Shown: positions 1-64,000 of the stretch, piece by piece
Numbering within the stretch: position 1 is the stretch's first letter
How the letters are laid out: every line of letters begins with the position of its first letter
Source of the DNA: Mesoterricola sediminis
Lineage (GTDB): Bacteria; Acidobacteriota; Holophagae; Holophagales; Holophagaceae
Assembly: GCF_030295425.1 (NCBI RefSeq)
Contig: NZ_AP027081.1
Span: 806,001 to 870,000, forward strand
Length of the DNA stretch: 64,000 bases
Direction: 5' to 3'
Notes under the pieces: generated by a model
What the model saw: only the letters and a program-made list of their open reading frames with translations
What the model was told of the DNA's origin: nothing
The model's database searches: none
Position numbers and translations under genes: made by a program

Positions 1-1110
1 GAACACCAGGCCCGCGTCCCCCTGGCGCAGGGTCTGCCATTCCAGGTCCAGGATCCAGCTCCCGTTCCCCACCGCCACCGTGAACAGCTCGAAGCCGCTG
101 CGGCACGCGAACCGCGTCCGCTCCCCGTCCTTCGCGCGGGAGGCCGCGCCGTTGGCGAGGCGGGGCTCCAGCAGGTCCGGATCGATGGCGGTGCGCGCCC
201 GCACCTTGTCCATCCAGCGGTGGAAGCTCACCAGCTCCAGCTTTCCGTCCGTGCGCCGCCGGATCTCCTTGGGCGGCGGCAGGCTGCGGGTGCCGGCCTT
301 CACGTCCAGGGCATCGATGTAGAAGGTGTAGACCAGCGTCCGCGGCCCGTCGCGCATCGTCCGTGCCGCGTAGTTGCCCCGGGGCAGCAGGACGTTGTCG
401 TTGAAGGCCTTGTACTCCCCCCGGAAGGTCTCGCTCCACCAGTAGTGCACCTCCACGTCCTCGCGCACCGAACCGATGAGGTAGTACGTGCCCTCCAGCT
501 CCAGGAGGCAGGGGCACTCGATGTCGTCGTACATGCGGGGGAAGAAGAGGGGCGGCTCCAGGACGTAGCCCTCGTCGGTGCGGCGCACCAGCCCCACGCA
601 GCCCCGCCGGCTCACGGGTCCCCCGGCCACCCGGGCGCAGAGGAGGAGCCACTCCTCCTCCGCGCTGCGCCACAGGAAGGGATCCCGGAAGGAGACCCAG
701 CCCCGCTCCGACGTGCCGGGGCCCTCGTAGACCTCCCCCCGGGGCACCAGGGGCAGGTTGTGCTCGTTGTCCTTCCGCCAGGCCACGAGGTCCCGCGAGA
801 CGGCCCTGCCGATCCGCTGGAAATACCCGTTTTCCGCCCGGTGGAGGCCCGTGTAGAACATCTCGTACACCTTCCGGGCCGGGTTGTGGCTCACGTGCAT
901 GGTCCAGAGCATGTCGTCGTCCCAGGCCCCGGGCTCCCCGGTGAAGAGGGCGTTGCGGGTGCGGGCCCAGCTCATCCCGTCGTCCGAGATGGCGTGGGCG
1001 ATGTAGTCGTGGTTGGGGAGCACCAGATGGAACAGGTGGTACTTGGTGCCACGTTTGATGACGTCTATATCCCCAATTTCCCATTCCCGGAACCCTTGGG
1101 ATTTGTACAT
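1..1110 (-). CDS. Glycoside hydrolase, GH32/GH43-type beta-propeller (3' end outside window)
   Basis: The first 370 codons of a minus-strand gene; the C-terminus lies beyond base 1. It starts at an ATG (1108-1110) preceded by GGAAAGG. The protein looks like a five-bladed beta-propeller glycosidase: an early acidic strand (EIGDIDVIKRGTKYHLFHL, about 11-29), an FRDP motif near residues 141-144 and an ECP motif near 198-200. RDP plus ECP are the stabiliser and acid/base signatures of the GH32/GH68 (beta-fructosidase) clan, and the closest GH43 relatives share the fold. No signal peptide is visible, so it is probably cytoplasmic and acts on an imported oligosaccharide. Substrate cannot be read from the sequence. 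It is divergent from the regulator at 1264, with about 150 bp between them. Confidence 0.75.
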   Translation of the reverse strand, partial: MYKSQGFREWEIGDIDVIKRGTKYHLFHLVLPNHDYIAHAISDDGMSWARTRNALFTGEPGAWDDDMLWTMHVSHNPARKVYEMFYTGLHRAENGYFQRIGRAVSRDLVAWRKDNEHNLPLVPRGEVYEGPGTSERGWVSFRDPFLWRSAEEEWLLLCARVAGGPVSRRGCVGLVRRTDEGYVLEPPLFFPRMYDDIECPCLLELEGTYYLIGSVREDVEVHYWWSETFRGEYKAFNDNVLLPRGNYAARTMRDGPRTLVYTFYIDALDVKAGTRSLPPPKEIRRRTDGKLELVSFHRWMDKVRARTAIDPDLLEPRLANGAASRAKDGERTRFACRSGFELFTVAVGNGSWILDLEWQTLRQGDAGLVF

Positions 1111-1229
1111 GTCTTGCCTTTCCACGGTTTTTTGGAACTGCCTACCTTGGATTCCCTCGCCGCTCCCTCCGTTCCCCGGAAGGGTGGTCTGTGCCTCATA
1201 CCGCCCGCGTGTTCCCGGGCCCCGACTTG

Positions 1230-1245
1230 TGTGATACAAATCACG
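1230..1245. promoter_or_regulatory. CRP/FNR-type operator upstream of the regulator gene
   Basis: TGTGATACAAATCACG contains the perfect inverted repeat GTGAT-N4-ATCAC, the half-site arrangement bound by CRP/FNR-family proteins. It ends 18 bp before the start codon of the CRP/FNR-family gene at 1264, and lies in the divergent gap shared with the glycosidase. Position suggests autoregulation, probably repression because it would overlap or follow the promoter. The site is seen; the regulator assignment is inferred. Confidence 0.6.
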
Positions 1246-1263
1246 GGTGCTTTTGGGGTGCCC

Positions 1264-1938
1264 ATGGCCCAGGCGGTAGTCAATTTGAGGCGGATCGAAT
1301 ACCTGGCGGGCCTGCCGGCGGCAGAAGCCGAGGAACTGGCCGCCGTCAGCGAGCTCAGGAAGTACACCGACGGCACCCCCGTCTTCAGCCAGGGCGAGAC
1401 CATCCCGGGCGTCTTCGTCGTCGTCCAGGGGGCCCTCAAGGTCTTCCGCACCGACGGCCGGGGCAAGGTCCAGGTCATCGACATCCTCCAGCCCGGCACC
1501 TGCGTGGGCGAAGTCCAGGTCTTCGACGGCGGCGTGGCCGCCAGCGGGGCCGAGGCCCACGGGGACACCGAGTGCTGGCTGGTCCCCGCCAACGCCCTGC
1601 GGCTCATGGCCGTCAAGAACAACGCCGTGGCCATGTGCATGATCCAGCACTTCGCCGGCAAGGTGCGCCACCTCATCTCCCTGGTCGAGACCCTGAGCCT
1701 CCACAGCGTCCCCGAGCGCGTGGGCCAGCTGATCCTCGAGTACCAGGGCCGGAATCCCGGCCGCGCGCTGGTCGAGTTCAAGGAGACCCAGGAGGACCTG
1801 GCCCAGTGCATCGGCGCCAGCCGCGAAGCCTTCAGCCGAGCCCTCCGCCTCCTCGCCGACCTCGGCCTGATCCAGAGCACCTTCCCCGTCGTCCGGATCC
1901 TGGATATCCAGAAACTCCAGCGCTACGCCCGCGGCTAA
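1264..1938 (+). CDS. CRP/FNR family transcriptional regulator
   Basis: 224 aa, the usual family length. Residues about 15-125 form the cyclic-nucleotide-binding-like beta-roll (KYTDGTPVFSQGETIPGVFVV, then the GTCVGEVQVFDGG segment), followed by a dimerisation helix and a C-terminal winged helix-turn-helix around 165-215 (TQEDLAQCIGASREAFSRAL). The N-terminal CxxC cluster of oxygen-sensing FNR is absent, and the arginine/serine pair that binds cAMP phosphate is not obvious, so the ligand is unknown. The ATG at 1264 was chosen because it sits just after the palindromic operator and gives the normal N-terminus; a longer open frame begins at 220 but reads through the divergent glycosidase. No co-transcribed gene follows; an IS element lies 200 bp downstream. 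Confidence 0.9.
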   Translation: MAQAVVNLRRIEYLAGLPAAEAEELAAVSELRKYTDGTPVFSQGETIPGVFVVVQGALKVFRTDGRGKVQVIDILQPGTCVGEVQVFDGGVAASGAEAHGDTECWLVPANALRLMAVKNNAVAMCMIQHFAGKVRHLISLVETLSLHSVPERVGQLILEYQGRNPGRALVEFKETQEDLAQCIGASREAFSRALRLLADLGLIQSTFPVVRILDIQKLQRYARG

Positions 1939-2251
1939 GGCAACCGAACGAGCTCTGCGACCACCTGGCGCCGGGCAGGGCCAGGGCCTCCCTCCGCGAA
2001 CCCATGCGCATTCCGCCTGGGCCCGGTCCCAGGCTCCTGGGGCCGGCCTGCCGCTGGGGGGAGGCCTGGCCATGGAAGGTAGGCCGGGTGGTCCTCCCTT
2101 CAAGCGATGGAAATTCATGGATGGCCCAGGAACCCAAGGGTGTGTTCGTAATCTAGGATAGTAATGGCTAATTCCCATCCGTGCCGGAGCATGGAGGAGC
2201 TGGAATCGTGAGTCTGTGCTGCAGTGCCTGATGGCGCCGCGCATACGCAGC

Positions 2252-2304
2252 ATCCTATTGGAACGCGGAGGCGCGGAGGATCTCGCTGAGGCTCGCGGAG
2301 AAAG
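2252..2304 (-). repeat. Left arm of 53-bp inverted repeat flanking GxxExxY fragment
   Basis: This segment (core GGAACGCGGAGGCGCGGAGG followed by ATCTCGCTGAGGCTCGCGGA) is the reverse complement of 2577-2629 with only a handful of mismatches. It lies exactly where similarity to the GxxExxY family stops. Confidence 0.8.
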
Positions 2305-2526
2305 GATCAAGCCCACAAGCCCCCTCCACTCGATATCCAGGAAAACCTCCCGCTTCACCTTATGGCCGGCCAGTCTCAGGGAGTGCGCCAGACAGACCTT
2401 GTAGGGATCTTCCAGGAGTCCGTGCCCCAGAGCCTTCTGGATCTCGATGGCCTCCCCGATGATGGCCTGGGTGATCTCCTTGTGCGGATGATCCTCCCCG
2501 TCGACCTCTCCCCAATGCCTTCCCAT
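2305..2526 (-). pseudogene. GxxExxY family protein, N-terminal fragment
   Basis: Minus-strand frame starting at ATG 2524-2526. It encodes HKEITQAIIGEAIEIQKALG, then GHGLLEDPYKVCLAHSL, then LAGHKVKREVFLDIEWRG. This is the N-terminal half of the GxxExxY family (about 120-130 aa, related to PD-(D/E)XK nucleases); the name-giving motif GLLEDPY is present. The C-terminal half with the expected (D/E)xK core is missing: after EWRGLVG the frame runs into the left inverted-repeat arm and continues open without family similarity. I treat it as a broken gene. It is a passenger between the transposase gene and the left end of the IS. Boundaries of the similarity are approximate. Confidence 0.7.
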
Positions 2527-2576
2527 CACGCCTCCCGTTGGGACGTGTCATTGGGAGGTGGCAGGTTCCAGGAGCG

Positions 2577-2629
2577 CTTTCCTCCGCGACCCTCTGCGAG
2601 ATCCTCCGCGCCTCCGCGTTTCATAGGAT
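2577..2629 (+). repeat. Right arm of 53-bp inverted repeat flanking GxxExxY fragment
   Basis: Contains GATCCTCCGCGCCTCCGCGT and ends TCATAGGAT. It pairs with 2252-2304. It lies 50 bp upstream of the GxxExxY start codon (minus-strand sense), so the two arms enclose the fragment. Confidence 0.8.
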
Positions 2630-2662
2630 CAATGAGGATCCGGAACGCTTGTCACCCTCCGC

Positions 2663-3418
2663 TCATAGCCTCAGCCAGATCACGATGCAGGCCAAAGCCA
2701 CCTGGGCTGAGAAACTTCGCGCCGTTTTGTCGAACCTGGTGGCCAGCGCCCTGAACTGTTTGAGCTTGGCGAACCCATGCTCGATGGCATGGCGGGCCTT
2801 GTATAGGTGTGAGTCCCAGGCCGCCGGATTCTTGCGCCGGGGATGAGGTGGGATGACGGCTGTCGCACCCATGGCCTCGATCGCCTTCCATACCGGGTTC
2901 CCATCGTAGGCCCGATCTCCGGACACGTACTCTGCCTGCCAACCGCACAGCAATCCTTCAGCAGACCGGCTTTCATGGGCTTGCCCCGGAGTGACCAGGA
3001 AATCCAAAGGATTACCGTGGGCATCGCAGATCAAATGGATCTTGGTCGAGCATCCACCCCGAGATCGTCCGAGCGCCTGGTTCCAGAGCCCCCCCCTTTT
3101 GCCTGCTGAAGGTTGATGAGCGCGAATGATGGTGCCATCCAGCATGACCCACTCCAGGTCGGCTTCCTTGCGCAGGAACTCCAGGATCCTTTGCCACACG
3201 CCGCGCTTGGTCCAGGCCTCAAATCGCGTGTACACGCTTGTCCAAGGTCCAAATTCCTCCGGCAGGTCCCTCCACGGCGCCCCAGTCCTGTGCCTCCACA
3301 GGATCGCCTCCACCATGGGACGGTTGGGGTGACGGGATCGCCCCATCCCTCCACGCTCTGGCGGAAGGAGCGGTTCAAGCTTTGCCCACATGGCATCGGT
3401 CAGGAAACTTCTCGGCAT
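2663..3418 (-). CDS. IS5-family transposase
   Basis: 251 aa DDE transposase. The N-terminus (MPRSFLTDAMWAKLEPLLPP, then the ILWRHRTGAPWRDLPEEFG segment) is the DUF4096-like domain of IS5/IS427-type transposases. Catalytic residues expected for a DDE fold are visible: D in the WVMLDGTI segment (about residue 93), D in SGDRAYDG (about 166), and the acidic residue in the C-terminal HAIEHGFAKLKQFR segment (the YREN-like region, about 213). It appears full length and uninterrupted. The start is 72 bp from the terminal inverted repeat at 3490-3507. Confidence 0.9.
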   Translation of the reverse strand: MPRSFLTDAMWAKLEPLLPPERGGMGRSRHPNRPMVEAILWRHRTGAPWRDLPEEFGPWTSVYTRFEAWTKRGVWQRILEFLRKEADLEWVMLDGTIIRAHQPSAGKRGGLWNQALGRSRGGCSTKIHLICDAHGNPLDFLVTPGQAHESRSAEGLLCGWQAEYVSGDRAYDGNPVWKAIEAMGATAVIPPHPRRKNPAAWDSHLYKARHAIEHGFAKLKQFRALATRFDKTARSFSAQVALACIVIWLRL

Positions 3419-3528
3419 CGTTACCCCAGGAAAATTCGTGGTGTACGAGCCTTTACGTATGAGTACAAGTTAACTATTTTTCTAATCTATAGATTCCGAA
3501 CACAGCCTAGGCGCAGCAGATCGCGTTG

Positions 3529-3555
3529 AAAAAAAAGGAGGGGCTGTCCGCCCTA
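3529..3555 (-). terminator. Possible Rho-independent terminator of the hemerythrin-Nfn gene
   Basis: On the minus strand, directly after the stop codon, GGGCGGACAGCCCC can form a short GGGC/GCCC stem followed by TCC and eight consecutive T. The stem is short, so this is a modest call. Confidence 0.4.
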
Positions 3556-6318
3556 CCCGTTCGCCTCGGTGAGCTGACGGTGGATGGCCTCGGCCGCGCG
3601 GCGGCCCTGGCCCATGGCGAGGATGACGGTGGCACCGCCGGTGATCACGTCGCCGCCGGCGAAGATGCCGGGCACGGTGGTCTCGCCGGTCTTGGCGTCC
3701 ACGGCGACGACGCCGCCCTTGAGGGTTTCGAGGCGCTTCTCCACCTGGGCCAGCAGGGGATTCACGGAGAAGCCGAGGGCGATGACGAGGGTGTCGCAGG
3801 GCAGGAGGAGGGTGCGGTCCGTGGCGCGGACGCCGCGGCGGCCGTCGGGCCCGGGCTCGGTGAGCTCCATCTCGGCGCACTCGATGTGGGTGATCCAGCC
3901 CTTGTCATTGCCGATGCAGCGGATGGGGTTGGTCAGCCAGTGGAACTGGACGCCCTCCTCCTCGGTGTGCTCGAGCTCCTCCTTGCGGGCGGTGGATTCC
4001 TTGATGGTGCGGCGGTACACGATGGACACGGTGTCGGGGCCCATGCGCCGGGCCGCGCGGGCCGCGTCCATGGCGGTGTTGCCGCACCCGACGACGACCA
4101 CGTGCCGGCCGACGGTCACGGGGGTGCCCGTCTCGGGGAAGAGGTCGGCGCGCATGAGGTTGATGCGGGTGAGGAATTCGTTGGCGGTGTAGATGCCCTT
4201 GCAGTCCTCGCCCGGGATGCCGAGCATCTTGGGCAGGCCGGCCCCGGTGCCCATGAACACGGCGTCGTAGTCCGCCTTGAGCTCGGCCAGGGTCATGCTG
4301 CGCCCCACCAGGGTGTTGAGCACGAACTTCACGCCCATGCGGCGGAGGGTGGCGACTTCCTTGTCCACGATCTCGTTGGGCAGGCGGAACTCGGGGATGC
4401 CGTAGAGGAGCACGCCGCCGGGGCGGTGCAGGGCGTCGAAGACGGTGACGTCGTGGCCCTTCCCGGCGAGCTCGCCGGCCACGGTCAGGCCCGCGGGGCC
4501 GGCGCCGACGACGGCCACCTTCTTGCCGGTGGGGGGGGCCATGGGCGGGGTCTCGGGCTCCGCGGCCAGGAGGGCGTCGGCGGCGAAGCGTTCCAGGCGG
4601 CCGATGGCCACGGGCTCGCCCTTGATGCCCACCACGCACTTGGCCTCGCACTGCTTCTCCTGGGGGCAGACCCGGCCGCAGACGGCGGGCAGGGAGGAGG
4701 ACTGCTTGAGGATGCGGGCGGCCTCGAGGGGGTTGCCCGCCTCGATCTGCTTGACGAACTTGGGGATATCGATGTTGACGGGGCAGCCCTCGATGCACTT
4801 GGGGACCTTGCAGTCCAGGCAGCGGGCGGCCTCGAGCCGGGCCTGCTCGGGGTTCAGGACGAGGGTGACCTCGCGGAAGTTGGCGACCCGGTGGGAGGGT
4901 TCCTGGCAGGCCGCGACCTGGCGGGGGATCTTCATGCGCTGGGCGGGCTTGAGGGTGGGGAGGTCCAGGTTCTGCCAGTCCAGGTCGGCCACGGGGGCGA
5001 TGAACGGCAGATCGGCGTCGGTGACGGGATGGGAGGGCAGGCCCAGGTTGCAGACGTGGTCGGAAGCCTTGGTCTCGTCGGCGCGGTACCAGTCCTGGCG
5101 CATGCGGAGCTGGGCGAAGTCGACCTTGTGGCCGTCGAAGTCGGGGCCGTCGAAGCAGGCGAACTTCTGCTCGCCGCCGACCGTGACGCGGCAGCCGCCG
5201 CACATGCCGGTGCCGTCCACCATGAGCGCGTTCAGGCTCACCAGGGTGAAGATGCCCTTGGGCCGGGTGGCCTCGGAGACGGCCTGCATCATGGGCATGG
5301 GGCCGACGGCGATGACCTCGGCGATGGGCTCGCGCTCGATGAGTTCGGCCAGGGGATGGGTGACGATGCCCTTGCGGCCGAGGCTCCCGTCGTCGGTGGT
5401 GATGATGAGCTCGTCGCTGGCGGCCTCCAGTTCCGCGGCCAGGAGCACGCGCTCGCGGCTGCGGCCGCCGAGGATGGTGATGACCTTCTGGCCGCGGGCC
5501 TTGAGGGCCTTGGCCGCCGGGAGGATGGCGGCGCTGCCGTATCCGCCGGCCACCAGGACGACGGTGCCCGTCTCCACGAGCTCGGTGGGCTCGCCCATGG
5601 GGCCCGCCACCGCGAAGAGCTTGTCGCCGGCGCTCAGCCTGCCCATGGCGCGCGTGGTCGCGCCCACCTCGACCATGATGAAGCGGATCCAGCCGGCGCG
5701 GGGGTCGCCGTCGGCGAGGGTGAGGGGGATGCGCTCGCTGGTGGGGAAGGGGGCCACCATCAGGAACTGGCCGGGCTTGCGGCCCCGGGCCACCATGGGG
5801 GCCTGGACGACGAAGCTCCAGGTCTCGGGGGCCAGCAGCTCCTTCTCGAGGATGAGGTAGCCGTCCTCGTTCACCTCGGCGCCCATGTAGAGGGACTTGC
5901 CCTTGAGGAGGGGCAGCATGACCCGCTCCTCGGTCTCGATGTGCTGGCGGACCAGGTCCAGGAGCTTGCGCGCCACCTCCAGGTAGGGGCCCTGCTCCCG
6001 CACGCTGCCGCCGTCGTTGCCGCTCAGCAGGTGGAGGGTGAGGTCCCACATCTCCCGGTGGTCGCCCACGAGCTGGTCCATGAGGGCCTCGGCGCCCAGC
6101 TCCTCCAGCAGGGGGAGGAGTTCGCGTTCCTCGGCCTCGTTGTGGGGCCGGAGCACCTCGTAGATCCAGCGGGCGGCCCGCTCCATGCCGACCCAGTCCC
6201 GCCCCGCGATCGCGGCGTCCAGCTCCGTGAGCTTGCCGAGGGCGGTGAGGTGCAGGAGGTGCCACTCGCCCATGGACGTCTCGTCGTGGACCAGGGCAAA
6301 GGAGGGGGCTGGGGACAT
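3553..6318 (-). CDS. Hemerythrin-NfnAB fusion (NADPH-dependent ferredoxin:NAD oxidoreductase / GltD-like)
   Basis: 921 aa three-part fusion. Residues about 10-150 are an HHE hemerythrin domain: EWHLLHLT, LRPHNEAEERELLPLL, VGDHREMW and RQHIETEERVMLPLL give the His/Glu di-iron ligands. Residues about 155-430 are the FAD/NAD module of NfnA, also called sulfide dehydrogenase or DHOD electron-transfer subunit, with VLVAGGYGSAAILP and a [2Fe-2S] motif in GTGMCGGCRVTVGG plus FACFDGP. Residues about 480-915 are NfnB/GltD: two Cys-rich 4Fe-4S motifs (CLDCKVPKCIEGCP and CGRVCPQEKQCEAKC), a VAVVGAGPAGL FAD site and a VVVVGCGNTAMDAA NADPH site. Nfn bifurcates electrons between NADH, ferredoxin and NADPH in anaerobes; the N-terminal hemerythrin suggests O2 or NO sensing or scavenging at the flavoenzyme. 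No glutaminase/GltB partner is next to it. Divergent from arcC. Confidence 0.88.
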   Translation of the reverse strand: MSPAPSFALVHDETSMGEWHLLHLTALGKLTELDAAIAGRDWVGMERAARWIYEVLRPHNEAEERELLPLLEELGAEALMDQLVGDHREMWDLTLHLLSGNDGGSVREQGPYLEVARKLLDLVRQHIETEERVMLPLLKGKSLYMGAEVNEDGYLILEKELLAPETWSFVVQAPMVARGRKPGQFLMVAPFPTSERIPLTLADGDPRAGWIRFIMVEVGATTRAMGRLSAGDKLFAVAGPMGEPTELVETGTVVLVAGGYGSAAILPAAKALKARGQKVITILGGRSRERVLLAAELEAASDELIITTDDGSLGRKGIVTHPLAELIEREPIAEVIAVGPMPMMQAVSEATRPKGIFTLVSLNALMVDGTGMCGGCRVTVGGEQKFACFDGPDFDGHKVDFAQLRMRQDWYRADETKASDHVCNLGLPSHPVTDADLPFIAPVADLDWQNLDLPTLKPAQRMKIPRQVAACQEPSHRVANFREVTLVLNPEQARLEAARCLDCKVPKCIEGCPVNIDIPKFVKQIEAGNPLEAARILKQSSSLPAVCGRVCPQEKQCEAKCVVGIKGEPVAIGRLERFAADALLAAEPETPPMAPPTGKKVAVVGAGPAGLTVAGELAGKGHDVTVFDALHRPGGVLLYGIPEFRLPNEIVDKEVATLRRMGVKFVLNTLVGRSMTLAELKADYDAVFMGTGAGLPKMLGIPGEDCKGIYTANEFLTRINLMRADLFPETGTPVTVGRHVVVVGCGNTAMDAARAARRMGPDTVSIVYRRTIKESTARKEELEHTEEEGVQFHWLTNPIRCIGNDKGWITHIECAEMELTEPGPDGRRGVRATDRTLLLPCDTLVIALGFSVNPLLAQVEKRLETLKGGVVAVDAKTGETTVPGIFAGGDVITGGATVILAMGQGRRAAEAIHRQLTEANG

Positions 6319-6381
6319 GGGTGGACTCCGGATTTGCCTTCACTATCGCCTAGCCGCGGCCAGGCCGCCTAGGCTTTGGGG

Positions 6382-6402
6382 GGTGATGTGGCAAACATCA
6401 CC
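6382..6402. promoter_or_regulatory. Perfect 8-bp inverted repeat operator between nfn fusion and arcC
   Basis: GGTGATGT-N5-ACATCACC, centred at 6392 in the divergent gap. The arms match perfectly. Half-sites resemble CRP/FNR (GTGAT/ATCAC) but the spacing between them is 9 nt, not the 4 nt seen at 1231-1244, so a different regulator is likely. It is about 80 bp upstream of the predicted arcC start of transcription and about 70 bp upstream of the other gene's start codon, so it could serve both. Confidence 0.55.
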
Positions 6403-6437
6403 TGGACCCAAAAGAAGACCAGGGGATCAAAAAAGGC

Positions 6438-6465
6438 TTGAAAAAATTTTACTCTCATTTATAAA
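6438..6465 (+). promoter_or_regulatory. Sigma70-like promoter of arcC
   Basis: TTGAAA at 6438-6443 and TATAAA at 6460-6465, 16-nt spacer, inside an unusually AT-rich 50-bp stretch in a GC-rich genome. A GGAGG ribosome-binding site follows at about 6479-6483, five bases before the arcC ATG. Confidence 0.65.
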
Positions 6466-6487
6466 TTTTTTTCACCCTGGAGGTTCC

Positions 6488-7432
6488 ATGGCCCGCACCG
6501 TCGTCATCGCCATCGGCGGCAATTCCCTCATCGCCGACGAAACCCGCCAGTCGGTGGCCGACCAGTACGCGGCGGCCGCCGCCACCTGCGAGCACATCGC
6601 CGCCCTCCTCCAGGGCGAGGACCTCCGCCTGGTGGTGACCCACGGCAACGGGCCGCAGGTGGGCTTCATCCTCCGGCGCTCGGAGCTGGCGGCCCAGGAA
6701 CTCCACATCGTGCCCCTGGACTCCTGCGTGGCCGACACCCAGGGGGCCCTGGGCTACCACCTCCAGCGGGCCCTGCGGAACGCCTTCCGGACCCGAGGGG
6801 TCGCCCGGACTCCCGTCACGGTCGTCACCCAGGTGCTGGTGGACCGGGCCGATCCGGCCTTCGCCAAGCCCAACAAGCCCATCGGCTCCTTCATGAATGC
6901 CGAGCTGGCCGACAAGCATCGCCGGGAGGACGGGTGGGACCTGGTGGAGGACGCGGGCCGGGGCTACCGGCGCGTCGTGGCCTCCCCCCGTCCCAAGGCC
7001 ATCCTGGAACTGGAGGCCGTGCGGGAACTCCTGGACGCGGGCTTCGTGGTGGTGGCCGGCGGGGGCGGGGGCATTCCCGTGGTGGAGGACGCCGAAGGTC
7101 GCCTGACTGGGGCGGCGGCGGTGATCGACAAGGACCTGGCCTCAAGCCTGATGGCCCGGCAGCTTGGAGCGGAACTGCTCGTCATCTCCACGGCCGTGGA
7201 GCAGGTGTGCCTGGATTTCGGGAAGCCCACCCAGCGGGCGCTTGCCACCCTGACCCTGGCCGACGCCCGGCGCTACATCGACGAGGGGCACTTCAAGCCG
7301 GGCAGCATGCTGCCCAAGATCCAGGCCGTGGTGGCCTTCCTGGAGGGGGGCGGCAAGGAGGCGATCATCACCGATCCGGCCCACCTGCCCGCGGCCCTGC
7401 GCGGCGAGGCCGGCACCCGGATCACGGCCTGA
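6488..7432 (+). CDS. arcC: Carbamate kinase
   Basis: 314 aa, normal length. Catalyses carbamoyl phosphate + ADP to ATP + carbamate (+NH3), the ATP-yielding last step of arginine deiminase or related purine/allantoin routes. Amino acid kinase fold: VVIAIGGNSLI at the N-terminus, THGNGPQVG near residue 55, PNKPIGSFM near 130, VVAGGGGGIPVV near 190, and a VIDKDLASSLMA segment near 215. The start is set by a strong GGAGG Shine-Dalgarno. arcA and arcB are not adjacent. The gene ends by overlapping the convergent hemerythrin gene by 11 bp. Confidence 0.93.
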   Translation: MARTVVIAIGGNSLIADETRQSVADQYAAAAATCEHIAALLQGEDLRLVVTHGNGPQVGFILRRSELAAQELHIVPLDSCVADTQGALGYHLQRALRNAFRTRGVARTPVTVVTQVLVDRADPAFAKPNKPIGSFMNAELADKHRREDGWDLVEDAGRGYRRVVASPRPKAILELEAVRELLDAGFVVVAGGGGGIPVVEDAEGRLTGAAAVIDKDLASSLMARQLGAELLVISTAVEQVCLDFGKPTQRALATLTLADARRYIDEGHFKPGSMLPKIQAVVAFLEGGGKEAIITDPAHLPAALRGEAGTRITA

Positions 7433-7892
7433 GGGGTCCTGCTTCGTCCTGGAGGTGCTGGGCGAAGGCCCGGTCCGTCCCCAGGAAGTGCTCGGTGAGC
7501 CAAGCGGCCAGGAAGGACACCAGCTCCTCCAGATCGCTGGTGCTGCCGGCCCGGTAGGTGTTGACCAGGCGATCCAGGTAGGCCCGGGCCCGCTCATGCT
7601 CGTCCGCGTGGGCGGCCAGCTCCGGGAAGCCCTTTTCCGCCATGAGGTTTTCCTCGGTGCGGAAATGGGTGTGCACATAGACGATGAGGAAGGAGAGGAT
7701 GCGCCAGACCTCTTCCTGGGTCTGGCCGCAGGCGATGGCGAAGGCCAGACGGTTGACCCCGGTGACGAGGGCCTTGTGCTGGCTGTCGAGGCGGGGATCC
7801 CCCGTTTCCCAGGCCGGGTCCCAGGCGAGGGGGGTCAGGCGGGAGGTCCGGGCGGGGCTGGGGGCCAGGGGGTTGGGAAGGCAATCGTTCAT
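7422..7892 (-). CDS. Bacteriohemerythrin
   Basis: 156 aa single-domain O2-binding di-iron protein. Ligand positions are visible: H in DSQHKALV, HTHFRTEE (H and E), HADEHERARAYLDR (H), and LTEHFLGTDRAF (H and D). The N-terminal W in LAWDPAWETG is the usual start of the fold. Cytoplasmic oxygen store or delivery protein, or an O2/NO sensor. It is the second hemerythrin within 4 kb (the first is fused to NfnAB), which suggests O2 handling as a theme of this cluster. Convergent with arcC with an 11-bp overlap. Confidence 0.92.
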   Translation of the reverse strand: MNDCLPNPLAPSPARTSRLTPLAWDPAWETGDPRLDSQHKALVTGVNRLAFAIACGQTQEEVWRILSFLIVYVHTHFRTEENLMAEKGFPELAAHADEHERARAYLDRLVNTYRAGSTSDLEELVSFLAAWLTEHFLGTDRAFAQHLQDEAGPLRP

Positions 7893-7937
7893 GTCTTCAA
7901 GGATGGGGACGGGCCCGGTCCCTGGAAATACGGTGGA

Positions 7938-9137
7938 TTACGTACCGGCGCCCTCAGGCAGGGCGGCCTTTTTCCCACGCCACGGCAGGATTCCGGCCAC
8001 ACCGGCGGCGCTGACGAGGAGACCGATGCCGACCACCCCGTTCCACCCAAACCGGCCATAGGCGGAGGCGGACAGCAGGGACCCCAGGGCGCCCCCGGCG
8101 AAGTAGGCGGTCATGTAACCGGCCGTCAGGCGGTTCCGGGCCTCCGGCCGGATCTGGTAAAGGGCCGTCTGGTTGCTGATGTGGATCCCCTGGACGGCGA
8201 AATCCAGGAGGAGGACGCCGATCAGGAAGGCGGTCATGGACCGGGCTCCCAGGGCGAGGGGGATCCAGGACGCGAACATGAGGCCGAGGCCCAGCTGGGT
8301 GGCGCGCGCCCCCCGGCCCGCGTCCGCCATCCGGCCCGCCATGGACGCGGCCAGGGCGCCGGCGGCGCCGGCCAGCCCCATGAGGCCGATGGCGGCCGGG
8401 GCCAGGCGGTGGGGGGGGCCCGCCAGCAGGAAGGCCATGGAGGTCCAGAACACGCTGAAGTTGGCGAAGGCGCACGCCCCGAAGAACGCCCGCCGCCGCA
8501 GGAGGGGCTCCTCCCGGAACAGGGTGAGGATGGAGGCGAGCAGCTGGGGGTACGACAGGTCCACCGGGGCGTGGTGCCGGGGCAGGACCCGGCGGAGGAC
8601 GAGGGCCATGAGGGCCAGGGCCGCGGCCCCCGCCCAGAACACGCTGCGCCAGCCGGCCAGGGAGGCCATGGCCCCGGCCACGGTGCGGGCGAGGAGGATG
8701 CCGAGGAGGAGGCCGCTCATGACCGTGCCCACGACCCGGCCCCGGGCCTCGGGGGTGGCCAGGGTCGCCGCGAAGGGCACCAGGATCTGGGTGACCACGG
8801 AAAAGAGGCCCGTGAGGGCCATGCCGAGCACGAGCACCGGATAGGCCGGCGCCAGGGCGGTCAGGACGAGGCCCAGGGCGGCCAGGAGGGTCATGGCCAC
8901 GATCAGGCCCCGGCGCTCGAACCGGTCACCCAGGGGCACGATGCCGGCCAGGCCGAGGGCGTAGCCCACCTGGGCGGTGGTCACGAGCAGGCCCGCCCGG
9001 GCCGGCGCCAGGCCAAAGACCCCGGCGATGGTGGGCAGCAGGGGCTGGGCGTAGTAGATGCTGGCAACCGCCAGGCCGGTCGCGGCCGCGAGGGTGAGGG
9101 TAAGCGGCCGGGAAAGAGAAGGCGCGGGCTCGGTCAT
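7938..9137 (-). CDS. MFS transporter
   Basis: 399 aa, twelve predicted hydrophobic segments in the usual 6+6 arrangement. The N-terminus LTLAAATGLAVASIYYAQPLLP and the loop after TM2 (GDRFERRGL) match the MFS A-motif region (GxLaDrxGrr). It resembles the YnfM/YfiS-like putative drug or metabolite exporters. Substrate unknown. It stands alone on the minus strand between hemerythrin and the secreted protein gene. Confidence 0.85.
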   Translation of the reverse strand: MTEPAPSLSRPLTLTLAAATGLAVASIYYAQPLLPTIAGVFGLAPARAGLLVTTAQVGYALGLAGIVPLGDRFERRGLIVAMTLLAALGLVLTALAPAYPVLVLGMALTGLFSVVTQILVPFAATLATPEARGRVVGTVMSGLLLGILLARTVAGAMASLAGWRSVFWAGAAALALMALVLRRVLPRHHAPVDLSYPQLLASILTLFREEPLLRRRAFFGACAFANFSVFWTSMAFLLAGPPHRLAPAAIGLMGLAGAAGALAASMAGRMADAGRGARATQLGLGLMFASWIPLALGARSMTAFLIGVLLLDFAVQGIHISNQTALYQIRPEARNRLTAGYMTAYFAGGALGSLLSASAYGRFGWNGVVGIGLLVSAAGVAGILPWRGKKAALPEGAGT

Positions 9138-9168
9138 GCCCGAGTATAGCGGGCCGGCCCGCCCGGGC

Positions 9169-11082
9169 TCAGAAGGGGGACTTGGGGTAGAGGCTGACGA
9201 TCCGCTCCCGGTCCTCGCTGAGGCGGACGACGAGGAGGGACGAGGGGACCCACTGGCCGTCCGTCCAGCGTTGCGCCTCGCCGATCTCCCGGCCCATGGG
9301 GTGGAAGATCAGCCAGGTGCGGTCCATGTTGGGCACGGGCGTATGGCCGGCCTCCAGGGCCTCCCGGGCGAAGGCCAGGAGGGTCTCCCGGTTGCTGTCC
9401 GCCAGGTGGAAGCGGCTGCGGTCCGGGCCGCCCGGGTGGAAGTGGCGCTGGGCCACATGGTCCCAGTCGAGGGTGGCCAGGAGGGCCTCGACGGTGGGGC
9501 GCGGCCGCTGGGGCAGTTCCAGGGTGGGCAGGAGGGGCTTGGCGGGCGCCGCGGTCTTCTCCTCCACCGGCGCTGGCCGGGGCTTGGCCGGGGCCTTGGG
9601 CTCCACCTCGGGTTCGGGGGCGGCCAGGGTCACGACGAGGGACCCCACGGTGCCGCGCCCGGCCAGGAGGCAGTAGAGCCGGCCATCCCCGCCGTCGATG
9701 AGCTGGGTGGGGCGGCTGCCCTTGGGCAGGGCGGTCCAGGTCAGCTTGCCCTCCGGATCCACGCGGCCCAGGCGGCCCCCCTCGGGATCGGTGAACCACA
9801 GGCACCCGTCGGGGCCCTCGGTGAGGGCGGGCTGGGTCAGGCGCTTGCCCGTATCCAGGGTCCCTTTCTGGATGGCCACGGGGTCCAGCCACTGGAGCGA
9901 CCCGTCCAGGTGGACCCAGATGCGGCCCGACCGGAGGCGCAGGGCCCGGTAGCTCCCCGGGTCCTGGGCGGGCAGGCCCACCAGGAAGGGCTTCAGGGCG
10001 CGTTCCCCGAGCTCGGCCCGGCCCGGAATGAGGCTGAAGGCGTGGACGCCCGGGGCCAGGCCCTGGAAGCCCATGCTGTCCCCGAAGGGTCCGTGGCCGT
10101 AGCCGTAGGTCCGGAGCTGCAGGCTGGGCCACCGGCTGGCGATGCTCGCGGCCGCCAGATCCTGGCCCAGGGCGGCCCGGTACTTGAGGCCCTTCTCCAG
10201 GTCCAGGAATTCGAGGGCCTTCCCCGTGGGCGCGTAGAGCTCGGGCCGCGTGGGGAGGGCCTGGCCGTGGGCGATGACCTCGAAGGGCACGTCCCGGCCG
10301 CGGCGCGCGTCCTCCAGGGTGTAGGCGCCCAGGCAGAACTGGACCAGGTGCTGGGTGGCCGGCATCGCCACGTAGAGGTCCCCGGCGGGGGCCGGCCCGA
10401 TCCACGCGACGGGGCTCGGGGCCAGCAGGATGCTCACCAGGTCCGGCAGGACGATGAGGAGGGTCTTCCCGTCGCCGCACAGGACGGCGAAGCCGTCCCC
10501 GGCGGCGCCGCCCCGCAGGTGGGTGAGCTGCCGGGGATCGCCGTGCAGGGAATGCAGGCCCATTTCCTGGAAGGCGCCCACCCAGCCCTCCCCCCGGAAG
10601 AACTCGGCGTAGGAGGCGGTCAGGTGGGCCAGGGCCCCCCGGGCCTCGGCCACCGCGGGGTCCTCGGCGGCGGCCGAGGCCCGGATCCAGTCGTCCACGG
10701 GGTGGATGAGGCGGCCGTCCGGATCCAGGGTGTCCCGGAAGGTGACCGTCCGGTCGGCCCGGGTCCGGGCCGGCAGGCGCGCCCCCGTCAGGTCGGCGCG
10801 GGTGAAGTCGGCGTGGCGGAGGGAGAGTCCCGTGAAATCCACGCCCTGGAGCCGCGCGTCCGTGAAGTCGGCGCCCTCCAGGTCGAAGAGGCTGGAGGCG
10901 CGGTCCATCAGCCGAACCCCCGTCTGGAAGGTGGCCCCCCGGAAGTCCAGCTCCCGGCACAACCGGCCCACGGTGATGGCGCGGCCGTGCCGGTCCGTGC
11001 CCACCACCCGGTCGTCCGGATCCTGGGCCAGCGCGGCCCCACCGGCCAGGCAGGCCACAAAGAACAAAGATCCCCACCGCAT
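9169..11082 (-). CDS. Secreted pentapeptide-repeat / beta-propeller protein
   Basis: 637 aa with a Sec signal peptide (SLFFVACLAGGAALA|QD). Residues about 45-105 are pentapeptide repeats (LDFRGATF, ADFTDARLQGVDFTG, HADFTRADLTGARL), which form a right-handed quadrilateral beta-helix. The middle (about 190-485) contains repeated strands such as EGPDGCLWFTDPEGGRLGRV and IDGGDGRLYCLLAGRG, typical of NHL or Vgb-like propellers. A Pro/Lys-rich linker (about 492-525) leads to a C-terminal domain of about 110 residues (LDWDHVAQRHFHPGGPDRSR). The architecture is unusual; function unknown. No neighbour obviously shares an operon with it. Confidence 0.7.
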   Translation of the reverse strand: MRWGSLFFVACLAGGAALAQDPDDRVVGTDRHGRAITVGRLCRELDFRGATFQTGVRLMDRASSLFDLEGADFTDARLQGVDFTGLSLRHADFTRADLTGARLPARTRADRTVTFRDTLDPDGRLIHPVDDWIRASAAAEDPAVAEARGALAHLTASYAEFFRGEGWVGAFQEMGLHSLHGDPRQLTHLRGGAAGDGFAVLCGDGKTLLIVLPDLVSILLAPSPVAWIGPAPAGDLYVAMPATQHLVQFCLGAYTLEDARRGRDVPFEVIAHGQALPTRPELYAPTGKALEFLDLEKGLKYRAALGQDLAAASIASRWPSLQLRTYGYGHGPFGDSMGFQGLAPGVHAFSLIPGRAELGERALKPFLVGLPAQDPGSYRALRLRSGRIWVHLDGSLQWLDPVAIQKGTLDTGKRLTQPALTEGPDGCLWFTDPEGGRLGRVDPEGKLTWTALPKGSRPTQLIDGGDGRLYCLLAGRGTVGSLVVTLAAPEPEVEPKAPAKPRPAPVEEKTAAPAKPLLPTLELPQRPRPTVEALLATLDWDHVAQRHFHPGGPDRSRFHLADSNRETLLAFAREALEAGHTPVPNMDRTWLIFHPMGREIGEAQRWTDGQWVPSSLLVVRLSEDRERIVSLYPKSPF

Positions 11083-11154
11083 CGACTCAACACCCTCCCG
11101 GCCCCGGGGGGCCTCGGTATCAAGTGGCGGCAGGGACCTTCGGGTTCCGGCGCG

Positions 11155-12981
11155 TCAGTTCGTCAGGCGCCGCTCCGCCTTCTTGCGGTCGTTCTCGTTC
11201 AGGATGCGCTTGCGCATGCGGATGGTGTTGGGGGTGACCTCCACCAGCTCGTCGTCCTCGATGTACTCGAGGGCCTGCTCGAGGGTGAACTCCCGGGGCG
11301 GGGTGAGGCGGGTGGCCTCGTCGCTGCCGGAGGCGCGCATGTTGCTGAGCTTCTTCCCCTTGGCGATGTTCACCACGAGGTCGTTCTCGCGGGCGTGCTC
11401 GCCGACGATCATGCCCTCGTAGCACTTGGTGCCGGGGTGGATGAAGATGATGCCGCGATCCTCGAGGTTCATGAGGGCGTAGCCCACGCTCTCGCTCTGG
11501 TCCATGGAGATGAGCACGCCGTTCTTGCGGCCGGGGAGCTCGCCCTTGAAGGGGCCGTAGTGGCTGAAGAGGCTGTGGAGGATGCCCTCGCCGCGGGTGT
11601 CGGTCATGAACTCGGAGCGGTAGCCGATGAGGCCGCGGCTCGGGATCTTGAAGTGGAGGCGCACGCGGCCCAGCTCGTTGGCCATGTCCTGCATCTCGGC
11701 CTTGCGGGTCCCCAGCTTCTCCATTACGACGCCCATGTAGGCGTCGGGGACGTCGATGGTGATGTCCTCGTAGGGCTCGAGCTTCTCGCCGGTGGCGGGG
11801 TCGGTGTGGAGGATGACCTCGGGGCGGCTCACGCAGAGCTCGAAGCCCTCGCGGCGCATGGTCTCGATGAGCACGGCCAGGTGGAGCTCGCCGCGGCCGG
11901 AGACCTTGAAGCTGTCGGGGCTGTCGGTGTCCTCGACGCGCAGGGCGACGTTGTGCTGGAGCTCCTTCATGAGGCGCTCGCGGATGCGGCGGCTCTGGGT
12001 GTGCTTGCCGTCCTGGCCCGCGAAGGGCCCGTTGTTCACGACGAACATCATGGAGATGGTGGGCTCGTCGATGTCCACGTAGGGGAGGGCCTCGGGGTTG
12101 GTGGGATCGGCGATGGTCTCGCCCACGCGGATGTCGGGGATGCCCGCCAGGGCCACGATCTCGCCGGCGGTGGCGGCCTGGAGGTTGACCCGGGCCAGGC
12201 CCTCGAAGCCGTAGAGCATGGTGACCTTGTGGTTCTGGATGGACCCGTCGCGCTTCACGAGGGCCACCTGGTCGCCCACCTTCATCTGGCCGTTCACGAC
12301 GCGGCCGATGCCGATCTGGCCCACGAAGTCGTTGTAGTCCATGAGGGTGACCAGCATCTGGAGGGGGGCCTCCGGGTCGCCCTGGGGCGGGGGGCAGTGC
12401 TTGACGATGGCGTCGAACAGGGGGTCCATGTTCTCGCTGGCGTCGTTGATGTCCATCATCGCGTAGCCCTGCTTGGCGCTGGCGAAGACGCAGGTGAAGT
12501 CCAGCTGCTCGTCGGTGGCGCCCAGCTCGATGAGGAGCTCGAAGACCGCGTCCTGGGCCCAGAGGGGCCGCGCGCCGGGGCGGTCGACCTTGTTGATGAC
12601 GACGATGGGCCGGAGACCCAGGGCGAGGGCCTTGCGGGTCACGAACTTGGTCTGGGGCATGGGGCCGTCGAAGGCGTCCACGACGAGGAGCACCGAGTCC
12701 ACCATGCTGAGCACCCGCTCCACCTCGCCGCCGAAGTCGGCGTGGCCGGGGGTGTCGACGATGTTGAAGCGGTGTCCGCTCCAGTGGAGGGCCGTGGTCT
12801 TGGCGAGAATGGTGATGCCCCGCTCCCGTTCCTGGTCGTTGCTGTCCATCGCACGTTCCTGGACCCGCTGGTTGTCCCGGAACATGTGGGCCCCTTTGAA
12901 CATGGCGTCCACGAGGGTGGTCTTGCCGTGATCGACGTGGGCGATGATGGCGACGTTTCGGATCTTTTCGATGGCGGTCAT
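11155..12981 (-). CDS. typA: Translational GTPase TypA/BipA
   Basis: 608 aa, typical length. Ribosome-associated GTPase of the EF-G family that helps large-subunit assembly and stress adaptation. G1 motif [14 protein letters not shown] at about 14-27, a G2 region with [14 protein letters not shown]3 [16 protein letters not shown]4 NKVDRPGA; then domain II, the EF-G III/V-like domains and the BipA-specific C-terminal domain ([21 protein letters not shown], and the [13 protein letters not shown] segment). The stop codon lies 70 bp from the upstream secreted-protein gene. Monocistronic, divergent from pilT. Confidence 0.97.
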
Positions 12982-13107
12982 TCGGTTCCTTAGGAAAGAG
13001 CGGGAAACAGCAGAACCCTCGATTTTACCTGAAAACAGGCAAATCCCCCATCCCGGAATTCCCGGACCGGACTAACATTGGATGCGAACGTCCCAAGGAC
13101 CCGGGTC

Positions 13108-14367
13108 ATGCATATTAATGAGCTGCTTACAACCATCGTGGATCTAGGTGGTTCCGACCTGCATTTGAAGGTGGGGAACTACCCCATCGCCCGCGTCAAG
13201 GGCCGCCTGGCCCCCCTGACCCAGTTCAAGAAACTGGTGCAGGAGGATACCATCGCCATGGCCTACTCGATCATGGCGACCGACCGGCAGAAGGCCAAGT
13301 TCAAGGAAAACATGGACTTGGATCTGGCCTACTCCGTCCCTGCGCTCGGCCGCTTCCGCTGCAACATCTTCAACCAGCGGGGCACGGTGGGCATGGTCCT
13401 CCGCGTCATCCCCCGGCGCATCTTCAGCATCGAGGACCTGATGCTGCCCCGGGCCCTCAACAAGATCTGCGAGGAGCAGCGGGGCCTGGTCCTGGTCACC
13501 GGCACCACCGGCTCGGGCAAGTCGACCACCCTGGCCGCCATGATCGACCTGATCAACGCCACCCGGAGCGAGCACATCCTCACGATCGAGGACCCCATCG
13601 AGTACCTCCACCGGGACAACCTGAGCATCATCAACCAGCGGGAGGTGGAGGCCGACTGCAAGAGCTTCGCCACCGCCCTCCGCGCCGCCCTCCGCCAGGA
13701 CCCCGACGTCATCCTCGTGGGCGAGATGCGCGACTACGAGACCATCGAGACCGCCATCCACGCCGCCGAGACCGGCCACCTGGTGTTCTCCACCCTGCAC
13801 ACCCTGGACGCCTCCGAGACCATCAACCGCGTCATCTCCGTGTTCCCGCCCCACCACCAGAAGCAGATCCGCCTCCAGCTGAGCCAGGTGCTCAAGGCCG
13901 TGATCTCCCAGCGCCTCGTGCCCAGGGCCGACGGCCAGGGCCGGGTGCCCGCGGTGGAGGTCCTGGTGGCCACCGAGACGGTGCGCGCCTGCATCGAGGA
14001 CAAGGACAAGACCAAGGGCCTGAAGGACGTGATCGCCCAGGGCACCTCCCAGTACGGGATGCAGACCTTCGACCAGAGCCTCTACTTCCTGCTCCAGGAA
14101 GGCCTCATCACCGTCGAGGAAGCCCTCAAGCGTGCGACCAACGTCGGCGAGTTCAAGCTGCGGCTGGAGGGCATCGCCTCCACCAGCGAAATGGCCCGCT
14201 CGAACATGGACCGGGGCATGGCCATCACCACGGGTCTGGGGCGGGAGGCGGGCGGCGCGCCCGCGCCCGCGCCCACCCAGTCGGGCATGCGTCCGGCGCC
14301 CAGCGCGCCCCAGAACAAGCCCCCCGAACCGCCGCTGGGGGACTTCAAGATCACCCTCGCCCGGTAG
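13108..14367 (+). CDS. pilT: Type IV pilus retraction ATPase PilT
   Basis: 419 aa hexameric AAA+ ATPase that powers pilus retraction (twitching). Walker A GTTGSGKST near residue 133, the aspartate box LTIEDPIEYLH, Walker B ILVGEMRDYETIE and HLVFSTLHTLDA near 225. The start MHINELLTTIVDLGGSDLHLK matches PilT N-termini, so the ATG at 13108 is preferred over the upstream TTG at 13078. Compared with the usual 340-370 aa, it has a C-terminal Pro/Ala-rich tail of about 45 residues (APAPAPTQSGMRPAPSAP). It ends 1 bp from the convergent kdpD stop. Other pil genes are not in the window. Confidence 0.95.
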   Translation: MHINELLTTIVDLGGSDLHLKVGNYPIARVKGRLAPLTQFKKLVQEDTIAMAYSIMATDRQKAKFKENMDLDLAYSVPALGRFRCNIFNQRGTVGMVLRVIPRRIFSIEDLMLPRALNKICEEQRGLVLVTGTTGSGKSTTLAAMIDLINATRSEHILTIEDPIEYLHRDNLSIINQREVEADCKSFATALRAALRQDPDVILVGEMRDYETIETAIHAAETGHLVFSTLHTLDASETINRVISVFPPHHQKQIRLQLSQVLKAVISQRLVPRADGQGRVPAVEVLVATETVRACIEDKDKTKGLKDVIAQGTSQYGMQTFDQSLYFLLQEGLITVEEALKRATNVGEFKLRLEGIASTSEMARSNMDRGMAITTGLGREAGGAPAPAPTQSGMRPAPSAPQNKPPEPPLGDFKITLAR

Positions 14368-14368
14368 G

Positions 14369-17059
14369 CTATTCCTCCACGGGGGCGTCGGAGACCGGCG
14401 CCTCCAGGGGGAGGCTGATGCGGAAGCTGGCGCCGCCCTGCGGGCGGTTGCTGGCCTGGATCTTGCCGCCGTGGGCCTCGACGATGCCCTTGCAGATGGC
14501 CAGGCCCAGCCCGGCGCCAAGCCGCGCGTCCCCCTGCTGGAAGCGCACCAGCTTCTCGAAGATCCGCTCCTCCTGCCCCTCGGGGATGCCGGGGCCGTGG
14601 TCGGACACGCAGAAGGTCAGGGCGCGGGGGGTGGCCCAGGCCTTCACCTCGATGGGCTCCCCGGCGGGGGAGTAGCGGTGGGCGTTCTCCAGGACGTTGA
14701 TGAGGGCCTGCTCCACGAGGGCGGGGTCGATCAGGACGGTGGGCAGATTGGCCGGCAACTCGACCTTCACCTCCCGGTCGCCCAGGAGGGGGCGCAGGCG
14801 CCCCAGGGCGGTCTCCACCACCTCGGCGGCGGAAACCCGGGTCCGCTCGGGCTCCACGCCCGATTCCAGGCGGGTGGCGTGCAGGAGGTTGGTGACCAGG
14901 CGATGGAGCTGGTGCCCCTCGTCGTGGATGGTGCGGGCCAGGCGGATGCGGTCCTCGGGAGGCAGGGCGTCCTCGCGCATCAGGGCCGCCGCGGCGTCCG
15001 TGATGCCCGCCAGGGGCATGCGCAGGTCGTGGGAGACGGAGGACAGGAGGGCGCTGCGCACCTGCTCCCGGTCCATGCGCCGCTGGGTGTCCAGGTTCTT
15101 CTCGGCCAGCAGGGTGCGCTCCAGGGCCAGGGCGGTCTGGTTCGCGAAGGCCTCCACCAGGTGCTTCTGGTCGGGCTCCATGTCCTCCAGGGAGCCCTGG
15201 GGCTGGATGCCCATGACGCCGATGAGGCCATGGCTGCCCTTGAGGGGGAGGTACAGGGCCCGCGCCCCGGGCAGGGTGTCGGTGCCCAGGCCCGCGGCCT
15301 CGTGGTGATCGAAGACCCACTGGGCCACGCCCTGCTCGCTGTCGGCGAGGGGCGCGCTCTTGGGGTGGGGGTGCTGCACGAGCCGGCCGTTGGGGCCCGG
15401 CAGGGAGATGGAGACGCTGCCCTGGAAGTGGTCGGTGAGGATCTTGATGGCCGCGTCCATCATGGGCTTGGAGCCGAAGGTGCGGGTGAGCTCCCCGGCG
15501 AGGCGGAACAGGGCCCGCAGGCGCTGCTCCCGGGTGCGGGCCAGGCGCATCTGGCTGCGCATGCGCTCCGTGAGGTTGCTGATGATGAGGGCGGCGGCCA
15601 GGACCACCACGAAGGTGATCAGGTGCTTGAGGTCGTCCACCCGGAAGGTGTGGATGGGGGGCACGAAGAAGAAGTCCAGGCCCAGGACCGTGAGGGCCGC
15701 CGCGAAGAGGGTCGGCCACCGCCCGAAGCGCGTGGCGACGACGGTGATGCCCAGCATGTAGAGCATCACCCAGTCCGCCAGCTCCATGCGCCGGCCCACC
15801 GTGAGGTTGAAGGCGGTCACGAGGACCACCATGAAGGCGCCCCAGAGGAAGTGGTCCAGGGTGGCGCCGCGGCCCGGGGTGCGGACCTTGTGCTCCCGGA
15901 CGCGGGGGCCCGGCTCCTCCAGGGGCACCACCTCGATCTCGATGGAGCCGCTGCGGCGCACCAGGTCGTCCACCAGGGAGCCCGTGAAGAGCTCCGTGAA
16001 GCGGGAGTGCGCGGGCCGGCCCACCAGGATCCGGGTGACGTTGTGGGCGAGGGCGAAGGCGAGGATGTCCTCCCCGGTGGACAGGTCCCCCTGGATCACG
16101 GCGGTCTCGGCGCCGAGGCGCTCCGCCAGCCGCAGGTGCTCCTCCAGCCGGGCCCGCTCCTCCTCCGAGTAGCGGATGTGCTTGCCGGTCTCCACGTACA
16201 GGGCCATCCAGGGGGCGGCCAGGGATTCGGATAGGCGCCGGCCGGCGCGGATCAGGTTGGCGGAGCGGGCCTTGCTGTTGATGCACACGAGGATCCGTTC
16301 GCCGGCGGCCCAGGTCCGGCCCTTGAGGCCCTCGGCCTCCATGTAGCGGCGCATGTCCGCGTCCACGTGCTGGGCGGTGCGGCGCAGGGCCAGCTCCCGC
16401 AGGGCCAGGAGGTTGCCCTTCCGGTAGAGCCGGTCCACCGCGTGCTGGGCCTGGTCGGGGATGTGGATCTTGCCCTCCTTCAGGCGCTCCATGAGCTCCT
16501 CGGGGGGCAGGTCGGACAGCTCGATCTGGTCGGCCCGGTTCAGCAGCGTGTCGGGCACGGTGTCCCGCACGATGACGCCGGTGATCTGGGCCACCGTGTC
16601 CTTGAGGCTCTCCAGGTTCTGGACGTTGAGCGTCCCGTAGACGTCGATGCCCGCGTCCAGCAGGTCCATGACGTCCTGCCAGCGGCGGGCGTGGGTGGAG
16701 CCCTGGACGTTCACGTGGGCCAGGTCGTCCATGAGGATGAGGCCCGGCCGGCGCGCGAGGGCGCCCTCCAGGTCGAACTCCTCGATCTGCTCGCCCCGGA
16801 AGGGGCGGCGCCGCTTCGGCAGGACCTCCAGGCCCTCGGCGAGGGCCTCGGTCTCGGGCTGGCCGTGGGTCTCCACCACGCCGGCGACCACGTCCACGCC
16901 CTCCTGGTGCCGGAGGCGGGCCTCCTGCAGCATGGCGAAGGTCTTGCCGACGCCCGAGGCCATGCCGAAGAAGATCTTCAGCCTGGCCCGGGTGCGGCGG
17001 GAGGTCTCCTCGGAGAGGGCCTTCAGGGGGTCTGGGGAATCGGGTCCGCGCTGTTCCAC
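14369..17059 (-). CDS. kdpD: Osmosensitive K+ channel sensor histidine kinase KdpD
   Basis: 896 aa, full family length. KdpD domain at the N-terminus (FFGMASGVGKTFAML Walker A near 30-44; LILMDDLAHVNV Walker B near 107), a universal-stress-protein-like domain (about 250-370, RILVCINSK), four membrane helices (about 400-500, LDHFLWGAFMVVLVTAFN onward), a GAF-like region, and the kinase core with the phosphoacceptor in SSVSHDLRMPLAG, N-box VLENAHRYSP and G-boxes SDHGPGIPEG and LGAGLGLAICK. It normally controls kdpFABC through KdpE in response to K+ limitation, but neither is adjacent: pilT is convergent and thiC lies just upstream on the same strand (12 bp between them). Confidence 0.93.
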   Translation of the reverse strand: MEQRGPDSPDPLKALSEETSRRTRARLKIFFGMASGVGKTFAMLQEARLRHQEGVDVVAGVVETHGQPETEALAEGLEVLPKRRRPFRGEQIEEFDLEGALARRPGLILMDDLAHVNVQGSTHARRWQDVMDLLDAGIDVYGTLNVQNLESLKDTVAQITGVIVRDTVPDTLLNRADQIELSDLPPEELMERLKEGKIHIPDQAQHAVDRLYRKGNLLALRELALRRTAQHVDADMRRYMEAEGLKGRTWAAGERILVCINSKARSANLIRAGRRLSESLAAPWMALYVETGKHIRYSEEERARLEEHLRLAERLGAETAVIQGDLSTGEDILAFALAHNVTRILVGRPAHSRFTELFTGSLVDDLVRRSGSIEIEVVPLEEPGPRVREHKVRTPGRGATLDHFLWGAFMVVLVTAFNLTVGRRMELADWVMLYMLGITVVATRFGRWPTLFAAALTVLGLDFFFVPPIHTFRVDDLKHLITFVVVLAAALIISNLTERMRSQMRLARTREQRLRALFRLAGELTRTFGSKPMMDAAIKILTDHFQGSVSISLPGPNGRLVQHPHPKSAPLADSEQGVAQWVFDHHEAAGLGTDTLPGARALYLPLKGSHGLIGVMGIQPQGSLEDMEPDQKHLVEAFANQTALALERTLLAEKNLDTQRRMDREQVRSALLSSVSHDLRMPLAGITDAAAALMREDALPPEDRIRLARTIHDEGHQLHRLVTNLLHATRLESGVEPERTRVSAAEVVETALGRLRPLLGDREVKVELPANLPTVLIDPALVEQALINVLENAHRYSPAGEPIEVKAWATPRALTFCVSDHGPGIPEGQEERIFEKLVRFQQGDARLGAGLGLAICKGIVEAHGGKIQASNRPQGGASFRISLPLEAPVSDAPVEE

Positions 17060-17071
17060 GGAAAGAGATTA

Positions 17072-19973
<2,902 letters not shown>

Positions 19974-19977
<4 letters not shown>

Positions 19978-20942
19978 GAATCGCTGTTCTGACGTCGGGG
20001 GGCGATGCGCCCGGAATGAACGCGGCCATCCGGGCCGCGGTGCGCCAGGCCGATGCCCTGGGCATGGACGTGTACGGTGTCTACCGGGGCTACCAGGGCC
20101 TGGTGGAGCAGGACTGGAGGCCCCTGACCTCCCGGCATTGCGCCAACATCCTCCAGCGGGGGGGCACCATCCTGAACACCGCCCGGTGCGACGCCTGGCG
20201 GCTACCGGCCGTACGGGCCAAGGCCGCCCAGGACCTGAAGGACGCCGGCGTGGACGCCCTCGTCGTGATCGGGGGCGACGGCAGCTTCACCGGCGCCGAG
20301 ATCCTCAACCGGGAGCACGGCATCCCCTGCGCCGGCATCCCCGGCACCATCGACAACGACCTGCCGGGCACCGACCGCACCCTGGGCTTCGATACGGCCC
20401 TGAATACGGCCGTCCAGGCAATTGACCGCATCCGGGACACCGCCAGCGCCCACGAGCGGCTCTTCCTGGTGGAAGTCATGGGCCGGTCCTCGGGCATGAT
20501 CGCCGTGAACACGGCCATCGCCTGCGGCGCCGAGGCCGTCCTCTACCCCGAGGCCGAGGAGCACGGCTACCAGGCCCTCGTCACCCAGCTGCGGGCCGGG
20601 TGGGAGCGGGGCAAGCGGTCCAGCATCGTCGTCGTCGCCGAGGGCGACGCCTCCGGCGGGGCCTACAAGATCTCCGAACTCCTGCGCAAGGACCACAACC
20701 TGGACATGCGCGTGGTGGTGCTGGGCCACATCCAGCGGGGCGGCAGCCCCACGGCCATCGACCGCATCTGGGGTAGCCGCTGGGGCGCCGAGGCCGTCAA
20801 GCGCTTGGCCGCCGGCGAGACCTCCTTCTACCTGGGGTCCGAGAACGGGGAGCTCGTTTCCCGTCCCCTGGCCCGCATCCACGATCCCAAGCCCAATCCG
20901 CCCAAGGAACTGGCAATCCTGGCAGGTGTCCTCGCCCGCTAG
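19974..20942 (+). CDS. pfkA: ATP-dependent 6-phosphofructokinase
   Basis: 322 aa; phosphorylates fructose 6-phosphate in glycolysis. Motifs: TSGGDAPGMNAAIR at the N-terminus, IGGDGSFTGA near 90 (Gly after GGD as in ATP-using rather than PPi-using enzymes), GIPGTIDNDLPGTD near 120, and EVMGRSSGMIA near 165. It starts with TTG, giving the normal N-terminus MRIAVLTSGGD; the start overlaps the preceding stop codon (TTGA). The next gene, manC, starts 10 bp after its stop, so pfkA-manC-cupin form an operon feeding fructose 6-phosphate into glycolysis or GDP-mannose. Confidence 0.96.
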
Positions 20943-20952
20943 AAAGGCAGTC

Positions 20953-22023
20953 ATGACTCCATCGAAGCAGCAGCCGCGCAAGATCGCGGTCATCATGGCC
21001 GGGGGCAAGGGCACCCGGTTCTGGCCGCGGTCCCGGGCCGTCCGGCCCAAGCAGTTCCTCGCCATGGTGGGCGAACGGACCCTCCTCAACGCCACCGTGG
21101 ACCGCCTCCTGCCTTCCTTCAAGGCCGAGGACATCTACATCGTGACCACCGAGGCCCTGGCGGCGGACACCCGGCGCATGCTGCCCGAGCTCCCCGCGGC
21201 CAACGTCCTGGTGGAGCCCGAGGGCCGGAACACGGCCCCCTGCCTCGCCCTGGCCCTGGCCCTCATCGAGCAGCGCACCCCCGAGGGGGTGATGGTGGTC
21301 CTGAGCGCCGATTCCTGGATCGGGGACAACGACAAGTTCCTCGCCGACATCCAGGTGGCCGTGGACCACGCCTGGCGCAAGCGGGACCTGGTGACCTTCG
21401 GCATCCGGCCCACCTATCCCGAGACCGGCTACGGCTACATCGAGACTGAAGGGCAGGGCCCCGTGCTGGGCGCCCAGGCCTTCCGCGAGAAGCCGAACTA
21501 CGAGACCGCCGTGGCCTACCTGGAATCGGGCCGGCACTTCTGGAACGCCGGCATGTTCGTGTGGACCCTCCAGGACCTGCGCGACGAACTCCTCCGCCAT
21601 TGCCCCGAAGTGCTGGCGCCCCTGGACGCCTGGATCGCCGACGGCGCTCGCCCGGATGGCCTGGCCCAGGCCTATGGCCGTCTGCCCAAGCTGTCCATCG
21701 ACTACGCCCTCATGGAGAAGTCCGAGCGGGTGGCCGTCGTCCCGGCCTCCTTCCGCTGGTCCGACGTGGGCTCCTGGCCGGCCGTCGTGGAATTCCACGA
21801 GGCCGACGCCAGCGGGAACATGGTGCAGGGTGACGCCATCCTGATCGAATCCTCCAACTGCGCCGTCTTCGGCGGCAAGCGCCTCGTGGCCGGCAGCGGA
21901 CTGGAGAACCTCATCATCGTGGACGAGCCCGACGCCCTGCTCATTTGCCGCAGGGACCGGGCCCAGGACGTGAAAACCATTGTCGAGCGCCTGGCCGCGG
22001 ATGGCCGCGCCGACCTCCTCTGA
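20953..22023 (+). CDS. manC: Mannose-1-phosphate guanylyltransferase
   Basis: 356 aa nucleotidyltransferase making GDP-mannose from mannose 1-phosphate and GTP, for capsule, LPS or glycosylation. Signature VIMAGGKGTRFWPRSR near 15-30 with KQFL; EPEGRNTAPCLAL near 85; LSADSWIG (DxxI) near 110; FREKP near 180; WNAGMFVW near 200; DYALMEKS near 250. The ATG at 20953 is preferred because it gives the standard N-terminus after a 10-bp gap from pfkA; an in-frame upstream ATG at 20926 lies inside pfkA. The fused isomerase domain of ManC/AlgA is absent; that activity is encoded by the next gene. Confidence 0.94.
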   Translation: MTPSKQQPRKIAVIMAGGKGTRFWPRSRAVRPKQFLAMVGERTLLNATVDRLLPSFKAEDIYIVTTEALAADTRRMLPELPAANVLVEPEGRNTAPCLALALALIEQRTPEGVMVVLSADSWIGDNDKFLADIQVAVDHAWRKRDLVTFGIRPTYPETGYGYIETEGQGPVLGAQAFREKPNYETAVAYLESGRHFWNAGMFVWTLQDLRDELLRHCPEVLAPLDAWIADGARPDGLAQAYGRLPKLSIDYALMEKSERVAVVPASFRWSDVGSWPAVVEFHEADASGNMVQGDAILIESSNCAVFGGKRLVAGSGLENLIIVDEPDALLICRRDRAQDVKTIVERLAADGRADLL

Positions 22024-22033
22024 CAGGCCCGCC

Positions 22034-22396
22034 ATGACCCAGAAGCCCGAACCCCTCCACGTCGACAAGCCCTGGGGCTCCTTCGACCAGTACGTCCTGA
22101 ACGCCCCCTGCACGGTGAAGATCCTCACCTGCAACCCCGGCGCCAAGCTCAGCCTCCAGCGCCACAAGCACCGGGACGAGCTGTGGGTGGCCCTGGACAG
22201 TGGCGTCGTCGTCGAGCTCGACGGCCGCATCATCACCCCGGACAAGGGCGCCCAGATCTGGCTGCCCGCCGGCTCCGTCCATCGCCTCAGCTGCGACGCC
22301 AGCCGCACGGCCCCCGTCCGCGTCATGGAAGTGAGCCTGGGCAGCTTCGACGAGAACGACATCGAGCGCCTCGAGGACGTCTACGGCCGCAACTGA
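22034..22396 (+). CDS. Mannose-6-phosphate isomerase type II-like cupin
   Basis: 120 aa single cupin equal to the C-terminal domain of bifunctional ManC/AlgA. VDKPWGSFDQYV, then LSLQRHKHRDELWVALDSG (metal ligands H, H, E) and a later AGSVHRL (H). Begins 10 bp after manC. Together the two genes are the split form of the guanylyltransferase/isomerase. Last core gene before the accessory region. Confidence 0.9.
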   Translation: MTQKPEPLHVDKPWGSFDQYVLNAPCTVKILTCNPGAKLSLQRHKHRDELWVALDSGVVVELDGRIITPDKGAQIWLPAGSVHRLSCDASRTAPVRVMEVSLGSFDENDIERLEDVYGRN

Positions 22397-22754
22397 GCCC
22401 GGATTGCCGGGACGGAAGGAATGACGTATCCTCACCCCTGAGGTGTTCCTTCGGGAACTGCACGCCACCTTTTGTCCCTTCAATCACACCAGTCCCCCCA
22501 CATTGGGGACTCCCGCAAATCACTACCCACCATCACTTCCCCGCCAAACTTTCCCACACGAAGCGCCCCCGCCTCGGGGCGTTTCACTGTACGGAAACGG
22601 GTTTTTTGAGACGGGGTAGAACAGCGGAAAACGCTGAAATTCAAGGGCTTTCTCAGGAAGGCTGTTCGGGGCTGCTTGCTTGCGAAAGGGGTCGTACGGG
22701 GTCACCTTTTCCGGTAATTTCCCTGAAGTTTGCTCCGGACGGAAGCCCAGCCCC
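22397..22754. other. Intergenic left edge of accessory region, several hairpins
   Basis: 358 bp without a convincing gene. It holds three perfect short hairpins: GTTCC-TTC-GGGAAC near 22445, AGTCCCC-N7-GGGGACT at 22491-22511, and GAAGCGCCCC-N6-GGGGCGTTTC at 22560-22585. The last is terminator-like but lacks a T-run. No tRNA is present, so the attachment site of the neighbouring recombinase is not apparent. Confidence 0.5.
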
Positions 22755-24071
22755 ATGCCCCGAACGAAGGAAGACGCCCGGCTCAGCTCCCGAACCTCCC
22801 GGTCCGATCTGCCCTCCAGGCACGAGCCCTTCTGGCTCGTCCTGGAGAAGGGCAGGGCCCTGGGCTACCGGAAGGGATCCAAGGGAGGCACCTGGTACGC
22901 CCGCTACTACAACGCCGCCGGCGATCCGAAGCCCCTCGTCCAGGCCCTGGGCGCCGCCGACGGCGTGAGCGACGCCGACGGGGCCATGGTCCTCTCCTTC
23001 TCCCAGGCCCAGGCGGCGGCCCGGAAGGGGTTCGAGACGGCCTACCACCAGGCCACGGGGGACCGGGTGCGGAGCGGCGGGTACCCGGTGGCCGACGCCG
23101 TCGCGGACTACCTGGCGGATCGCAAGCGCAACGGCGCCAAGACCGCCGATCGCATGGCCTACGACTTCAACGCCTGGGTCCTCCCGAACCTGGGGACCCT
23201 CCCCCTGGACCGCCTCACTCGCAAGCGCCTGGAGCGGTGGATGGACGAGATGGCGGCCGCCCCCACCCGCCTCCGGGGCGGCAAGACCGCGCCTCCCCCT
23301 TCCACCCCCGACGAGATCCGCGCCCGCAGGGCCAGCACCAACCGCCTCTGGAAGAACCTGAAGGCGGCCCTGAACCTGGCCTGGAAGGAGCGCCGGGTGG
23401 CCACCAACGAGGCCTGGAAGGACCTGCGGGAGTTCCGGGGCACCCAGACCTCCCGGGTGTGCTTCCTCACCCCGGCGGAGCAGGTGCGCCTGGTGAACGC
23501 CTGCCCCTCGCCCGACTTCCGCCGCCTCGTCCAGGCGGGGCTCTTCACGGGAGCGCGGGAGAGCGAGCTGGCCCGCCTCGTCGCCAAGGATTTCGATCCC
23601 GTGAACGGGTCACTCTTCATCGAGTTCAGCAAGTCGAACAAGCCGCGGCACATCACCCTCACGGAGGAGGGGGTGGCCTTCTTCAAGGAACTGGTGGCCG
23701 GCCTGGAGCCCGCCGCGCCCCTCTTCCGGCGGGAGACGTACGACCGGAAGCAGAAGGACCCCAGCGGAATCTGGAGCCGGGCCGAACTGAGCCGGACCAT
23801 GGCGGAGACCTGCAAGGCCGCGAAGCTGGAGCCCCTGGTCTTCCACGAGCTCCGGCACACCTACGCCTCCGGCCTGGTGAACCGGGGCGTGCCCCTGGTC
23901 TTCGTGGCCATGCAACTGGGACACCGGGACACGACCATGGTGGAGCTGCACTACGGCCACCTTTGCCAGCACGCCAAGGCGGAGGCGGTGCGGAAGCTGG
24001 CGCCGGTGCTGGGGATCCATGCGCCTTCGGGGGTGGCGGAGCTCCAGGTGAAAGGCGCTGGGGAGCCCTGA
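22755..24071 (+). CDS. Tyrosine recombinase / phage-type integrase
   Basis: 438 aa site-specific recombinase. An N-terminal arm/DUF4102-like region with RKGSKGGTWYARYYNAAG is followed by a SAM-like core-binding domain (VADAVADYLADRKRNGAKTA, about 115-235) and the catalytic domain. Catalytic residues: R in TGARESEL, K in EFSKSNKPRH, HxxR in FHELRHTYASG, H in LGHRDT and Y in ELHYGH. The ATG at 22755 is chosen; upstream in-frame starts read into AT-richer intergenic sequence. It lacks the integron-integrase-specific extra helix near patch III and is longer than IntI, so it is not the source of the cassette array further on. Probably the integrase of a genomic island. Confidence 0.9.
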   Translation: MPRTKEDARLSSRTSRSDLPSRHEPFWLVLEKGRALGYRKGSKGGTWYARYYNAAGDPKPLVQALGAADGVSDADGAMVLSFSQAQAAARKGFETAYHQATGDRVRSGGYPVADAVADYLADRKRNGAKTADRMAYDFNAWVLPNLGTLPLDRLTRKRLERWMDEMAAAPTRLRGGKTAPPPSTPDEIRARRASTNRLWKNLKAALNLAWKERRVATNEAWKDLREFRGTQTSRVCFLTPAEQVRLVNACPSPDFRRLVQAGLFTGARESELARLVAKDFDPVNGSLFIEFSKSNKPRHITLTEEGVAFFKELVAGLEPAAPLFRRETYDRKQKDPSGIWSRAELSRTMAETCKAAKLEPLVFHELRHTYASGLVNRGVPLVFVAMQLGHRDTTMVELHYGHLCQHAKAEAVRKLAPVLGIHAPSGVAELQVKGAGEP

Positions 24072-24156
24072 GGGCAGTTGGAACGGCCGGGTGATGGTCC
24101 AGGCAGGGACCTCGGGGTCCTCGCTATTCAGGTGTCATTCCATCTTCGAAATATGC

Positions 24157-24184
24157 TTGATTTGAATCACTTTCTGCCTATCAT
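24157..24184 (+). promoter_or_regulatory. Promoter and operator-like repeat of the XRE-nucleotidyltransferase pair
   Basis: TTGATT (24157-24162) and TATCAT (24179-24184) with a 16-nt spacer, in a locally AT-rich stretch. The -35 overlaps the inverted repeat TGATT-TG-AATCA (24158-24169), a plausible binding site for the XRE protein encoded just downstream. Confidence 0.5.
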
Positions 24185-24219
24185 TATTTGGAAATGAATA
24201 CTGATATTGGAAAATAAAT

Positions 24220-25044
24220 ATGAATACCACCAAAAGCAACGCCATCCGGGCTGAGATCGCCAAGAACGTGAGGGCCCTGCGCGAAGGTCGCAGGATGACC
24301 CAGGCCTACTTGTCCAGGCGTCTGGGGATGAGCCAAGGCCGATTCTCCGTGGTCGAGAGAGGAGACGGTTCCTTCACCGCCGAGCAACTCGTGGAAATCC
24401 TCAGGCTGTTCAATGTGACGGTGGGACAACTCGTCGCCGAGAAGGGTGATCCCGAGGCCTACTTGCACAAGGCCCTGGCGCGCCTGGGCGCGGCGCACCT
24501 TTTTGAGGACGACCGGATCCTTCCGAGCGAGGAGTTGGCGGAGCTCGAGCGGGTGCTGAGGGAGGTCTTGGTGGTTGGTGAACCGGCCCGCCAGGTCACG
24601 GCCTTGGCCCCGGTGTTGATCGTCAACGTGGAGAAGCTGAACCTGAGCCGGGCCTGGGCAGTGTTCAAGGACTACGGCCTGGAGCGAAGGTTCGGATGGC
24701 TGATCGACAGCACCCTTGAGGCCATTCGGGCGATCCTCCGAAGTTCACCGAACCTGTCTCGAAAGGAAACACTGCGGCTGAGGAAGGCGGAACGGGCCTT
24801 CGAGCGGTTCCTTCGAAGGGAGGGACCCAGCCAGATTCGCCGGGTTCCTGCCGACCCGCCGGAGAAACTGGAGGAGCGGACCCTGGATGTGGACGTGATC
24901 GGGAGGGCTGTGGTAAGTGACCAGACGCTGCGGGAACTCATCCGAGACGCCTCAGACGCAGCCAGGAGATGGGGAGTTGCCACAGCCCTGCAAACCGAGG
25001 ATTTCATTGAAGCCGTGAGGGCTGCTGGTGTCGTCACCGATTGA
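24220..25044 (+). CDS. XRE-family regulator, likely antitoxin
   Basis: 274 aa. Residues about 10-65 are a Cro/CI-type helix-turn-helix (IAKNVRALREGRRMTQAYLS, RRLGMSQGRFSVVERGDGSF). The longer C-terminal part (about 75-160: HKALARLGAAHLFEDDRILPS and VTALAPVLIVNVEKLNL) is shared with a decayed copy at 31822-32406, which shows it is a conserved domain; I do not know its name. The next gene starts inside this one (17-bp overlap) and encodes a nucleotidyltransferase, so the pair resembles type IV (AbiE-like) toxin-antitoxin operons in which the first gene is the regulator/antitoxin. Base composition is lower in GC than in the core genes. Confidence 0.7.
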   Translation: MNTTKSNAIRAEIAKNVRALREGRRMTQAYLSRRLGMSQGRFSVVERGDGSFTAEQLVEILRLFNVTVGQLVAEKGDPEAYLHKALARLGAAHLFEDDRILPSEELAELERVLREVLVVGEPARQVTALAPVLIVNVEKLNLSRAWAVFKDYGLERRFGWLIDSTLEAIRAILRSSPNLSRKETLRLRKAERAFERFLRREGPSQIRRVPADPPEKLEERTLDVDVIGRAVVSDQTLRELIRDASDAARRWGVATALQTEDFIEAVRAAGVVTD

Positions 25045-25624
25045 GAATTTCTTGCTGGCCATCGACCGTGCCTGGCAACGCCCTTCAGGCGCAAAGACCA
25101 TGCTTCACGTCATCGGGTCAACGGCCCTGATGCTTCAAAGCAATTACGTCCGTGGCACGAAGGACAGCGACGTGCTGGAGGCGGCGGACCTGCCCTCGGA
25201 TATCGCAGCGGAGTTGCTGGCTTTGGCGGGGCGGGGCACATCCCTGGCGGCTCGTCACCAGATTTACCTGGATATCGTGCCCCGTGGCCTGCCATTTCTT
25301 CCCCTGGCCCCCGTCTGGCACTCCCTCCGCGGGTTCAGTGATCAGCTGGTCAACTTCCAGGTGGAGAGCCTTGACATTGTCGATGTCACTGTCAGCAAGC
25401 TGAAACGCTTCAACCTGAATGACCAAGCTGATGTCCGGGCCATGGTCGAAAGGGGCATGGTCTCCCACGATGAACTGGTCGAACGATTCAAGTCTGCGGT
25501 GGATCGATTCTCCGGAGACGCACGGGCTTACGACCTTCCGAAATGCGTCCGGAACCTTAACCAGGTTGAGCGGGACCTGTTTTTAGAGGATGGGACCGAA
25601 ATCGAATTGCCCGACTGGATCTAA
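25028..25624 (+). CDS. Nucleotidyltransferase-like protein, likely toxin
   Basis: 198 aa. The N-terminal half has the pol-beta nucleotidyltransferase signature: HVIGSTALMLQ then VRGTKDSDVLEA, i.e. GST plus DxD, with a third Asp in IYLDIVP. The second half (VDVTVSKLKRFNLNDQADVR followed by VERGMVSHDELVERF) matches the AbiEii/DUF6036 type of helical tail. It starts with GTG, overlapping the XRE gene by 17 bp. Related toxins (AbiEii, MenT) transfer nucleotides to tRNA or other targets; that role is inferred here. A truncated second copy lies at 32363. Confidence 0.7.
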   Translation: MSSPIENFLLAIDRAWQRPSGAKTMLHVIGSTALMLQSNYVRGTKDSDVLEAADLPSDIAAELLALAGRGTSLAARHQIYLDIVPRGLPFLPLAPVWHSLRGFSDQLVNFQVESLDIVDVTVSKLKRFNLNDQADVRAMVERGMVSHDELVERFKSAVDRFSGDARAYDLPKCVRNLNQVERDLFLEDGTEIELPDWI

Positions 25625-26014
25625 GGCCACGACTGATTGAACCAGGCTTGTGGCAATCCAGGAGCCTGCCCCTTGTCCAAGGGCCGCAGGCTCGGTCACA
25701 TTGGCGAGATGCCGATGTTCGCCCGAAGCGAGCCGGGCACTGGAATCCAGCGGGCGATTTCGTGAGTTTGGACTTCTGTGGGGCGTTCAAGGCTGGCAAT
25801 GAATTGGAACAGGGCGCGAAGATCTTCGCGCCCTGTCCAATGATGTCCAGCGGGGCGAACCCTATCGAGCCGATGATGCTGCCTGCAGCGAAAGCCAAAC
25901 CAAGTTGTTGGTTTTGAGCGAGTTGAAAATTGTCAAAGGTGGGGTGTTGAGGGCCCCGGGAAACGAATCGCCTACAAGGCTTTTAGCCTCCGTGGCGCCA
26001 CGAAGGGGTAGAGG
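25625..26014. other. Gene-poor stretch with a 28-bp perfect palindrome
   Basis: Nearly 400 bp between the nucleotidyltransferase and the first attC box. Short overlapping frames exist on both strands but neither resembles a known protein, and both cross the palindrome at 25809-25836. By position it would be the cassette following the interrupted attC in the minus-strand array, perhaps a degenerate one. I see no second attC at its far end. Confidence 0.4.
25809..25836. repeat. Perfect 28-bp palindrome
   Basis: Arms ACAGGGCGCGAAGA and TCTTCGCGCCCTGT meet without spacer; with one bulged A the pairing extends by TTGG/CCAA on the outside. It would form a very stable hairpin or cruciform. There is no T-run, so it is not a standard terminator. 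Confidence 0.75.
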
Positions 26015-26027
26015 GTCTAACGCTTCA
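26015..26027 (-). other. Integron attC site C, outer part split off by IS1380
   Basis: GTCTAACGCTTCA: an RYYYAAC box followed by GC, the outer end of an attC. The remainder of this site resumes at 27705 on the other side of the IS1380-type element. Joined, the start reads GTCTAACG-CTTCA-AGTTGAG, very like attC sites of classical cassettes. Confidence 0.75.
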
Positions 26028-27699
26028 CCTGAGTCCGTGCAATCCGCCTGCGGCGAATCTCCGGAAACCCAATATCCATGAGGGTTTGGTACCATTGTAG
26101 TCGGGTGATCGGTGTCACCCAACGGGTGACCCGAATGGAAATCAAGTTCATCAAGTCTGAGAAGATGGAACTGGTTGGAGGCGCAGGGCTTGCCTTGGTG
26201 GGCCAGATCCTGAACCGGTGCACGACCCTGGGCAAGGATCTCACCCGGCAGTTCCCCAAGCGGACCGGAGCCGTGCCGACCGGCGACGTGGCTTTGGCCT
26301 ACGTCGCAACCCTCTGCACGGGGAAGAGCGACTTCGAGGCCGTCTCGACCCTGGAGGACAAGGTGCTCGCGCCGGAGAGCCTGGGCCTTCAGGCCTTCCC
26401 CTCGCCGGTCACCGTCCGGCAGCGGCTGGACGAAGGGGCGGACCTCTACATGCCCTACGTACAGAAAGCCACCGGCGACCTCCTACGCAAGAGCAAGGCC
26501 CCGATCACCGCCCTCTCCACCGGGCACGTGGCCCTGGACGTCGATGTCACCCCGCTGGACAACTCCAACTCCAAGAAGGAAGGCATCGGCTGGACCTACA
26601 AGCAATTCGAGGGCTACGCGCCCATCGCCGCCTACCTGGGCGAGGAGGGCTGGGCCCTGGGCTTCGAATTGCGGGAGGGGACCCAACACTCGCAGAAGGA
26701 GACCCCCGCGTTCCTGGCGCGGGTGAGCGCCCTCGCCAAGAAACTGGTGAGCGGGAGGAGGATCCTGCTCCGCATGGATTCCGGCAACGACGCATTGGAG
26801 AACTACGCCCTGGCTGCCGAGGAAGGCATCGACTACCTGGTCAAGCACAACTGGCGCACGGAGAACCTGGAGGTCTGGGCGGACAAGGCCGCGGGCATGC
26901 CGGAATCCGCCTGGAGCCACCCCCGGGAAGGGAAGCGGGTGGTGCGCTTCTCGGAGCGGATGGAACGAACGGTGAAGTTCAAAGGCGAGGAAAGGGTTGT
27001 TCGCTACCGGATGGTGGTGGAGGTTTCCGAGCGCACCACGGACGCCAAGGGCAACGCCCTGCTGCTCCCCCTGGTGGGCGTGGATGCCTGGATCACCAGC
27101 CTGGACCTGCCGGAAGCCGACGTGGTCGCCATCTACCGGGACCACGGCACGAGCGAGCAGTTCCATTCCGAGATGAAGGGAGAACTCGATCTGGAGCGGC
27201 TTCCCAGCGGCAAGTTCATGACCAACGCCCTCATCCTGGAGATGGGCGTCCTGGCCTACAACGTCCTGCGCCTCATGGGGCAGATCGGCCTGAAGGGGTA
27301 CAAGCAGCGGCACGAGAGCAAGCGTCGCCGCATCCGGACGGTGATCCAGGAACTGCTGTGCGTGGCGGCACGGGTCGTTCACCACGCGGGCCAGGTGGCC
27401 TACAAGTTCGGGCGGACCTGTCTGGCCTTCGACCGGCTGGTCCTGCTCCGAGCCCATTTCTGCGGCGCCTGACGGCCTCCACGCTCTCGATCGGATGCCT
27501 CCAGAAACCACCGGCGTCAGGCCGGAGGACCATCCGGAATTTGGGGTATCCCGCCAAACGCCCCTGTTTCCCGGCCCACGAAGGGACCGTGAAGGTGCGA
27601 AGGCGGCCTTCGACATCTCAACCCGGCGCCTGGTCGGCGACAATGGCCCCATTCGGAGCGTGTTCCGTCGGATCCCGCAGGGATCCGCACGGATTCACG
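26028..27699 (+). mobile_element. IS1380-family insertion sequence inside attC
   Basis: 1672 bp. Ends: CCTGAGTCCGTGC at 26028-26040 and, reverse-complemented, CGTGAATCCGTGC at 27687-27699 (11 of 13 identical). It is bracketed by a 5-bp direct repeat CTTCA (26023-26027 and 27700-27704), a target duplication of the size usual for IS1380 elements. Removing the element and one CTTCA rebuilds a 128-bp attC, equal in length to attC B. The element holds one full-length transposase gene. Confidence 0.85.
26135..27472 (+). CDS. IS1380-family transposase
   Basis: 445 aa DDE transposase, full length for IS1380. Visible landmarks: GHVALDVDVTPLDNSNSKKE (first Asp), LLRMDSGNDALENYALAAEE (second Asp), and IYRDHGTSEQFHSEMKGELD with the conserved YREN-like acidic segment (third acidic residue), then a C-terminal RIRTVIQELL helix. 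The ATG at 26135 gives MEIKFIKSEKMELVGGAGL, the usual start; the frame is open for 19 more codons upstream. Between the IS end and the start, GGGTGA-N6-TCACCC and GGTGTCACCC-AAC-GGGTGACC form overlapping hairpins that could damp translation. Confidence 0.92.
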   Translation: MEIKFIKSEKMELVGGAGLALVGQILNRCTTLGKDLTRQFPKRTGAVPTGDVALAYVATLCTGKSDFEAVSTLEDKVLAPESLGLQAFPSPVTVRQRLDEGADLYMPYVQKATGDLLRKSKAPITALSTGHVALDVDVTPLDNSNSKKEGIGWTYKQFEGYAPIAAYLGEEGWALGFELREGTQHSQKETPAFLARVSALAKKLVSGRRILLRMDSGNDALENYALAAEEGIDYLVKHNWRTENLEVWADKAAGMPESAWSHPREGKRVVRFSERMERTVKFKGEERVVRYRMVVEVSERTTDAKGNALLLPLVGVDAWITSLDLPEADVVAIYRDHGTSEQFHSEMKGELDLERLPSGKFMTNALILEMGVLAYNVLRLMGQIGLKGYKQRHESKRRRIRTVIQELLCVAARVVHHAGQVAYKFGRTCLAFDRLVLLRAHFCGA

Positions 27700-27704
27700 C
27701 TTCA

Positions 27705-27819
27705 AGTTGAGCGGCCCCAACCTAGCGGCGCGGATGTGGGAGAACGGGAGATGAGGTTCGCAATGCAAAGAGTGCAAGCGCTTAAGGTTGGGGTCTTGTG
27801 TTCGAACGCGGGGTTAGGC
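27705..27819 (-). other. Integron attC site C, inner part
   Basis: Continues the site begun at 26015. CCCCAACCT (27715-27723) pairs with AGGTTGGGG (27785-27793), and the far box is GTTAGGC (27813-27819). Read on the minus strand it follows the stop codon of the cassette gene at 27843 by 23 bp. The IS1380 insertion separates the two ends, so the site is presumably inactive. Confidence 0.8.
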
Positions 27820-27842
27820 ATGTGGGCTAAGCGCAGTTGGTT

Positions 27843-28508
27843 TCATTTATTGAAATCCTTTTCGCGAAATTTGGTATCAAATTCCTTGGGGTCGATTTCC
27901 TTTGCCCTTGATAAGAGTTCCTCGACTTCAGACTCGAGTTTTTCCTGAAATTGAACGTAGGCTTTATGCATCGGGCCTAACACGTCAATGTGGGGTTCAT
28001 ATGGGTTACTTAGGTGATATTCGATATGCCAGATTATATCGCATATGTTTTTAAGCATGCAGGTGAGTTCGTCTATATAATGAGAAAATTCCTTTTTGGC
28101 TGCGCCAGGGGACGGGGCAATACGAATTGCTTTGACGGTCTCCCGTGTGATTTGATGAAAATTGTCGATACTCTCATTGAATGTATCCAATGATAGATGG
28201 ATCAATTGGTAAGATCTTCTTTGATGCACATTCAGATGGGCTTGAACATCCTTATAGTGTTGATTGAAAAAATAGTGAGAAATGCGGATTGGTATCCCGC
28301 CCTCTAACCTGAGATGAACGGCGAGCTGGATTTTCCGAGCAACAGATAATTTTGTGCGAATTAGTTGACCGTGGATATCTTCTAATTCGTCTAACAATCC
28401 TCTCTCGAGCATTGCCTCGTTTCTTCGTTCCCGAATAATTGCAGTCCCTTGGCCTAGCATCCAGCCTAGAAATACAGAGAACAGAGAAATCAATGTGTTG
28501 GAGGCCAT
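27843..28508 (-). CDS. Integron cassette gene, membrane-anchored protein of unknown function
   Basis: 221 aa. An N-terminal hydrophobic segment (NTLISLFSVFLGWMLGQGTA) is followed by a long, charged, helical cytoplasmic or periplasmic domain with possible coiled coil at the end (FQEKLESEVEELLSRAKEID). No family recognised. The ATG at 28506-28508 is preferred: a longer frame reads back through attC B, and the start lies 34 bp inside the cassette boundary. Clearly lower GC and different codon use from the core genes. It lies between attC B and attC C on the minus strand, in the expected cassette orientation (gene first, then attC). Confidence 0.7.
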   Translation of the reverse strand: MASNTLISLFSVFLGWMLGQGTAIIRERRNEAMLERGLLDELEDIHGQLIRTKLSVARKIQLAVHLRLEGGIPIRISHYFFNQHYKDVQAHLNVHQRRSYQLIHLSLDTFNESIDNFHQITRETVKAIRIAPSPGAAKKEFSHYIDELTCMLKNICDIIWHIEYHLSNPYEPHIDVLGPMHKAYVQFQEKLESEVEELLSRAKEIDPKEFDTKFREKDFNK

Positions 28509-28541
28509 GTTTAACCATGTTCTATGAAGTGCCTGGGTGAT

Positions 28542-28669
28542 GTCTAACGCATGGAGTTTGGCTACCCCCAAAGTGACGGCGTGAGCGAGGGAGAATGGGA
28601 GTGGGGATATGAGAAGTATGACATTGGAGCGATAGGCTTTGGGGGTCGCGCTCGAGCGAAAGGTTAGGC
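28542..28669 (-). other. Integron attC site B
   Basis: 128 bp with GTCTAAC at 28542-28548 and GTTAGGC at 28663-28669 as outer boxes. Inner arms ACCCCCAAAG (28564-28573) and CTTTGGGGGT (28637-28646) pair perfectly over 10 bp. Located 45 bp after the stop of the cassette gene at 28715, and 34 bp before the start of the next cassette gene. Confidence 0.85.
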
Positions 28670-28714
28670 AGGCGAGCTTTTGGTGCGGTGCCGGGGAGCT
28701 GTGGCGCCTTAGAG

Positions 28715-29284
28715 TTACGCAGATGCGAGGCGATAAATATAGGTCATGATCTTCGTTGCCATGTAAATGGCTGTTGTGGCTCCGAGGACGACCAGGACTG
28801 AGGAAAGCCACTTCAGCCACCTGGCTGGTTGGGGTGTTGGAAGAACATTGATAATTTCAACAAACCCTTCATCGGATTTTGCATAAGTATTGATCCCACT
28901 CCAAAGCAGAGGAGGGAAATATAGATATGCAAGGGTGACCTGCTCATCCGGTCGTAATTTGGGAATACAGATTTCATTTCCGCTCTTATCTGGAAGATCA
29001 ATTACTTCGTACTGGCAAGGAGGGAAAACCGAGAATGCTGGAAGCGCAGTGTGGCCTAGGCGAATATTGGTCGCAGTTTTCCTTCCGGCATTGCGGACAA
29101 CAATGGAATGCGTATGGACAACTAGAGACTCGCCATCGGGAATGGGCATCTTCACCGCTGAGGAATGTGCCAGGTAACTTATTACTTTTGGGCGCTTCTC
29201 CAGATGCCTATTTAGGAAGGCGCCAACGCTGACGCCGGCAATTGGGCCTAAATATCGCGAGAATAGATCCCAATCAATGGACAT
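28715..29284 (-). CDS. Integron cassette gene, two-helix membrane protein of unknown function
   Basis: 189 aa. Hydrophobic segments at both ends (LGPIAGVSVGAFLN near 12-25, and WLSSVLVVLGATTAIYMATK near 160-179) enclose a beta-rich middle (VVHTHSIVVRNAGRKTATNI, then FPPCQYEVIDLPDKSG) that looks like an Ig-like fold of the kind found in membrane-tethered hypothetical proteins with a conserved VxNxGxxxAxxI strand. Function unknown. AT-richer than the surroundings; occupies a complete cassette between attC A and attC B, transcribed on the minus strand. Confidence 0.72.
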   Translation of the reverse strand: MSIDWDLFSRYLGPIAGVSVGAFLNRHLEKRPKVISYLAHSSAVKMPIPDGESLVVHTHSIVVRNAGRKTATNIRLGHTALPAFSVFPPCQYEVIDLPDKSGNEICIPKLRPDEQVTLAYLYFPPLLWSGINTYAKSDEGFVEIINVLPTPQPARWLKWLSSVLVVLGATTAIYMATKIMTYIYRLASA

Positions 29285-29366
29285 GAATGGCCTCCATGTA
29301 TATTGCGAATTCTTAACGCAGAACAGTTGCCGGTTGGGAGGTTCTTAACAAGGGGCAGGGGGGGGC

Positions 29367-29489
29367 GCCTAACGACACCGTTGACCAGCCCTGGCAGGCG
29401 AGGCGGGCGGCATAGGGTGGAAGATGGGGTGGGTCGGAGAGGTCATCGGAGCCAGGGCGAGCAGGGTCTGGTCGAACACTGGGTTAGGC
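29367..29489 (-). other. Integron attC site A
   Basis: 123 bp with GCCTAAC at 29367-29373 and GTTAGGC at 29483-29489. Inner pairing: GCCCTGGC (29388-29395) with GCCAGGGC (29451-29458), and GACCAG (29383-29388) with CTGGTC (29468-29473). It lies 44 bp after the stop of the cassette gene at 29534. Confidence 0.85.
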
Positions 29490-29533
29490 AGCCAAGCCCA
29501 AGGGGGCCTGGCGATCGCGGCAGAAGGAGAGAT

Positions 29534-30151
29534 TCATTCTGCCACCCAAAGGCTCGAGTTCACACAACCTCGGCCGACGCATATTCCTTTGGTGTAAAGG
29601 GAATGGGCCAACGCGATTCTGTAATCTCCCTTTGTCTTCGGGGCGCCCTGAATCAGGCTCTCAATCGGATGTAGTCTTCGATCACGGACATTTTCTAAAA
29701 TTTGCTTCGCGGAATATTTGCATACAATATCTTCTACCCACTTGAGTTCGGCTTCGTTGTAACGAATAGGTAGGTTTTTTATCGCCTTGGGGTTCTTAAA
29801 TATATAGCCCTGATGATGTTGACTAATGGCTATTTCAAATGCCTCTCTGCGACCCTTTTCAGTGGCAGGAAGGCGCTTTTCAATTTGAATTGCATACAGG
29901 AGAAATGGGGCCTCAATGCATATCATTCGGCGCCCACTAGGAAGGCATACATCGGCAACTACAAAGCTGGGTGCAGTGGATGTGTTTGTCAGGGCACGCC
30001 AGAACTGGACGTCTTGTTGGGTCACCATCCCCGCTGATCTGGCATCCTGAGCCGATTTGGGAGGCAGGGTCGGCGGAGGTGGGGCGAAATCGTCCTGTGC
30101 TGCCAGGCTGAGAGCGAAAAGGATTGCAGCAAAAATTCTTCCGATTTGCAT
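29534..30151 (-). CDS. Integron cassette gene, secreted protein of unknown function
   Basis: 205 aa with a clear Sec signal peptide (MQIGRIFAAILFALSLAAQ) followed by a Pro-rich segment (DDFAPPPPTLPPKSAQD). The mature part has four cysteines (DVCLPSGRRMICIE, GICVGRGC) that could form disulfides. No family recognised. Its start codon lies five bases inside a GTTAGGC box (30157-30163, minus strand), the classic cassette boundary, and attC A follows its stop. Low GC like the other two cassette genes. Confidence 0.72.
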   Translation of the reverse strand: MQIGRIFAAILFALSLAAQDDFAPPPPTLPPKSAQDARSAGMVTQQDVQFWRALTNTSTAPSFVVADVCLPSGRRMICIEAPFLLYAIQIEKRLPATEKGRREAFEIAISQHHQGYIFKNPKAIKNLPIRYNEAELKWVEDIVCKYSAKQILENVRDRRLHPIESLIQGAPKTKGDYRIALAHSLYTKGICVGRGCVNSSLWVAE

Positions 30152-30156
30152 GGGCT

Positions 30157-30163
30157 GCCTAAC
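30157..30163 (-). other. attC R' box of a fourth, incomplete attC (D)
   Basis: GTTAGGC on the minus strand, immediately before the first cassette gene. The sequence beyond it (30164 to about 30240) contains AATTCTGC-N14-GCAGAATT but no matching RYYYAAC-type partner box; the IS256-type element begins about there and may have removed the rest. Confidence 0.6.
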
Positions 30164-30333
30164 TAGAATTCTGCGACAAGTGGGGTTTGCAGAATTGTCT
30201 CAGAACTGGAGAACGGAGACACCGCAATTCTTGATAGAGTCCCAGGGAGTGGTGTAAGAGCCGGGTAGGCAGACAGTTGGCCACCGTTCCCCGTATGTTT
30301 GTTTTTGCCGAACGAACATAGGAGCGGAAAACG

Positions 30334-31494
30334 ATGGCCAGAGAAAGTGTGGAGGGTCTTGGGGCCCTGGGCAAGGCTTTGGAGGAGGGGAGCGGGGATT
30401 TCCTGCGCCAGCTCGTGATGATGACCCTGGAACGGATCATGGCAAGCGACGTCACGGCCCTCTGCCAGGCGGAGGCCGGGGAACGGTCGCCTTTGCGCGA
30501 GAATCAACGGAATGGCTACCGGGACCGGGCCTGGGAAACCCGACTGGGGACGATGCCGCTGCGGATTCCGAAGCTTCGTCAGGGAAGCTACATGCCGGAC
30601 TTCCTGGAGCCACGTAGAAGCTGGGAAAGGGCTTTCCTGAGCGTGGTCTCGGAAGCTTACGTGCTCGGGATCTCCACCCGAAAGGTGGAACACCTGGTCG
30701 AGCCGATGGGGGCCAAGGGGATGTCGAAAAGCGAAGTCTCCAGGCTGGCCAAGGACCTGGATACCGAGGTGACGGCGTTCCGGGAAAGGCCGCTGGAAGG
30801 CCCCTTCCGCTACATCTGGCTCGACGCCATGTATCCGAAGGTCCGGGAGGGTCAGCGGGTGGTGGGCTTGGCCGTGCTTGTGGCCATCGGCGTGAACCAG
30901 CAGGGTTACCGGGAGGTGCTGGGCCTGGAGGTGGCGGATGGAGAGATGGAATCGGCTTGGAGCGGCTTCCTGGGGGGCCTGGTCAAGCGCGGGTTGAAGG
31001 GTGTCGAGCTGGTAGTTTCGGACGCCCACACCGGGCTGAAGGCAGCGGTGCGACGGGTTCTGAACGGTGTCTCCTGGCAGCGGTGCCGGGTTCATTTCAT
31101 GCGGAATGCAGCGACGCGGTTGCCCAAGGCGGTGCAGGAGGAGCTTCTGGACCGCCTGAAGCAGGCCTTCCAGGCGCCCTGCAAGGAGGATGCGCAGCGG
31201 TTGTTCGCGGCCTTGGCCCTGGATACCCAGCGCAAGCATCCCGGCTTCTCGGCCCTGCTGGACGAGGCGGTGGAGGACGTCCTGGTCTACATGGATTTCC
31301 CCAAGGTCCACTGGCGAAAGATCCACTCGACCAACGTGCTGGAACGGGAGAACCGGGAGCTTCGCCGCCGATCCGACGTGGTGGGCATCTTTCCAAACCG
31401 GGCCGCGGTCCTGCGCCTTCTGGGATCGCTGCTTGCGGATCAGCATGCCGAGTGGGTTTCTGCCCGGTTCCCTTACCTGAAGGTGAAGGCGTGA
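30334..31494 (+). CDS. IS256-family transposase
   Basis: 386 aa mutator-type DDE transposase, full length. Landmarks: [28 protein letters not shown]-type N-terminal region, [16 protein letters not shown] (first Asp near 169), [14 protein letters not shown] (second Asp near 231), [11 protein letters not shown] (the CxxH pair) and [15 protein letters not shown] (catalytic Glu near 337). GGAGCGG precedes the ATG. The left end is probably near GGGAGTGGTGTAAGAGCC (about 30243), but I could not find a convincing matching right end, so element borders are not given. Confidence 0.92.
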
Positions 31495-31821
31495 CGGCCC
31501 TGGGGCGAGGTCGCGACCCACCTGGCCGGGGCGGTGCGCGGGCATGGAAAGGCTGATGGATTGCCCGCTGGATTTCACTCCGCGAAACGGGCCTTCGGCT
31601 CGCCCTCCGGGTCCACAGGCAACGCCCCTTCGGGGCGCCCTTCGGGTCCACAACCTTCCCACACCCGCGGGCTTCGCCTGGAAAACGCTGGCGCGTTTCC
31701 CACACTGCCCCGGCCAAAGGTCCATCAGCAGCAGCATTTCATTGAAATCGGATCATACGGGTACGGCGGCGCTTCGCTGGCCGCTCTTGCTACACCACTT
31801 GACGGGACTCGGGCGACCGGC
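31495..31821. other. Non-coding stretch between IS256 transposase and decayed XRE gene
   Basis: About 325 bp. It has two near-identical copies of a CC(T)TCCGGGTCCACA-type motif around 31609 and 31641, a CGCCCC-TTC-GGGGCG hairpin between them, and GTTTCCCACACTGCCCC near 31697, a possible but weak right IS end. Open frames cross it but none looks like a protein. Confidence 0.4.
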
Positions 31822-32406
31822 GCCCAGGAGGACGCCATCCAGAAGGCCCTGGCCCGGCATGGAGCCGGGCACCTGGTGGAGAACCGGGATCTGCTGCCCA
31901 GCGAGCGGCTGGAGCAGGTGGACGCGGTCATCCGGGAGGCCCTCCTGGACGGGGGCAGTGCCCGTTGGATCACCGCCCTGGCGCCCGTGCTGGTGCTCAA
32001 CATCGACCGGGTGAACCTTCCCAAACTTTTCGCGCAGTTCCGGGACTATGGGCTGCAACGGCGGTTCCTCTGGTTGATCGACAATGAGGTGGAGGCCCTC
32101 CGGGAATTCCGGGACGAGCGCCTCCCCCGCAAGGAAAAGGTGCTCCTTGCCCGTGCCTTGGCAGCCCTGGACCTCTTCCGGGAGGGCCTGCCCCATTTGG
32201 GGTTGGAGGAGCCCAACGGGCCTAAGGACACCTTGGGTCCCGGCCTCCTGTCTCCTGAATCCAGGGAGGAGGTCCGGGCGGGCGCGTCAAGGATCTCAAA
32301 CCGATGGCGGATCCTGACGCCCATCCAGGTGGCAGACTTCCGGGACGCGCTGGAGGAGAGTCATGTCCTCAACCCATCCCATCGAGCCGTTCCTCCCGGA
32401 CCTTGA
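31822..32406 (+). pseudogene. Decayed XRE regulator (C-terminal part only)
   Basis: Translates to QEDAIQKALARHGAGHLVEN, LLPSERLEQVDAVIREALLD, WITALAPVLVLNIDRVNLPK, and ends IQVADFRDALEESH, clearly homologous to residues 75 onward of the XRE protein at 24220. The helix-turn-helix half is missing: upstream in-frame sequence is unrelated and no HTH is seen in the 325 bp back to the IS256 transposase. The frame itself is intact, so the loss was probably by the IS insertion or deletion rather than point mutation. It overlaps the nucleotidyltransferase remnant by 44 bp. Confidence 0.75.
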
Positions 32407-32461
32407 CCGGGCCTGGGCGGTGGACTGGGATGCCCATTTCCCCAGGGGGCGGTGGGCCTAG
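32363..32461 (+). pseudogene. Nucleotidyltransferase remnant (N-terminal 18 residues plus junction)
   Basis: Starts MSSTHPIEPFLPDLDRAW, homologous to MSSPIENFLLAIDRAW of the intact protein at 25028, then departs into AVDWDAHFPRGRWA and stops. The whole GS...DxD catalytic part is gone. The break point (about 32416) is within 45 bp of the stop codon of the next core gene and marks the right edge of the accessory region. Confidence 0.7.
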
Positions 32462-32982
32462 TGGCCGGGGGTTCGCGAGACCAGGGTGACGGAGAGGTTG
32501 AGGGTGCCGTCGGCTGGGGTGCCTGCGGGGCGGGAGCCGGCCAGGAGGGGCTGGGGCTGGTCGGGTCGGACCTCCAGGGGGCCGCCCGTGGTCGTGAAGG
32601 TGGGCTCGCCTGCGCCGGGGGGGAGGGGGAAGGTGCCGGAGGCGCTGACCCAGTCGTTGCCGCCCTCGGTGCGGCTGGCCACCACGACCTTCATCTGGGT
32701 GCCCGCCAGGGGCAGGGCGGCCACGTAGAGGGTCTGGGCGTCGGGGGCCACGGCGCGCTGGAAGAGGCCGCCGGCGGGGGCACCGGGCCAGGCGCCGGTG
32801 ATCCGGATCTGGCCGATCTGCTTGGCCTGGTCCCGGGTCAGGTGGACGGTGCGCACGGTCGCGCCCAGGTCCTGGAGGAGGGGCTCGGGGAGGGTGACCC
32901 GGTCATCCCGCGTGCGGCCGCAGCCCAGGATGGCCAGGGCGGCGGCGAGGGGGACGGGGAGGAGCCAGGTTGGGGGCCTCAT
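32458..32982 (-). CDS. Lipoprotein of unknown function
   Basis: 174 aa. Signal peptide with lipobox (PLAAALAILGCGRT; cleavage before Cys, about residue 21). The mature part, about 150 residues, is rich in beta-strand patterns (TQMKVVVASRTEGGND) and has no recognised domain. Last gene of a minus-strand group with a secreted C10 protease and another lipoprotein, but 66 bp separate it from the preceding small frame. Confidence 0.7.
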   Translation of the reverse strand: MRPPTWLLPVPLAAALAILGCGRTRDDRVTLPEPLLQDLGATVRTVHLTRDQAKQIGQIRITGAWPGAPAGGLFQRAVAPDAQTLYVAALPLAGTQMKVVVASRTEGGNDWVSASGTFPLPPGAGEPTFTTTGGPLEVRPDQPQPLLAGSRPAGTPADGTLNLSVTLVSRTPGH

Positions 32983-33048
32983 GGGGGGACTCCTTGGGGA
33001 GGGGACGGGCTCGGGGACCTGCGCCGGCCGGAGCGGCTGGATCCAGCG

Positions 33049-33237
33049 TCAGTCCTGGCCGGCCCGGACGGGAATGCGCCCACCGGAAACGCGGTTCAGG
33101 ACATGGCCCAGGGGCAGCAGGGTGAGGCCGTAGAGGAATCGCACGACCGGTCCGCTCTGCCGGCGGTCGAAGAGGGTCTTCCGGCGTTCGGGCTGGGAGC
33201 CCCCGAGGCGGGAGGTGTGGCGCTGGCGACGGTCCAT
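33049..33237 (-). CDS. Small basic hypothetical protein
   Basis: 62 aa: MDRRQRHTSRLGG, then ERRKTLFDRRQSGP and VVRFLYGLTLLPLGHVLNRV. A basic N-terminus is followed by a short hydrophobic stretch. An AGGTG ribosome-binding site precedes the ATG at 33235-33237. It sits in the minus-strand group behind the lipoprotein gene at 33327. No homologue recognised; it may be a real small membrane-associated protein. Confidence 0.45.
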   Translation of the reverse strand: MDRRQRHTSRLGGSQPERRKTLFDRRQSGPVVRFLYGLTLLPLGHVLNRVSGGRIPVRAGQD

Positions 33238-33326
33238 GGGTTCACCTGTGGGAAAGGGGGAGGAACGGGGCCTGGCGGGCCCTCCTGGAGGGATGCCGGC
33301 CGGAGGACAAAGGTTGCCGCGCGCCG

Positions 33327-33905
33327 TCAGTTCGCGGTGATGGGGGAGGCGGTGACCGCGATGGCGGAGAGGCTGCCGTCGGGGTTGAGGATCTGACATT
33401 TGGCGGGGTCGGGGGTCAGGGTGAGGGTGGTGCCCGGGGTGACCATGGGGTTGAGGTCCAGGGCGACGCGCATCAGGGGCTTGTCCAGGGCCTTGGGGGC
33501 GGTGAGGCCCTTCTGGGCGGCGGTGGCCTGGAGGGTGGTGCCGCTGAGGCGGGCCTTGAGGATGGGGGTGCCGGAGCCGAGGTCGAAGGCGGTGCCGTTG
33601 GCCACATAGGTGTGCGCGGCGTCCGAGGCCTGGACGTTGGACCAGGAGGCGCCGCTGCCGGCCAGGGTGAGGGTGAGGGTGGCGCCGCAGGCGGTGGTGG
33701 CGGCGGGGCCCCAGAGCTCGAGGACGAGGTGGCCGCCGCTGCTGAGGGTCGCGTTCCGGCGCAGCTGGTAGGTGCCGGAGGTAGGGTCCGCATAGGCGAG
33801 GGTGGTGGCGGTCTTGGGGGTCTTGTCCTGGGAACCGCCGCCCCCGCCGCCGCAAGCGGCGAGGAGGCAGAGCAGGACGGGCAGGAGGGCGTGGCTGGGC
33901 TTCAT
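33327..33905 (-). CDS. Lipoprotein with poly-Gly linker, downstream of C10 protease
   Basis: 192 aa. Signal peptide and lipobox (LLPVLLCLLAACGGGGGG); the run of six Gly after the lipidated Cys is a common exported-lipoprotein spacer. The mature part is beta-rich with an Ig- or cohesin-like feel (HLVLELWGPAATTACGATLT, MRVALDLNPMVTPGTTLTLT). The hydrophobic, evenly alternating pattern of the second half resembles cohesin-type domains, a notable idea because the preceding gene ends in a dockerin-like module, but this is not established. It starts 14 bp after the protease stop codon, so the two are co-transcribed. Confidence 0.65.
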   Translation of the reverse strand: MKPSHALLPVLLCLLAACGGGGGGSQDKTPKTATTLAYADPTSGTYQLRRNATLSSGGHLVLELWGPAATTACGATLTLTLAGSGASWSNVQASDAAHTYVANGTAFDLGSGTPILKARLSGTTLQATAAQKGLTAPKALDKPLMRVALDLNPMVTPGTTLTLTPDPAKCQILNPDGSLSAIAVTASPITAN

Positions 33906-33919
33906 GGGGTGCTCCGCGT

Positions 33920-36900
33920 TCACTTGATCTCGTTCAGGAGGGTGGCCAGATCGGTGTCGTCCACCGTGCCGCTGCCCTTGAAGTTGGCGGGGCTGGAGGC
34001 GGGCTTGCCCCACTCGGCGGCGAGGAGGAGGAGGTCGCGGGGGTCGGCGGCCCCGTCCCCGTTGAGGTCGATGCCCTTCACGGTGAGGGTGGCGGTGGCG
34101 GAGCGGGAGGCGGAGGCCTTGTGGACGGCCGTGAGGGTGTAAGTGGCGGTGGTCAGGGGCACAGTGCTTGGGACGGTCACGGTGGTGCTGAGGCCCGTGT
34201 CGACGTGCAGGGCCGGGGAGGTGAGGCTCCAGTCGACGCCGTAGCCCAGGTCGCCGGTGCACGTGAAGGCCTGGGATAGGCCCGGCCGCAGGATCACGCT
34301 GGCGGGGCTGATGGCCAGGTTGACGGCGGCGAGGTCCACCACGGTGATCTGGGCCGCCGCGGAGCGCGTGGGGGCGCCGTTGCTGGTGGCCGTCACCGTG
34401 AAGGTCCCGGGGGTGGCGCTGCTCCAGGCGGCCGCGTTGGCGCCGGTGGAGGTGAAGGCGCCGCCGCTGCAGGTCCAGGTGACGGTGCCGTCGGTGAGGG
34501 TGCCGACGGTCGCGGTGAGGGAGACGGGCTGGGCGAGGGCGGCCAGGGCCGTGGCGGGGGTGACCGACACGGGGATGGTGGCGGGGTCCATGAGGATCAC
34601 GGAGCGGGTCGCCGCGGCGCCGCCCGGCTCGACGGGGGTCGCGCTGACGGTGAAGACGCCTGCGGCGGAACCGGCGGTGAACTGGGTGGTGGCGGCGCCA
34701 TCGCCCGCGGTGCGGACGGGGTCGAAGGTGCCGCCGCCGGGGGTGACGCTCCAGTCCACCCGGTTGTCGGAGGTGAAGCCGGTGACGGTGGCGGTGAAGG
34801 GGGTCCTGGCGCCGGTCGCGAGGGTGAGGGGGGTCGCGGGCAGGGAGGCCCGGGGCCCCGCGAGGAGCGTGAGGGCGATGTCGTCGAGGGCGAACACGGT
34901 GCCGGTGTTGTCGCCGCCGGGCTGGTAGGACTCGAAGCGAAGCCGGACGGTCTGGCCCCGCCAGGGGGTGAGGTCATAGGGCCCGTAGGCCTTCCAGGTG
35001 ACCTTGCCTCCGGAGGTCTGGGCCCCGGTGTTGTCGGCCGAGGCCAGGGTGGCCAGGGTCGCGCCGGTCGCATCGAGCACCTTGACCTTGAAGAGGTTGG
35101 AGGCCGCGGCGGGGGTGGCGCTCTTGTTGAGGATGCCCATCCAGAAGGAGAGACCGATGGAGCCGGCGTCGGGCAGGGGCACGTCCTGCATGGCGAAGTC
35201 GGTGCACGTGGAGGTCCAGTCGCCCAGGCACAGCCACTGCTTGCCGGCGTGGGGGTCGATTTCCGTGTACCAGCCGGTGCCCAGGACCACGCCGTTGGCC
35301 CACAGGTTCCAGCCGTCGGCGCCGTGTTCGAAGGTTCCGTTGTAGAGGCGCACGACACTGAGGGTCGCGGGCGGGGCGTCGGCGGCGCCCTGGGTGCCGG
35401 TGACCCGCAGGCCGATCGAGGCCTGGTCGTCGGCCAGGGCCGCGCCCGTGAGGGTGTACTGGGGGGCGTCGGTCCCGACGGGGGCGCCGTTCCGGGTCCA
35501 GGCGAAGTGGAGGGGGCCGAGGCCCGTGGCGCCCGCGGTGAAGGTCACGGTGCCGCCGACCTTCACCTCGGTGGAGGCGGGGGCGGGGGCGATGGTGGGC
35601 GTGGCGCCGCTCCCCTGGACCAGGTCGACGCCCCAGAGGTTCCCCGCGGTCCCGTAGTCCGCCGAGGCGGAGAGGATGCGGACCGCGGTGGGCCAGGCGG
35701 CGCCGCCTCCGGAGGCGGTGACGGTGTGCACGCCGGGGGTGAGACCCTTGAGGCCGTAGACGCCGGTGGCGCTGGTGACCGCGGTGACGGTGCCGTCGGT
35801 GACGCTGACGCCGGCGACGGGCGCGCCCGCGGCGTCCGTCACGCGGCCGCTGAGGATCTCGCCGGTCCCGCTGGGGAACACGTTGTAGATGCAGTCGTCC
35901 ACCAGGTCGAAGGACGGGGAGGAGTCGATGGTCGGCAGGGCGTACCAGGCGTTGTACGAGCCCCCCCAGCCCAGGTTCAGGTGGTAGTAGCGCGTGGCGC
36001 CCGAGTACCCGTAGCCGTCGCAGACGATGGAGTGGCCGCCCTTGTCGCCGCTGATGCCGAGGATGACCGGGTAGCCCGCCTCGAGGCCGGGGATGACCAT
36101 GGCCTCCAGGCCCTGGCCCGTGAGCTCGCCGCCGTTGGAGCCGAACACGGCGTTGGCGTACTTGAAGGTGCCCTTGAGCTGGGTGGCCGCGGTGTGGTCG
36201 CTGGCCCCGGAGCCGTCCGCGGCGTAGCTCATGTTCACGGACACGCCGGCGTCGTAGGTCAGGGCGCCGATCATGGCCCGCTCCCCCTCGAGCGTGGTGT
36301 AGCCGGGGCTCAGGGGCATGGAGGACCACAGGTAGGCGCCGCCGGAGCCGTCCCCTCCGCGGGTGGTCAGCGACCTGGAGACGCCGTCCACCTTCACGGT
36401 GAAGGTCTTCACGCCGATGCCCGCGGTGGGCCAGGTGTGGAAGCGCATGAGCTGGGACATGGAGGTGGCCACGCAGCCGCACACGTAGTTGTTCGGGGTG
36501 AACATGTTGTAGGTGTACTGGCCCCCGGCGTTCCCCTGGCTCCAGGTGCTCTGGAGGAGGGGCTGGACGCGCACATCGGTCACGGAAACCAGGGATGTCT
36601 CGATGGACGGCCCCGCCACCAAGGCCTGCCAGCGGCTCGCGGACCGGGCCACGGCCTCGGGCCAGGCCCCTGGGCCCTTGCCCAGGCGGTCCAGCCGGTT
36701 CAGGCGCGCGCCGAGGTCCCGGCGGAGCATGAGGTAGAGGTGGCTCTCCTCGCCGGTCTCCAGGGCGGGGGCCTCGCTGAGGGCGACGATGGGTTCGAGG
36801 CGGTCGTCGGCGGCGAGGACGAGGAAACCGCCACCGGCCAGGCGGGCTTCATGGAAGAGGACGCGCCCCAGGGCGTCCCCGTGGGAGATGACCTCGGCGA

Positions 36901-37066
36901 CATGGGCGCCCACCTTCAGGCCCAGGGGGGCGGGGGCGCTCTGGAGCCAGGCGTCCGCTGCCATCCGGGCCTGGTACGCGGTGACGGGATCCGCGAGGAG
37001 GGCCGCGCCGGCGGCCAGGGCCAGTCCCAGGGAGGACCTTCGGACAAGCAGGGACGTCGTGGACAT
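33920..37066 (-). CDS. Secreted C10 (streptopain-like) cysteine protease with Ig-like domains and dockerin-like C-terminus
   Basis: 1048 aa. Signal peptide (SLGLALAAGAALLADPVTA); Spi/C10 propeptide about 30-150; peptidase C10 domain about 160-400 with the catalytic Cys in NNYVCGCVATSMSQLM and the catalytic His in GDKGGHSIVCDGY, plus the HLNLGWGGSYNAWY segment. Then a carboxypeptidase-regulatory-like domain (ILSGRVTDAAGAPVAGVSVT), an Ig-like domain, a carbohydrate- or MAM-like sandwich (about 560-720), further Ig/BIG-like repeats, and a C-terminal dockerin type I-like module (GIDLNGDGAADPRDLLLLAA and GTVDDTDLATLL, two EF-hand loops). Extracellular protein degradation; the Ca2+-loop module may anchor it. 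Two lipoproteins follow. Confidence 0.88.
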   Translation of the reverse strand: MSTTSLLVRRSSLGLALAAGAALLADPVTAYQARMAADAWLQSAPAPLGLKVGAHVAEVISHGDALGRVLFHEARLAGGGFLVLAADDRLEPIVALSEAPALETGEESHLYLMLRRDLGARLNRLDRLGKGPGAWPEAVARSASRWQALVAGPSIETSLVSVTDVRVQPLLQSTWSQGNAGGQYTYNMFTPNNYVCGCVATSMSQLMRFHTWPTAGIGVKTFTVKVDGVSRSLTTRGGDGSGGAYLWSSMPLSPGYTTLEGERAMIGALTYDAGVSVNMSYAADGSGASDHTAATQLKGTFKYANAVFGSNGGELTGQGLEAMVIPGLEAGYPVILGISGDKGGHSIVCDGYGYSGATRYYHLNLGWGGSYNAWYALPTIDSSPSFDLVDDCIYNVFPSGTGEILSGRVTDAAGAPVAGVSVTDGTVTAVTSATGVYGLKGLTPGVHTVTASGGGAAWPTAVRILSASADYGTAGNLWGVDLVQGSGATPTIAPAPASTEVKVGGTVTFTAGATGLGPLHFAWTRNGAPVGTDAPQYTLTGAALADDQASIGLRVTGTQGAADAPPATLSVVRLYNGTFEHGADGWNLWANGVVLGTGWYTEIDPHAGKQWLCLGDWTSTCTDFAMQDVPLPDAGSIGLSFWMGILNKSATPAAASNLFKVKVLDATGATLATLASADNTGAQTSGGKVTWKAYGPYDLTPWRGQTVRLRFESYQPGGDNTGTVFALDDIALTLLAGPRASLPATPLTLATGARTPFTATVTGFTSDNRVDWSVTPGGGTFDPVRTAGDGAATTQFTAGSAAGVFTVSATPVEPGGAAATRSVILMDPATIPVSVTPATALAALAQPVSLTATVGTLTDGTVTWTCSGGAFTSTGANAAAWSSATPGTFTVTATSNGAPTRSAAAQITVVDLAAVNLAISPASVILRPGLSQAFTCTGDLGYGVDWSLTSPALHVDTGLSTTVTVPSTVPLTTATYTLTAVHKASASRSATATLTVKGIDLNGDGAADPRDLLLLAAEWGKPASSPANFKGSGTVDDTDLATLLNEIK

Positions 37067-37258
37067 GCGGCCTCCGGGCGCCAGACACGGAGATCCGGCG
37101 CCGTTGAGGCAGGAAAGCCGGTGAGCGGACGGGTCTCAGGGTGATCGGATTTTTCTCAACCTATGATCACCCGGGCGCCCGGTCGTGGGTGCCCCTCGTC
37201 GCGGGATTGTGACAAAGGTCCGGCTGGATCGCACATCCGGAGCCGGGAGCGGCACACG

Positions 37259-38071
37259 CTAGCTGTGGCCCCCGGTTTTTTCGCCGTGGCCGGGCACGAC
37301 GGCGGGCAGGAAGCGCACCTTGCCGGTGGCCAGGTCGTACACGGCCGGGACGACGCTCAGGCTGCCCTTGGCGCAGCGTTCCAGGAGGAGGGGACTGCGG
37401 GCGAGGACGCTCTCCGCCTGGCGCCGCGCGTTGGCCTCCACCAGATGGGAGAGGTGGGCCCCGGCGGATTCACCGCCCCGGGGGACGCTGTCCAGGAGGC
37501 CGGCCATGGCGGCCTGGAGGCTCCACAGGTTGCCGGGCAGGGGGGTGGGGCCGGCCTCCTGGACGGCCTTCACGGCCCCGCAGGATTCGTGGCCCAGGAC
37601 CACGATGATCCGCGAGCCCAGGTGCTCGACGGCGTATTCGGCGCTGGCCAGGCCCTGGAGGTCGGGCGCGTTGCCCGCTTCCCGGATGGTGAAGAGGCGG
37701 CCCAGTTCCTGGTCGAAGATGAAGTTGTCGGCCAGGCGGCTGTCGCTGCAGGTGATGATGACGGCGAAGGGGGCCTGGCCCTTGGCCAGGGCTTCGCGGG
37801 CGCCGGGATCCAGGGCGCCCATCTGGGACCGGATGCGCAGGCCGCGCACGAAGCGCTCATTACCTTCCTGGAGGGCGAGGAGCGCACCTGCCGGGCTGGC
37901 GGCCTCGGGGCCATCCGGGGACTGGGCGGCGCCCAGGAGGGTCCGCCTCAGGCCGGCTGCCTCCAGTTCCAGGGCCCTGAGGCGGGTCTGGGCGGCGGAT
38001 TTCTGGGGGGACTGGGCCATGGCGGAGGCCAGGGCGATGAAACAAACCATCAGGGGGGTGAGCCGGCGCAT
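37259..38071 (-). CDS. Exported beta-class carbonic anhydrase
   Basis: 270 aa. Signal peptide (LTPLMVCFIALASAMAQ) puts it in the periplasm. The beta-CA core spans about 75-265: zinc ligands C and D in IITCSDSRL, H and C in VLGHESCGAV (CxDxR...HxxC), with TIREAGNAP between. Catalyses CO2 hydration; a periplasmic form may supply bicarbonate or buffer pH. The ATG at 38069-38071 is chosen because GGAGGAGG precedes it; an upstream in-frame ATG would add 12 residues with no signal-peptide character. Divergent from the HAD gene at 38242. Confidence 0.92.
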   Translation of the reverse strand: MRRLTPLMVCFIALASAMAQSPQKSAAQTRLRALELEAAGLRRTLLGAAQSPDGPEAASPAGALLALQEGNERFVRGLRIRSQMGALDPGAREALAKGQAPFAVIITCSDSRLADNFIFDQELGRLFTIREAGNAPDLQGLASAEYAVEHLGSRIIVVLGHESCGAVKAVQEAGPTPLPGNLWSLQAAMAGLLDSVPRGGESAGAHLSHLVEANARRQAESVLARSPLLLERCAKGSLSVVPAVYDLATGKVRFLPAVVPGHGEKTGGHS

Positions 38072-38241
38072 GGAAACCTCCTCCGGGGGTTCCTGGTTCA
38101 TCGTCACGGGCGGCCGGGAGATGAAATCTGGAATTCTTCATGGGGATCGGCGCGCCGGACCGGGGGGAGACCTCCGTATAATCCGGGAAGACCCGTTTCC
38201 TTTCCGGCCGGATTTCGCCCGGGGAGCGCCCTGGAGGACGC

Positions 38242-38835
38242 ATGGCCAGTCCCCCCATCGCCCTGTTCGACATGGACGGCACCTTGGCCGACTACCATGG
38301 CCGGCTGCGGGCGGACCTGGCGCGGATCGCGGCCCCCGGGGAGGGCGTCGGGGACCTGTTCGGCGAGGGGGTGCCCGCCTACATGGAGGCCCGCCGGCAT
38401 GTCATCACCTCCCAGGCTGGTTGGTGGCTCGGCTTGGCGCCGTTCCCCCTGGGCTGGGACATCCTGCACCTGGTCCAGGACCTGGGCTTCCGGATCGTGG
38501 TGCTCACCAAGGGACCCTCGAGCAAGCCGGGCGCCTGGACGGAGAAGGTGCAGTGGTGCGACCGCCACCTCAAGGGGGTGGTGGAGGGCATCACCATCAC
38601 CCACGACAAGGGGCTGGTCTACGGCAAGGTCCTCGTGGACGATTACCCCGACTACATCGAACGCTGGCTGGCCTACCGGCCCCGGGGCATGGCGGTCATG
38701 CCCGCCCATCCCCACAACGAAGGGTTCTCCCATCCCCAGGTGGTCCGGTACGACGGCACCAACCTGGAGGCGGTGCGCCGGGCCGTGCTGGCCTGCCTCC
38801 GGCGGGACGACGCCTGCGAGGACGACGGGGCCTAG
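38242..38835 (+). CDS. HAD-family 5'(3')-deoxyribonucleotidase-like phosphatase
   Basis: 197 aa HAD hydrolase. Motif I IALFDMDGTLADYHG (nucleophile D10 and acid D12), motif II RIVVLTKGPSS, motif III/IV region VLVDDYPDYIERW (DDYP). This arrangement is that of the NT5C (5',3'-nucleotidase) subgroup, which removes phosphate from (deoxy)nucleotides. Cytoplasmic, single gene with its own terminator downstream. Confidence 0.82.
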   Translation: MASPPIALFDMDGTLADYHGRLRADLARIAAPGEGVGDLFGEGVPAYMEARRHVITSQAGWWLGLAPFPLGWDILHLVQDLGFRIVVLTKGPSSKPGAWTEKVQWCDRHLKGVVEGITITHDKGLVYGKVLVDDYPDYIERWLAYRPRGMAVMPAHPHNEGFSHPQVVRYDGTNLEAVRRAVLACLRRDDACEDDGA

Positions 38836-38939
38836 GAACCGCCCCGTACGTCGCCAGGCTCCAGGCGTCCCTGGTCCTGCTCCGGCACCCCGCGGCGGGC
38901 CCGGCAGGTCCGGGTCGCGGGCTTCGTTGCAATAAATAA

Positions 38940-38959
38940 CGACCTGATGGTCGGTTTTT
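38940..38959 (+). terminator. Rho-independent terminator after HAD gene
   Basis: CGACC-TGAT-GGTCG followed by GTTTTT, about 105 bp after the stop of the gene at 38242 and ahead of the lactate permease gene. Confidence 0.6.
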
Positions 38960-39017
38960 GGGCTAGTCTGGGCCATCCCGATCCATCCACAACCCACCGC
39001 GCGTGAAAGGACTGCCC

Positions 39018-40670
39018 ATGCCCTGGACCCAGAACTATTCCGCCCTGAGGGGGAGCCTCCTCCTCACCGCCCTCGTCGTCGCGCTGCCCATCGTCTTCCT
39101 GTTCTGGGCCCTCGCGGTCAAGCGCATGAAGGGCCATCTCGCGGGCCCCCTCACGCTGCTGCTGACCATCGTCATCAGCGTGGCGGTGTACCACATGCCC
39201 GTGAAGGCGGCGCTCTCGGCCAGCCTCCTGGGCATGGTGACGGGGCTCTTCCCCATCGGCTGGATCATCCTCACGGCGGTGTTCCTCTTCAACCTGACGG
39301 TGGAGTCGGGCCAGTTCGAGGTGATCAAGGCCTCCATCTCCTCCCTGAGCCCGGACCGGCGCGTGCAGGCCCTCCTCATCGCCTTCTCGTTCTCGGCCTT
39401 CATGGAGGGCGTGGCGGGGCAGGGCGCGCCGGTGGCGGTGGCGGCCGCGATGCTCATCGGGCTGGGGTTCCCGGCCCTGCCGGCGGCCGTCATCTGCCTG
39501 GTGGCCAACACGCCGCCCGTGCCCTTCGGGCCCGTGGGCGTGCCCACCCTCATGATGTCCACCGTCACCGGCATCCCCGGCACCGTGATGGCGCGGGCGG
39601 TGGGCTACGACATGGCGCTCTTCGCGCTGGGCATCCCCTTCTTCATGGTGTGGGTGATGGTGGGCTTCCGCCGGGCCCTGGAGGTGCTGCCCGCGGCGCT
39701 GGTGGCCGGGGCGAGCTACGCCGCCGCCTCCTTCGCCGTCTCCACCTGGTTCGGCCCCGAGCTGCCGGCCATCACCGCCTCCATCGTGAGCCTGCTCGCG
39801 CTGGTGGTCTTCCTGAAGTTCTGGCAGCCCGCCTCCGTGTGGACCTTCCCGGAGGAGGGGCGCGCCGCGGAGGTCCGCAGGCACTCCGCCGCCGAGGTGC
39901 TCCGGGCCTGGTCCCCCTTCATCATCCTCATGGTGATCATGGGCCTCTGGGGCACGCCCTTCTTCAAGAAGTGGGTGGCGGGCCACAACCTGTTCGTGAT
40001 GGTGAAGGAATGGCCCGGCCTCCACGGGCTCGTGCTGAAGGGCGCCCCCATCGTGGCCAAGCCGGCCGTCTACGGCGCCAACTACAAGTGGGACTACTTC
40101 GCCGCGCCGGGCACGGCCATGTTCCTGGCGGCGGTGCTCTCGACCTTCGTGCTCCGGCTCTCCCCCGCGACGAGCCTCCGGGTCCTGAGGCGCACGTTCC
40201 GGCAGCTGCGCTTCGCGCTGGTGACCCTGGCCTCCGTCATCGGCCTGGGCTTCCTGGCCAACTACTCCGGCATGTCCTTCACCCTCGGCCTGGCCTTCGC
40301 CGTCCTGACGGGGATGGCCTTCCCGGTGTTCTCGCCGGTGATCGGGCTGGTGGGCGTCTTCCTCACGGGCAGCGTGACCTCGTCGGCGGCGCTGTTCGGG
40401 AAGCTGCAGCAGGTGACGGCGATGCACCTCGGCCTGAACCCGGTGCTCACCACCTCGGCCAACCTCTTCGGCGGGGTCATGGGCAAGCTCATCTCGCCCC
40501 AGAGCATCGCCGTGGCCTGCGCGGCGGTCGGTCTTGTCGGCCAGGAGACGGACATTTTCCGGCGCACCCTCAAGTACTCGCTGATCCTCCTCTGCATCGT
40601 CATCGCCGTGGTGCTGGTCCAGGCCTTCGTCCTGCCCTGGATCCTCCCCGTCGCGCCCGCCGCAAGCTGA
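39018..40670 (+). CDS. lldP: L-lactate permease family transporter
   Basis: 550 aa, typical LctP length, with about 13-14 membrane segments. Imports L-lactate, D-lactate or glycolate with protons. Family landmarks: LFPIGWIILTAVFLFNLTVE, FSFSAFMEGVAGQGAPVAVA, ANTPPVPFGPVGVPT, and GSVTSSAALFGKLQ near the C-terminus. The ATG at 39018 follows AAAGGA; the earlier GTG at 39003 adds five residues. First gene of an operon with a cupin (22-bp gap) and a class-V aminotransferase, a setting that would fit glycolate as well as lactate. Confidence 0.93.
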   Translation: MPWTQNYSALRGSLLLTALVVALPIVFLFWALAVKRMKGHLAGPLTLLLTIVISVAVYHMPVKAALSASLLGMVTGLFPIGWIILTAVFLFNLTVESGQFEVIKASISSLSPDRRVQALLIAFSFSAFMEGVAGQGAPVAVAAAMLIGLGFPALPAAVICLVANTPPVPFGPVGVPTLMMSTVTGIPGTVMARAVGYDMALFALGIPFFMVWVMVGFRRALEVLPAALVAGASYAAASFAVSTWFGPELPAITASIVSLLALVVFLKFWQPASVWTFPEEGRAAEVRRHSAAEVLRAWSPFIILMVIMGLWGTPFFKKWVAGHNLFVMVKEWPGLHGLVLKGAPIVAKPAVYGANYKWDYFAAPGTAMFLAAVLSTFVLRLSPATSLRVLRRTFRQLRFALVTLASVIGLGFLANYSGMSFTLGLAFAVLTGMAFPVFSPVIGLVGVFLTGSVTSSAALFGKLQQVTAMHLGLNPVLTTSANLFGGVMGKLISPQSIAVACAAVGLVGQETDIFRRTLKYSLILLCIVIAVVLVQAFVLPWILPVAPAAS

Positions 40671-40692
40671 CCCCCTTCCCCAGGAGACCGCC

Positions 40693-41103
40693 ATGCCCGC
40701 CCCTGATCCGACCACCCTGAAGGGCCTCGTCGATTCGACGCCGGCCGAAAGCTTGCTCATTCGCTTGGCCGACTACTATGCCGGCCGCACCCTCCCCGAG
40801 AAGGGCGTGGACAGCGAGGTGAAGTACGACTGCCCCCGGACCCAGCTGATGGTGCGCACCCTCGTGAAGGGCTCCAGCATCGGCGCCCACTTCCACACCG
40901 TCAGCGACGAATATGTGATCGTCGTGGGGGGACGGGGCGAAATCCTGGTCAACGGCACGTGGAAAACGGTGAAAATGGGTGACGTGCACGTCTGCCCCCG
41001 GGGGATCGTCCACGACACGCGGGCGCCGGAGGAGAACCTCCGCTACCTGTCCATCTTCACGCCGCACCTTCCCCCGGGAACTGACATCAACTGGATCCAG
41101 TAG
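40693..41103 (+). CDS. Cupin-domain protein
   Basis: 136 aa single cupin. Motif 1: GSSIGAHFHTVSDEYVIVVGG (metal ligands H, H, E), motif 2: GDVHVCPRGIVHDTRA (H). An N-terminal extension of about 45 residues (DSTPAESLLIRLADYYAG) precedes the barrel. Exact substrate unknown; such cupins often act as small-molecule isomerases, dioxygenases or sensors. It lies between lldP and the aminotransferase with short gaps (22 and 9 bp), so it probably acts on or senses an intermediate of the same pathway. Confidence 0.8.
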   Translation: MPAPDPTTLKGLVDSTPAESLLIRLADYYAGRTLPEKGVDSEVKYDCPRTQLMVRTLVKGSSIGAHFHTVSDEYVIVVGGRGEILVNGTWKTVKMGDVHVCPRGIVHDTRAPEENLRYLSIFTPHLPPGTDINWIQ

Positions 41104-41112
41104 GAGGCGCCC

Positions 41113-42255
41113 ATGCGCGAAGAGACCCTGACCATGATTCCCGGCCCGACGCCGGTGCATCCCGCCATTCTCGGCGCCCTGGCCAGGCCGACGGTGAGCC
41201 ACGTGGCCCCCGGCTTCGTGGCCGAATCGAAGGAGGCCATCGACGGCTTCCGCAGGCTCTGCCGCTCCGAGAAGGGGCAGGCCTTCGTCGTCGCCGGCGG
41301 CGGCACGCTGTCCATGGAGATGGCGGTGGTGAACCTGGTGGCCCCGGGCGAGAAGCTGCTGGTGGTCAGCCACGGCTACTTCGGCGACCGCTTCATCGAC
41401 CTGGCCCAGTCCTTCGGGATCCAGGTGGACGCGCTCAAGGCGGAGTGGGGCAAGGTCGTGCCCCCCGCGGAACTGGAGGCGAAACTGAAGGCGGGCTCGT
41501 ACGCGGCCGTCACCATCACCCACGTGGACACCTCCACGGGCACCCTCAGTCCCGTGGCCGAGTACGCCAAATTCCTCAAGGGCCGTCCCGAGATGTTCAT
41601 CCTGGACGGCGTCTGCGCCACGGGCGGCGTGGACGAGCGCATGGACGACTGGGGCGTGGACGTGATCCTCACCGCCCCCCAGAAGGCCATCGCGGCCCCG
41701 CCGGGGGTGGCCCTGGTGACCTTCTCCGAGCGGGCGCTGGCGCGCCGGCAGGCCCGGGCCTCGGTCCCCGGCTACTACGCCGACATCCTGCGCTGGCTGC
41801 CCATCATGCAGGATCCGGGCAAGTACTTCTCCACCCCCGCGGTCAACGAGGTCACCGCCCTGGCGGAGGCCCTGCGCATGATCCACCGGGAGGGCCTCGA
41901 CGCCCGCTTCGCCCGGCATGCCCGCATCGCCCAGGCTGTGCGGGCGGGCGTGGCGGCCCTGGGCCTGGAGCTCTTCACCGATGCGGGCAACCGGGGCGAC
42001 ACCCTTTCCGTCATCCGGCTCCCCGAGGGCGTGGAGGACCTGGCCTTCCGCAAGGGCATGGCCGAGCGCGGCATCGTCGTGGCCGGCGGGCTGGGTCCCA
42101 TCGCGGGCAAGACCTTCCGCCTGGGCCACATGGGCAACATCGCGGCCGGCGAGATCACCGCCGTGCTGAAGGCCCTGGAGGAGACGCTCGCTTCCCTGGG
42201 CGTCAAGGTCACCCCCGGCGCCGCGGTCGCCGCGGCCGCGCCCTTCCTGCCCTGA
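41113..42255 (+). CDS. Class-V aminotransferase (alanine-glyoxylate / serine-pyruvate type)
   Basis: 380 aa fold-type I PLP enzyme. IPGPTPVHPAIL at the N-terminus, VVAGGGTLSMEMAVVN (PLP phosphate binding) near 60, DGVCATGGVDERMDDWGVDV (Asp pairing with the PLP pyridine) near 175, and the Schiff-base lysine in TAPQKAIAAPPG near 195. Family members convert glyoxylate to glycine or serine to hydroxypyruvate. With an upstream lactate/glycolate permease and a cupin, glycolate or glyoxylate use is a sensible inference, though a glycolate oxidase is not in the window. Confidence 0.88.
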   Translation: MREETLTMIPGPTPVHPAILGALARPTVSHVAPGFVAESKEAIDGFRRLCRSEKGQAFVVAGGGTLSMEMAVVNLVAPGEKLLVVSHGYFGDRFIDLAQSFGIQVDALKAEWGKVVPPAELEAKLKAGSYAAVTITHVDTSTGTLSPVAEYAKFLKGRPEMFILDGVCATGGVDERMDDWGVDVILTAPQKAIAAPPGVALVTFSERALARRQARASVPGYYADILRWLPIMQDPGKYFSTPAVNEVTALAEALRMIHREGLDARFARHARIAQAVRAGVAALGLELFTDAGNRGDTLSVIRLPEGVEDLAFRKGMAERGIVVAGGLGPIAGKTFRLGHMGNIAAGEITAVLKALEETLASLGVKVTPGAAVAAAAPFLP

Positions 42256-42270
42256 TCCGACGGGTTGTCG

Positions 42271-42302
42271 CGAGGCCCCCGGACCCCGGTCCGGGGGCCT
42301 CG
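42271..42302. terminator. Bidirectional terminator hairpin
   Basis: CGAGGCCCCCGGACC and GGTCCGGGGGCCTCG form a perfect 15-bp stem around CC, midway between the convergent ends of the aminotransferase gene (42255) and the secreted-protein gene (42305). No T-run, but position and stability support a terminator. Confidence 0.7.
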
Positions 42303-42304
42303 GT

Positions 42305-42721
42305 TCATCGGCCGCCGATCTCCAGCTCCAGGCGCACCTCGCCGGAATCGAAGACCCCCGCGGCCACGCCGGGCACCACGTGGAGGACGAGCCCCCGCAG
42401 GCCCCTGGGGTCCACCCGGCCGCCAGGGTCCTTGAACACCGTGGCCACCACCTTCCCGGCGCCGTCCCGGAAGGTGATGCGCAGGTGGCGCAGGATGCGG
42501 GGGCCATCGCCGGGCAGGATGCCCTTCCAGCGGTGGACGAGGGGCCGAGCGGGATCGGGCCAGGGGCAGGTTCCGGAGAAGGTCGTCACCTCGCCGCCGG
42601 GGGCGGCGGCCCGGAAGGCCACCTCGGCGGTCAGGGGCCCGGGGGTGGGCACGGGGTCCACCCGCAGCACCCCGTCCAGGGGGTGGGCCAGGGCGGCGGC
42701 GAGGAGGAGGGCGGGGAGCAT
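42305..42721 (-). CDS. Small secreted hypothetical protein after motB
   Basis: 138 aa with a short signal peptide (MLPALLLAAALAHP). The mature part is beta-rich (LTAEVAFRAAAPGGEVTTFS, LRHLRITFRDGAGKVVATVF). No family recognised. It starts 4 bp after the motB stop, so it belongs to the motAB operon; a role near the flagellar stator is possible but unproven. Confidence 0.65.
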   Translation of the reverse strand: MLPALLLAAALAHPLDGVLRVDPVPTPGPLTAEVAFRAAAPGGEVTTFSGTCPWPDPARPLVHRWKGILPGDGPRILRHLRITFRDGAGKVVATVFKDPGGRVDPRGLRGLVLHVVPGVAAGVFDSGEVRLELEIGGR

Positions 42722-42725
42722 GGGC

Positions 42726-43598
42726 CTACTTGCCCTTGGGCTTGGCCTTCTGCCGGTCCTGCTCGGCCTTTTCGGTGGCGCTGCTGAGGACCACGATGGA
42801 AATGCGGCGGTTCATGGGGTCCTTGGGATCCTTGCCCTCCAGGGGCTGGGTGTCCGCGTAGCCGGTGACCCGGCGGACCTGGCCCGCGCGGAGGCCGGCG
42901 GATTCCAGGACCCGGCGGGCGGAGTTGGCCCGGTCGGCGCTCAGCTCCCAGTTGGTGTAGGCCTGCTTGGGGTACTGGACGGCGTCCGTGTGCCCCCCGA
43001 TGAGGATGTGGTTCGGCAGCTTGCCCAGTTCCTTGGCGATTTCCTTGAGGATGGTCAGGGTGTAGGGCTTGAGGGTGGCGCTGCCCGAATCGAAGAGGAC
43101 CTGGGCCGCCCGGTCCTGGAGCTGGATCCGGAGGCCCTCGTCGGTGAACTCGAAGCTGATCTGGTCCTGGAAGGTCTGGAGGACCTTGTCCTCGTGGAAG
43201 GCCTTGTCGATGGTCTTGGCGGTCTCCTCCATGGCCTTCTGCTCGGCCTCGATCGCCGCCCCTTCGAAGTCCACGTTCTCGGGGCCGCTGCCCCCGTCGC
43301 CGGTGCCCTCCTTCATGCCTCGTCCGCCCGGCAGGATGCCTCCCTTTTCCAGCTTGTAGGCCTCCATGATGGCCTTGCCCTTTTCCGTGTTGAAGAAGTT
43401 GGGGTCCTGGAAGGAACCGGCGATGCCCGCCTTGGTGTTCTGGGAGCTGGAGTTGAGCAGCCACATGAGCAGGAAGAACGCCATCATGGCCGTCACGAGG
43501 TCGGCGTAGGCCACCTTCCAGGCGCCGCCGTGGGCGGCGGCGTGGCCGCCCTTCTTCTTGACGAACTTGATTTTGACTTCCGGTTGCTGCTCGGCCAT
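42726..43598 (-). CDS. motB: Flagellar stator protein MotB
   Basis: 290 aa. N-terminal charged region and single membrane helix (AYADLVTAMMAFFLLMWLLN; the conserved proton-carrying Asp is the D of YADLVTAMMAF), a plug/linker segment, and a C-terminal OmpA/MotB peptidoglycan-binding domain (about 145-270) with LIGGHTDAVQYP and NWELSADRANSARRVLES. With MotA it forms the proton-driven stator anchored to peptidoglycan. The N-terminal stretch KKKGGHAAAHGGAWKVAYAD is standard. 3 bp after motA. Confidence 0.95.
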   Translation of the reverse strand: MAEQQPEVKIKFVKKKGGHAAAHGGAWKVAYADLVTAMMAFFLLMWLLNSSSQNTKAGIAGSFQDPNFFNTEKGKAIMEAYKLEKGGILPGGRGMKEGTGDGGSGPENVDFEGAAIEAEQKAMEETAKTIDKAFHEDKVLQTFQDQISFEFTDEGLRIQLQDRAAQVLFDSGSATLKPYTLTILKEIAKELGKLPNHILIGGHTDAVQYPKQAYTNWELSADRANSARRVLESAGLRAGQVRRVTGYADTQPLEGKDPKDPMNRRISIVVLSSATEKAEQDRQKAKPKGK

Positions 43599-43601
43599 GG
43601 G

Positions 43602-44474
43602 TTACCGCGGCTTGATCTGGCGCACCACCTCTTCCAGCTCGGAAGCGCCGGGGCGTTCGGGGCCGGGGATGTTGCGGCGGGCGAATTCGACCGCGGTCAC
43701 GGGGGCGGCGCCGTTGCCGAAGGCCACCAGGCCGGCCCGGAGGGCGTTGAAGAAATGGCTCTCGGCGGCGTTCACCTGGTCGATGTGCTTGGCCAGGGGG
43801 GCGAACACGCCGTAGGCCAGGAAGATGCCGAGGAAGGTGCCCACCAGGGCGGAGCCGACCTTGCCGCCGATGACGTTGGGGGGCTGGTCCAGGAAGCCCA
43901 TGGTGATCACCACGCCCATGACGCAGGCGCAGATGCCGAAGGCGGGGAACCCGTCGGCCATCACGTTCACGGCGGCCCCGGGGGCGGCGCTCTCGGCGTG
44001 GTGCACGTCCAGGTCCATGTCCATCACCTGGTCGATCTCGTCGATCTTGGCCGAACCGTTGATCAGGAGCTTCATGGAGTCGCAGAAGAAGTCCATGGCG
44101 TGGTGATCGTTGGCGACGGCGGGGTATTTCTTGAAAATACTCGAGCTGTGGGGGTCGTTGACGTCCTGCTCCAGGGCGAGGAGGCCCCCCTTCTTGATGT
44201 TGACGTAGACCTCGTACTGCATCATGAGCGATTCCATGTACACCGCCTTGGTGTACCGGCTGCCCTTCAGGGGCTTGGCGAGGTTGGACACCACGGATTT
44301 GATGGTATTCATGGTGTTGCCCGCCAGGAAGGCGCCGATGGCGGCCCCCAGGAGGATGGTGCCCTCGGCCGGCAGGGGCTCCATGAGGACGTGGATCTTG
44401 CCACCCTCCATGGTGTAGCCAGCCAGCACGGCGCCAATGACGACGACAAGGCCAATAATGAAAAACATGTACAA
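43602..44474 (-). CDS. motA: Flagellar stator protein MotA
   Basis: 290 aa, four membrane helices (IIGLVVVIGAVLAGYTMEGG; GTILLGAAIGAFLAGNTM; FPAFGICACVMGVVITMGFL; GSALVGTFLGIFLAYGVFAP) and the large cytoplasmic loop between TM2 and TM3. The torque-generating charged residues lie in that loop. First gene of motA-motB-hypothetical, divergent from the nitronate monooxygenase-like gene (126 bp between starts). Confidence 0.95.
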   Translation of the reverse strand: MYMFFIIGLVVVIGAVLAGYTMEGGKIHVLMEPLPAEGTILLGAAIGAFLAGNTMNTIKSVVSNLAKPLKGSRYTKAVYMESLMMQYEVYVNIKKGGLLALEQDVNDPHSSSIFKKYPAVANDHHAMDFFCDSMKLLINGSAKIDEIDQVMDMDLDVHHAESAAPGAAVNVMADGFPAFGICACVMGVVITMGFLDQPPNVIGGKVGSALVGTFLGIFLAYGVFAPLAKHIDQVNAAESHFFNALRAGLVAFGNGAAPVTAVEFARRNIPGPERPGASELEEVVRQIKPR

Positions 44475-44600
44475 AGCTCCCCGAGGCTTTTCGGAATCTG
44501 GACCGGACCCCTTAAATCTAGCCTAGTTGGACCCCCCCTCTGTCATGCTGAATTCTGAAATGGCCCTGCGGAGTCCCCCAGGCCCCACGGAGGAGATCCC

Positions 44601-46355
44601 ATGACCTGCTCCCAGCCCTTCCGGGCGGACAACCCATTGTTCTTTCAAGGGTGGCACCCCTTTTCCGCCGACGCGCTGACGGCGGCCTTCGCCGGGGCTG
44701 GGGGCCTGGGCGTCATCCGCATGCCGGCCTTCCCGGATGGGGAGGCCCTCGTGGAGCGCCTGGCCGAACTGCGCCGGGCCGGCCAGGTGGGCATGGACAT
44801 GCGCGGGGTCCTGGGCGACCTGTCCGGACGCATGGAACATGCGGCCAAGCAATTGTCGGCCTTCGTCGTCCACGGGTCGGAGATCGTTCCCGCCCGCCTC
44901 GAGGCGCTCAAGGCCTGGGGCGTGCCCCGCGTCGTGGAAGTGAGGGACGCCCTGGAGGCCAAGCTCGCCGCGGCCCAGGGGGCGTCCGCCCTGCTCGTGG
45001 CCGAGGGCGAGGCCCTGGCCGAACGGCTCCGCCGCATGGCCCGGGAGACCGGGCTGCCCTGTTTCGCGCCCGCCGCGGGCGCCGCCGAGGGCGAGGCCCT
45101 CCTGGCCGGGGGCGCCTCCGGGCTCCAGCTGCGGGGCCCCTCCCTCCTGCGGGAAGGCGCCGCGGACTTCCTCGAGGGCTTCCGGCGCCGGATGGCCCAG
45201 GCCCTGGAGCGCCCGGCCCTGGAGGCCCTGGTGGGCGCCCCCCAGGCCGAACTGCCCCGGCTGCGCATCCGCAACCTGGACATCCCCTATCCCGTCATCC
45301 AGGGCGGCATGGGCATCGGCGTCTCCTGGGAGAACCTGGCCGGGAACGTCGCCCGGTGCGGCTGCGTGGGCATCGTGTCCGCCATCGGCACCGGCTACCG
45401 CTACCCGGAGCTCGCCGCCCACGTGGCGGGTCGCCCCAGCCAGCCCGAGAACCTGAACAGCTCCGAGGCCCTCACCCGCATCCTCCACAGCGCCCGGGAG
45501 ATCGCGGGCCCCAAGGGGGTCATCGGGGTGAACATCCTGTGCGCCATCAATGACTACGATCGGGTGGTCCGGGATTCGGTCGCCGCCGGCGCCCAGCTGA
45601 TCATCTCCGGCGCGGGCCTGCCCCTCGGGCTCCCCGGGCTGGTGGGGGACGCGGACGTGGCCCTGGTGCCCATCGTCTCCTCGGCGCGGGCCCTCAAGCT
45701 GATCTGCAAGACCTGGCAGCGCAAGTACGACCGGCTCCCCGACGCCGTCGTCCTGGAGGGCCCCGAATCCGGCGGCCACCAGGGCTTCTCGCTGGAGCAG
45801 TGCACCGATCCCGCCTACAGCCTGGAGGCCCTGGTGCCCGAGGTGGTGGCCGAGCGCAACGCCTGGGGCAGCTTCCCCGTCATCGCCGCCGGGGGCGTCT
45901 GGGACCGGGCCGACATCGACCGCCTCCTGGCCCTGGGGGCCGACGGCGTCCAGATGGCGACCCGCTTCATCGGCACCTTCGAGTGCGACGCCCACCCCCG
46001 CTTCAAGGAGGTCATCCTCCGCGCGGACAAGAGCACCATCGCCCTCCATGGGTCTCCCGTGGGCATGCCGGCCCGGGGCGTGAAAACCCCCCTCCACGCC
46101 CGCATCGCCATGGGCACCGCCCCCCGCATCCGCTGCATCTCCAACTGCGTGGCCCCCTGCGGGCACGGCAAGGGCGCGGCCGAGGTGGGCTACTGCATCG
46201 CGGACAGCCTGGGCGACGCCTGGGGCGGGGACGTGGAGCAGGGGCTCTTCTTCACCGGCAGCAGCGGCTGGAAGCTCCGCGAACTGGTCCACGTGCGGGA
46301 CCTGGTGGGGGAGATCACCCAGGACTACGGCCTGTCGCGCCTGCGGGAAGCCTAG
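44601..46355 (+). CDS. Nitronate monooxygenase-like flavoprotein with duplicated N-terminal barrel
   Basis: 584 aa, about 200 longer than usual. Residues about 225-584 form a complete 2-nitropropane dioxygenase/nitronate monooxygenase: PVIQGGMGIGVSWENLAGNV, GVNILCAIND, LEGPESGGHQG, PVIAAGGVWDRADIDRLLAL, GADGVQMATRFIGTFE and NCVAPCGHGKGAA. Residues 1-215 look like a degenerate first half of the same fold (FQGWHPFSADALTAAFAGAG; GVIRMPAFPDGEALVERLAE) without the flavin-binding motifs. The active part would oxidise nitronates using FMN, or act as an enoyl reductase of the FabK type. Start follows GGAGATCCC. Standalone gene. Confidence 0.82.
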   Translation: MTCSQPFRADNPLFFQGWHPFSADALTAAFAGAGGLGVIRMPAFPDGEALVERLAELRRAGQVGMDMRGVLGDLSGRMEHAAKQLSAFVVHGSEIVPARLEALKAWGVPRVVEVRDALEAKLAAAQGASALLVAEGEALAERLRRMARETGLPCFAPAAGAAEGEALLAGGASGLQLRGPSLLREGAADFLEGFRRRMAQALERPALEALVGAPQAELPRLRIRNLDIPYPVIQGGMGIGVSWENLAGNVARCGCVGIVSAIGTGYRYPELAAHVAGRPSQPENLNSSEALTRILHSAREIAGPKGVIGVNILCAINDYDRVVRDSVAAGAQLIISGAGLPLGLPGLVGDADVALVPIVSSARALKLICKTWQRKYDRLPDAVVLEGPESGGHQGFSLEQCTDPAYSLEALVPEVVAERNAWGSFPVIAAGGVWDRADIDRLLALGADGVQMATRFIGTFECDAHPRFKEVILRADKSTIALHGSPVGMPARGVKTPLHARIAMGTAPRIRCISNCVAPCGHGKGAAEVGYCIADSLGDAWGGDVEQGLFFTGSSGWKLRELVHVRDLVGEITQDYGLSRLREA

Positions 46356-46436
46356 CCTAGCCTGGTCCCTGCCCGGGTCGGGGCCGTTCGCGCCGGCGGA
46401 CCGGGGCGTAGGTCGGGGCCAGGGGCGGGGATCGTC

Positions 46437-47186
46437 CTACATGCGGTAGAGGTAGAGGCAGGCGTCTCGGCGGCCCGGGAGGGGAATCCGGGCCTCCGGG
46501 GTCACGCCCGGAATCTCGAAGGTGTTGGAGACGAGGAGGGTGCCCGGGCGCATCTCCCGCCGGGCCTTCTCCCACAGCCGGGGCATGGGGGCCGGGCTGA
46601 GGAAGGCGTAGACGACGTCGTAGCCCGCCAGGTCCAGGGCCCAGAGGCTGCCCAGACGGACCGCGCAGTTCCCCCGCAGGGGCAGGGTGCGGAGCCAGGC
46701 GACGAGGAAGGGGAAGGGGGAGGCCTCCACCCCGAGGAAGAAGCCATCCGGCCGGTTCCGGGCCAGGTGGGCCAGGGGCCCTCCGAAGCCCGCGCCCAGG
46801 TCGGCGAAGCGCAGGAGGGAGGCCGGGCACAGGCCGAGGAGGGCCGCCCAGGCGGCGCGGTTGGAGTGGTAGAGGGGCACCCGGGTGAAGAGGCCGCCTC
46901 CGAAAACGAGGAGGAGCAGGAGGAGGCCCAGGGGCCAGGTCCAGGCCGGCAGGGCGCTGCGGAGCAGGGCGTCCATGGCCCAGGGCAGGAGGAGCAGTGG
47001 CGCCACCCAGCCCGGGGCCAGGCCGAAGCCGAGGCCGGCCCCGGCGGCCAGGATGCCCATGATCCCGACCGCCTTCGCCCCCTGGAGGGCGGCGGGGAGC
47101 AGGCCGGCCCGGGCCACCGCGAGCAGGAGGAGGTAGGCCAGGACCAGGGCGGCGCAGGCCCGCAGGACGGGGGGAAGGCGGTGCAT
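46437..47186 (-). CDS. Membrane-anchored class I SAM methyltransferase
   Basis: 249 aa. The first 105 residues contain three to four hydrophobic segments (ALVLAYLLLLAVARAGLLPA; GIMGILAAGAGLGFGLAPGW; WTWPLGLLLLLLVFGGGLF). The remainder is a Rossmann-like methyltransferase domain with motif I FADLGAGFGGPLAHLA near 127, motif II LGVEASPFPFL near 150, and YDVVYAFLSPAPMP near 188. Substrate unknown; anchoring suggests a lipid, quinone or membrane-protein target. No operon partner on this strand. Confidence 0.7.
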   Translation of the reverse strand: MHRLPPVLRACAALVLAYLLLLAVARAGLLPAALQGAKAVGIMGILAAGAGLGFGLAPGWVAPLLLLPWAMDALLRSALPAWTWPLGLLLLLLVFGGGLFTRVPLYHSNRAAWAALLGLCPASLLRFADLGAGFGGPLAHLARNRPDGFFLGVEASPFPFLVAWLRTLPLRGNCAVRLGSLWALDLAGYDVVYAFLSPAPMPRLWEKARREMRPGTLLVSNTFEIPGVTPEARIPLPGRRDACLYLYRM

Positions 47187-47201
47187 GCCATGGATTATGC
47201 C

Positions 47202-47537
47202 CTACCTGGCGGCGAGTCCGGTCCGGCCCGCGAGGGTCAGGTGGAAGGCGGGAAAGGCGATGGCGAGGCTGCCGGCCACCTGCAGGCCCGGGGCGCCGTC
47301 CCGGCCCAGGTCCGCGGCCGCGCTGGCGGAGACCTGGTGCGTGGCGTCCGTGTACCGGATGGAGCCGGACAGGGTGAGGCCCAGGCCGGATCCGCCCAGG
47401 ACCCGCCGGATCACGGGCCAGGTCCGGGCGAGGACCTCCCGGCCCCAGCCGGAACCGGTGACACGGGCGAGGTGGGCGTCGTCCAGCCTGGGCAGGGCGA
47501 GGCGGTGGGCCAGGGGGAGGCGGGCGGAAGGGGGCAT
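47202..47537 (-). CDS. Hypothetical protein
   Basis: 111 aa from the ATG at 47535-47537 (MPPSARLPLAHRLALPRLDD). No signal peptide or membrane helix is obvious; the second half (LGLTLSGSIRYTDATHQVSA and LQVAGSLAIAFPAFHLTLAG) alternates hydrophobic and polar residues as in beta-sheet. It ends 15 bp upstream of the methyltransferase start, so the two may be co-transcribed. It is divergent from gluQRS. Function unknown; it might be a small bacterial type III secretion/HrpE-like or outer-membrane-associated protein, but nothing supports a choice. Confidence 0.5.
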   Translation of the reverse strand: MPPSARLPLAHRLALPRLDDAHLARVTGSGWGREVLARTWPVIRRVLGGSGLGLTLSGSIRYTDATHQVSASAAADLGRDGAPGLQVAGSLAIAFPAFHLTLAGRTGLAAR

Positions 47538-47630
47538 GGCGGCTCCTGGGAAGGGATGGCTTTCGGGCGGGGCCCCGGGGAGGGTTCCCCATGGGATGCC
47601 GGCGCCCCGGGAAGGGTTAAGCTGGAATCC

Positions 47631-48536
47631 ATGACCGTCACCGGCCGCTTCGCGCCCTCCCCCACCGGCGAACTCCACCTGGGCAACCTCCGCACGGCCC
47701 TCGCCTCCTGGCTTTCGGCCCGGGCGGCGGGGGGCCGCTGGATCATCCGCATGGAGGACGTGGACACCGCTCGCTGCCGGGCCGCCCTCGGCGACGCCCA
47801 GCTGCGGGACCTGGCCGCCCTGGGCCTGGAGAGCGACGCGCCGGTCCTGTGGCAGTCCCGGCGGGGCGGGGCCTACCGGGTCGCCCTGGAGGCCCTGCAC
47901 CGGGCGGGGCGCCTCTACCCCTGCGTGTGCACCCGGAAGGACCTGGCCACCCTGGCCTCGGCCCCCCACGCGGAGGATGGCCTGCGGCCCTACCCCGGCA
48001 CCTGCCGCGCCCGGCCCCTGCCGTTCCTGCGCCCCGATGCGCTCCGGTGCCGGCTGCCGGAGGGGCCCGTGGCCTGGGAGGATCTGGGCCTGGGCCCCCA
48101 GGTGGATGACCCGGCCGCCCTGACGGGGGATCCCCTGCTGCACCGCCGGGATGGCTGCTATGCCTACCACCTGGCCGTGGTCGTGGACGACGGGGCCCAG
48201 GGCGTGACGGAAGTCGTGCGGGGCCAGGATCTCCGGAGCGTCACGGCCACCCACCTTCGGCTGCAGGAGGCCCTGGGCCTGCCCCGCCCCCGCTATGCCC
48301 ACCTGGGCCTCGTGACGGCCCCGGACGGGTCCCGGCTGGGCAAACGGGACGGGGCCCTGGGCCTGGCCCGCCTGCAGCACCGGGGCCTGCCGGTGGCGGC
48401 GATCCTCGGCTGGCTGGGCTGGAGCCTGGGCTGCCTGGACCGGCCCGAACCCGCCACGGCGGCGGACCTGGCCGGGCGGTTCCGGTGGGACCGGGTGCCC
48501 CGGGGGCCGGTGGCCGTGCCGGCCGACTGGGTGTGA
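47631..48536 (+). CDS. gluQRS: Glutamyl-Q tRNA(Asp) synthetase
   Basis: 301 aa, a GluRS catalytic core lacking the anticodon-binding domains. Attaches glutamate to queuosine in tRNA(Asp). GRFAPSPTGELHLGNLRTAL with the HIGH-like HLGN; zinc-binding CVCTRKDL and the later GTCRAR (CxCx...C); the KMSKS equivalent is LGKRDGALGL. The start ATG (47631) gives the standard MTVTGRFAPSP N-terminus. Confidence 0.93.
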   Translation: MTVTGRFAPSPTGELHLGNLRTALASWLSARAAGGRWIIRMEDVDTARCRAALGDAQLRDLAALGLESDAPVLWQSRRGGAYRVALEALHRAGRLYPCVCTRKDLATLASAPHAEDGLRPYPGTCRARPLPFLRPDALRCRLPEGPVAWEDLGLGPQVDDPAALTGDPLLHRRDGCYAYHLAVVVDDGAQGVTEVVRGQDLRSVTATHLRLQEALGLPRPRYAHLGLVTAPDGSRLGKRDGALGLARLQHRGLPVAAILGWLGWSLGCLDRPEPATAADLAGRFRWDRVPRGPVAVPADWV

Positions 48537-48566
48537 AGGAATCGAGCTGGCGGGCAGCGTACGCAC

Positions 48567-48592
48567 GACAGCCCGGCCGAGGCCGGGCTGTC
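48567..48592. terminator. Terminator hairpin between gluQRS and rpsT
   Basis: GACAGCCCGGCC-GA-GGCCGGGCTGTC, a perfect 12-bp stem, 19 bp beyond the stop of rpsT (minus strand) and 30 bp beyond gluQRS. Serves both convergent genes. Confidence 0.7.
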
Positions 48593-48610
48593 AGCGCCTT
48601 GCCGGAGGGC

Positions 48611-48874
48611 CTAGGCCAGCGCGTTGACCTTGAGGGTCAGGCGGCTCTTGGCGCGGTTGGCGGCGTTCTTGTGGAGCACGCCCTTGCGGCAGGCCTTGTC
48701 GACCACGCCCAGGGTGCCGGGCAGGAGGGTGGTGGCCTCAGCCTTGTTGCCGCTGGCGACCACGGCCAGGAACTTCTTGACGGCGGACTTCATCGCGGAG
48801 CGGTTGGCGCGATTGCGCAGGCGCGCTTCGGCGTCGTGGGCGGCTTTCTTGGCGGCGGACTTGTGATTGGCCAT
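48611..48874 (-). CDS. rpsT: 30S ribosomal protein S20
   Basis: 87 aa, normal for S20. Starts MANHKSAAKKAAHDAEARLR, followed by NRANRSAMKSAVKKF and a C-terminal KNAANRAKSRLTLKVNAL helix. Basic, binds 16S rRNA early in 30S assembly. The frame is open upstream through argS leader sequence, but MANHKSAAKK is the conserved N-terminus. Confidence 0.97.
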   Translation of the reverse strand: MANHKSAAKKAAHDAEARLRNRANRSAMKSAVKKFLAVVASGNKAEATTLLPGTLGVVDKACRKGVLHKNAANRAKSRLTLKVNALA

Positions 48875-49073
48875 GAATCCTGACTCCTGGTTCTCGTACG
48901 TGCGGGCAGCGATTCGCCCATGAAGGCGAAAAACCATCATACCTCCGCCAGCCCGGAATTCAAGGGGAAAGACCGCGATATTGCCCAAAGTTGGGGCTTC
49001 CCGCCGGCCCCCGCTTCTTCCAAGATGGTTGGAGGCCCCTGGCTTCCGGATCAAGGATTGTCATGGAGCAGGC

Positions 49074-50873
49074 ATGGAGCGTTTGAAGGCGGCATTCACG
49101 GAAGCCCTGGCGGCGGCCCTGCCCGGGATGGAGATCGTCCTGGAGCGGCCACGTTCCGGGGAGATGGGGGACCTGGCCTTCCCCTGCTTCAAGGCGGCCA
49201 AGGCCCTGGGGCGCAACCCGGCCCAGGTGGCCCAGGAGCTGGCGGGCGCCCTGCGCATCGACGGCGCGCGGATCGTGGCGGCCGGTCCCTACCTGAACCT
49301 GAAGCTGGAGCCCGCGCGGCGCGCGGCCTTCCTCCTGGACGCGCTCCTGGGGCCCCGCCCCTACGGCAGCGGGGATCCCCACGCGGAGACGGTGATCGTG
49401 GAGTACAGCTCCCCGAACATCGCCAAGCTCTTCACCATCGGACACCTGCGCAGCACCATGATCGGCCACGCGCTGGCCCAGGTGAACCGCTACCTGGGGG
49501 CCAACGTCGTCCGCATCAACCACCTGGGGGACTGGGGCACCCAGTTCGGCACCCTCCTCGCCGCCTACAAGAAGTGGGCGGAGCAGGAGAACCCCCGCCT
49601 CGAGGAGGATTTCCCCTGGGCGGAGGCCATCCCCGAGAAGATGCGCAGCCCGCTCTACCGGCTCTTCCAGCTCTACGTGCGCTTCCACGCCGCCGAGGAG
49701 GAGGACCCGGCCCTCCGCGACGAGGCCCGGGCCTGGTTCCGGCGCCTGGAGGAGGGGGACCCCGAGGCCCGCCGCCTCTGGAGCTGGTTCCGGGAGATCA
49801 GCCTGCAGGCCTTCGACCGCATCTACCGGCGCCTGGGCGTGGGCTTCGACCACCTGGAGATGGGCGAGGCCTTCTACCAGGACAAGCTCACCCCCACCCT
49901 GGACCGGCTCGAGGCGGCCGGCATCCTCCAGGACGGGGAGAACGGGGCCCGCATCGTGGACCTGGAGGACGTGGGCATCGCCACGCCCTGCCTCGTCCAG
50001 AAGGCGGACGGCTCCAGCATCTACGCCACCCGGGACGTGGCGGCGGCCCTGTACCGCCAGGACACGTGGCGCTTCGACCGCTGCCTCTACGTGGTGGGCT
50101 CGGACCAGATCCTCCACTTCCAGCAGATCTTCGCGGTCGCCGAGAAGGTGGACCCCTGGTTCAAGGGCCGCATGGTCCACACCCCCTTCGGCATGGTGAA
50201 CCTGCCCGAGGGCAAGATGAGCACCCGCAAGGGCAACGTCATCTTCCTCGAGGACGTGCTGGACGAGGCCGTCAGCCGCGTCACCGCCATCATCGACGAG
50301 AAGAACCCCGACCTGGCCGGCAAGGCGGACGTGGCCGAGATGCTGGGCCTGGGCGCGGTGATCTTCTTCAACGCCCTCAACGACCGGGTCAAGCCCATCA
50401 CCTTCACCTGGGACCGGGTGATCGCCCTGGACGGGGACACGGGCCCTTACGTCCAGTACGCCCACGCCCGCATCCTCTCCGTCCTCCGGAAGGCCGGCGG
50501 CGGGTGGGCGGACATGGCCCGGCCCGAGCGCGCGCCCAGCGACGCCTCCGCGGCCGTGGCCTACGCCCCGGCGGCGGTCCCGTCCGACCTGGCTGGGCTG
50601 GCCGAGGCGCCCGCCCAGGCCCTGCTCTTCGAGCTGGCGGGGCTGCCCGACGCCATGCGGGTCATGGCCCGCGAGCACAGCGCCACGGCCCTGGCCCGGC
50701 AGCTGCTGGCGGTGGCCAAGGCCTTCTCCGGCTTCTACACCAACTGTCCCATCCTCTGGGCCGAGAACGCCCCCGAGGTCCGGGACGCGCGGCTCGCCCT
50801 GTGCGTGGCGACGGCGAGGGCCCTGCGCCAGGGCCTGTTCCTCCTCGGGATCCAGGCCCCGGAGGAGATGTGA
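49074..50873 (+). CDS. argS: Arginyl-tRNA synthetase
   Basis: 599 aa. N-terminal additional domain with MGDLAFPCFKAAKALGRNP, class I catalytic core with SSPNIAKLFTIGHLRSTMIG (HIGH is HLRS-preceded IGHL), GDWGTQFG, the signature YVVGSDQILHFQQIF and DALR-type C-terminal anticodon-binding domain (PYVQYAHARILSVLRKAG). ArgRS lacks a canonical KMSKS, and here PEGKMSTRKGNVI occupies that place. The ATG at 49074 gives MERLKAAFTEAL; earlier starts would add residues without homology. Confidence 0.96.
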   Translation: MERLKAAFTEALAAALPGMEIVLERPRSGEMGDLAFPCFKAAKALGRNPAQVAQELAGALRIDGARIVAAGPYLNLKLEPARRAAFLLDALLGPRPYGSGDPHAETVIVEYSSPNIAKLFTIGHLRSTMIGHALAQVNRYLGANVVRINHLGDWGTQFGTLLAAYKKWAEQENPRLEEDFPWAEAIPEKMRSPLYRLFQLYVRFHAAEEEDPALRDEARAWFRRLEEGDPEARRLWSWFREISLQAFDRIYRRLGVGFDHLEMGEAFYQDKLTPTLDRLEAAGILQDGENGARIVDLEDVGIATPCLVQKADGSSIYATRDVAAALYRQDTWRFDRCLYVVGSDQILHFQQIFAVAEKVDPWFKGRMVHTPFGMVNLPEGKMSTRKGNVIFLEDVLDEAVSRVTAIIDEKNPDLAGKADVAEMLGLGAVIFFNALNDRVKPITFTWDRVIALDGDTGPYVQYAHARILSVLRKAGGGWADMARPERAPSDASAAVAYAPAAVPSDLAGLAEAPAQALLFELAGLPDAMRVMAREHSATALARQLLAVAKAFSGFYTNCPILWAENAPEVRDARLALCVATARALRQGLFLLGIQAPEEM

Positions 50874-50883
50874 GTTTCCTTGA

Positions 50884-52512
<1,629 letters not shown>

Positions 52513-52622
52513 CAGCACCCACGGGGGGCGGGGCGCCCGTCCCCCTCCGTATTTGACCGCGCGATGCCCCGGCATGCCCTGGCCACCGCGTCCGCCTTTG
52601 TTCCTCGCATGGAGGTTTCCAC

Positions 52623-54623
52623 GTGACATTCGCCGCCACCAACATCGACAAGCTCTGCATCGACACCGTGAGGTGCCTCGCCATGGACGCCGTCCAGAAG
52701 GCCAACAGCGGCCATCCCGGCACCGCCATGGCCCAGGCCCCCGCGGCCTACACCCTCTGGACGAAGTTCCTGAAGCACAACCCCGCCGATCCCAAGTGGG
52801 CCGACCGGGACCGCTTCGTCCTCTCCTGCGGGCACGTCTCGATGCTCATCTACTCCCTGCTCCACCTCGCCGGCTACGGCCTGGAGCTGGAGGACCTGAA
52901 GAACTTCCGCCAGTGGGGCTCCCGGACCCCGGGCCACCCCGAGTTCGGGCACACCGCCGGCGTCGAGACGACGACGGGGCCCCTGGGCCAGGGCGTCAGC
53001 AACGCCGTCGGCATGGCCATCGCGGAGCGCTGGCTCGCGGACCGCTTCAACCGCCCCGGCCACGCGGTCGTGGACCACCGCACCTGGTGCTTCGCCGGCG
53101 ACGGCGACCTCATGGAAGGCGTGGCCATGGAGGCCGCGAGCCTCGCCGGCCACCTCGGCCTGGAGAAGCTCGTCGTCCTCTACGACAACAACAACATCAC
53201 CATCGAGGGCGAGGCCGGCCTGGCCTTCACCGAGAACGTGGGCCGCCGCTTCGAGGCCCAGGGCTGGCGCGTCCTGAAGGTCGCCGACGGCGAGGACCTG
53301 GAGGCCCTCGGGAAGGCCTTCGCGGAGGCGTCGAAGCCCTGCGGCAAGCCCACCCTCATCGACTGCCGCACCATCATCGGGTGGCCCGCCCCCACCAAGA
53401 AGAACACCCACCACGCCCACGGCGCCCCCCTGGGCGAGGGCGAGATCCGGGCCACCAAGGAGATCCTGGGCTGGGATCCGGACGGCCACTTCGTCGTGCC
53501 CGCCGAGGCCCTGGCCCACTGGCGGGGCTGCCTGGAGCGGGGCGCCGGGGCGCAGGCCGCCTGGGAGAAGCGCTTCGAGGCCTACCGCGCCGCCTTCCCG
53601 GCGGAGGCCGCCGAGTTCGAGGCCTTCATGAAGGGGGAGCTGCCTGCCGGCTGGCAGGAGGCCCTGCCGGTGTTCCAGGCCGGCCAGGATCAGGCCACCC
53701 GGGAAGCCAGCGGCAAGGCCCTCAACGCCCTCGCCACCGCCATCCCCAACCTGGTGGGCGGTTCCGCCGACCTGGCCCCGTCCAACAACACGAACCTCAA
53801 GGACGGCGGCGACTTCGGCCCGGGGGCCTCGGGCCGGAACTTCCACTGGGGCATCCGCGAGCACGCCATGGGCGCCGTCCTCAACGGCATGAGCCTCCAC
53901 GGCGGCCTCCGTGTCTTCGGGGCCACCTTCCTCATCTTCAGCGACTACATGCGGCCTCCCGTCCGGCTCGCCGCCCTCATGGGCCAGCCGGTCACCTATG
54001 TGTGGACGCATGATTCCATCGGCGTGGGCGAGGACGGCCCCACCCACCAGCCGGTTGAGCAGGTCATGACCCTCCGCATGATCCCGGGCATGACGATGAT
54101 CCGGCCCGCCGACGCCAACGAGACGGTGGAGGCCTGGCGCGCCGCGATCGGCCAGGCGAAGGGCCCCGTCGGTCTGGCCCTCACCCGCCAGAAGCTGCCC
54201 GTGCTGGACGCCGCCAAGGCCCGGGGCGCCGCCCGCGGCGCCTACATCCTGGAGGAGGCCTCGGCCGCGCCGAAGCTCCTGCTCCTGGCCACCGGCAGCG
54301 AGGTCCACCTGGCCCTCAAGGCCCGCGCGGTCCTGGAGGCCGAGGGCATCCCCACCCGCGTGGTGTCCATGCCCAGCTGGGAGCTCTTCGCGCGCCAGGA
54401 CGCCGCCTACCGGGAGCAGGTGCTGCCCGCCGCCGTGAAGGCCCGGGTCAGCGTCGAGGCCGGCCTCACCCATGGCTGGGAGCGCTTCGTGGGCCTGGAC
54501 GGCGCCTCCGTGGGCCTGGACCACTTCGGGGCCTCCGCCCCCGCCGAGATCCTCTTCGAGCGGTTCGGCTTCACCGTGGAGAACGTGGTGAAGGTGGCCA
54601 AGGGCGTGCTCGCCGCCCGCTGA
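52623..54623 (+). CDS. tkt: Transketolase
   Basis: 666 aa. Thiamine-diphosphate enzyme of the non-oxidative pentose phosphate pathway. ThDP-binding [13 protein letters not shown]...DNNNITIEG motif near 160-195; N-terminal [29 protein letters not shown]; central pyrimidine-binding [20 protein letters not shown] and [18 protein letters not shown]-terminal [10 protein letters not shown]. Starts with GTG after GGAGGTTTCCAC. ThiC in this window supplies its cofactor's pyrimidine half. Confidence 0.97.
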
Positions 54624-54634
54624 GCCGGGGAGCC

Positions 54635-54662
54635 TTGACGCACGTTATAAACTAATTATACA
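54635..54662 (+). promoter_or_regulatory. Sigma70-like promoter after tkt
   Basis: TTGACG (54635-54640) and TATACA (54657-54662) with a 16-nt spacer, in the most AT-rich 30 bp of the neighbourhood. Drives the secreted-protein gene at 54746. Confidence 0.65.
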
Positions 54663-54680
54663 TATCGGGAACCATCCTCC

Positions 54681-54707
54681 ACCGCCCGGGGCCCCGCCCC
54701 GGGCGGT
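54681..54707 (+). terminator. Strong hairpin between tkt and secreted-protein gene
   Basis: ACCGCCCGGGGC-CCC-GCCCCGGGCGGT, a perfect 12-bp stem followed by TCC, no T-run. It terminates tkt, but lies downstream of the promoter at 54635-54662, so it would also be the first structure in the leader of the following transcript. Confidence 0.55.
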
Positions 54708-54745
54708 TCCGTCCCATCCGGTCCCATCCGAGGAGTTCCCCGCCC

Positions 54746-55330
54746 ATGCCCACCGCCCCCCTGGCCCGCATCCTCTGCGCCGCGGCCCTGGCCGCGGCCG
54801 TCCCCGCCACGGCCGCCACCTGGAGCCGCATCGACATCCAGAGCAAGAGCAACTTCGTGATCAAGAAGGACACCTTTGCCTCCGGCACGCTGAAGGTCCG
54901 GAAGGTGGGCGAACCTGAGAAGGGGGTCAAGGCCCTCATGGGCCCCTACCTCCTGGAGGCGGGCCAGTCCTACCTCTTCACCTACAGCGGCAATGCGTTC
55001 AAGTTCGTGATCTCCAACGCCACCGCCAACGGCAAGGCCGCCAGCAACCTGCCGACCCTGCAGGTGGGTTACGACCCGTCGGCGGGCACCACCGCCGTGT
55101 TCGGCGTCACCAAGGACAAGAAGGGCCGGGAGGTGGACTTCACGTCCTCCGCCCTGGTCCCCTCCAAGCTGGACAGCTACAAGGAGGGCTCCAAGGCGCC
55201 CGCGTTCCTGACCATCGGTGTCCTGAAGGCCCTCAAGGCCGGCGCGGCGGCGCCTGCGGCCGACCCCGCGCCCGCCGACCCTGCGCCGGCCGATGCCGCC
55301 GCTCAGGCCGACGGCGCCGCCAGCGACTGA
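54746..55330 (+). CDS. Secreted hypothetical protein with Ala/Pro/Asp-rich tail
   Basis: 194 aa. Signal peptide (RILCAAALAAAVPATAA). Mature domain about 26-160 is beta-rich (TWSRIDIQSKSNFVIKKDTF, SYLFTYSGNAFKFVISNATA); the last 30 residues are a low-complexity tail (AAPAADPAPADPAPADAAAQ). Not recognised. Preceded by its own promoter and GGAGTTCCCCGCC. Monocistronic. Confidence 0.7.
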   Translation: MPTAPLARILCAAALAAAVPATAATWSRIDIQSKSNFVIKKDTFASGTLKVRKVGEPEKGVKALMGPYLLEAGQSYLFTYSGNAFKFVISNATANGKAASNLPTLQVGYDPSAGTTAVFGVTKDKKGREVDFTSSALVPSKLDSYKEGSKAPAFLTIGVLKALKAGAAAPAADPAPADPAPADAAAQADGAASD

Positions 55331-55448
55331 CCTCGCGGAGGGCCGATCAAGTCGTCCAGGCTGCCTTCGACCGGCCTCGTGCCGGCCGCCGGAAGCCTGA
55401 TTCGGGATGGGCGAAGGGGCGGCAACGGCTCCAGGGGGCGACGTCCGC

Positions 55449-55748
55449 TCAGGCCGTCTTCCCCACGGCGCCGAAGGCGTCCTTCAGGCCCAGCTCTTCC
55501 AGGAGCTCGAGCAGCCTGGGATCCTCGATCACCATGCGGAGCGCGATCTTGTCCCGCTTCACGAGCTTGACGAAGTAGCCGATCACCGAGGAGGGCATCG
55601 ACAGGGAGGCGTCGATGAGGAACGTGATCGCGGTGACCCCTTCCTCGACCAGGTCCTGGGCCATGCGGCGGATGGCCAGGTAGTCGTCCGTGGTCTTGAT
55701 GTTGCCGGTGATGGAAATTTCACGGGAGCCCGTGCGCGCGATCTGCAT
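55449..55748 (-). CDS. STAS-domain anti-sigma factor antagonist-like protein
   Basis: 99 aa. A STAS-like fold is suggested by [40 protein letters not shown] and RLLELLEELGLKDAF. The residue phosphorylated in SpoIIAA/RsbV-type proteins would be one of the serines in DASLSMPSS. It overlaps the end of the receiver-phosphatase-kinase gene by 29 bp, so the two are coupled. Expected partner-switching role: phosphorylated by the HATPase domain, dephosphorylated by the PP2C domain of the previous protein. Confidence 0.7.
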   Translation of the reverse strand: MQIARTGSREISITGNIKTTDDYLAIRRMAQDLVEEGVTAITFLIDASLSMPSSVIGYFVKLVKRDKIALRMVIEDPRLLELLEELGLKDAFGAVGKTA

Positions 55749-57453
55749 GGAGGGACCTGGGGAATGCCCTGAAGAAGGTGATTTCGTTGCCGGAATCGTT
55801 GAAAGTCATGCCGTCCGAGTATTTTCGAATCATTTTCAGGCCCCGTCCACTGAGGGCGAGGAGATCCCGTTCGCTGGGCCAGGCGTTGGGCACCTGGAAG
55901 CCCCGCCCGCCGTCCGCCACCGTGGCCTTGAAGACCAGGTTGGGGCCGCGGTCGCACAGGCTGAGGTGGGTGCGGATGTCGCCTTCGGCCTGGGCCTCGG
56001 CCTCCAGGAGGTGATCCAGCCAGACGCCCTCCTCCAGGAGCCGGCGCTTCTCGCGGCCGTCGATGCCCAGGCGCCCGTGCTCGTAGGCGTTCATGAGCGC
56101 CTCCCGCAGGGAGGTCCCGAGGGCGTCCCGGAGGGGTTCGGCCAGGCCGAGGGGGCCGGCCAGGAGGTCCTCCAGGTCCAGGGCGAGCGCGTCCACGGCC
56201 GCGAGGCGGGGCGGGATGACGAAGGTCGCCTCCCACAGGACCGGCAGGTCCATGCGGGAGAGGAGGAGGAAGGTCACATCGTCGGCGGGTTCGGGGACCC
56301 GCGCCCGGAAGGCGCGCCATAGGGCGTCCCGGGATCCCGCGGCCCGGAGGTCGTCCTGGAGGTGGTCCCGGTAGAGGCGGCCCGCCGTGGTTTCGGCCTC
56401 GTTCAGGCCGTCCGTGTGGAAGAGGAGGGCCTGGGCCCCCGCCAGGGGCCGGCGGGTGGTCCGGAAGTCGTCCGCGAAGGGGGAGAGGGGCGGGTTGTCA
56501 CTGAGGAAGCGGATGACCCCGCCCTCCCCGGTGTCCACCTGGATGGGCGGCATGCCGAAGGAGGCCGTCTCGAGGACCGGGGCTTCCCCGGGCAGCCAGG
56601 CCAGGAGGAAGGAGAGGATCTCGTCCTCCAGGAGGCGCTTGGCCATCCGGGCCGTGAAACGGCCGATGAAGAGCTGGAAATCGAAGGGCTCCGGCGGCAG
56701 GCCATCCACCTGGAGGTTGAAGGTGTGGGCCCCCACGGACGTCGTGAGGGCGGCGGAGAGGCCCTTGCCCATGGCGTCGGCCAGGTAGATGAGCATGCCC
56801 CCGTCCGGCAGCCGCCGCAGGGACCAGCTGTCGCCGCACATGATGTCGTGGGGGTGGTACTGCACCTGGGCGACCCATTCGCCGCAGCCCGCGCCGCACC
56901 GGAAGGGCCGGGCCAGGTACTCGTTCTCCAGGATCGAGAGCTCCTTGCGGAAGGCCGTCTCCTGCTGGAGGTCGTGGTACTTCTCCTTCATCTGCAGGAG
57001 GGTGAGCTCCTGCTCGACGGTCTTGCGCTGGAGGTGGTCGTTCTCCAGGAGGCCCACCACGAGGGAGATGGCCTTGGCGAGGAGGGGCGTCGTGACCGGC
57101 TTGGGGACGAAGGCCGAGATGCCGAGGTTGATGGCCTCCACCAGGATCTCCGTGTCCATGGTGGAGGTGATGAAGATGACGGGCACCTTGGGATCGGCCT
57201 CGCGGATCCCGGCGATCATCAGGAGGCCCGACAGACGGGGCATGGCCTGGTCGGCGAGGACGATGTCCGGGGCGGTCCGGCGGAAGGCCTCCAGGCCCTC
57301 CTGGCCGTCCCGGGCCGTGTGGAGCTCCTTGAAGGTGCCGGCGAGGAGGGTGGAGAGGAAGAGCCGCGTGGGGCCGTCGTCCTCCACGAGCAGCGCCGTC
57401 AGCTGCCGGGAGAAGGCCGGGACGCTGTCCCGGACGACGGCCGCGGGGCTCAT
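55720..57453 (-). CDS. Receiver - PP2C (SpoIIE) phosphatase - HATPase fusion
   Basis: 577 aa. Residues about 15-135: response-regulator receiver ([20 protein letters not shown]; phosphoacceptor D in [16 protein letters not shown] in [10 protein letters not shown] in [10 protein letters not shown]). Linker helix about 135-190. Residues about 200-400: SpoIIE/PP2C-type phosphatase ([45 protein letters not shown]). Residues about 420-570: RsbW-like ATPase ([16 protein letters not shown]-box, [28 protein letters not shown]). It carries input, phosphatase and kinase of a partner-switching cascade in one chain. Starts in the stop codon of the MCP gene (4-bp overlap). Confidence 0.9.
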
Positions 57454-58679
57454 TGGACGCGGAAGTGGTTGAGGGAGGAGCGGAGGTCCTCGCTCTTCTC
57501 GGCCAGGGCGGCGGAGACCGAATCCACGCCCCGGGCGGCGTCCTTGTTCCGGTTGGACAGGTCCACGAGGTTGTTCATCGTCTCGATGAGGTCCTTGGTG
57601 CGGGTGGCGATGTACGTGGTCTTCCGGACGAGGTCGCCGCTGGTCTCGACGCTGCCGCGGAGCTTCTCGCCTGTGACGCCGGCCTCGTCGAGCAGCTTCT
57701 GCGCCTTCCCGGAGACGTCGACCATGGTCTCGGAGGCCGCGGCCGTCTCGGCGACCATGGCCTCGATGCCGTCGACGACCTTGTTCACGTTGACGTTGAT
57801 CTCCGTGAGCGAGTTCTGGGTCTTGACGGCGAGCTTGCGGATCTCCTCGGCGACGACGGCGAAGCCCTTGCCGGACTCGCGGGCGTGGGCGGCCTCGATG
57901 GAGGCGTTCAGGGCCAGGAGGTTGGTCTGGTTGGCGATCTCCGCGAGGATGCCCAGAACCTCGTTGATGCCCTGGGCGTCCTGGCTCAGGCGCTCCATGC
58001 GGCCCGCGAGCTCGGACTGCTTCCCGCCCTCCCGGATCACCACCTCGCCGACCTGGTTGAGGGTCGCGACGAAATCGTCGAGGACGCGCTGGGTGGCCTC
58101 GAGGGTCTCGGTGGTCGTGATGGACATCTCCTCGGTGACGTCCAGGTTCCGGGCCACGTCCGTCATGAGGGTGCTCGAGTTCTCGGCGAGGACGCACTGG
58201 CTGGACACGTTCTCGGCCAGGTCCCGGGAGATGGTGGAGAGCTCGTTGCTGGACGCCGCGGTCTCGTTGGCCACGCTCACGCTGTGGGCCACGGTGTCGT
58301 GGGCCTTGCGGATGAAGGTGTTGATGAGGGCCGCCATCGTGCTGAGCTCGTCCCGGCCCTCGACGCTGATGCGGCGGGTGAGGTCGCCTTCGCCCTCCGC
58401 GAGGTCGCGGACCCGGTCGGTGATCTCCCGCAGGGAGCTGTTGATGCTCCAGCCGAGGATGATGCCGAGGCCCGCGCCGCAGATGATGAAAAAGGCGAGG
58501 AGGCCGAGGGTCACGGTCAGGGCCTCCCGGTAGACCTCCATGGACACCTGGATGTTGGCGGACCTGAGCTTGAGTTCATAGAAAAGGCTGGCGGCCCCCA
58601 TGGTGACCAGGGCGAGGCTGCAGCCGAAAATGATCACGAGCACGCGCGCGCGGATCGTAAGGGCCTTGAGAAGGTTCAT
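57450..58679 (-). CDS. Methyl-accepting chemotaxis protein without periplasmic sensor domain
   Basis: 409 aa. Two membrane helices ([20 protein letters not shown] and [20 protein letters not shown]) are separated by only about 18 residues, so there is no room for a periplasmic ligand-binding domain. HAMP about 78-130 ([20 protein letters not shown]), then the MCP signalling domain with the hairpin tip [38 protein letters not shown]. Probably senses the membrane or an internal signal. First gene of a three-gene overlapping operon with the receiver-PP2C-HATPase protein and the STAS protein. Confidence 0.92.
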
Positions 58680-58913
58680 GGGGGAATGCTCCAGGGCGGA
58701 CGGGGGCCTTGTGGACGCCTGCCGACACGCCCCCTCCAGGATTCCAAGGAACCCGGTCCCCCGTCGAGGGGGGTGAGCGCATTAATTTGCCGAAATAGGG
58801 GGCTTTGGCGACGTCCAGGTCGCCTTCAGCCGCCCTGGGGTCGCTAGGGGGGCCCTCCGAAACCCAGAGGCGGCTGGGCTCACTCAGGTAGGAACCGGCA
58901 ATGAGCCTGGTTG

Positions 58914-60056
58914 ATGGAGATTTTCATGCGCATGCCCGCGGTCCTGCTGGCGGCCGCCGTCTCGACGGGGGCCCAGGCCCAGCTCTTCCAGCGGCTGTTC
59001 AACCCCGAGGTGGAAGTGACCCTCACCCATCCTCCCGGCCTGGGGCTCCAGGTCCGGCGGGTGGCCTTCGCGCCGGTTACCGACCGGGCCAGCGCGGAGC
59101 TGGCGGACGCCCTCGCGGTGGACCTGGCGGCCCAGGGCACCCTGGAAGTGATGGACCGGGCCAATCTGGACAAGGTCCTGGCCGAACAGAAACTGGGGGC
59201 CTCGGGCCTGGCGGACGAGGCCACCGCGGTGGCCCTGGGACGGTTGATCGGCGCGCCCGTGCTCCTCATCGTCAAGACCCACGCCTTCCGCACCCGGGAG
59301 GTCCCCCTCACGGCCCAGCACACGGTCCGGGACCTCCAGGGGGCCGAGCGGCAGGTCACCACGTACATCTCCCGGACCGAGGCCGAACTGAGCGCGACCC
59401 TCCAGGTGGTGGACTGCGCCACCGGCCGCCTCTACCGGGGGCTTCGCCTGTCGGCCAGCCCTTACCTCGCGTCGGAATCCATGACCGGGCGGCCCCCCTA
59501 TCCATCCTCCGTCGAGGCCAAGGACCGGGCGGTTCAGGAGGTCCTGCGGGACCTGCGGCGCCTCCTGCTGCCCTGGACGGAGCGCCGGCGCCTGGTGTTC
59601 TACGATGACCGGGATTTCGGCATGAAGGCCGCCTACGGCCGGGTGCGGGCGGGGGACGCCGCCGGGGCTCTGCGCCTGTCCCTGGAGGCCCGCGACCTCG
59701 CCCAGGCGGACCCGGCGGCCAAGCCCCGCCAGCGGGCGCGCGCCCAGTACAACGCCGGCATCTGCCATTTCATCCAGGGGGACTACGCGGCGGCCCTGCC
59801 CCTGCTCGAGGCGGCCCAGGGCCTGGAGCCCGGCAATGGGATCTTCCTGGAGGCCCTCGCCGAATGCCGCAAGGCCCAGGGCCTGCTGGAGGCCTGCCGC
59901 CGGGTGGAGGCCCGGTCCGGCGCGCCGTCGGAGAAGGCCGGCCGGTCGCCTTCCCTGGAGGAGCGCCTGCGGATCCTGGAGGATCTCCGGGCCAAGGGGC
60001 TCCTGTCCGAGGAGGAAGCTGCCCGCCGGAAGGCCGAACTTCTCCAGGAGATCTGA
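58914..60056 (+). CDS. CsgG-like / TPR / SHOCT exported protein
   Basis: 380 aa. Signal peptide (RMPAVLLAAAVSTGAQA). Residues about 25-210 resemble the CsgG/FlgT-N-type fold: VRRVAFAPVTDRASAELADA, LEVMDRANLDKVLAEQKLGA, VALGRLIGAPVLLIVKTHAF. Then a TPR-like pair of helices (RARAQYNAGICHFIQGDYAA) and a C-terminal SHOCT-type motif (RLRILEDLRAKGLLSEEEAA, RRKAELLQEI). Periplasmic or outer-membrane, perhaps in assembly or quality control. The ATG at 58914 is one of three clustered starts (58914, 58926, 58932). Confidence 0.7.
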   Translation: MEIFMRMPAVLLAAAVSTGAQAQLFQRLFNPEVEVTLTHPPGLGLQVRRVAFAPVTDRASAELADALAVDLAAQGTLEVMDRANLDKVLAEQKLGASGLADEATAVALGRLIGAPVLLIVKTHAFRTREVPLTAQHTVRDLQGAERQVTTYISRTEAELSATLQVVDCATGRLYRGLRLSASPYLASESMTGRPPYPSSVEAKDRAVQEVLRDLRRLLLPWTERRRLVFYDDRDFGMKAAYGRVRAGDAAGALRLSLEARDLAQADPAAKPRQRARAQYNAGICHFIQGDYAAALPLLEAAQGLEPGNGIFLEALAECRKAQGLLEACRRVEARSGAPSEKAGRSPSLEERLRILEDLRAKGLLSEEEAARRKAELLQEI

Positions 60057-60102
60057 GGGTGCAGGCCTCCGCAGGGAACGGCCCGCCGGGTTATAGTGGC
60101 TG

Positions 60103-60747
60103 ATGCTCGCCGCGGTCCTGGTCGGATTCCTCTTCGGCTTCATCGGCTCCATGCCGGTGGCGGGCCCCATCGCCATGCTGGTGCTCCGGCTGGGGCTCAA
60201 CCACGACATGCGCCACGCGCGGAACGTGGCCCTGGGCGGCGCCGTCGCGGAGGCGGGCTACGCCCTCCTGGCCTACTACGGCCTGAGCACGGTCCTGGAG
60301 CGGCACCCCATGGTGCTGCCGGCCACCCGCATCGCCGGGGCCGCCCTCTGCCTCATCCTGGGGGTCATCCTGCTGGGCCACAAGCCCAAGCCGCCCCAGG
60401 AACGGCCCCAGGAGGCCCGCACCCGGGGCCTGAAGCGGAGCCTGGCGGGGGGCTTCCTCATCACGGCCGTGAACCCCACCCTCATCGTGAGCTGGACGGC
60501 GGCCCTGACGGCCCTGCACGCCACGGGGCTCTTCATCCTGGACCCGCGCCGGGCCATCCCCTTCGCCGTGGGCGTCCTGGGCGGCATCATCACCTGGTTC
60601 ATCACCCTGCTGGCCCTGGTCCGCCGCTTCAAGAGCCGCCTGAGCCACGCGGCCATCCATGGCTTCATCCGGGTCATGGGCGGCCTGCTGGCGGCCGGTG
60701 GCGCCTGGGTGGGGGTGCGCGCGGTGCTGGCCCTGCGGGTGGGCTGA
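60103..60747 (+). CDS. LysE-family amino acid exporter
   Basis: 214 aa with five to six hydrophobic segments. The N-terminal VGFLFGFIGSMPVAGPIAML with PVAGP is the LysE/RhtB signature (usually PGP), and GGAVAEAGYALLAYYG plus the FLITAVNPTLIVSWTAALTA segment (NP motif) match. Exports an amino acid or related metabolite. 47 bp after the CsgG-like gene. Confidence 0.82.
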   Translation: MLAAVLVGFLFGFIGSMPVAGPIAMLVLRLGLNHDMRHARNVALGGAVAEAGYALLAYYGLSTVLERHPMVLPATRIAGAALCLILGVILLGHKPKPPQERPQEARTRGLKRSLAGGFLITAVNPTLIVSWTAALTALHATGLFILDPRRAIPFAVGVLGGIITWFITLLALVRRFKSRLSHAAIHGFIRVMGGLLAAGGAWVGVRAVLALRVG

Positions 60748-60805
60748 AGCCAGGGGCCTGGACCGCCGGCCGGTTTCTGCCCGATGATGCAGGCTGGGAG
60801 CGACC

Positions 60806-61270
60806 ATGATCCTGCCTGCCCTCCTTCTCGTTTGGCCCCCCCGCGTCGACGGGGGCGTGCTCCTGCTGGTGGCGGCCCTCTTCCTGGCCTCCGTCCTGGC
60901 CCACCGCTACTGGCGGGCCGTCATCCGCCTGGAGGACGCGGCCGCGGCCCGGGAGGCGGACCTGACCCGGCGGCTGGACCGCTATCAGGTGGCCTTCCGC
61001 CGTTCGGAGGCTCCGGCCGCCTTCGTGGACCGGATCACGGGCCTCGTGGTGGAGGCCACGCCCGGGTGGGCGGCCCAGGGCCTGCCCGCCGCCGGGACGC
61101 GGGTGTTCGGGGAGGACCCCGGCCAGGAGGACGCCTGGCGCCGCATTCCGCCGCCGGCGGAGGATGGCGCGCCCGCGGAGGCCCGGACCCTGGACCTGGC
61201 GGGCCGGCGTTTCTCGGCCACCTGCCTGGGCGGGCCCAGCCTGGGTCTGGTCCACCTCACCCCGGCTTGA
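60806..61270 (+). CDS. Single-pass membrane hypothetical protein, PAS-like C-terminus
   Basis: 154 aa. One membrane helix (GGVLLLVAALFLASVLAHRY), a short coiled-coil stretch (EDAAAAREADLTRRLDRYQ) and a small C-terminal domain with LDRYQVAFRRSEAPAAFVDR...GLVVEATPGW that resembles the start of a PAS fold, too short to be complete. Function unknown. Confidence 0.6.
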   Translation: MILPALLLVWPPRVDGGVLLLVAALFLASVLAHRYWRAVIRLEDAAAAREADLTRRLDRYQVAFRRSEAPAAFVDRITGLVVEATPGWAAQGLPAAGTRVFGEDPGQEDAWRRIPPPAEDGAPAEARTLDLAGRRFSATCLGGPSLGLVHLTPA

Positions 61271-61327
61271 CCCGGATCAACGGCATTCCACGGTAGACTG
61301 GTCTTTCGCCGTACCGTTGGAGACCGC

Positions 61328-62857
61328 ATGCAACTGAGCCAATACCGCCAAGCCCGCATCGAGAAGCTGGAGAAGCTCAAGGCCCTCGGCCTGGACGTGT
61401 GGCCGCGCAAAGCGGAACGGACCCACGGCATCGGGCAGATCCTGGACGCCCACGACCGGGGCGAGGTCCGCCGGACCCAGGAGGAGCTGGAGGGGCTCAA
61501 CGAGGTGGTGAGCGTCATGGGCCGGGTCATCGCCATCCGCGAGATGGGGAAGAGCGTCTTCGTGCACATCACCGAGATGGGCGACAAGCTCCAGGTCTAC
61601 TTCCGCATGAACGACCTGGAGGCGCCGGGCTGGGACGTGGTCAAGCTCCTGGACCTGGGCGACTTCATCAGCGTCACGGGCCCCGTCATGCGCACCAAGA
61701 TGGGCGAGCTGTCCGTCCGCGCCACCCGCGTCCAGTTCCTCACCAAGGCCCACCTCCCCCTGCCGGAGAAGTGGCACGGCCTCCAGGACAAGGAGAGCCG
61801 CTACCGGCAGCGCTACCTGGACCTCATCAGCAATCCCGAGGTGCTCAAGACCTTCCAGGCCCGCAGCCGCATCATCGCGGGGGTGCGCCGCTACATGGAG
61901 TCCCGGGGCTTCCTCGAGGTCGAGACGCCCATGATGCAGCCCATCCCCGGCGGCGCCACGGCCCGGCCCTTCATCACGCACCACAACGCCCTGGACATCC
62001 CCCTCTACCTCCGCATCGCCCCGGAGCTCTACCTCAAGCGCCTCATCGTGGGCGGCTTCGAGCGGGTCTTCGAGGTGAACCGCAACTTCCGGAACGAAGG
62101 CGTCTCCATGCGCCACAACCCGGAGTTCACCATGCTGGAGAGCTACGCCGCCGGCGACGATCTCCGGGACGTCATGGTGCTCACCGAGAACCTCTTCCAG
62201 GAGATCGCCACCCTCATGGGCGGCGTGGAGCGGCCCTGGGGCGAGAACCCCGACGGCACGCCGCGGGTCATCAGCTACGCGACCCCCTTCCGCCGCATGA
62301 CCCTGAAGGACGCCACGGCCCAGTACGGCCGCATCGACCGGGCCCGCCTGGAGGATCCCGCGGAGGTGCTGAAGCTGGCCCAGGAGGCCCACATCGAGGA
62401 CGCGGAAAAGCAGACCACCGGCGCCCTCCTGGGGGCCCTCTTCGAGCACCACGCCGAGGAACACCTGATCCAGCCCACCTTCATCACCGAGTACCCGGTG
62501 GAGCTGAGCCCCCTCACCAAGAACCTGCCCGGGGACGAGAAGTTCGTGGACCGGTTCGAGCTGTTCATCGGCGGCATGGAACTGGCCAACGCCTATTCGG
62601 AGCTCAACGACCCCGTCGTCCAGATGGAGCGCTTCATGGCCCAGCTGGCGGAGCGCGAGGCCGGCAACGACGAGGCCATGCTGCTGGACGAGGACTTCGT
62701 CGAGGCCCTGGAGCACGGTTTCCCGCCCTGCGGCGGCCTGGGCGTGGGCATGGACCGCATGGTGATGCTGATGACCAACAGCTCCACGATCCGCGACGTG
62801 CTCCTCTTCCCCCTCATGCGGCCCATGGCCAAGGGCGCGGCGCCCGAGGAGGCCTGA
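61328..62857 (+). CDS. lysS: Lysyl-tRNA synthetase (class II)
   Basis: 509 aa. OB-fold anticodon-binding domain about 60-160 (VMGRVIAIREMGKSVFVHIT), class II core with motif 1 RSRIIAGVRRYMESRGFLEVETPMM, motif 2 FERVFEVNRNFRNEGVSMRHNPEFTMLE and motif 3 GGLGVGMDRMVMLM near the C-terminus. Standard length and start. Confidence 0.97.
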   Translation: MQLSQYRQARIEKLEKLKALGLDVWPRKAERTHGIGQILDAHDRGEVRRTQEELEGLNEVVSVMGRVIAIREMGKSVFVHITEMGDKLQVYFRMNDLEAPGWDVVKLLDLGDFISVTGPVMRTKMGELSVRATRVQFLTKAHLPLPEKWHGLQDKESRYRQRYLDLISNPEVLKTFQARSRIIAGVRRYMESRGFLEVETPMMQPIPGGATARPFITHHNALDIPLYLRIAPELYLKRLIVGGFERVFEVNRNFRNEGVSMRHNPEFTMLESYAAGDDLRDVMVLTENLFQEIATLMGGVERPWGENPDGTPRVISYATPFRRMTLKDATAQYGRIDRARLEDPAEVLKLAQEAHIEDAEKQTTGALLGALFEHHAEEHLIQPTFITEYPVELSPLTKNLPGDEKFVDRFELFIGGMELANAYSELNDPVVQMERFMAQLAEREAGNDEAMLLDEDFVEALEHGFPPCGGLGVGMDRMVMLMTNSSTIRDVLLFPLMRPMAKGAAPEEA

Positions 62858-62878
62858 GGCGGGGCCAACCCTGGAGCG

Positions 62879-62919
62879 GGATCAGGCGGCGCGCCCACGA
62901 CGGGCGCGCCGCCTGATCC
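62879..62919. terminator. Bidirectional terminator after lysS
   Basis: GGATCAGGCGGCGCGCCC and GGGCGCGCCGCCTGATCC form a perfect 18-bp stem around ACGAC, between the convergent lysS (ends 62857) and DUF2063 (ends 62923) genes. Confidence 0.75.
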
Positions 62920-62922
62920 GTC

Positions 62923-63762
62923 TCAGGGGAGGCCCGGGTCCGCGTCGGGGCCGCGGGGGAGGCGGGTGGCGTCGGTGAAGCCGGCCAGGGCGCCCCAGGC
63001 CCGGAGCTCGGCGAGGAAGGCGAGGGCCGCGGGGCCGTCCCGGAGGCCCAGGGCGGCCACCACCTCGCCGATGGGCTCGTTCTGGGCCCGCACGAGGAGG
63101 GCGGTGGCCCCCTCCGTGAGCTCCCGCCAGCGGACCGCGCCGTCGGGGCCGCGGGCCGCCACGAGGCGGCAGGCCCCCGGCGGGGGCTCGGGCCGGTCCA
63201 GGGTGGCCTCCAGCACCCGGTGGGCGTAGGCGAGCACCTGGGTGGCGGGGGCGAGGACGGCCACGTCGCCGGGACCGGGCGCCGGGCGGAGGTGCCCGGG
63301 CAGGGGCCCGTCGGGGCCGTGCTCCACCAGGAGCTTCACCAGTTCCGAATGGGCGAGCTCCAGCAGGGCGGGCCACCGGTCCTGGCCCCAGCCGGAGGCG
63401 GCGAGCCAGCCCAGGAAGGTGGCCGCCAGGTCCCGGTGGAAGGGCCGGACGCAGCTGCGGGAGGCGAGGAAGGCGGACCGGCATGCCTCCAGGGCCCCGT
63501 CCCGGGCCAGCAGGGCCAGGGTGAGGGGGTAGGCGTCCTCCAGGGGCTCCCAGAGGGCCGCCCGCACCCCGTCCCGGTAGAAGAGGAGGCGGGCCTTGAA
63601 GCGGTGGAAGGCCTCCCGGTCCGCCCGGGGCAGGCCCCGGGCCGCGGCGAAGGCCCGGGGATCGGCCTCGAAGGCGGCCGTGTCCGGGTCCAGGGCCAGG
63701 TCCGCCAGGGCCCGCTGCAGGGCGAGGACGGGGTCAGGCGGTGGCGGCGAGGGCCTGGTCAT
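62923..63762 (-). CDS. DUF2063 putative DNA-binding-domain protein (MNIO partner, BufC-like)
   Basis: 279 aa. N-terminal DUF2063-type domain about 10-105 (LALQRALADLALDPDTAAFE; RLLFYRDGVRAALWEPLEDAYPLTLALL). The remainder (about 110-279) is a helical region with winged-helix character (VRAQNEPIGEVVAALGLRDG). Proteins of this family are encoded next to DUF692 enzymes and are believed to bind the precursor peptide for them. Starts inside the upstream DUF692 gene (29-bp overlap), confirming coupling. Confidence 0.8.
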   Translation of the reverse strand: MTRPSPPPPDPVLALQRALADLALDPDTAAFEADPRAFAAARGLPRADREAFHRFKARLLFYRDGVRAALWEPLEDAYPLTLALLARDGALEACRSAFLASRSCVRPFHRDLAATFLGWLAASGWGQDRWPALLELAHSELVKLLVEHGPDGPLPGHLRPAPGPGDVAVLAPATQVLAYAHRVLEATLDRPEPPPGACRLVAARGPDGAVRWRELTEGATALLVRAQNEPIGEVVAALGLRDGPAALAFLAELRAWGALAGFTDATRLPRGPDADPGLP

Positions 63763-64000
63763 AGGCCTCCTGCAGGCGGGCCCGCTCCGCCAGGAGCTCG
63801 GGCAGCGGGGGGATGTGGTTGTCCCGCTCCAGCAGGACGGGGACGGGGCGCCCGATGCGGGCCAAGGCAAAGGCCATGAGGTCCACCACCGGCAGGGGGA
63901 CCGGGGCGCCGTGGGTGTCCACCACGAGGCCCTCCCAGGTGTGGTGGCCGGCCACGTGCATCTGGGCGACCCGGTCCAGGGGCATGGCCTCCAGCCAGCG
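63734..64000 (-). CDS. DUF692 / MNIO family multinuclear iron oxidase, C-terminal part
   Basis: The last 88 residues of a minus-strand gene whose 5' end is beyond base 64000. VAQMHVAGHHTWEGLVVDTH (the His of this segment is an iron ligand in the family) and the C-terminal LLERDNHIPPLPELLAERAR (ERDxxxP, invariant) identify it as DUF692 (multinuclear nonheme iron-dependent oxidative enzymes, BufB/MbnB-like), which modify cysteine- or asparagine-rich peptides. The matching precursor (BufA-like) should lie upstream, outside the window. Confidence 0.88.
   Translation of the reverse strand, partial: RWLEAMPLDRVAQMHVAGHHTWEGLVVDTHGAPVPLPVVDLMAFALARIGRPVPVLLERDNHIPPLPELLAERARLQEAYDQALAATA

Follow-up and report, generated by a model that had tools for sequence, protein, structure and literature searches.

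The locus described here raises the question of what a hemerythrin-like (HHE) domain does at the N terminus of Nfn, a model electron-bifurcating enzyme that keeps NADH, NADPH and ferredoxin in balance and whose chemistry is usually treated as anaerobic. The window, the stretch of 64,000 nucleotides analysed here, comes from a 4.52-Mb genome that is complete on a single contig and holds 16 HHE-domain matches in all.

Architecture of the fused protein

A preliminary description of the window placed at 3553-6318 a single chain of 921 residues, in which an HHE domain precedes a [2Fe-2S] NfnA part and a [4Fe-4S] NfnB part. Pfam and NCBIfam domains bear out this architecture and the coordinates are correct; the gene lies on the minus strand, which had been left unsaid, and the plus-strand frame over the same interval is merely open because of the high GC content. 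The features of the gene are:

3553..6318, minus strand: HHE-NfnA-NfnB fusion gene, a single uninterrupted ORF of 921 aa (Pfam/NCBIfam domains; family orthologs)
5881..6264, minus strand: HHE (hemerythrin-like) domain, residues 19-146 (Pfam PF01814, 46 bits; AlphaFold helices; invariant ligand columns)
6250-6252 (H23), 6142-6144 (H59), 6130-6132 (E63), 6058-6060 (H87), 5941-5943 (H126) and 5929-5931 (E130), minus strand: candidate HHE ligands
5860..5880, minus strand: short linker, residues 147-153, from helix D to the first NfnA strand (full-length model with a low pLDDT over 140-152; alignment)
5059..5859, minus strand: NfnA module, residues 154-420, with FAD, NAD and [2Fe-2S] (D368/C373/C376/C388) sites (PRK06222, 343 bits; 5jca_S match; invariant ligand columns)
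3565..4923, minus strand: NfnB module, residues 466-918, with FAD, NADP and two [4Fe-4S] (C500/C503/C508/C512/C551/C557/C561/E576) sites (TIGR01316, 556 bits; 4ylf_B and 5jca_L matches; invariant columns)
6446..6475, minus strand: promoter-like site upstream of the fusion gene, a consensus match only (2 sites in the region, with 0.2 expected from shuffled sequence)

The Pfam Hemerythrin match at residues 24-138 scores 46.1 bits against a cut-off of 25.3, and DHODB_Fe-S_bind (364-400), Fer4_20 (477-584) and Pyr_redox_2 (599-905) follow along the 921-aa protein. PRK06222 covers residues 154-423 (cut-off 220 bits) and TIGR01316 covers 474-914 (cut-off 472 bits); PRK12778, the fused NfnAB equivalog (NF009414), matches residues 155-918 with 941 bits, under its cut-off of 1103. 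The nearest solved structures to the Nfn part are Thermotoga maritima NfnAB (4ylf) and Pyrococcus furiosus NfnI (5jca), at about 50% identity, and the best PDB match to the NfnA module is the NfnI small subunit (5jca_S, E 9e-79). The four [2Fe-2S] and eight [4Fe-4S] positions are invariant in 49 orthologs and in a second alignment; we take their roles as cluster ligands from known Nfn and dihydropyrimidine dehydrogenase structures. We identify the gene product with high confidence as a fused Nfn with an N-terminal HHE domain, which would be expected to carry out electron bifurcation, coupling NADP+ reduction to NADH and reduced ferredoxin.

TIGR01316 bears the title NADPH-dependent glutamate synthase, and the enzyme part could accordingly be read as the small subunit of glutamate synthase (GltD) rather than Nfn. 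The large subunit encoded in the window genome (PRK11750, 1178 bits; L180:7670-12148, minus strand) has no adjacent gltD, and a clear stand-alone gltD was not found in the complete genome. We nevertheless regard this assignment as very improbable: a complete NfnA half is present, NfnI and NfnAB lead the matches in both structure and sequence, well above GltD, and the fusion gene is not linked to gltB.

The fusion is not an assembly artefact, because single-ORF orthologs of 86-69% identity recur across 47 genomes, including several single-contig genomes, with contig-cut copies besides. A sequencing error or frame join between two genes, the source of doubt named in the preliminary description, is thereby ruled out.

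Ligands and type of the HHE site

In the AlphaFold model of the HHE domain (pLDDT 86.9), helices at 13-38, 42-66, 77-100 and 109-146 form a four-helix bundle; the full-length model is moderate (pLDDT 73.8, pTM 0.64), with low pLDDT at 140-152. The domain passes the Pfam gathering score and carries the ligand series H/HxxxE/H/HxxxE over its four helices, with one His each on helices A and C and HxxxE on helices B and D. H59, E63, H87, H126 and E130 are invariant in 49 of 49 orthologs, as is H23 in the 48 that reach this position, one row being truncated. Invariant columns make up 26 of the 127 in the domain (20%), the other 80% varying. Were the columns independent, the chance of finding all of six given ones invariant would be about 7e-5, a figure that is a rough guide because the ortholog rows are related. 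The full His/Glu set claimed from the sequence is thus present as six invariant candidate diiron ligands, contrary to the possibility that they would be absent in an alignment, and a diiron iron content is predicted from them.

The ligand set is of the 4-His/2-Glu kind (RIC/ScdA-like), not the 5-His kind of O2 carriers. An O2-carrier hemerythrin was considered and rejected: W91 stands in place of the second helix-C His, helix D carries HxxxE rather than HxxxxD, and TIGR02481 (bacteriohemerythrin) scores 14.8 bits against a cut-off of 51.75, with NF033749 not listed. As the O2-carrier features are absent, a RIC/ScdA/FBXL5-type site remains. Sites of this type have described roles in NO, nitrite and peroxide chemistry, in protection or repair of Fe-S clusters and in iron sensing. 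A profile search with the HHE domain found no PDB relative by sequence, and Foldseek on the domain alone returned mostly generic four-helix bundles. In VIA-align, 3cax (PF0695) reached Z 14.2 and 2p0n reached Z 13.1, and the fold match alone is not decisive because these scores barely exceed those of unrelated bundles.

Distribution of the fusion

Relatives with names in public records belong to Holophagaceae or Holophagales (Acidobacteriota). The earlier expectation of a conserved fusion in several anaerobes holds: in the window's family, which is Holophagaceae-like, HHE-Nfn is present in about 57 of the 77 genomes, some copies being cut by contig ends. This count derives from a query spanning the HHE-NfnA junction, which matched 61 of the 77; three of these (genus g11) match in the NfnA part only and one (G076) has a standalone HHE. 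Genera g2, g4, g10 and g11 of the family are without HHE-Nfn.

Three phyla were sampled beyond the family level. Across 396 Acidobacteriota genomes, of which about 39 belong to the family, coverage of HHE plus NfnA occurred only inside the family among the matches listed, and no fusion was seen in the roughly 350 genomes outside it among those same matches. At a threshold of 1e-12, there was no match in 392 genomes around a Planctomycetota locus or in 395 around a Bacteroidota locus. Among the matches listed, a search of contigs giving at least 80 loci covered HHE only in Holophagaceae-like ones, and plasmid records yielded Nfn relatives alone, none with HHE coverage. Several other long NfnA-containing ORFs in Acidobacteriota proved to be NfnAB with linkers or other fusions, with HHE in none, and literature searches that paired hemerythrin with Nfn or NfnAB yielded no open paper describing such a fusion. 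HHE-NfnAB is a genuine new variant of Nfn, conserved in the window's family.

Two records from these searches deserve separate mention. L010, labelled 'Bacillota bacterium MH_R1_5', covers HHE and is the same contig as one in G069 of the window's family, so the Bacillota label is likely mistaken. An open frame of 1251 aa in G061 was considered as carrying an extra N-terminal domain and set aside, its upstream part being without a Pfam domain.

Evolution of the HHE and Nfn parts

Fused NfnAB proteins of the family form a single clade (100/100). The g11 proteins, which are fused NfnAB without HHE, are nested among HHE bearers in the best tree (86/86), and this nesting therefore suggests one HHE gain followed by one loss in g11 rather than a gain after the g11 split; an alternative tree with HHE monophyly is not rejected (p-AU 0.33). 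Between orthologs that differ, the HHE domain shows dN/dS of 0.05-0.42, so that it evolves faster than the Nfn part yet under constraint. The fusion is conserved in the family under purifying selection.

Two genomes separate the histories of the parts. G077 carries two HHE-NfnAB copies (L124 and L125); their Nfn parts sit close together in the tree, and their HHE domains are only about half identical. Compared with the window protein, its second copy has 88-89% identity in NfnAB and 52% in HHE, with all ligands kept. In G076, of the window's genus, the syntenic site of the fusion, beside BipA and PilT-like genes, is occupied by split nfnA (L140:8312-9157) and nfnB (9161-10576) genes and a standalone HHE gene (10628-11131). 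The two Nfn halves fall in another clade, at about 51% identity; their sister there is G079, and a Phycisphaerales sequence follows. The standalone HHE, 51 bp downstream of the split pair, is 167 aa long, scores 47 bits and keeps the complete set of six ligands. Its tail, GYLML, is similar to the beginning of the first NfnA strand, GYLILEK, and in an HHE-only tree it falls on the side of the window's genus across a 96/98 branch. Although G076 is listed with 8% contamination, the whole cassette shares a single 11-kb contig with neighbours typical of the genus. These features are most simply read as an exchange of the enzyme in which its HHE was retained as a separate subunit.

These histories bear on two alternatives. 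HHE might be a passive appendage, serving in folding, dimerisation or docking or holding an inconsequential metal site on an ordinary NfnAB, as its faster evolution, the HHE-less fused NfnAB of the close relatives in g11 and the functioning of NfnAB without HHE in most of life (PMC6405883) would allow. The metal ligands are invariant while most HHE positions drift, in the second G077 copy and the standalone G076 protein as well, and we assign this alternative little probability. HHE might instead be a sensor or gate, its diiron state shifting with O2, NO or iron supply and switching bifurcation allosterically, with no turnover of oxidant. The hemerythrin-like domain of FBXL5, which senses iron, is a model for such a device, and the 4-His/2-Glu order is consistent with HHE sensors that are not O2 carriers. 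Long proteins with a hemerythrin domain often have a signalling domain joined to it (PMC4919030), and the second G077 copy has diverged in HHE while its enzyme part has not, as in the retuning of an input domain. No output linkage is known for the domain, however, which sits on an enzyme rather than a signalling domain, and a separate polypeptide as in G076 suits a scavenger better than a covalent gate, although a subunit could still gate. A sensor or gate seems to us improbable but worth serious consideration.

Genomic neighbourhood and linkage to PFOR

Two neighbours of the fusion gene have counterparts elsewhere in the family:

6485..7432, plus strand: carbamate kinase, divergent from the fusion gene (PRK12352, 414 bits), also beside it in G073, G077 and G075
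1300..1938, plus strand: Crp/Fnr-type regulator (putative start), convergent with the fusion gene (cNMP_binding, HTH_Crp_2); a regulator of this family is also convergent with it in G060 and G072

One gene away lies a bacteriohemerythrin of the O2-binding type (7422-7892, minus strand) that passes TIGR02481 and NF033749. An IS5-family transposase (2663-3418, minus strand) sits just 3' of the fusion gene and was not seen there in G073 or G077; an ORF matching the antisense reading of this transposase also occurs near 3.098 Mb of the window genome.

In g3, the largest genus, HHE-NfnAB is followed by co-oriented genes for pyruvate:ferredoxin oxidoreductase (PFOR; TIGR02176, 1808 bits) and a DHOD-like protein (PRK07565) at 17 of the 18 loci with downstream sequence, the sole exception being L147; the gap after HHE-NfnAB is mostly about 115 bp. 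These clusters mostly stand behind a CHASE/PAS histidine kinase, and Rrf2-family regulators come after them in most cases. At L149:16061-17153, for instance, two Rrf2-family regulators on opposite strands lie past the nfn-PFOR-DHOD cluster, as in most g3 genomes; the Rrf2 family includes Fe-S and NO sensors. The three genes also stand together in g5 (G060), in the order PFOR, DHOD-like, HHE-NfnAB. The linkage is not universal, because in the window genome the PFOR gene (76% identical), with a DHOD-like gene and an adjoining rubrerythrin gene, is at 3.105 Mb, 2.3 Mb from the fusion.

Linkage to PFOR and retention of HHE in G076 both support a coupling of HHE to Nfn function and make a protective or regulatory role at the enzyme plausible; they do not separate scavenging from sensing, the two roles towards O2 or NO raised in the preliminary description. 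The PFOR linkage also bears on a repair or iron-store role, in which HHE would be a RIC-like module giving or recovering iron where Fe-S clusters in Nfn or PFOR are damaged. Consistent with such a role, the six-ligand order is identical to that of the RIC protein ScdA, an Fe-S-rich client adjoins in g3 and g5, and Rrf2-family regulators are nearby. We think it unlikely, as a Pfam scan of the fusion protein found no N-terminal ScdA_N-type (RIC) domain and the role of the Campylobacter jejuni hemerythrins is protection rather than repair (PMC4257069).

A proposed local guard

We propose that the fused protein is an Nfn-type, FAD-based electron-bifurcating NADH/ferredoxin:NADP oxidoreductase whose N-terminal four-helix HHE domain holds a non-heme diiron site serving as a local guard. 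The site would meet O2, H2O2 or NO beside the Nfn flavins and Fe-S clusters and dispose of the oxidant with electrons from the flavin/[2Fe-2S] side of NfnA. It would in this way protect Nfn and, in relatives, the co-encoded PFOR, and would drain NAD(P)H or ferredoxin once oxygen appears. We favour this guard tentatively, with somewhat less than even confidence; the iron content of the site, the flow of electrons to it, the identity of the oxidant and bifurcation itself are inferred parts of the proposal.

At the level of sequence, the guard is favoured by six invariant ligands amid 80% varying columns, by the G077 copy that keeps them, by the HHE of G076 and by the PFOR linkage in g3 and g5. 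Against it we count the faster evolution of HHE than of Nfn, as a peripheral domain might show, together with the incomplete reach of the PFOR linkage, the several family genera without HHE-Nfn and the moderate full-length model. In Campylobacter jejuni, hemerythrins shield Por and Oor, two enzymes of the PFOR type, against oxygen (PMC4257069); this is a precedent for the role only, because HerA and HerB are free-standing proteins of the classical type, unlike the fused 4-His/2-Glu domain. On the chemical side, ScdA, whose ligands come in the same order, reduces nitrite and loses this activity when any ligand is mutated (PMC12412097), and a mycobacterial hemerythrin-like protein is a NO peroxidase (PMC8913304). 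As precedents for the design, the fusion of a flavodiiron protein, rubredoxin and reductase makes an oxidase that is self-sufficient (PMC9364112), and NCBIfam describes a fusion of NfnAB with ferritin (NF009413).

A bolder form of the guard would make the protein a self-contained diiron oxidase or reductase driven by a bifurcating transhydrogenase, in which O2, peroxide or NO diverts electrons through NfnA to HHE and switches the enzyme between NADPH supply and oxidant removal. We consider this form possible but doubtful.

A family of bacteria that joins an HHE module to Nfn, and retains it nearby even where the enzyme was exchanged, provides a natural experiment on the protection or tuning of low-potential metabolism under fluctuating oxygen, for which fused, split and HHE-less versions of Nfn within a single family are ready-made controls. 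We know of no earlier hemerythrin-type site fed by an electron-bifurcating enzyme, and the oxidase or reductase reading, if true, would as far as we know provide the first.

Comparison with known systems

The HHE domain shares its ligand order, H ... HxxxE ... H ... HxxxE, with the RIC family (ScdA, YtfE) and other 4-His/2-Glu HHE proteins (PMC12412097). It differs from RIC proteins in being without their N-terminal domain and in being fused to a flavin/Fe-S reductase. The design, in which a diiron site is joined to an NAD(P)H reductase of its own, recalls the Class F flavodiiron proteins (FDP-rubredoxin-NROR fusions, PMC9364112); the folds are unrelated, and the function shown there is here proposed.

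The enzyme part has the NfnA and NfnB modules and all Fe-S ligand positions in common with P. furiosus NfnI and T. maritima NfnAB, at the identity of about 50% given above, whereas here they form a single chain with an N-terminal HHE diiron-type domain. The NfnA pyridine-nucleotide motif (residues 258-267) reads GGYGSAAILP in nearly all orthologs and in the HHE-less g11, in place of the GGVGxAPxLP of aligned Bacteroidota Nfn, a change that may affect NAD binding.

The order NfnA-NfnB in one polypeptide is that of the fused Nfn of 'Pattern B', known from Clostridium autoethanogenum and Bacteroidaceae (PMC6405883). The review that defines four such patterns, A-D, describes none with a hemerythrin domain, a word absent from the paper, and holds that fused nfn is unduplicated (PMC6405883); G077, by contrast, carries two copies. 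In NF009413/PRK12775, NfnAB with a C-terminal ferritin domain, an iron-protein domain is likewise joined to NfnAB. The window protein matches positions 2-755 of the 1006 in that model (769 bits, cut-off 1895) and ends at NfnB; the ferritin-like fold there stands at the C-terminal end, and the HHE domain here at the opposite one.
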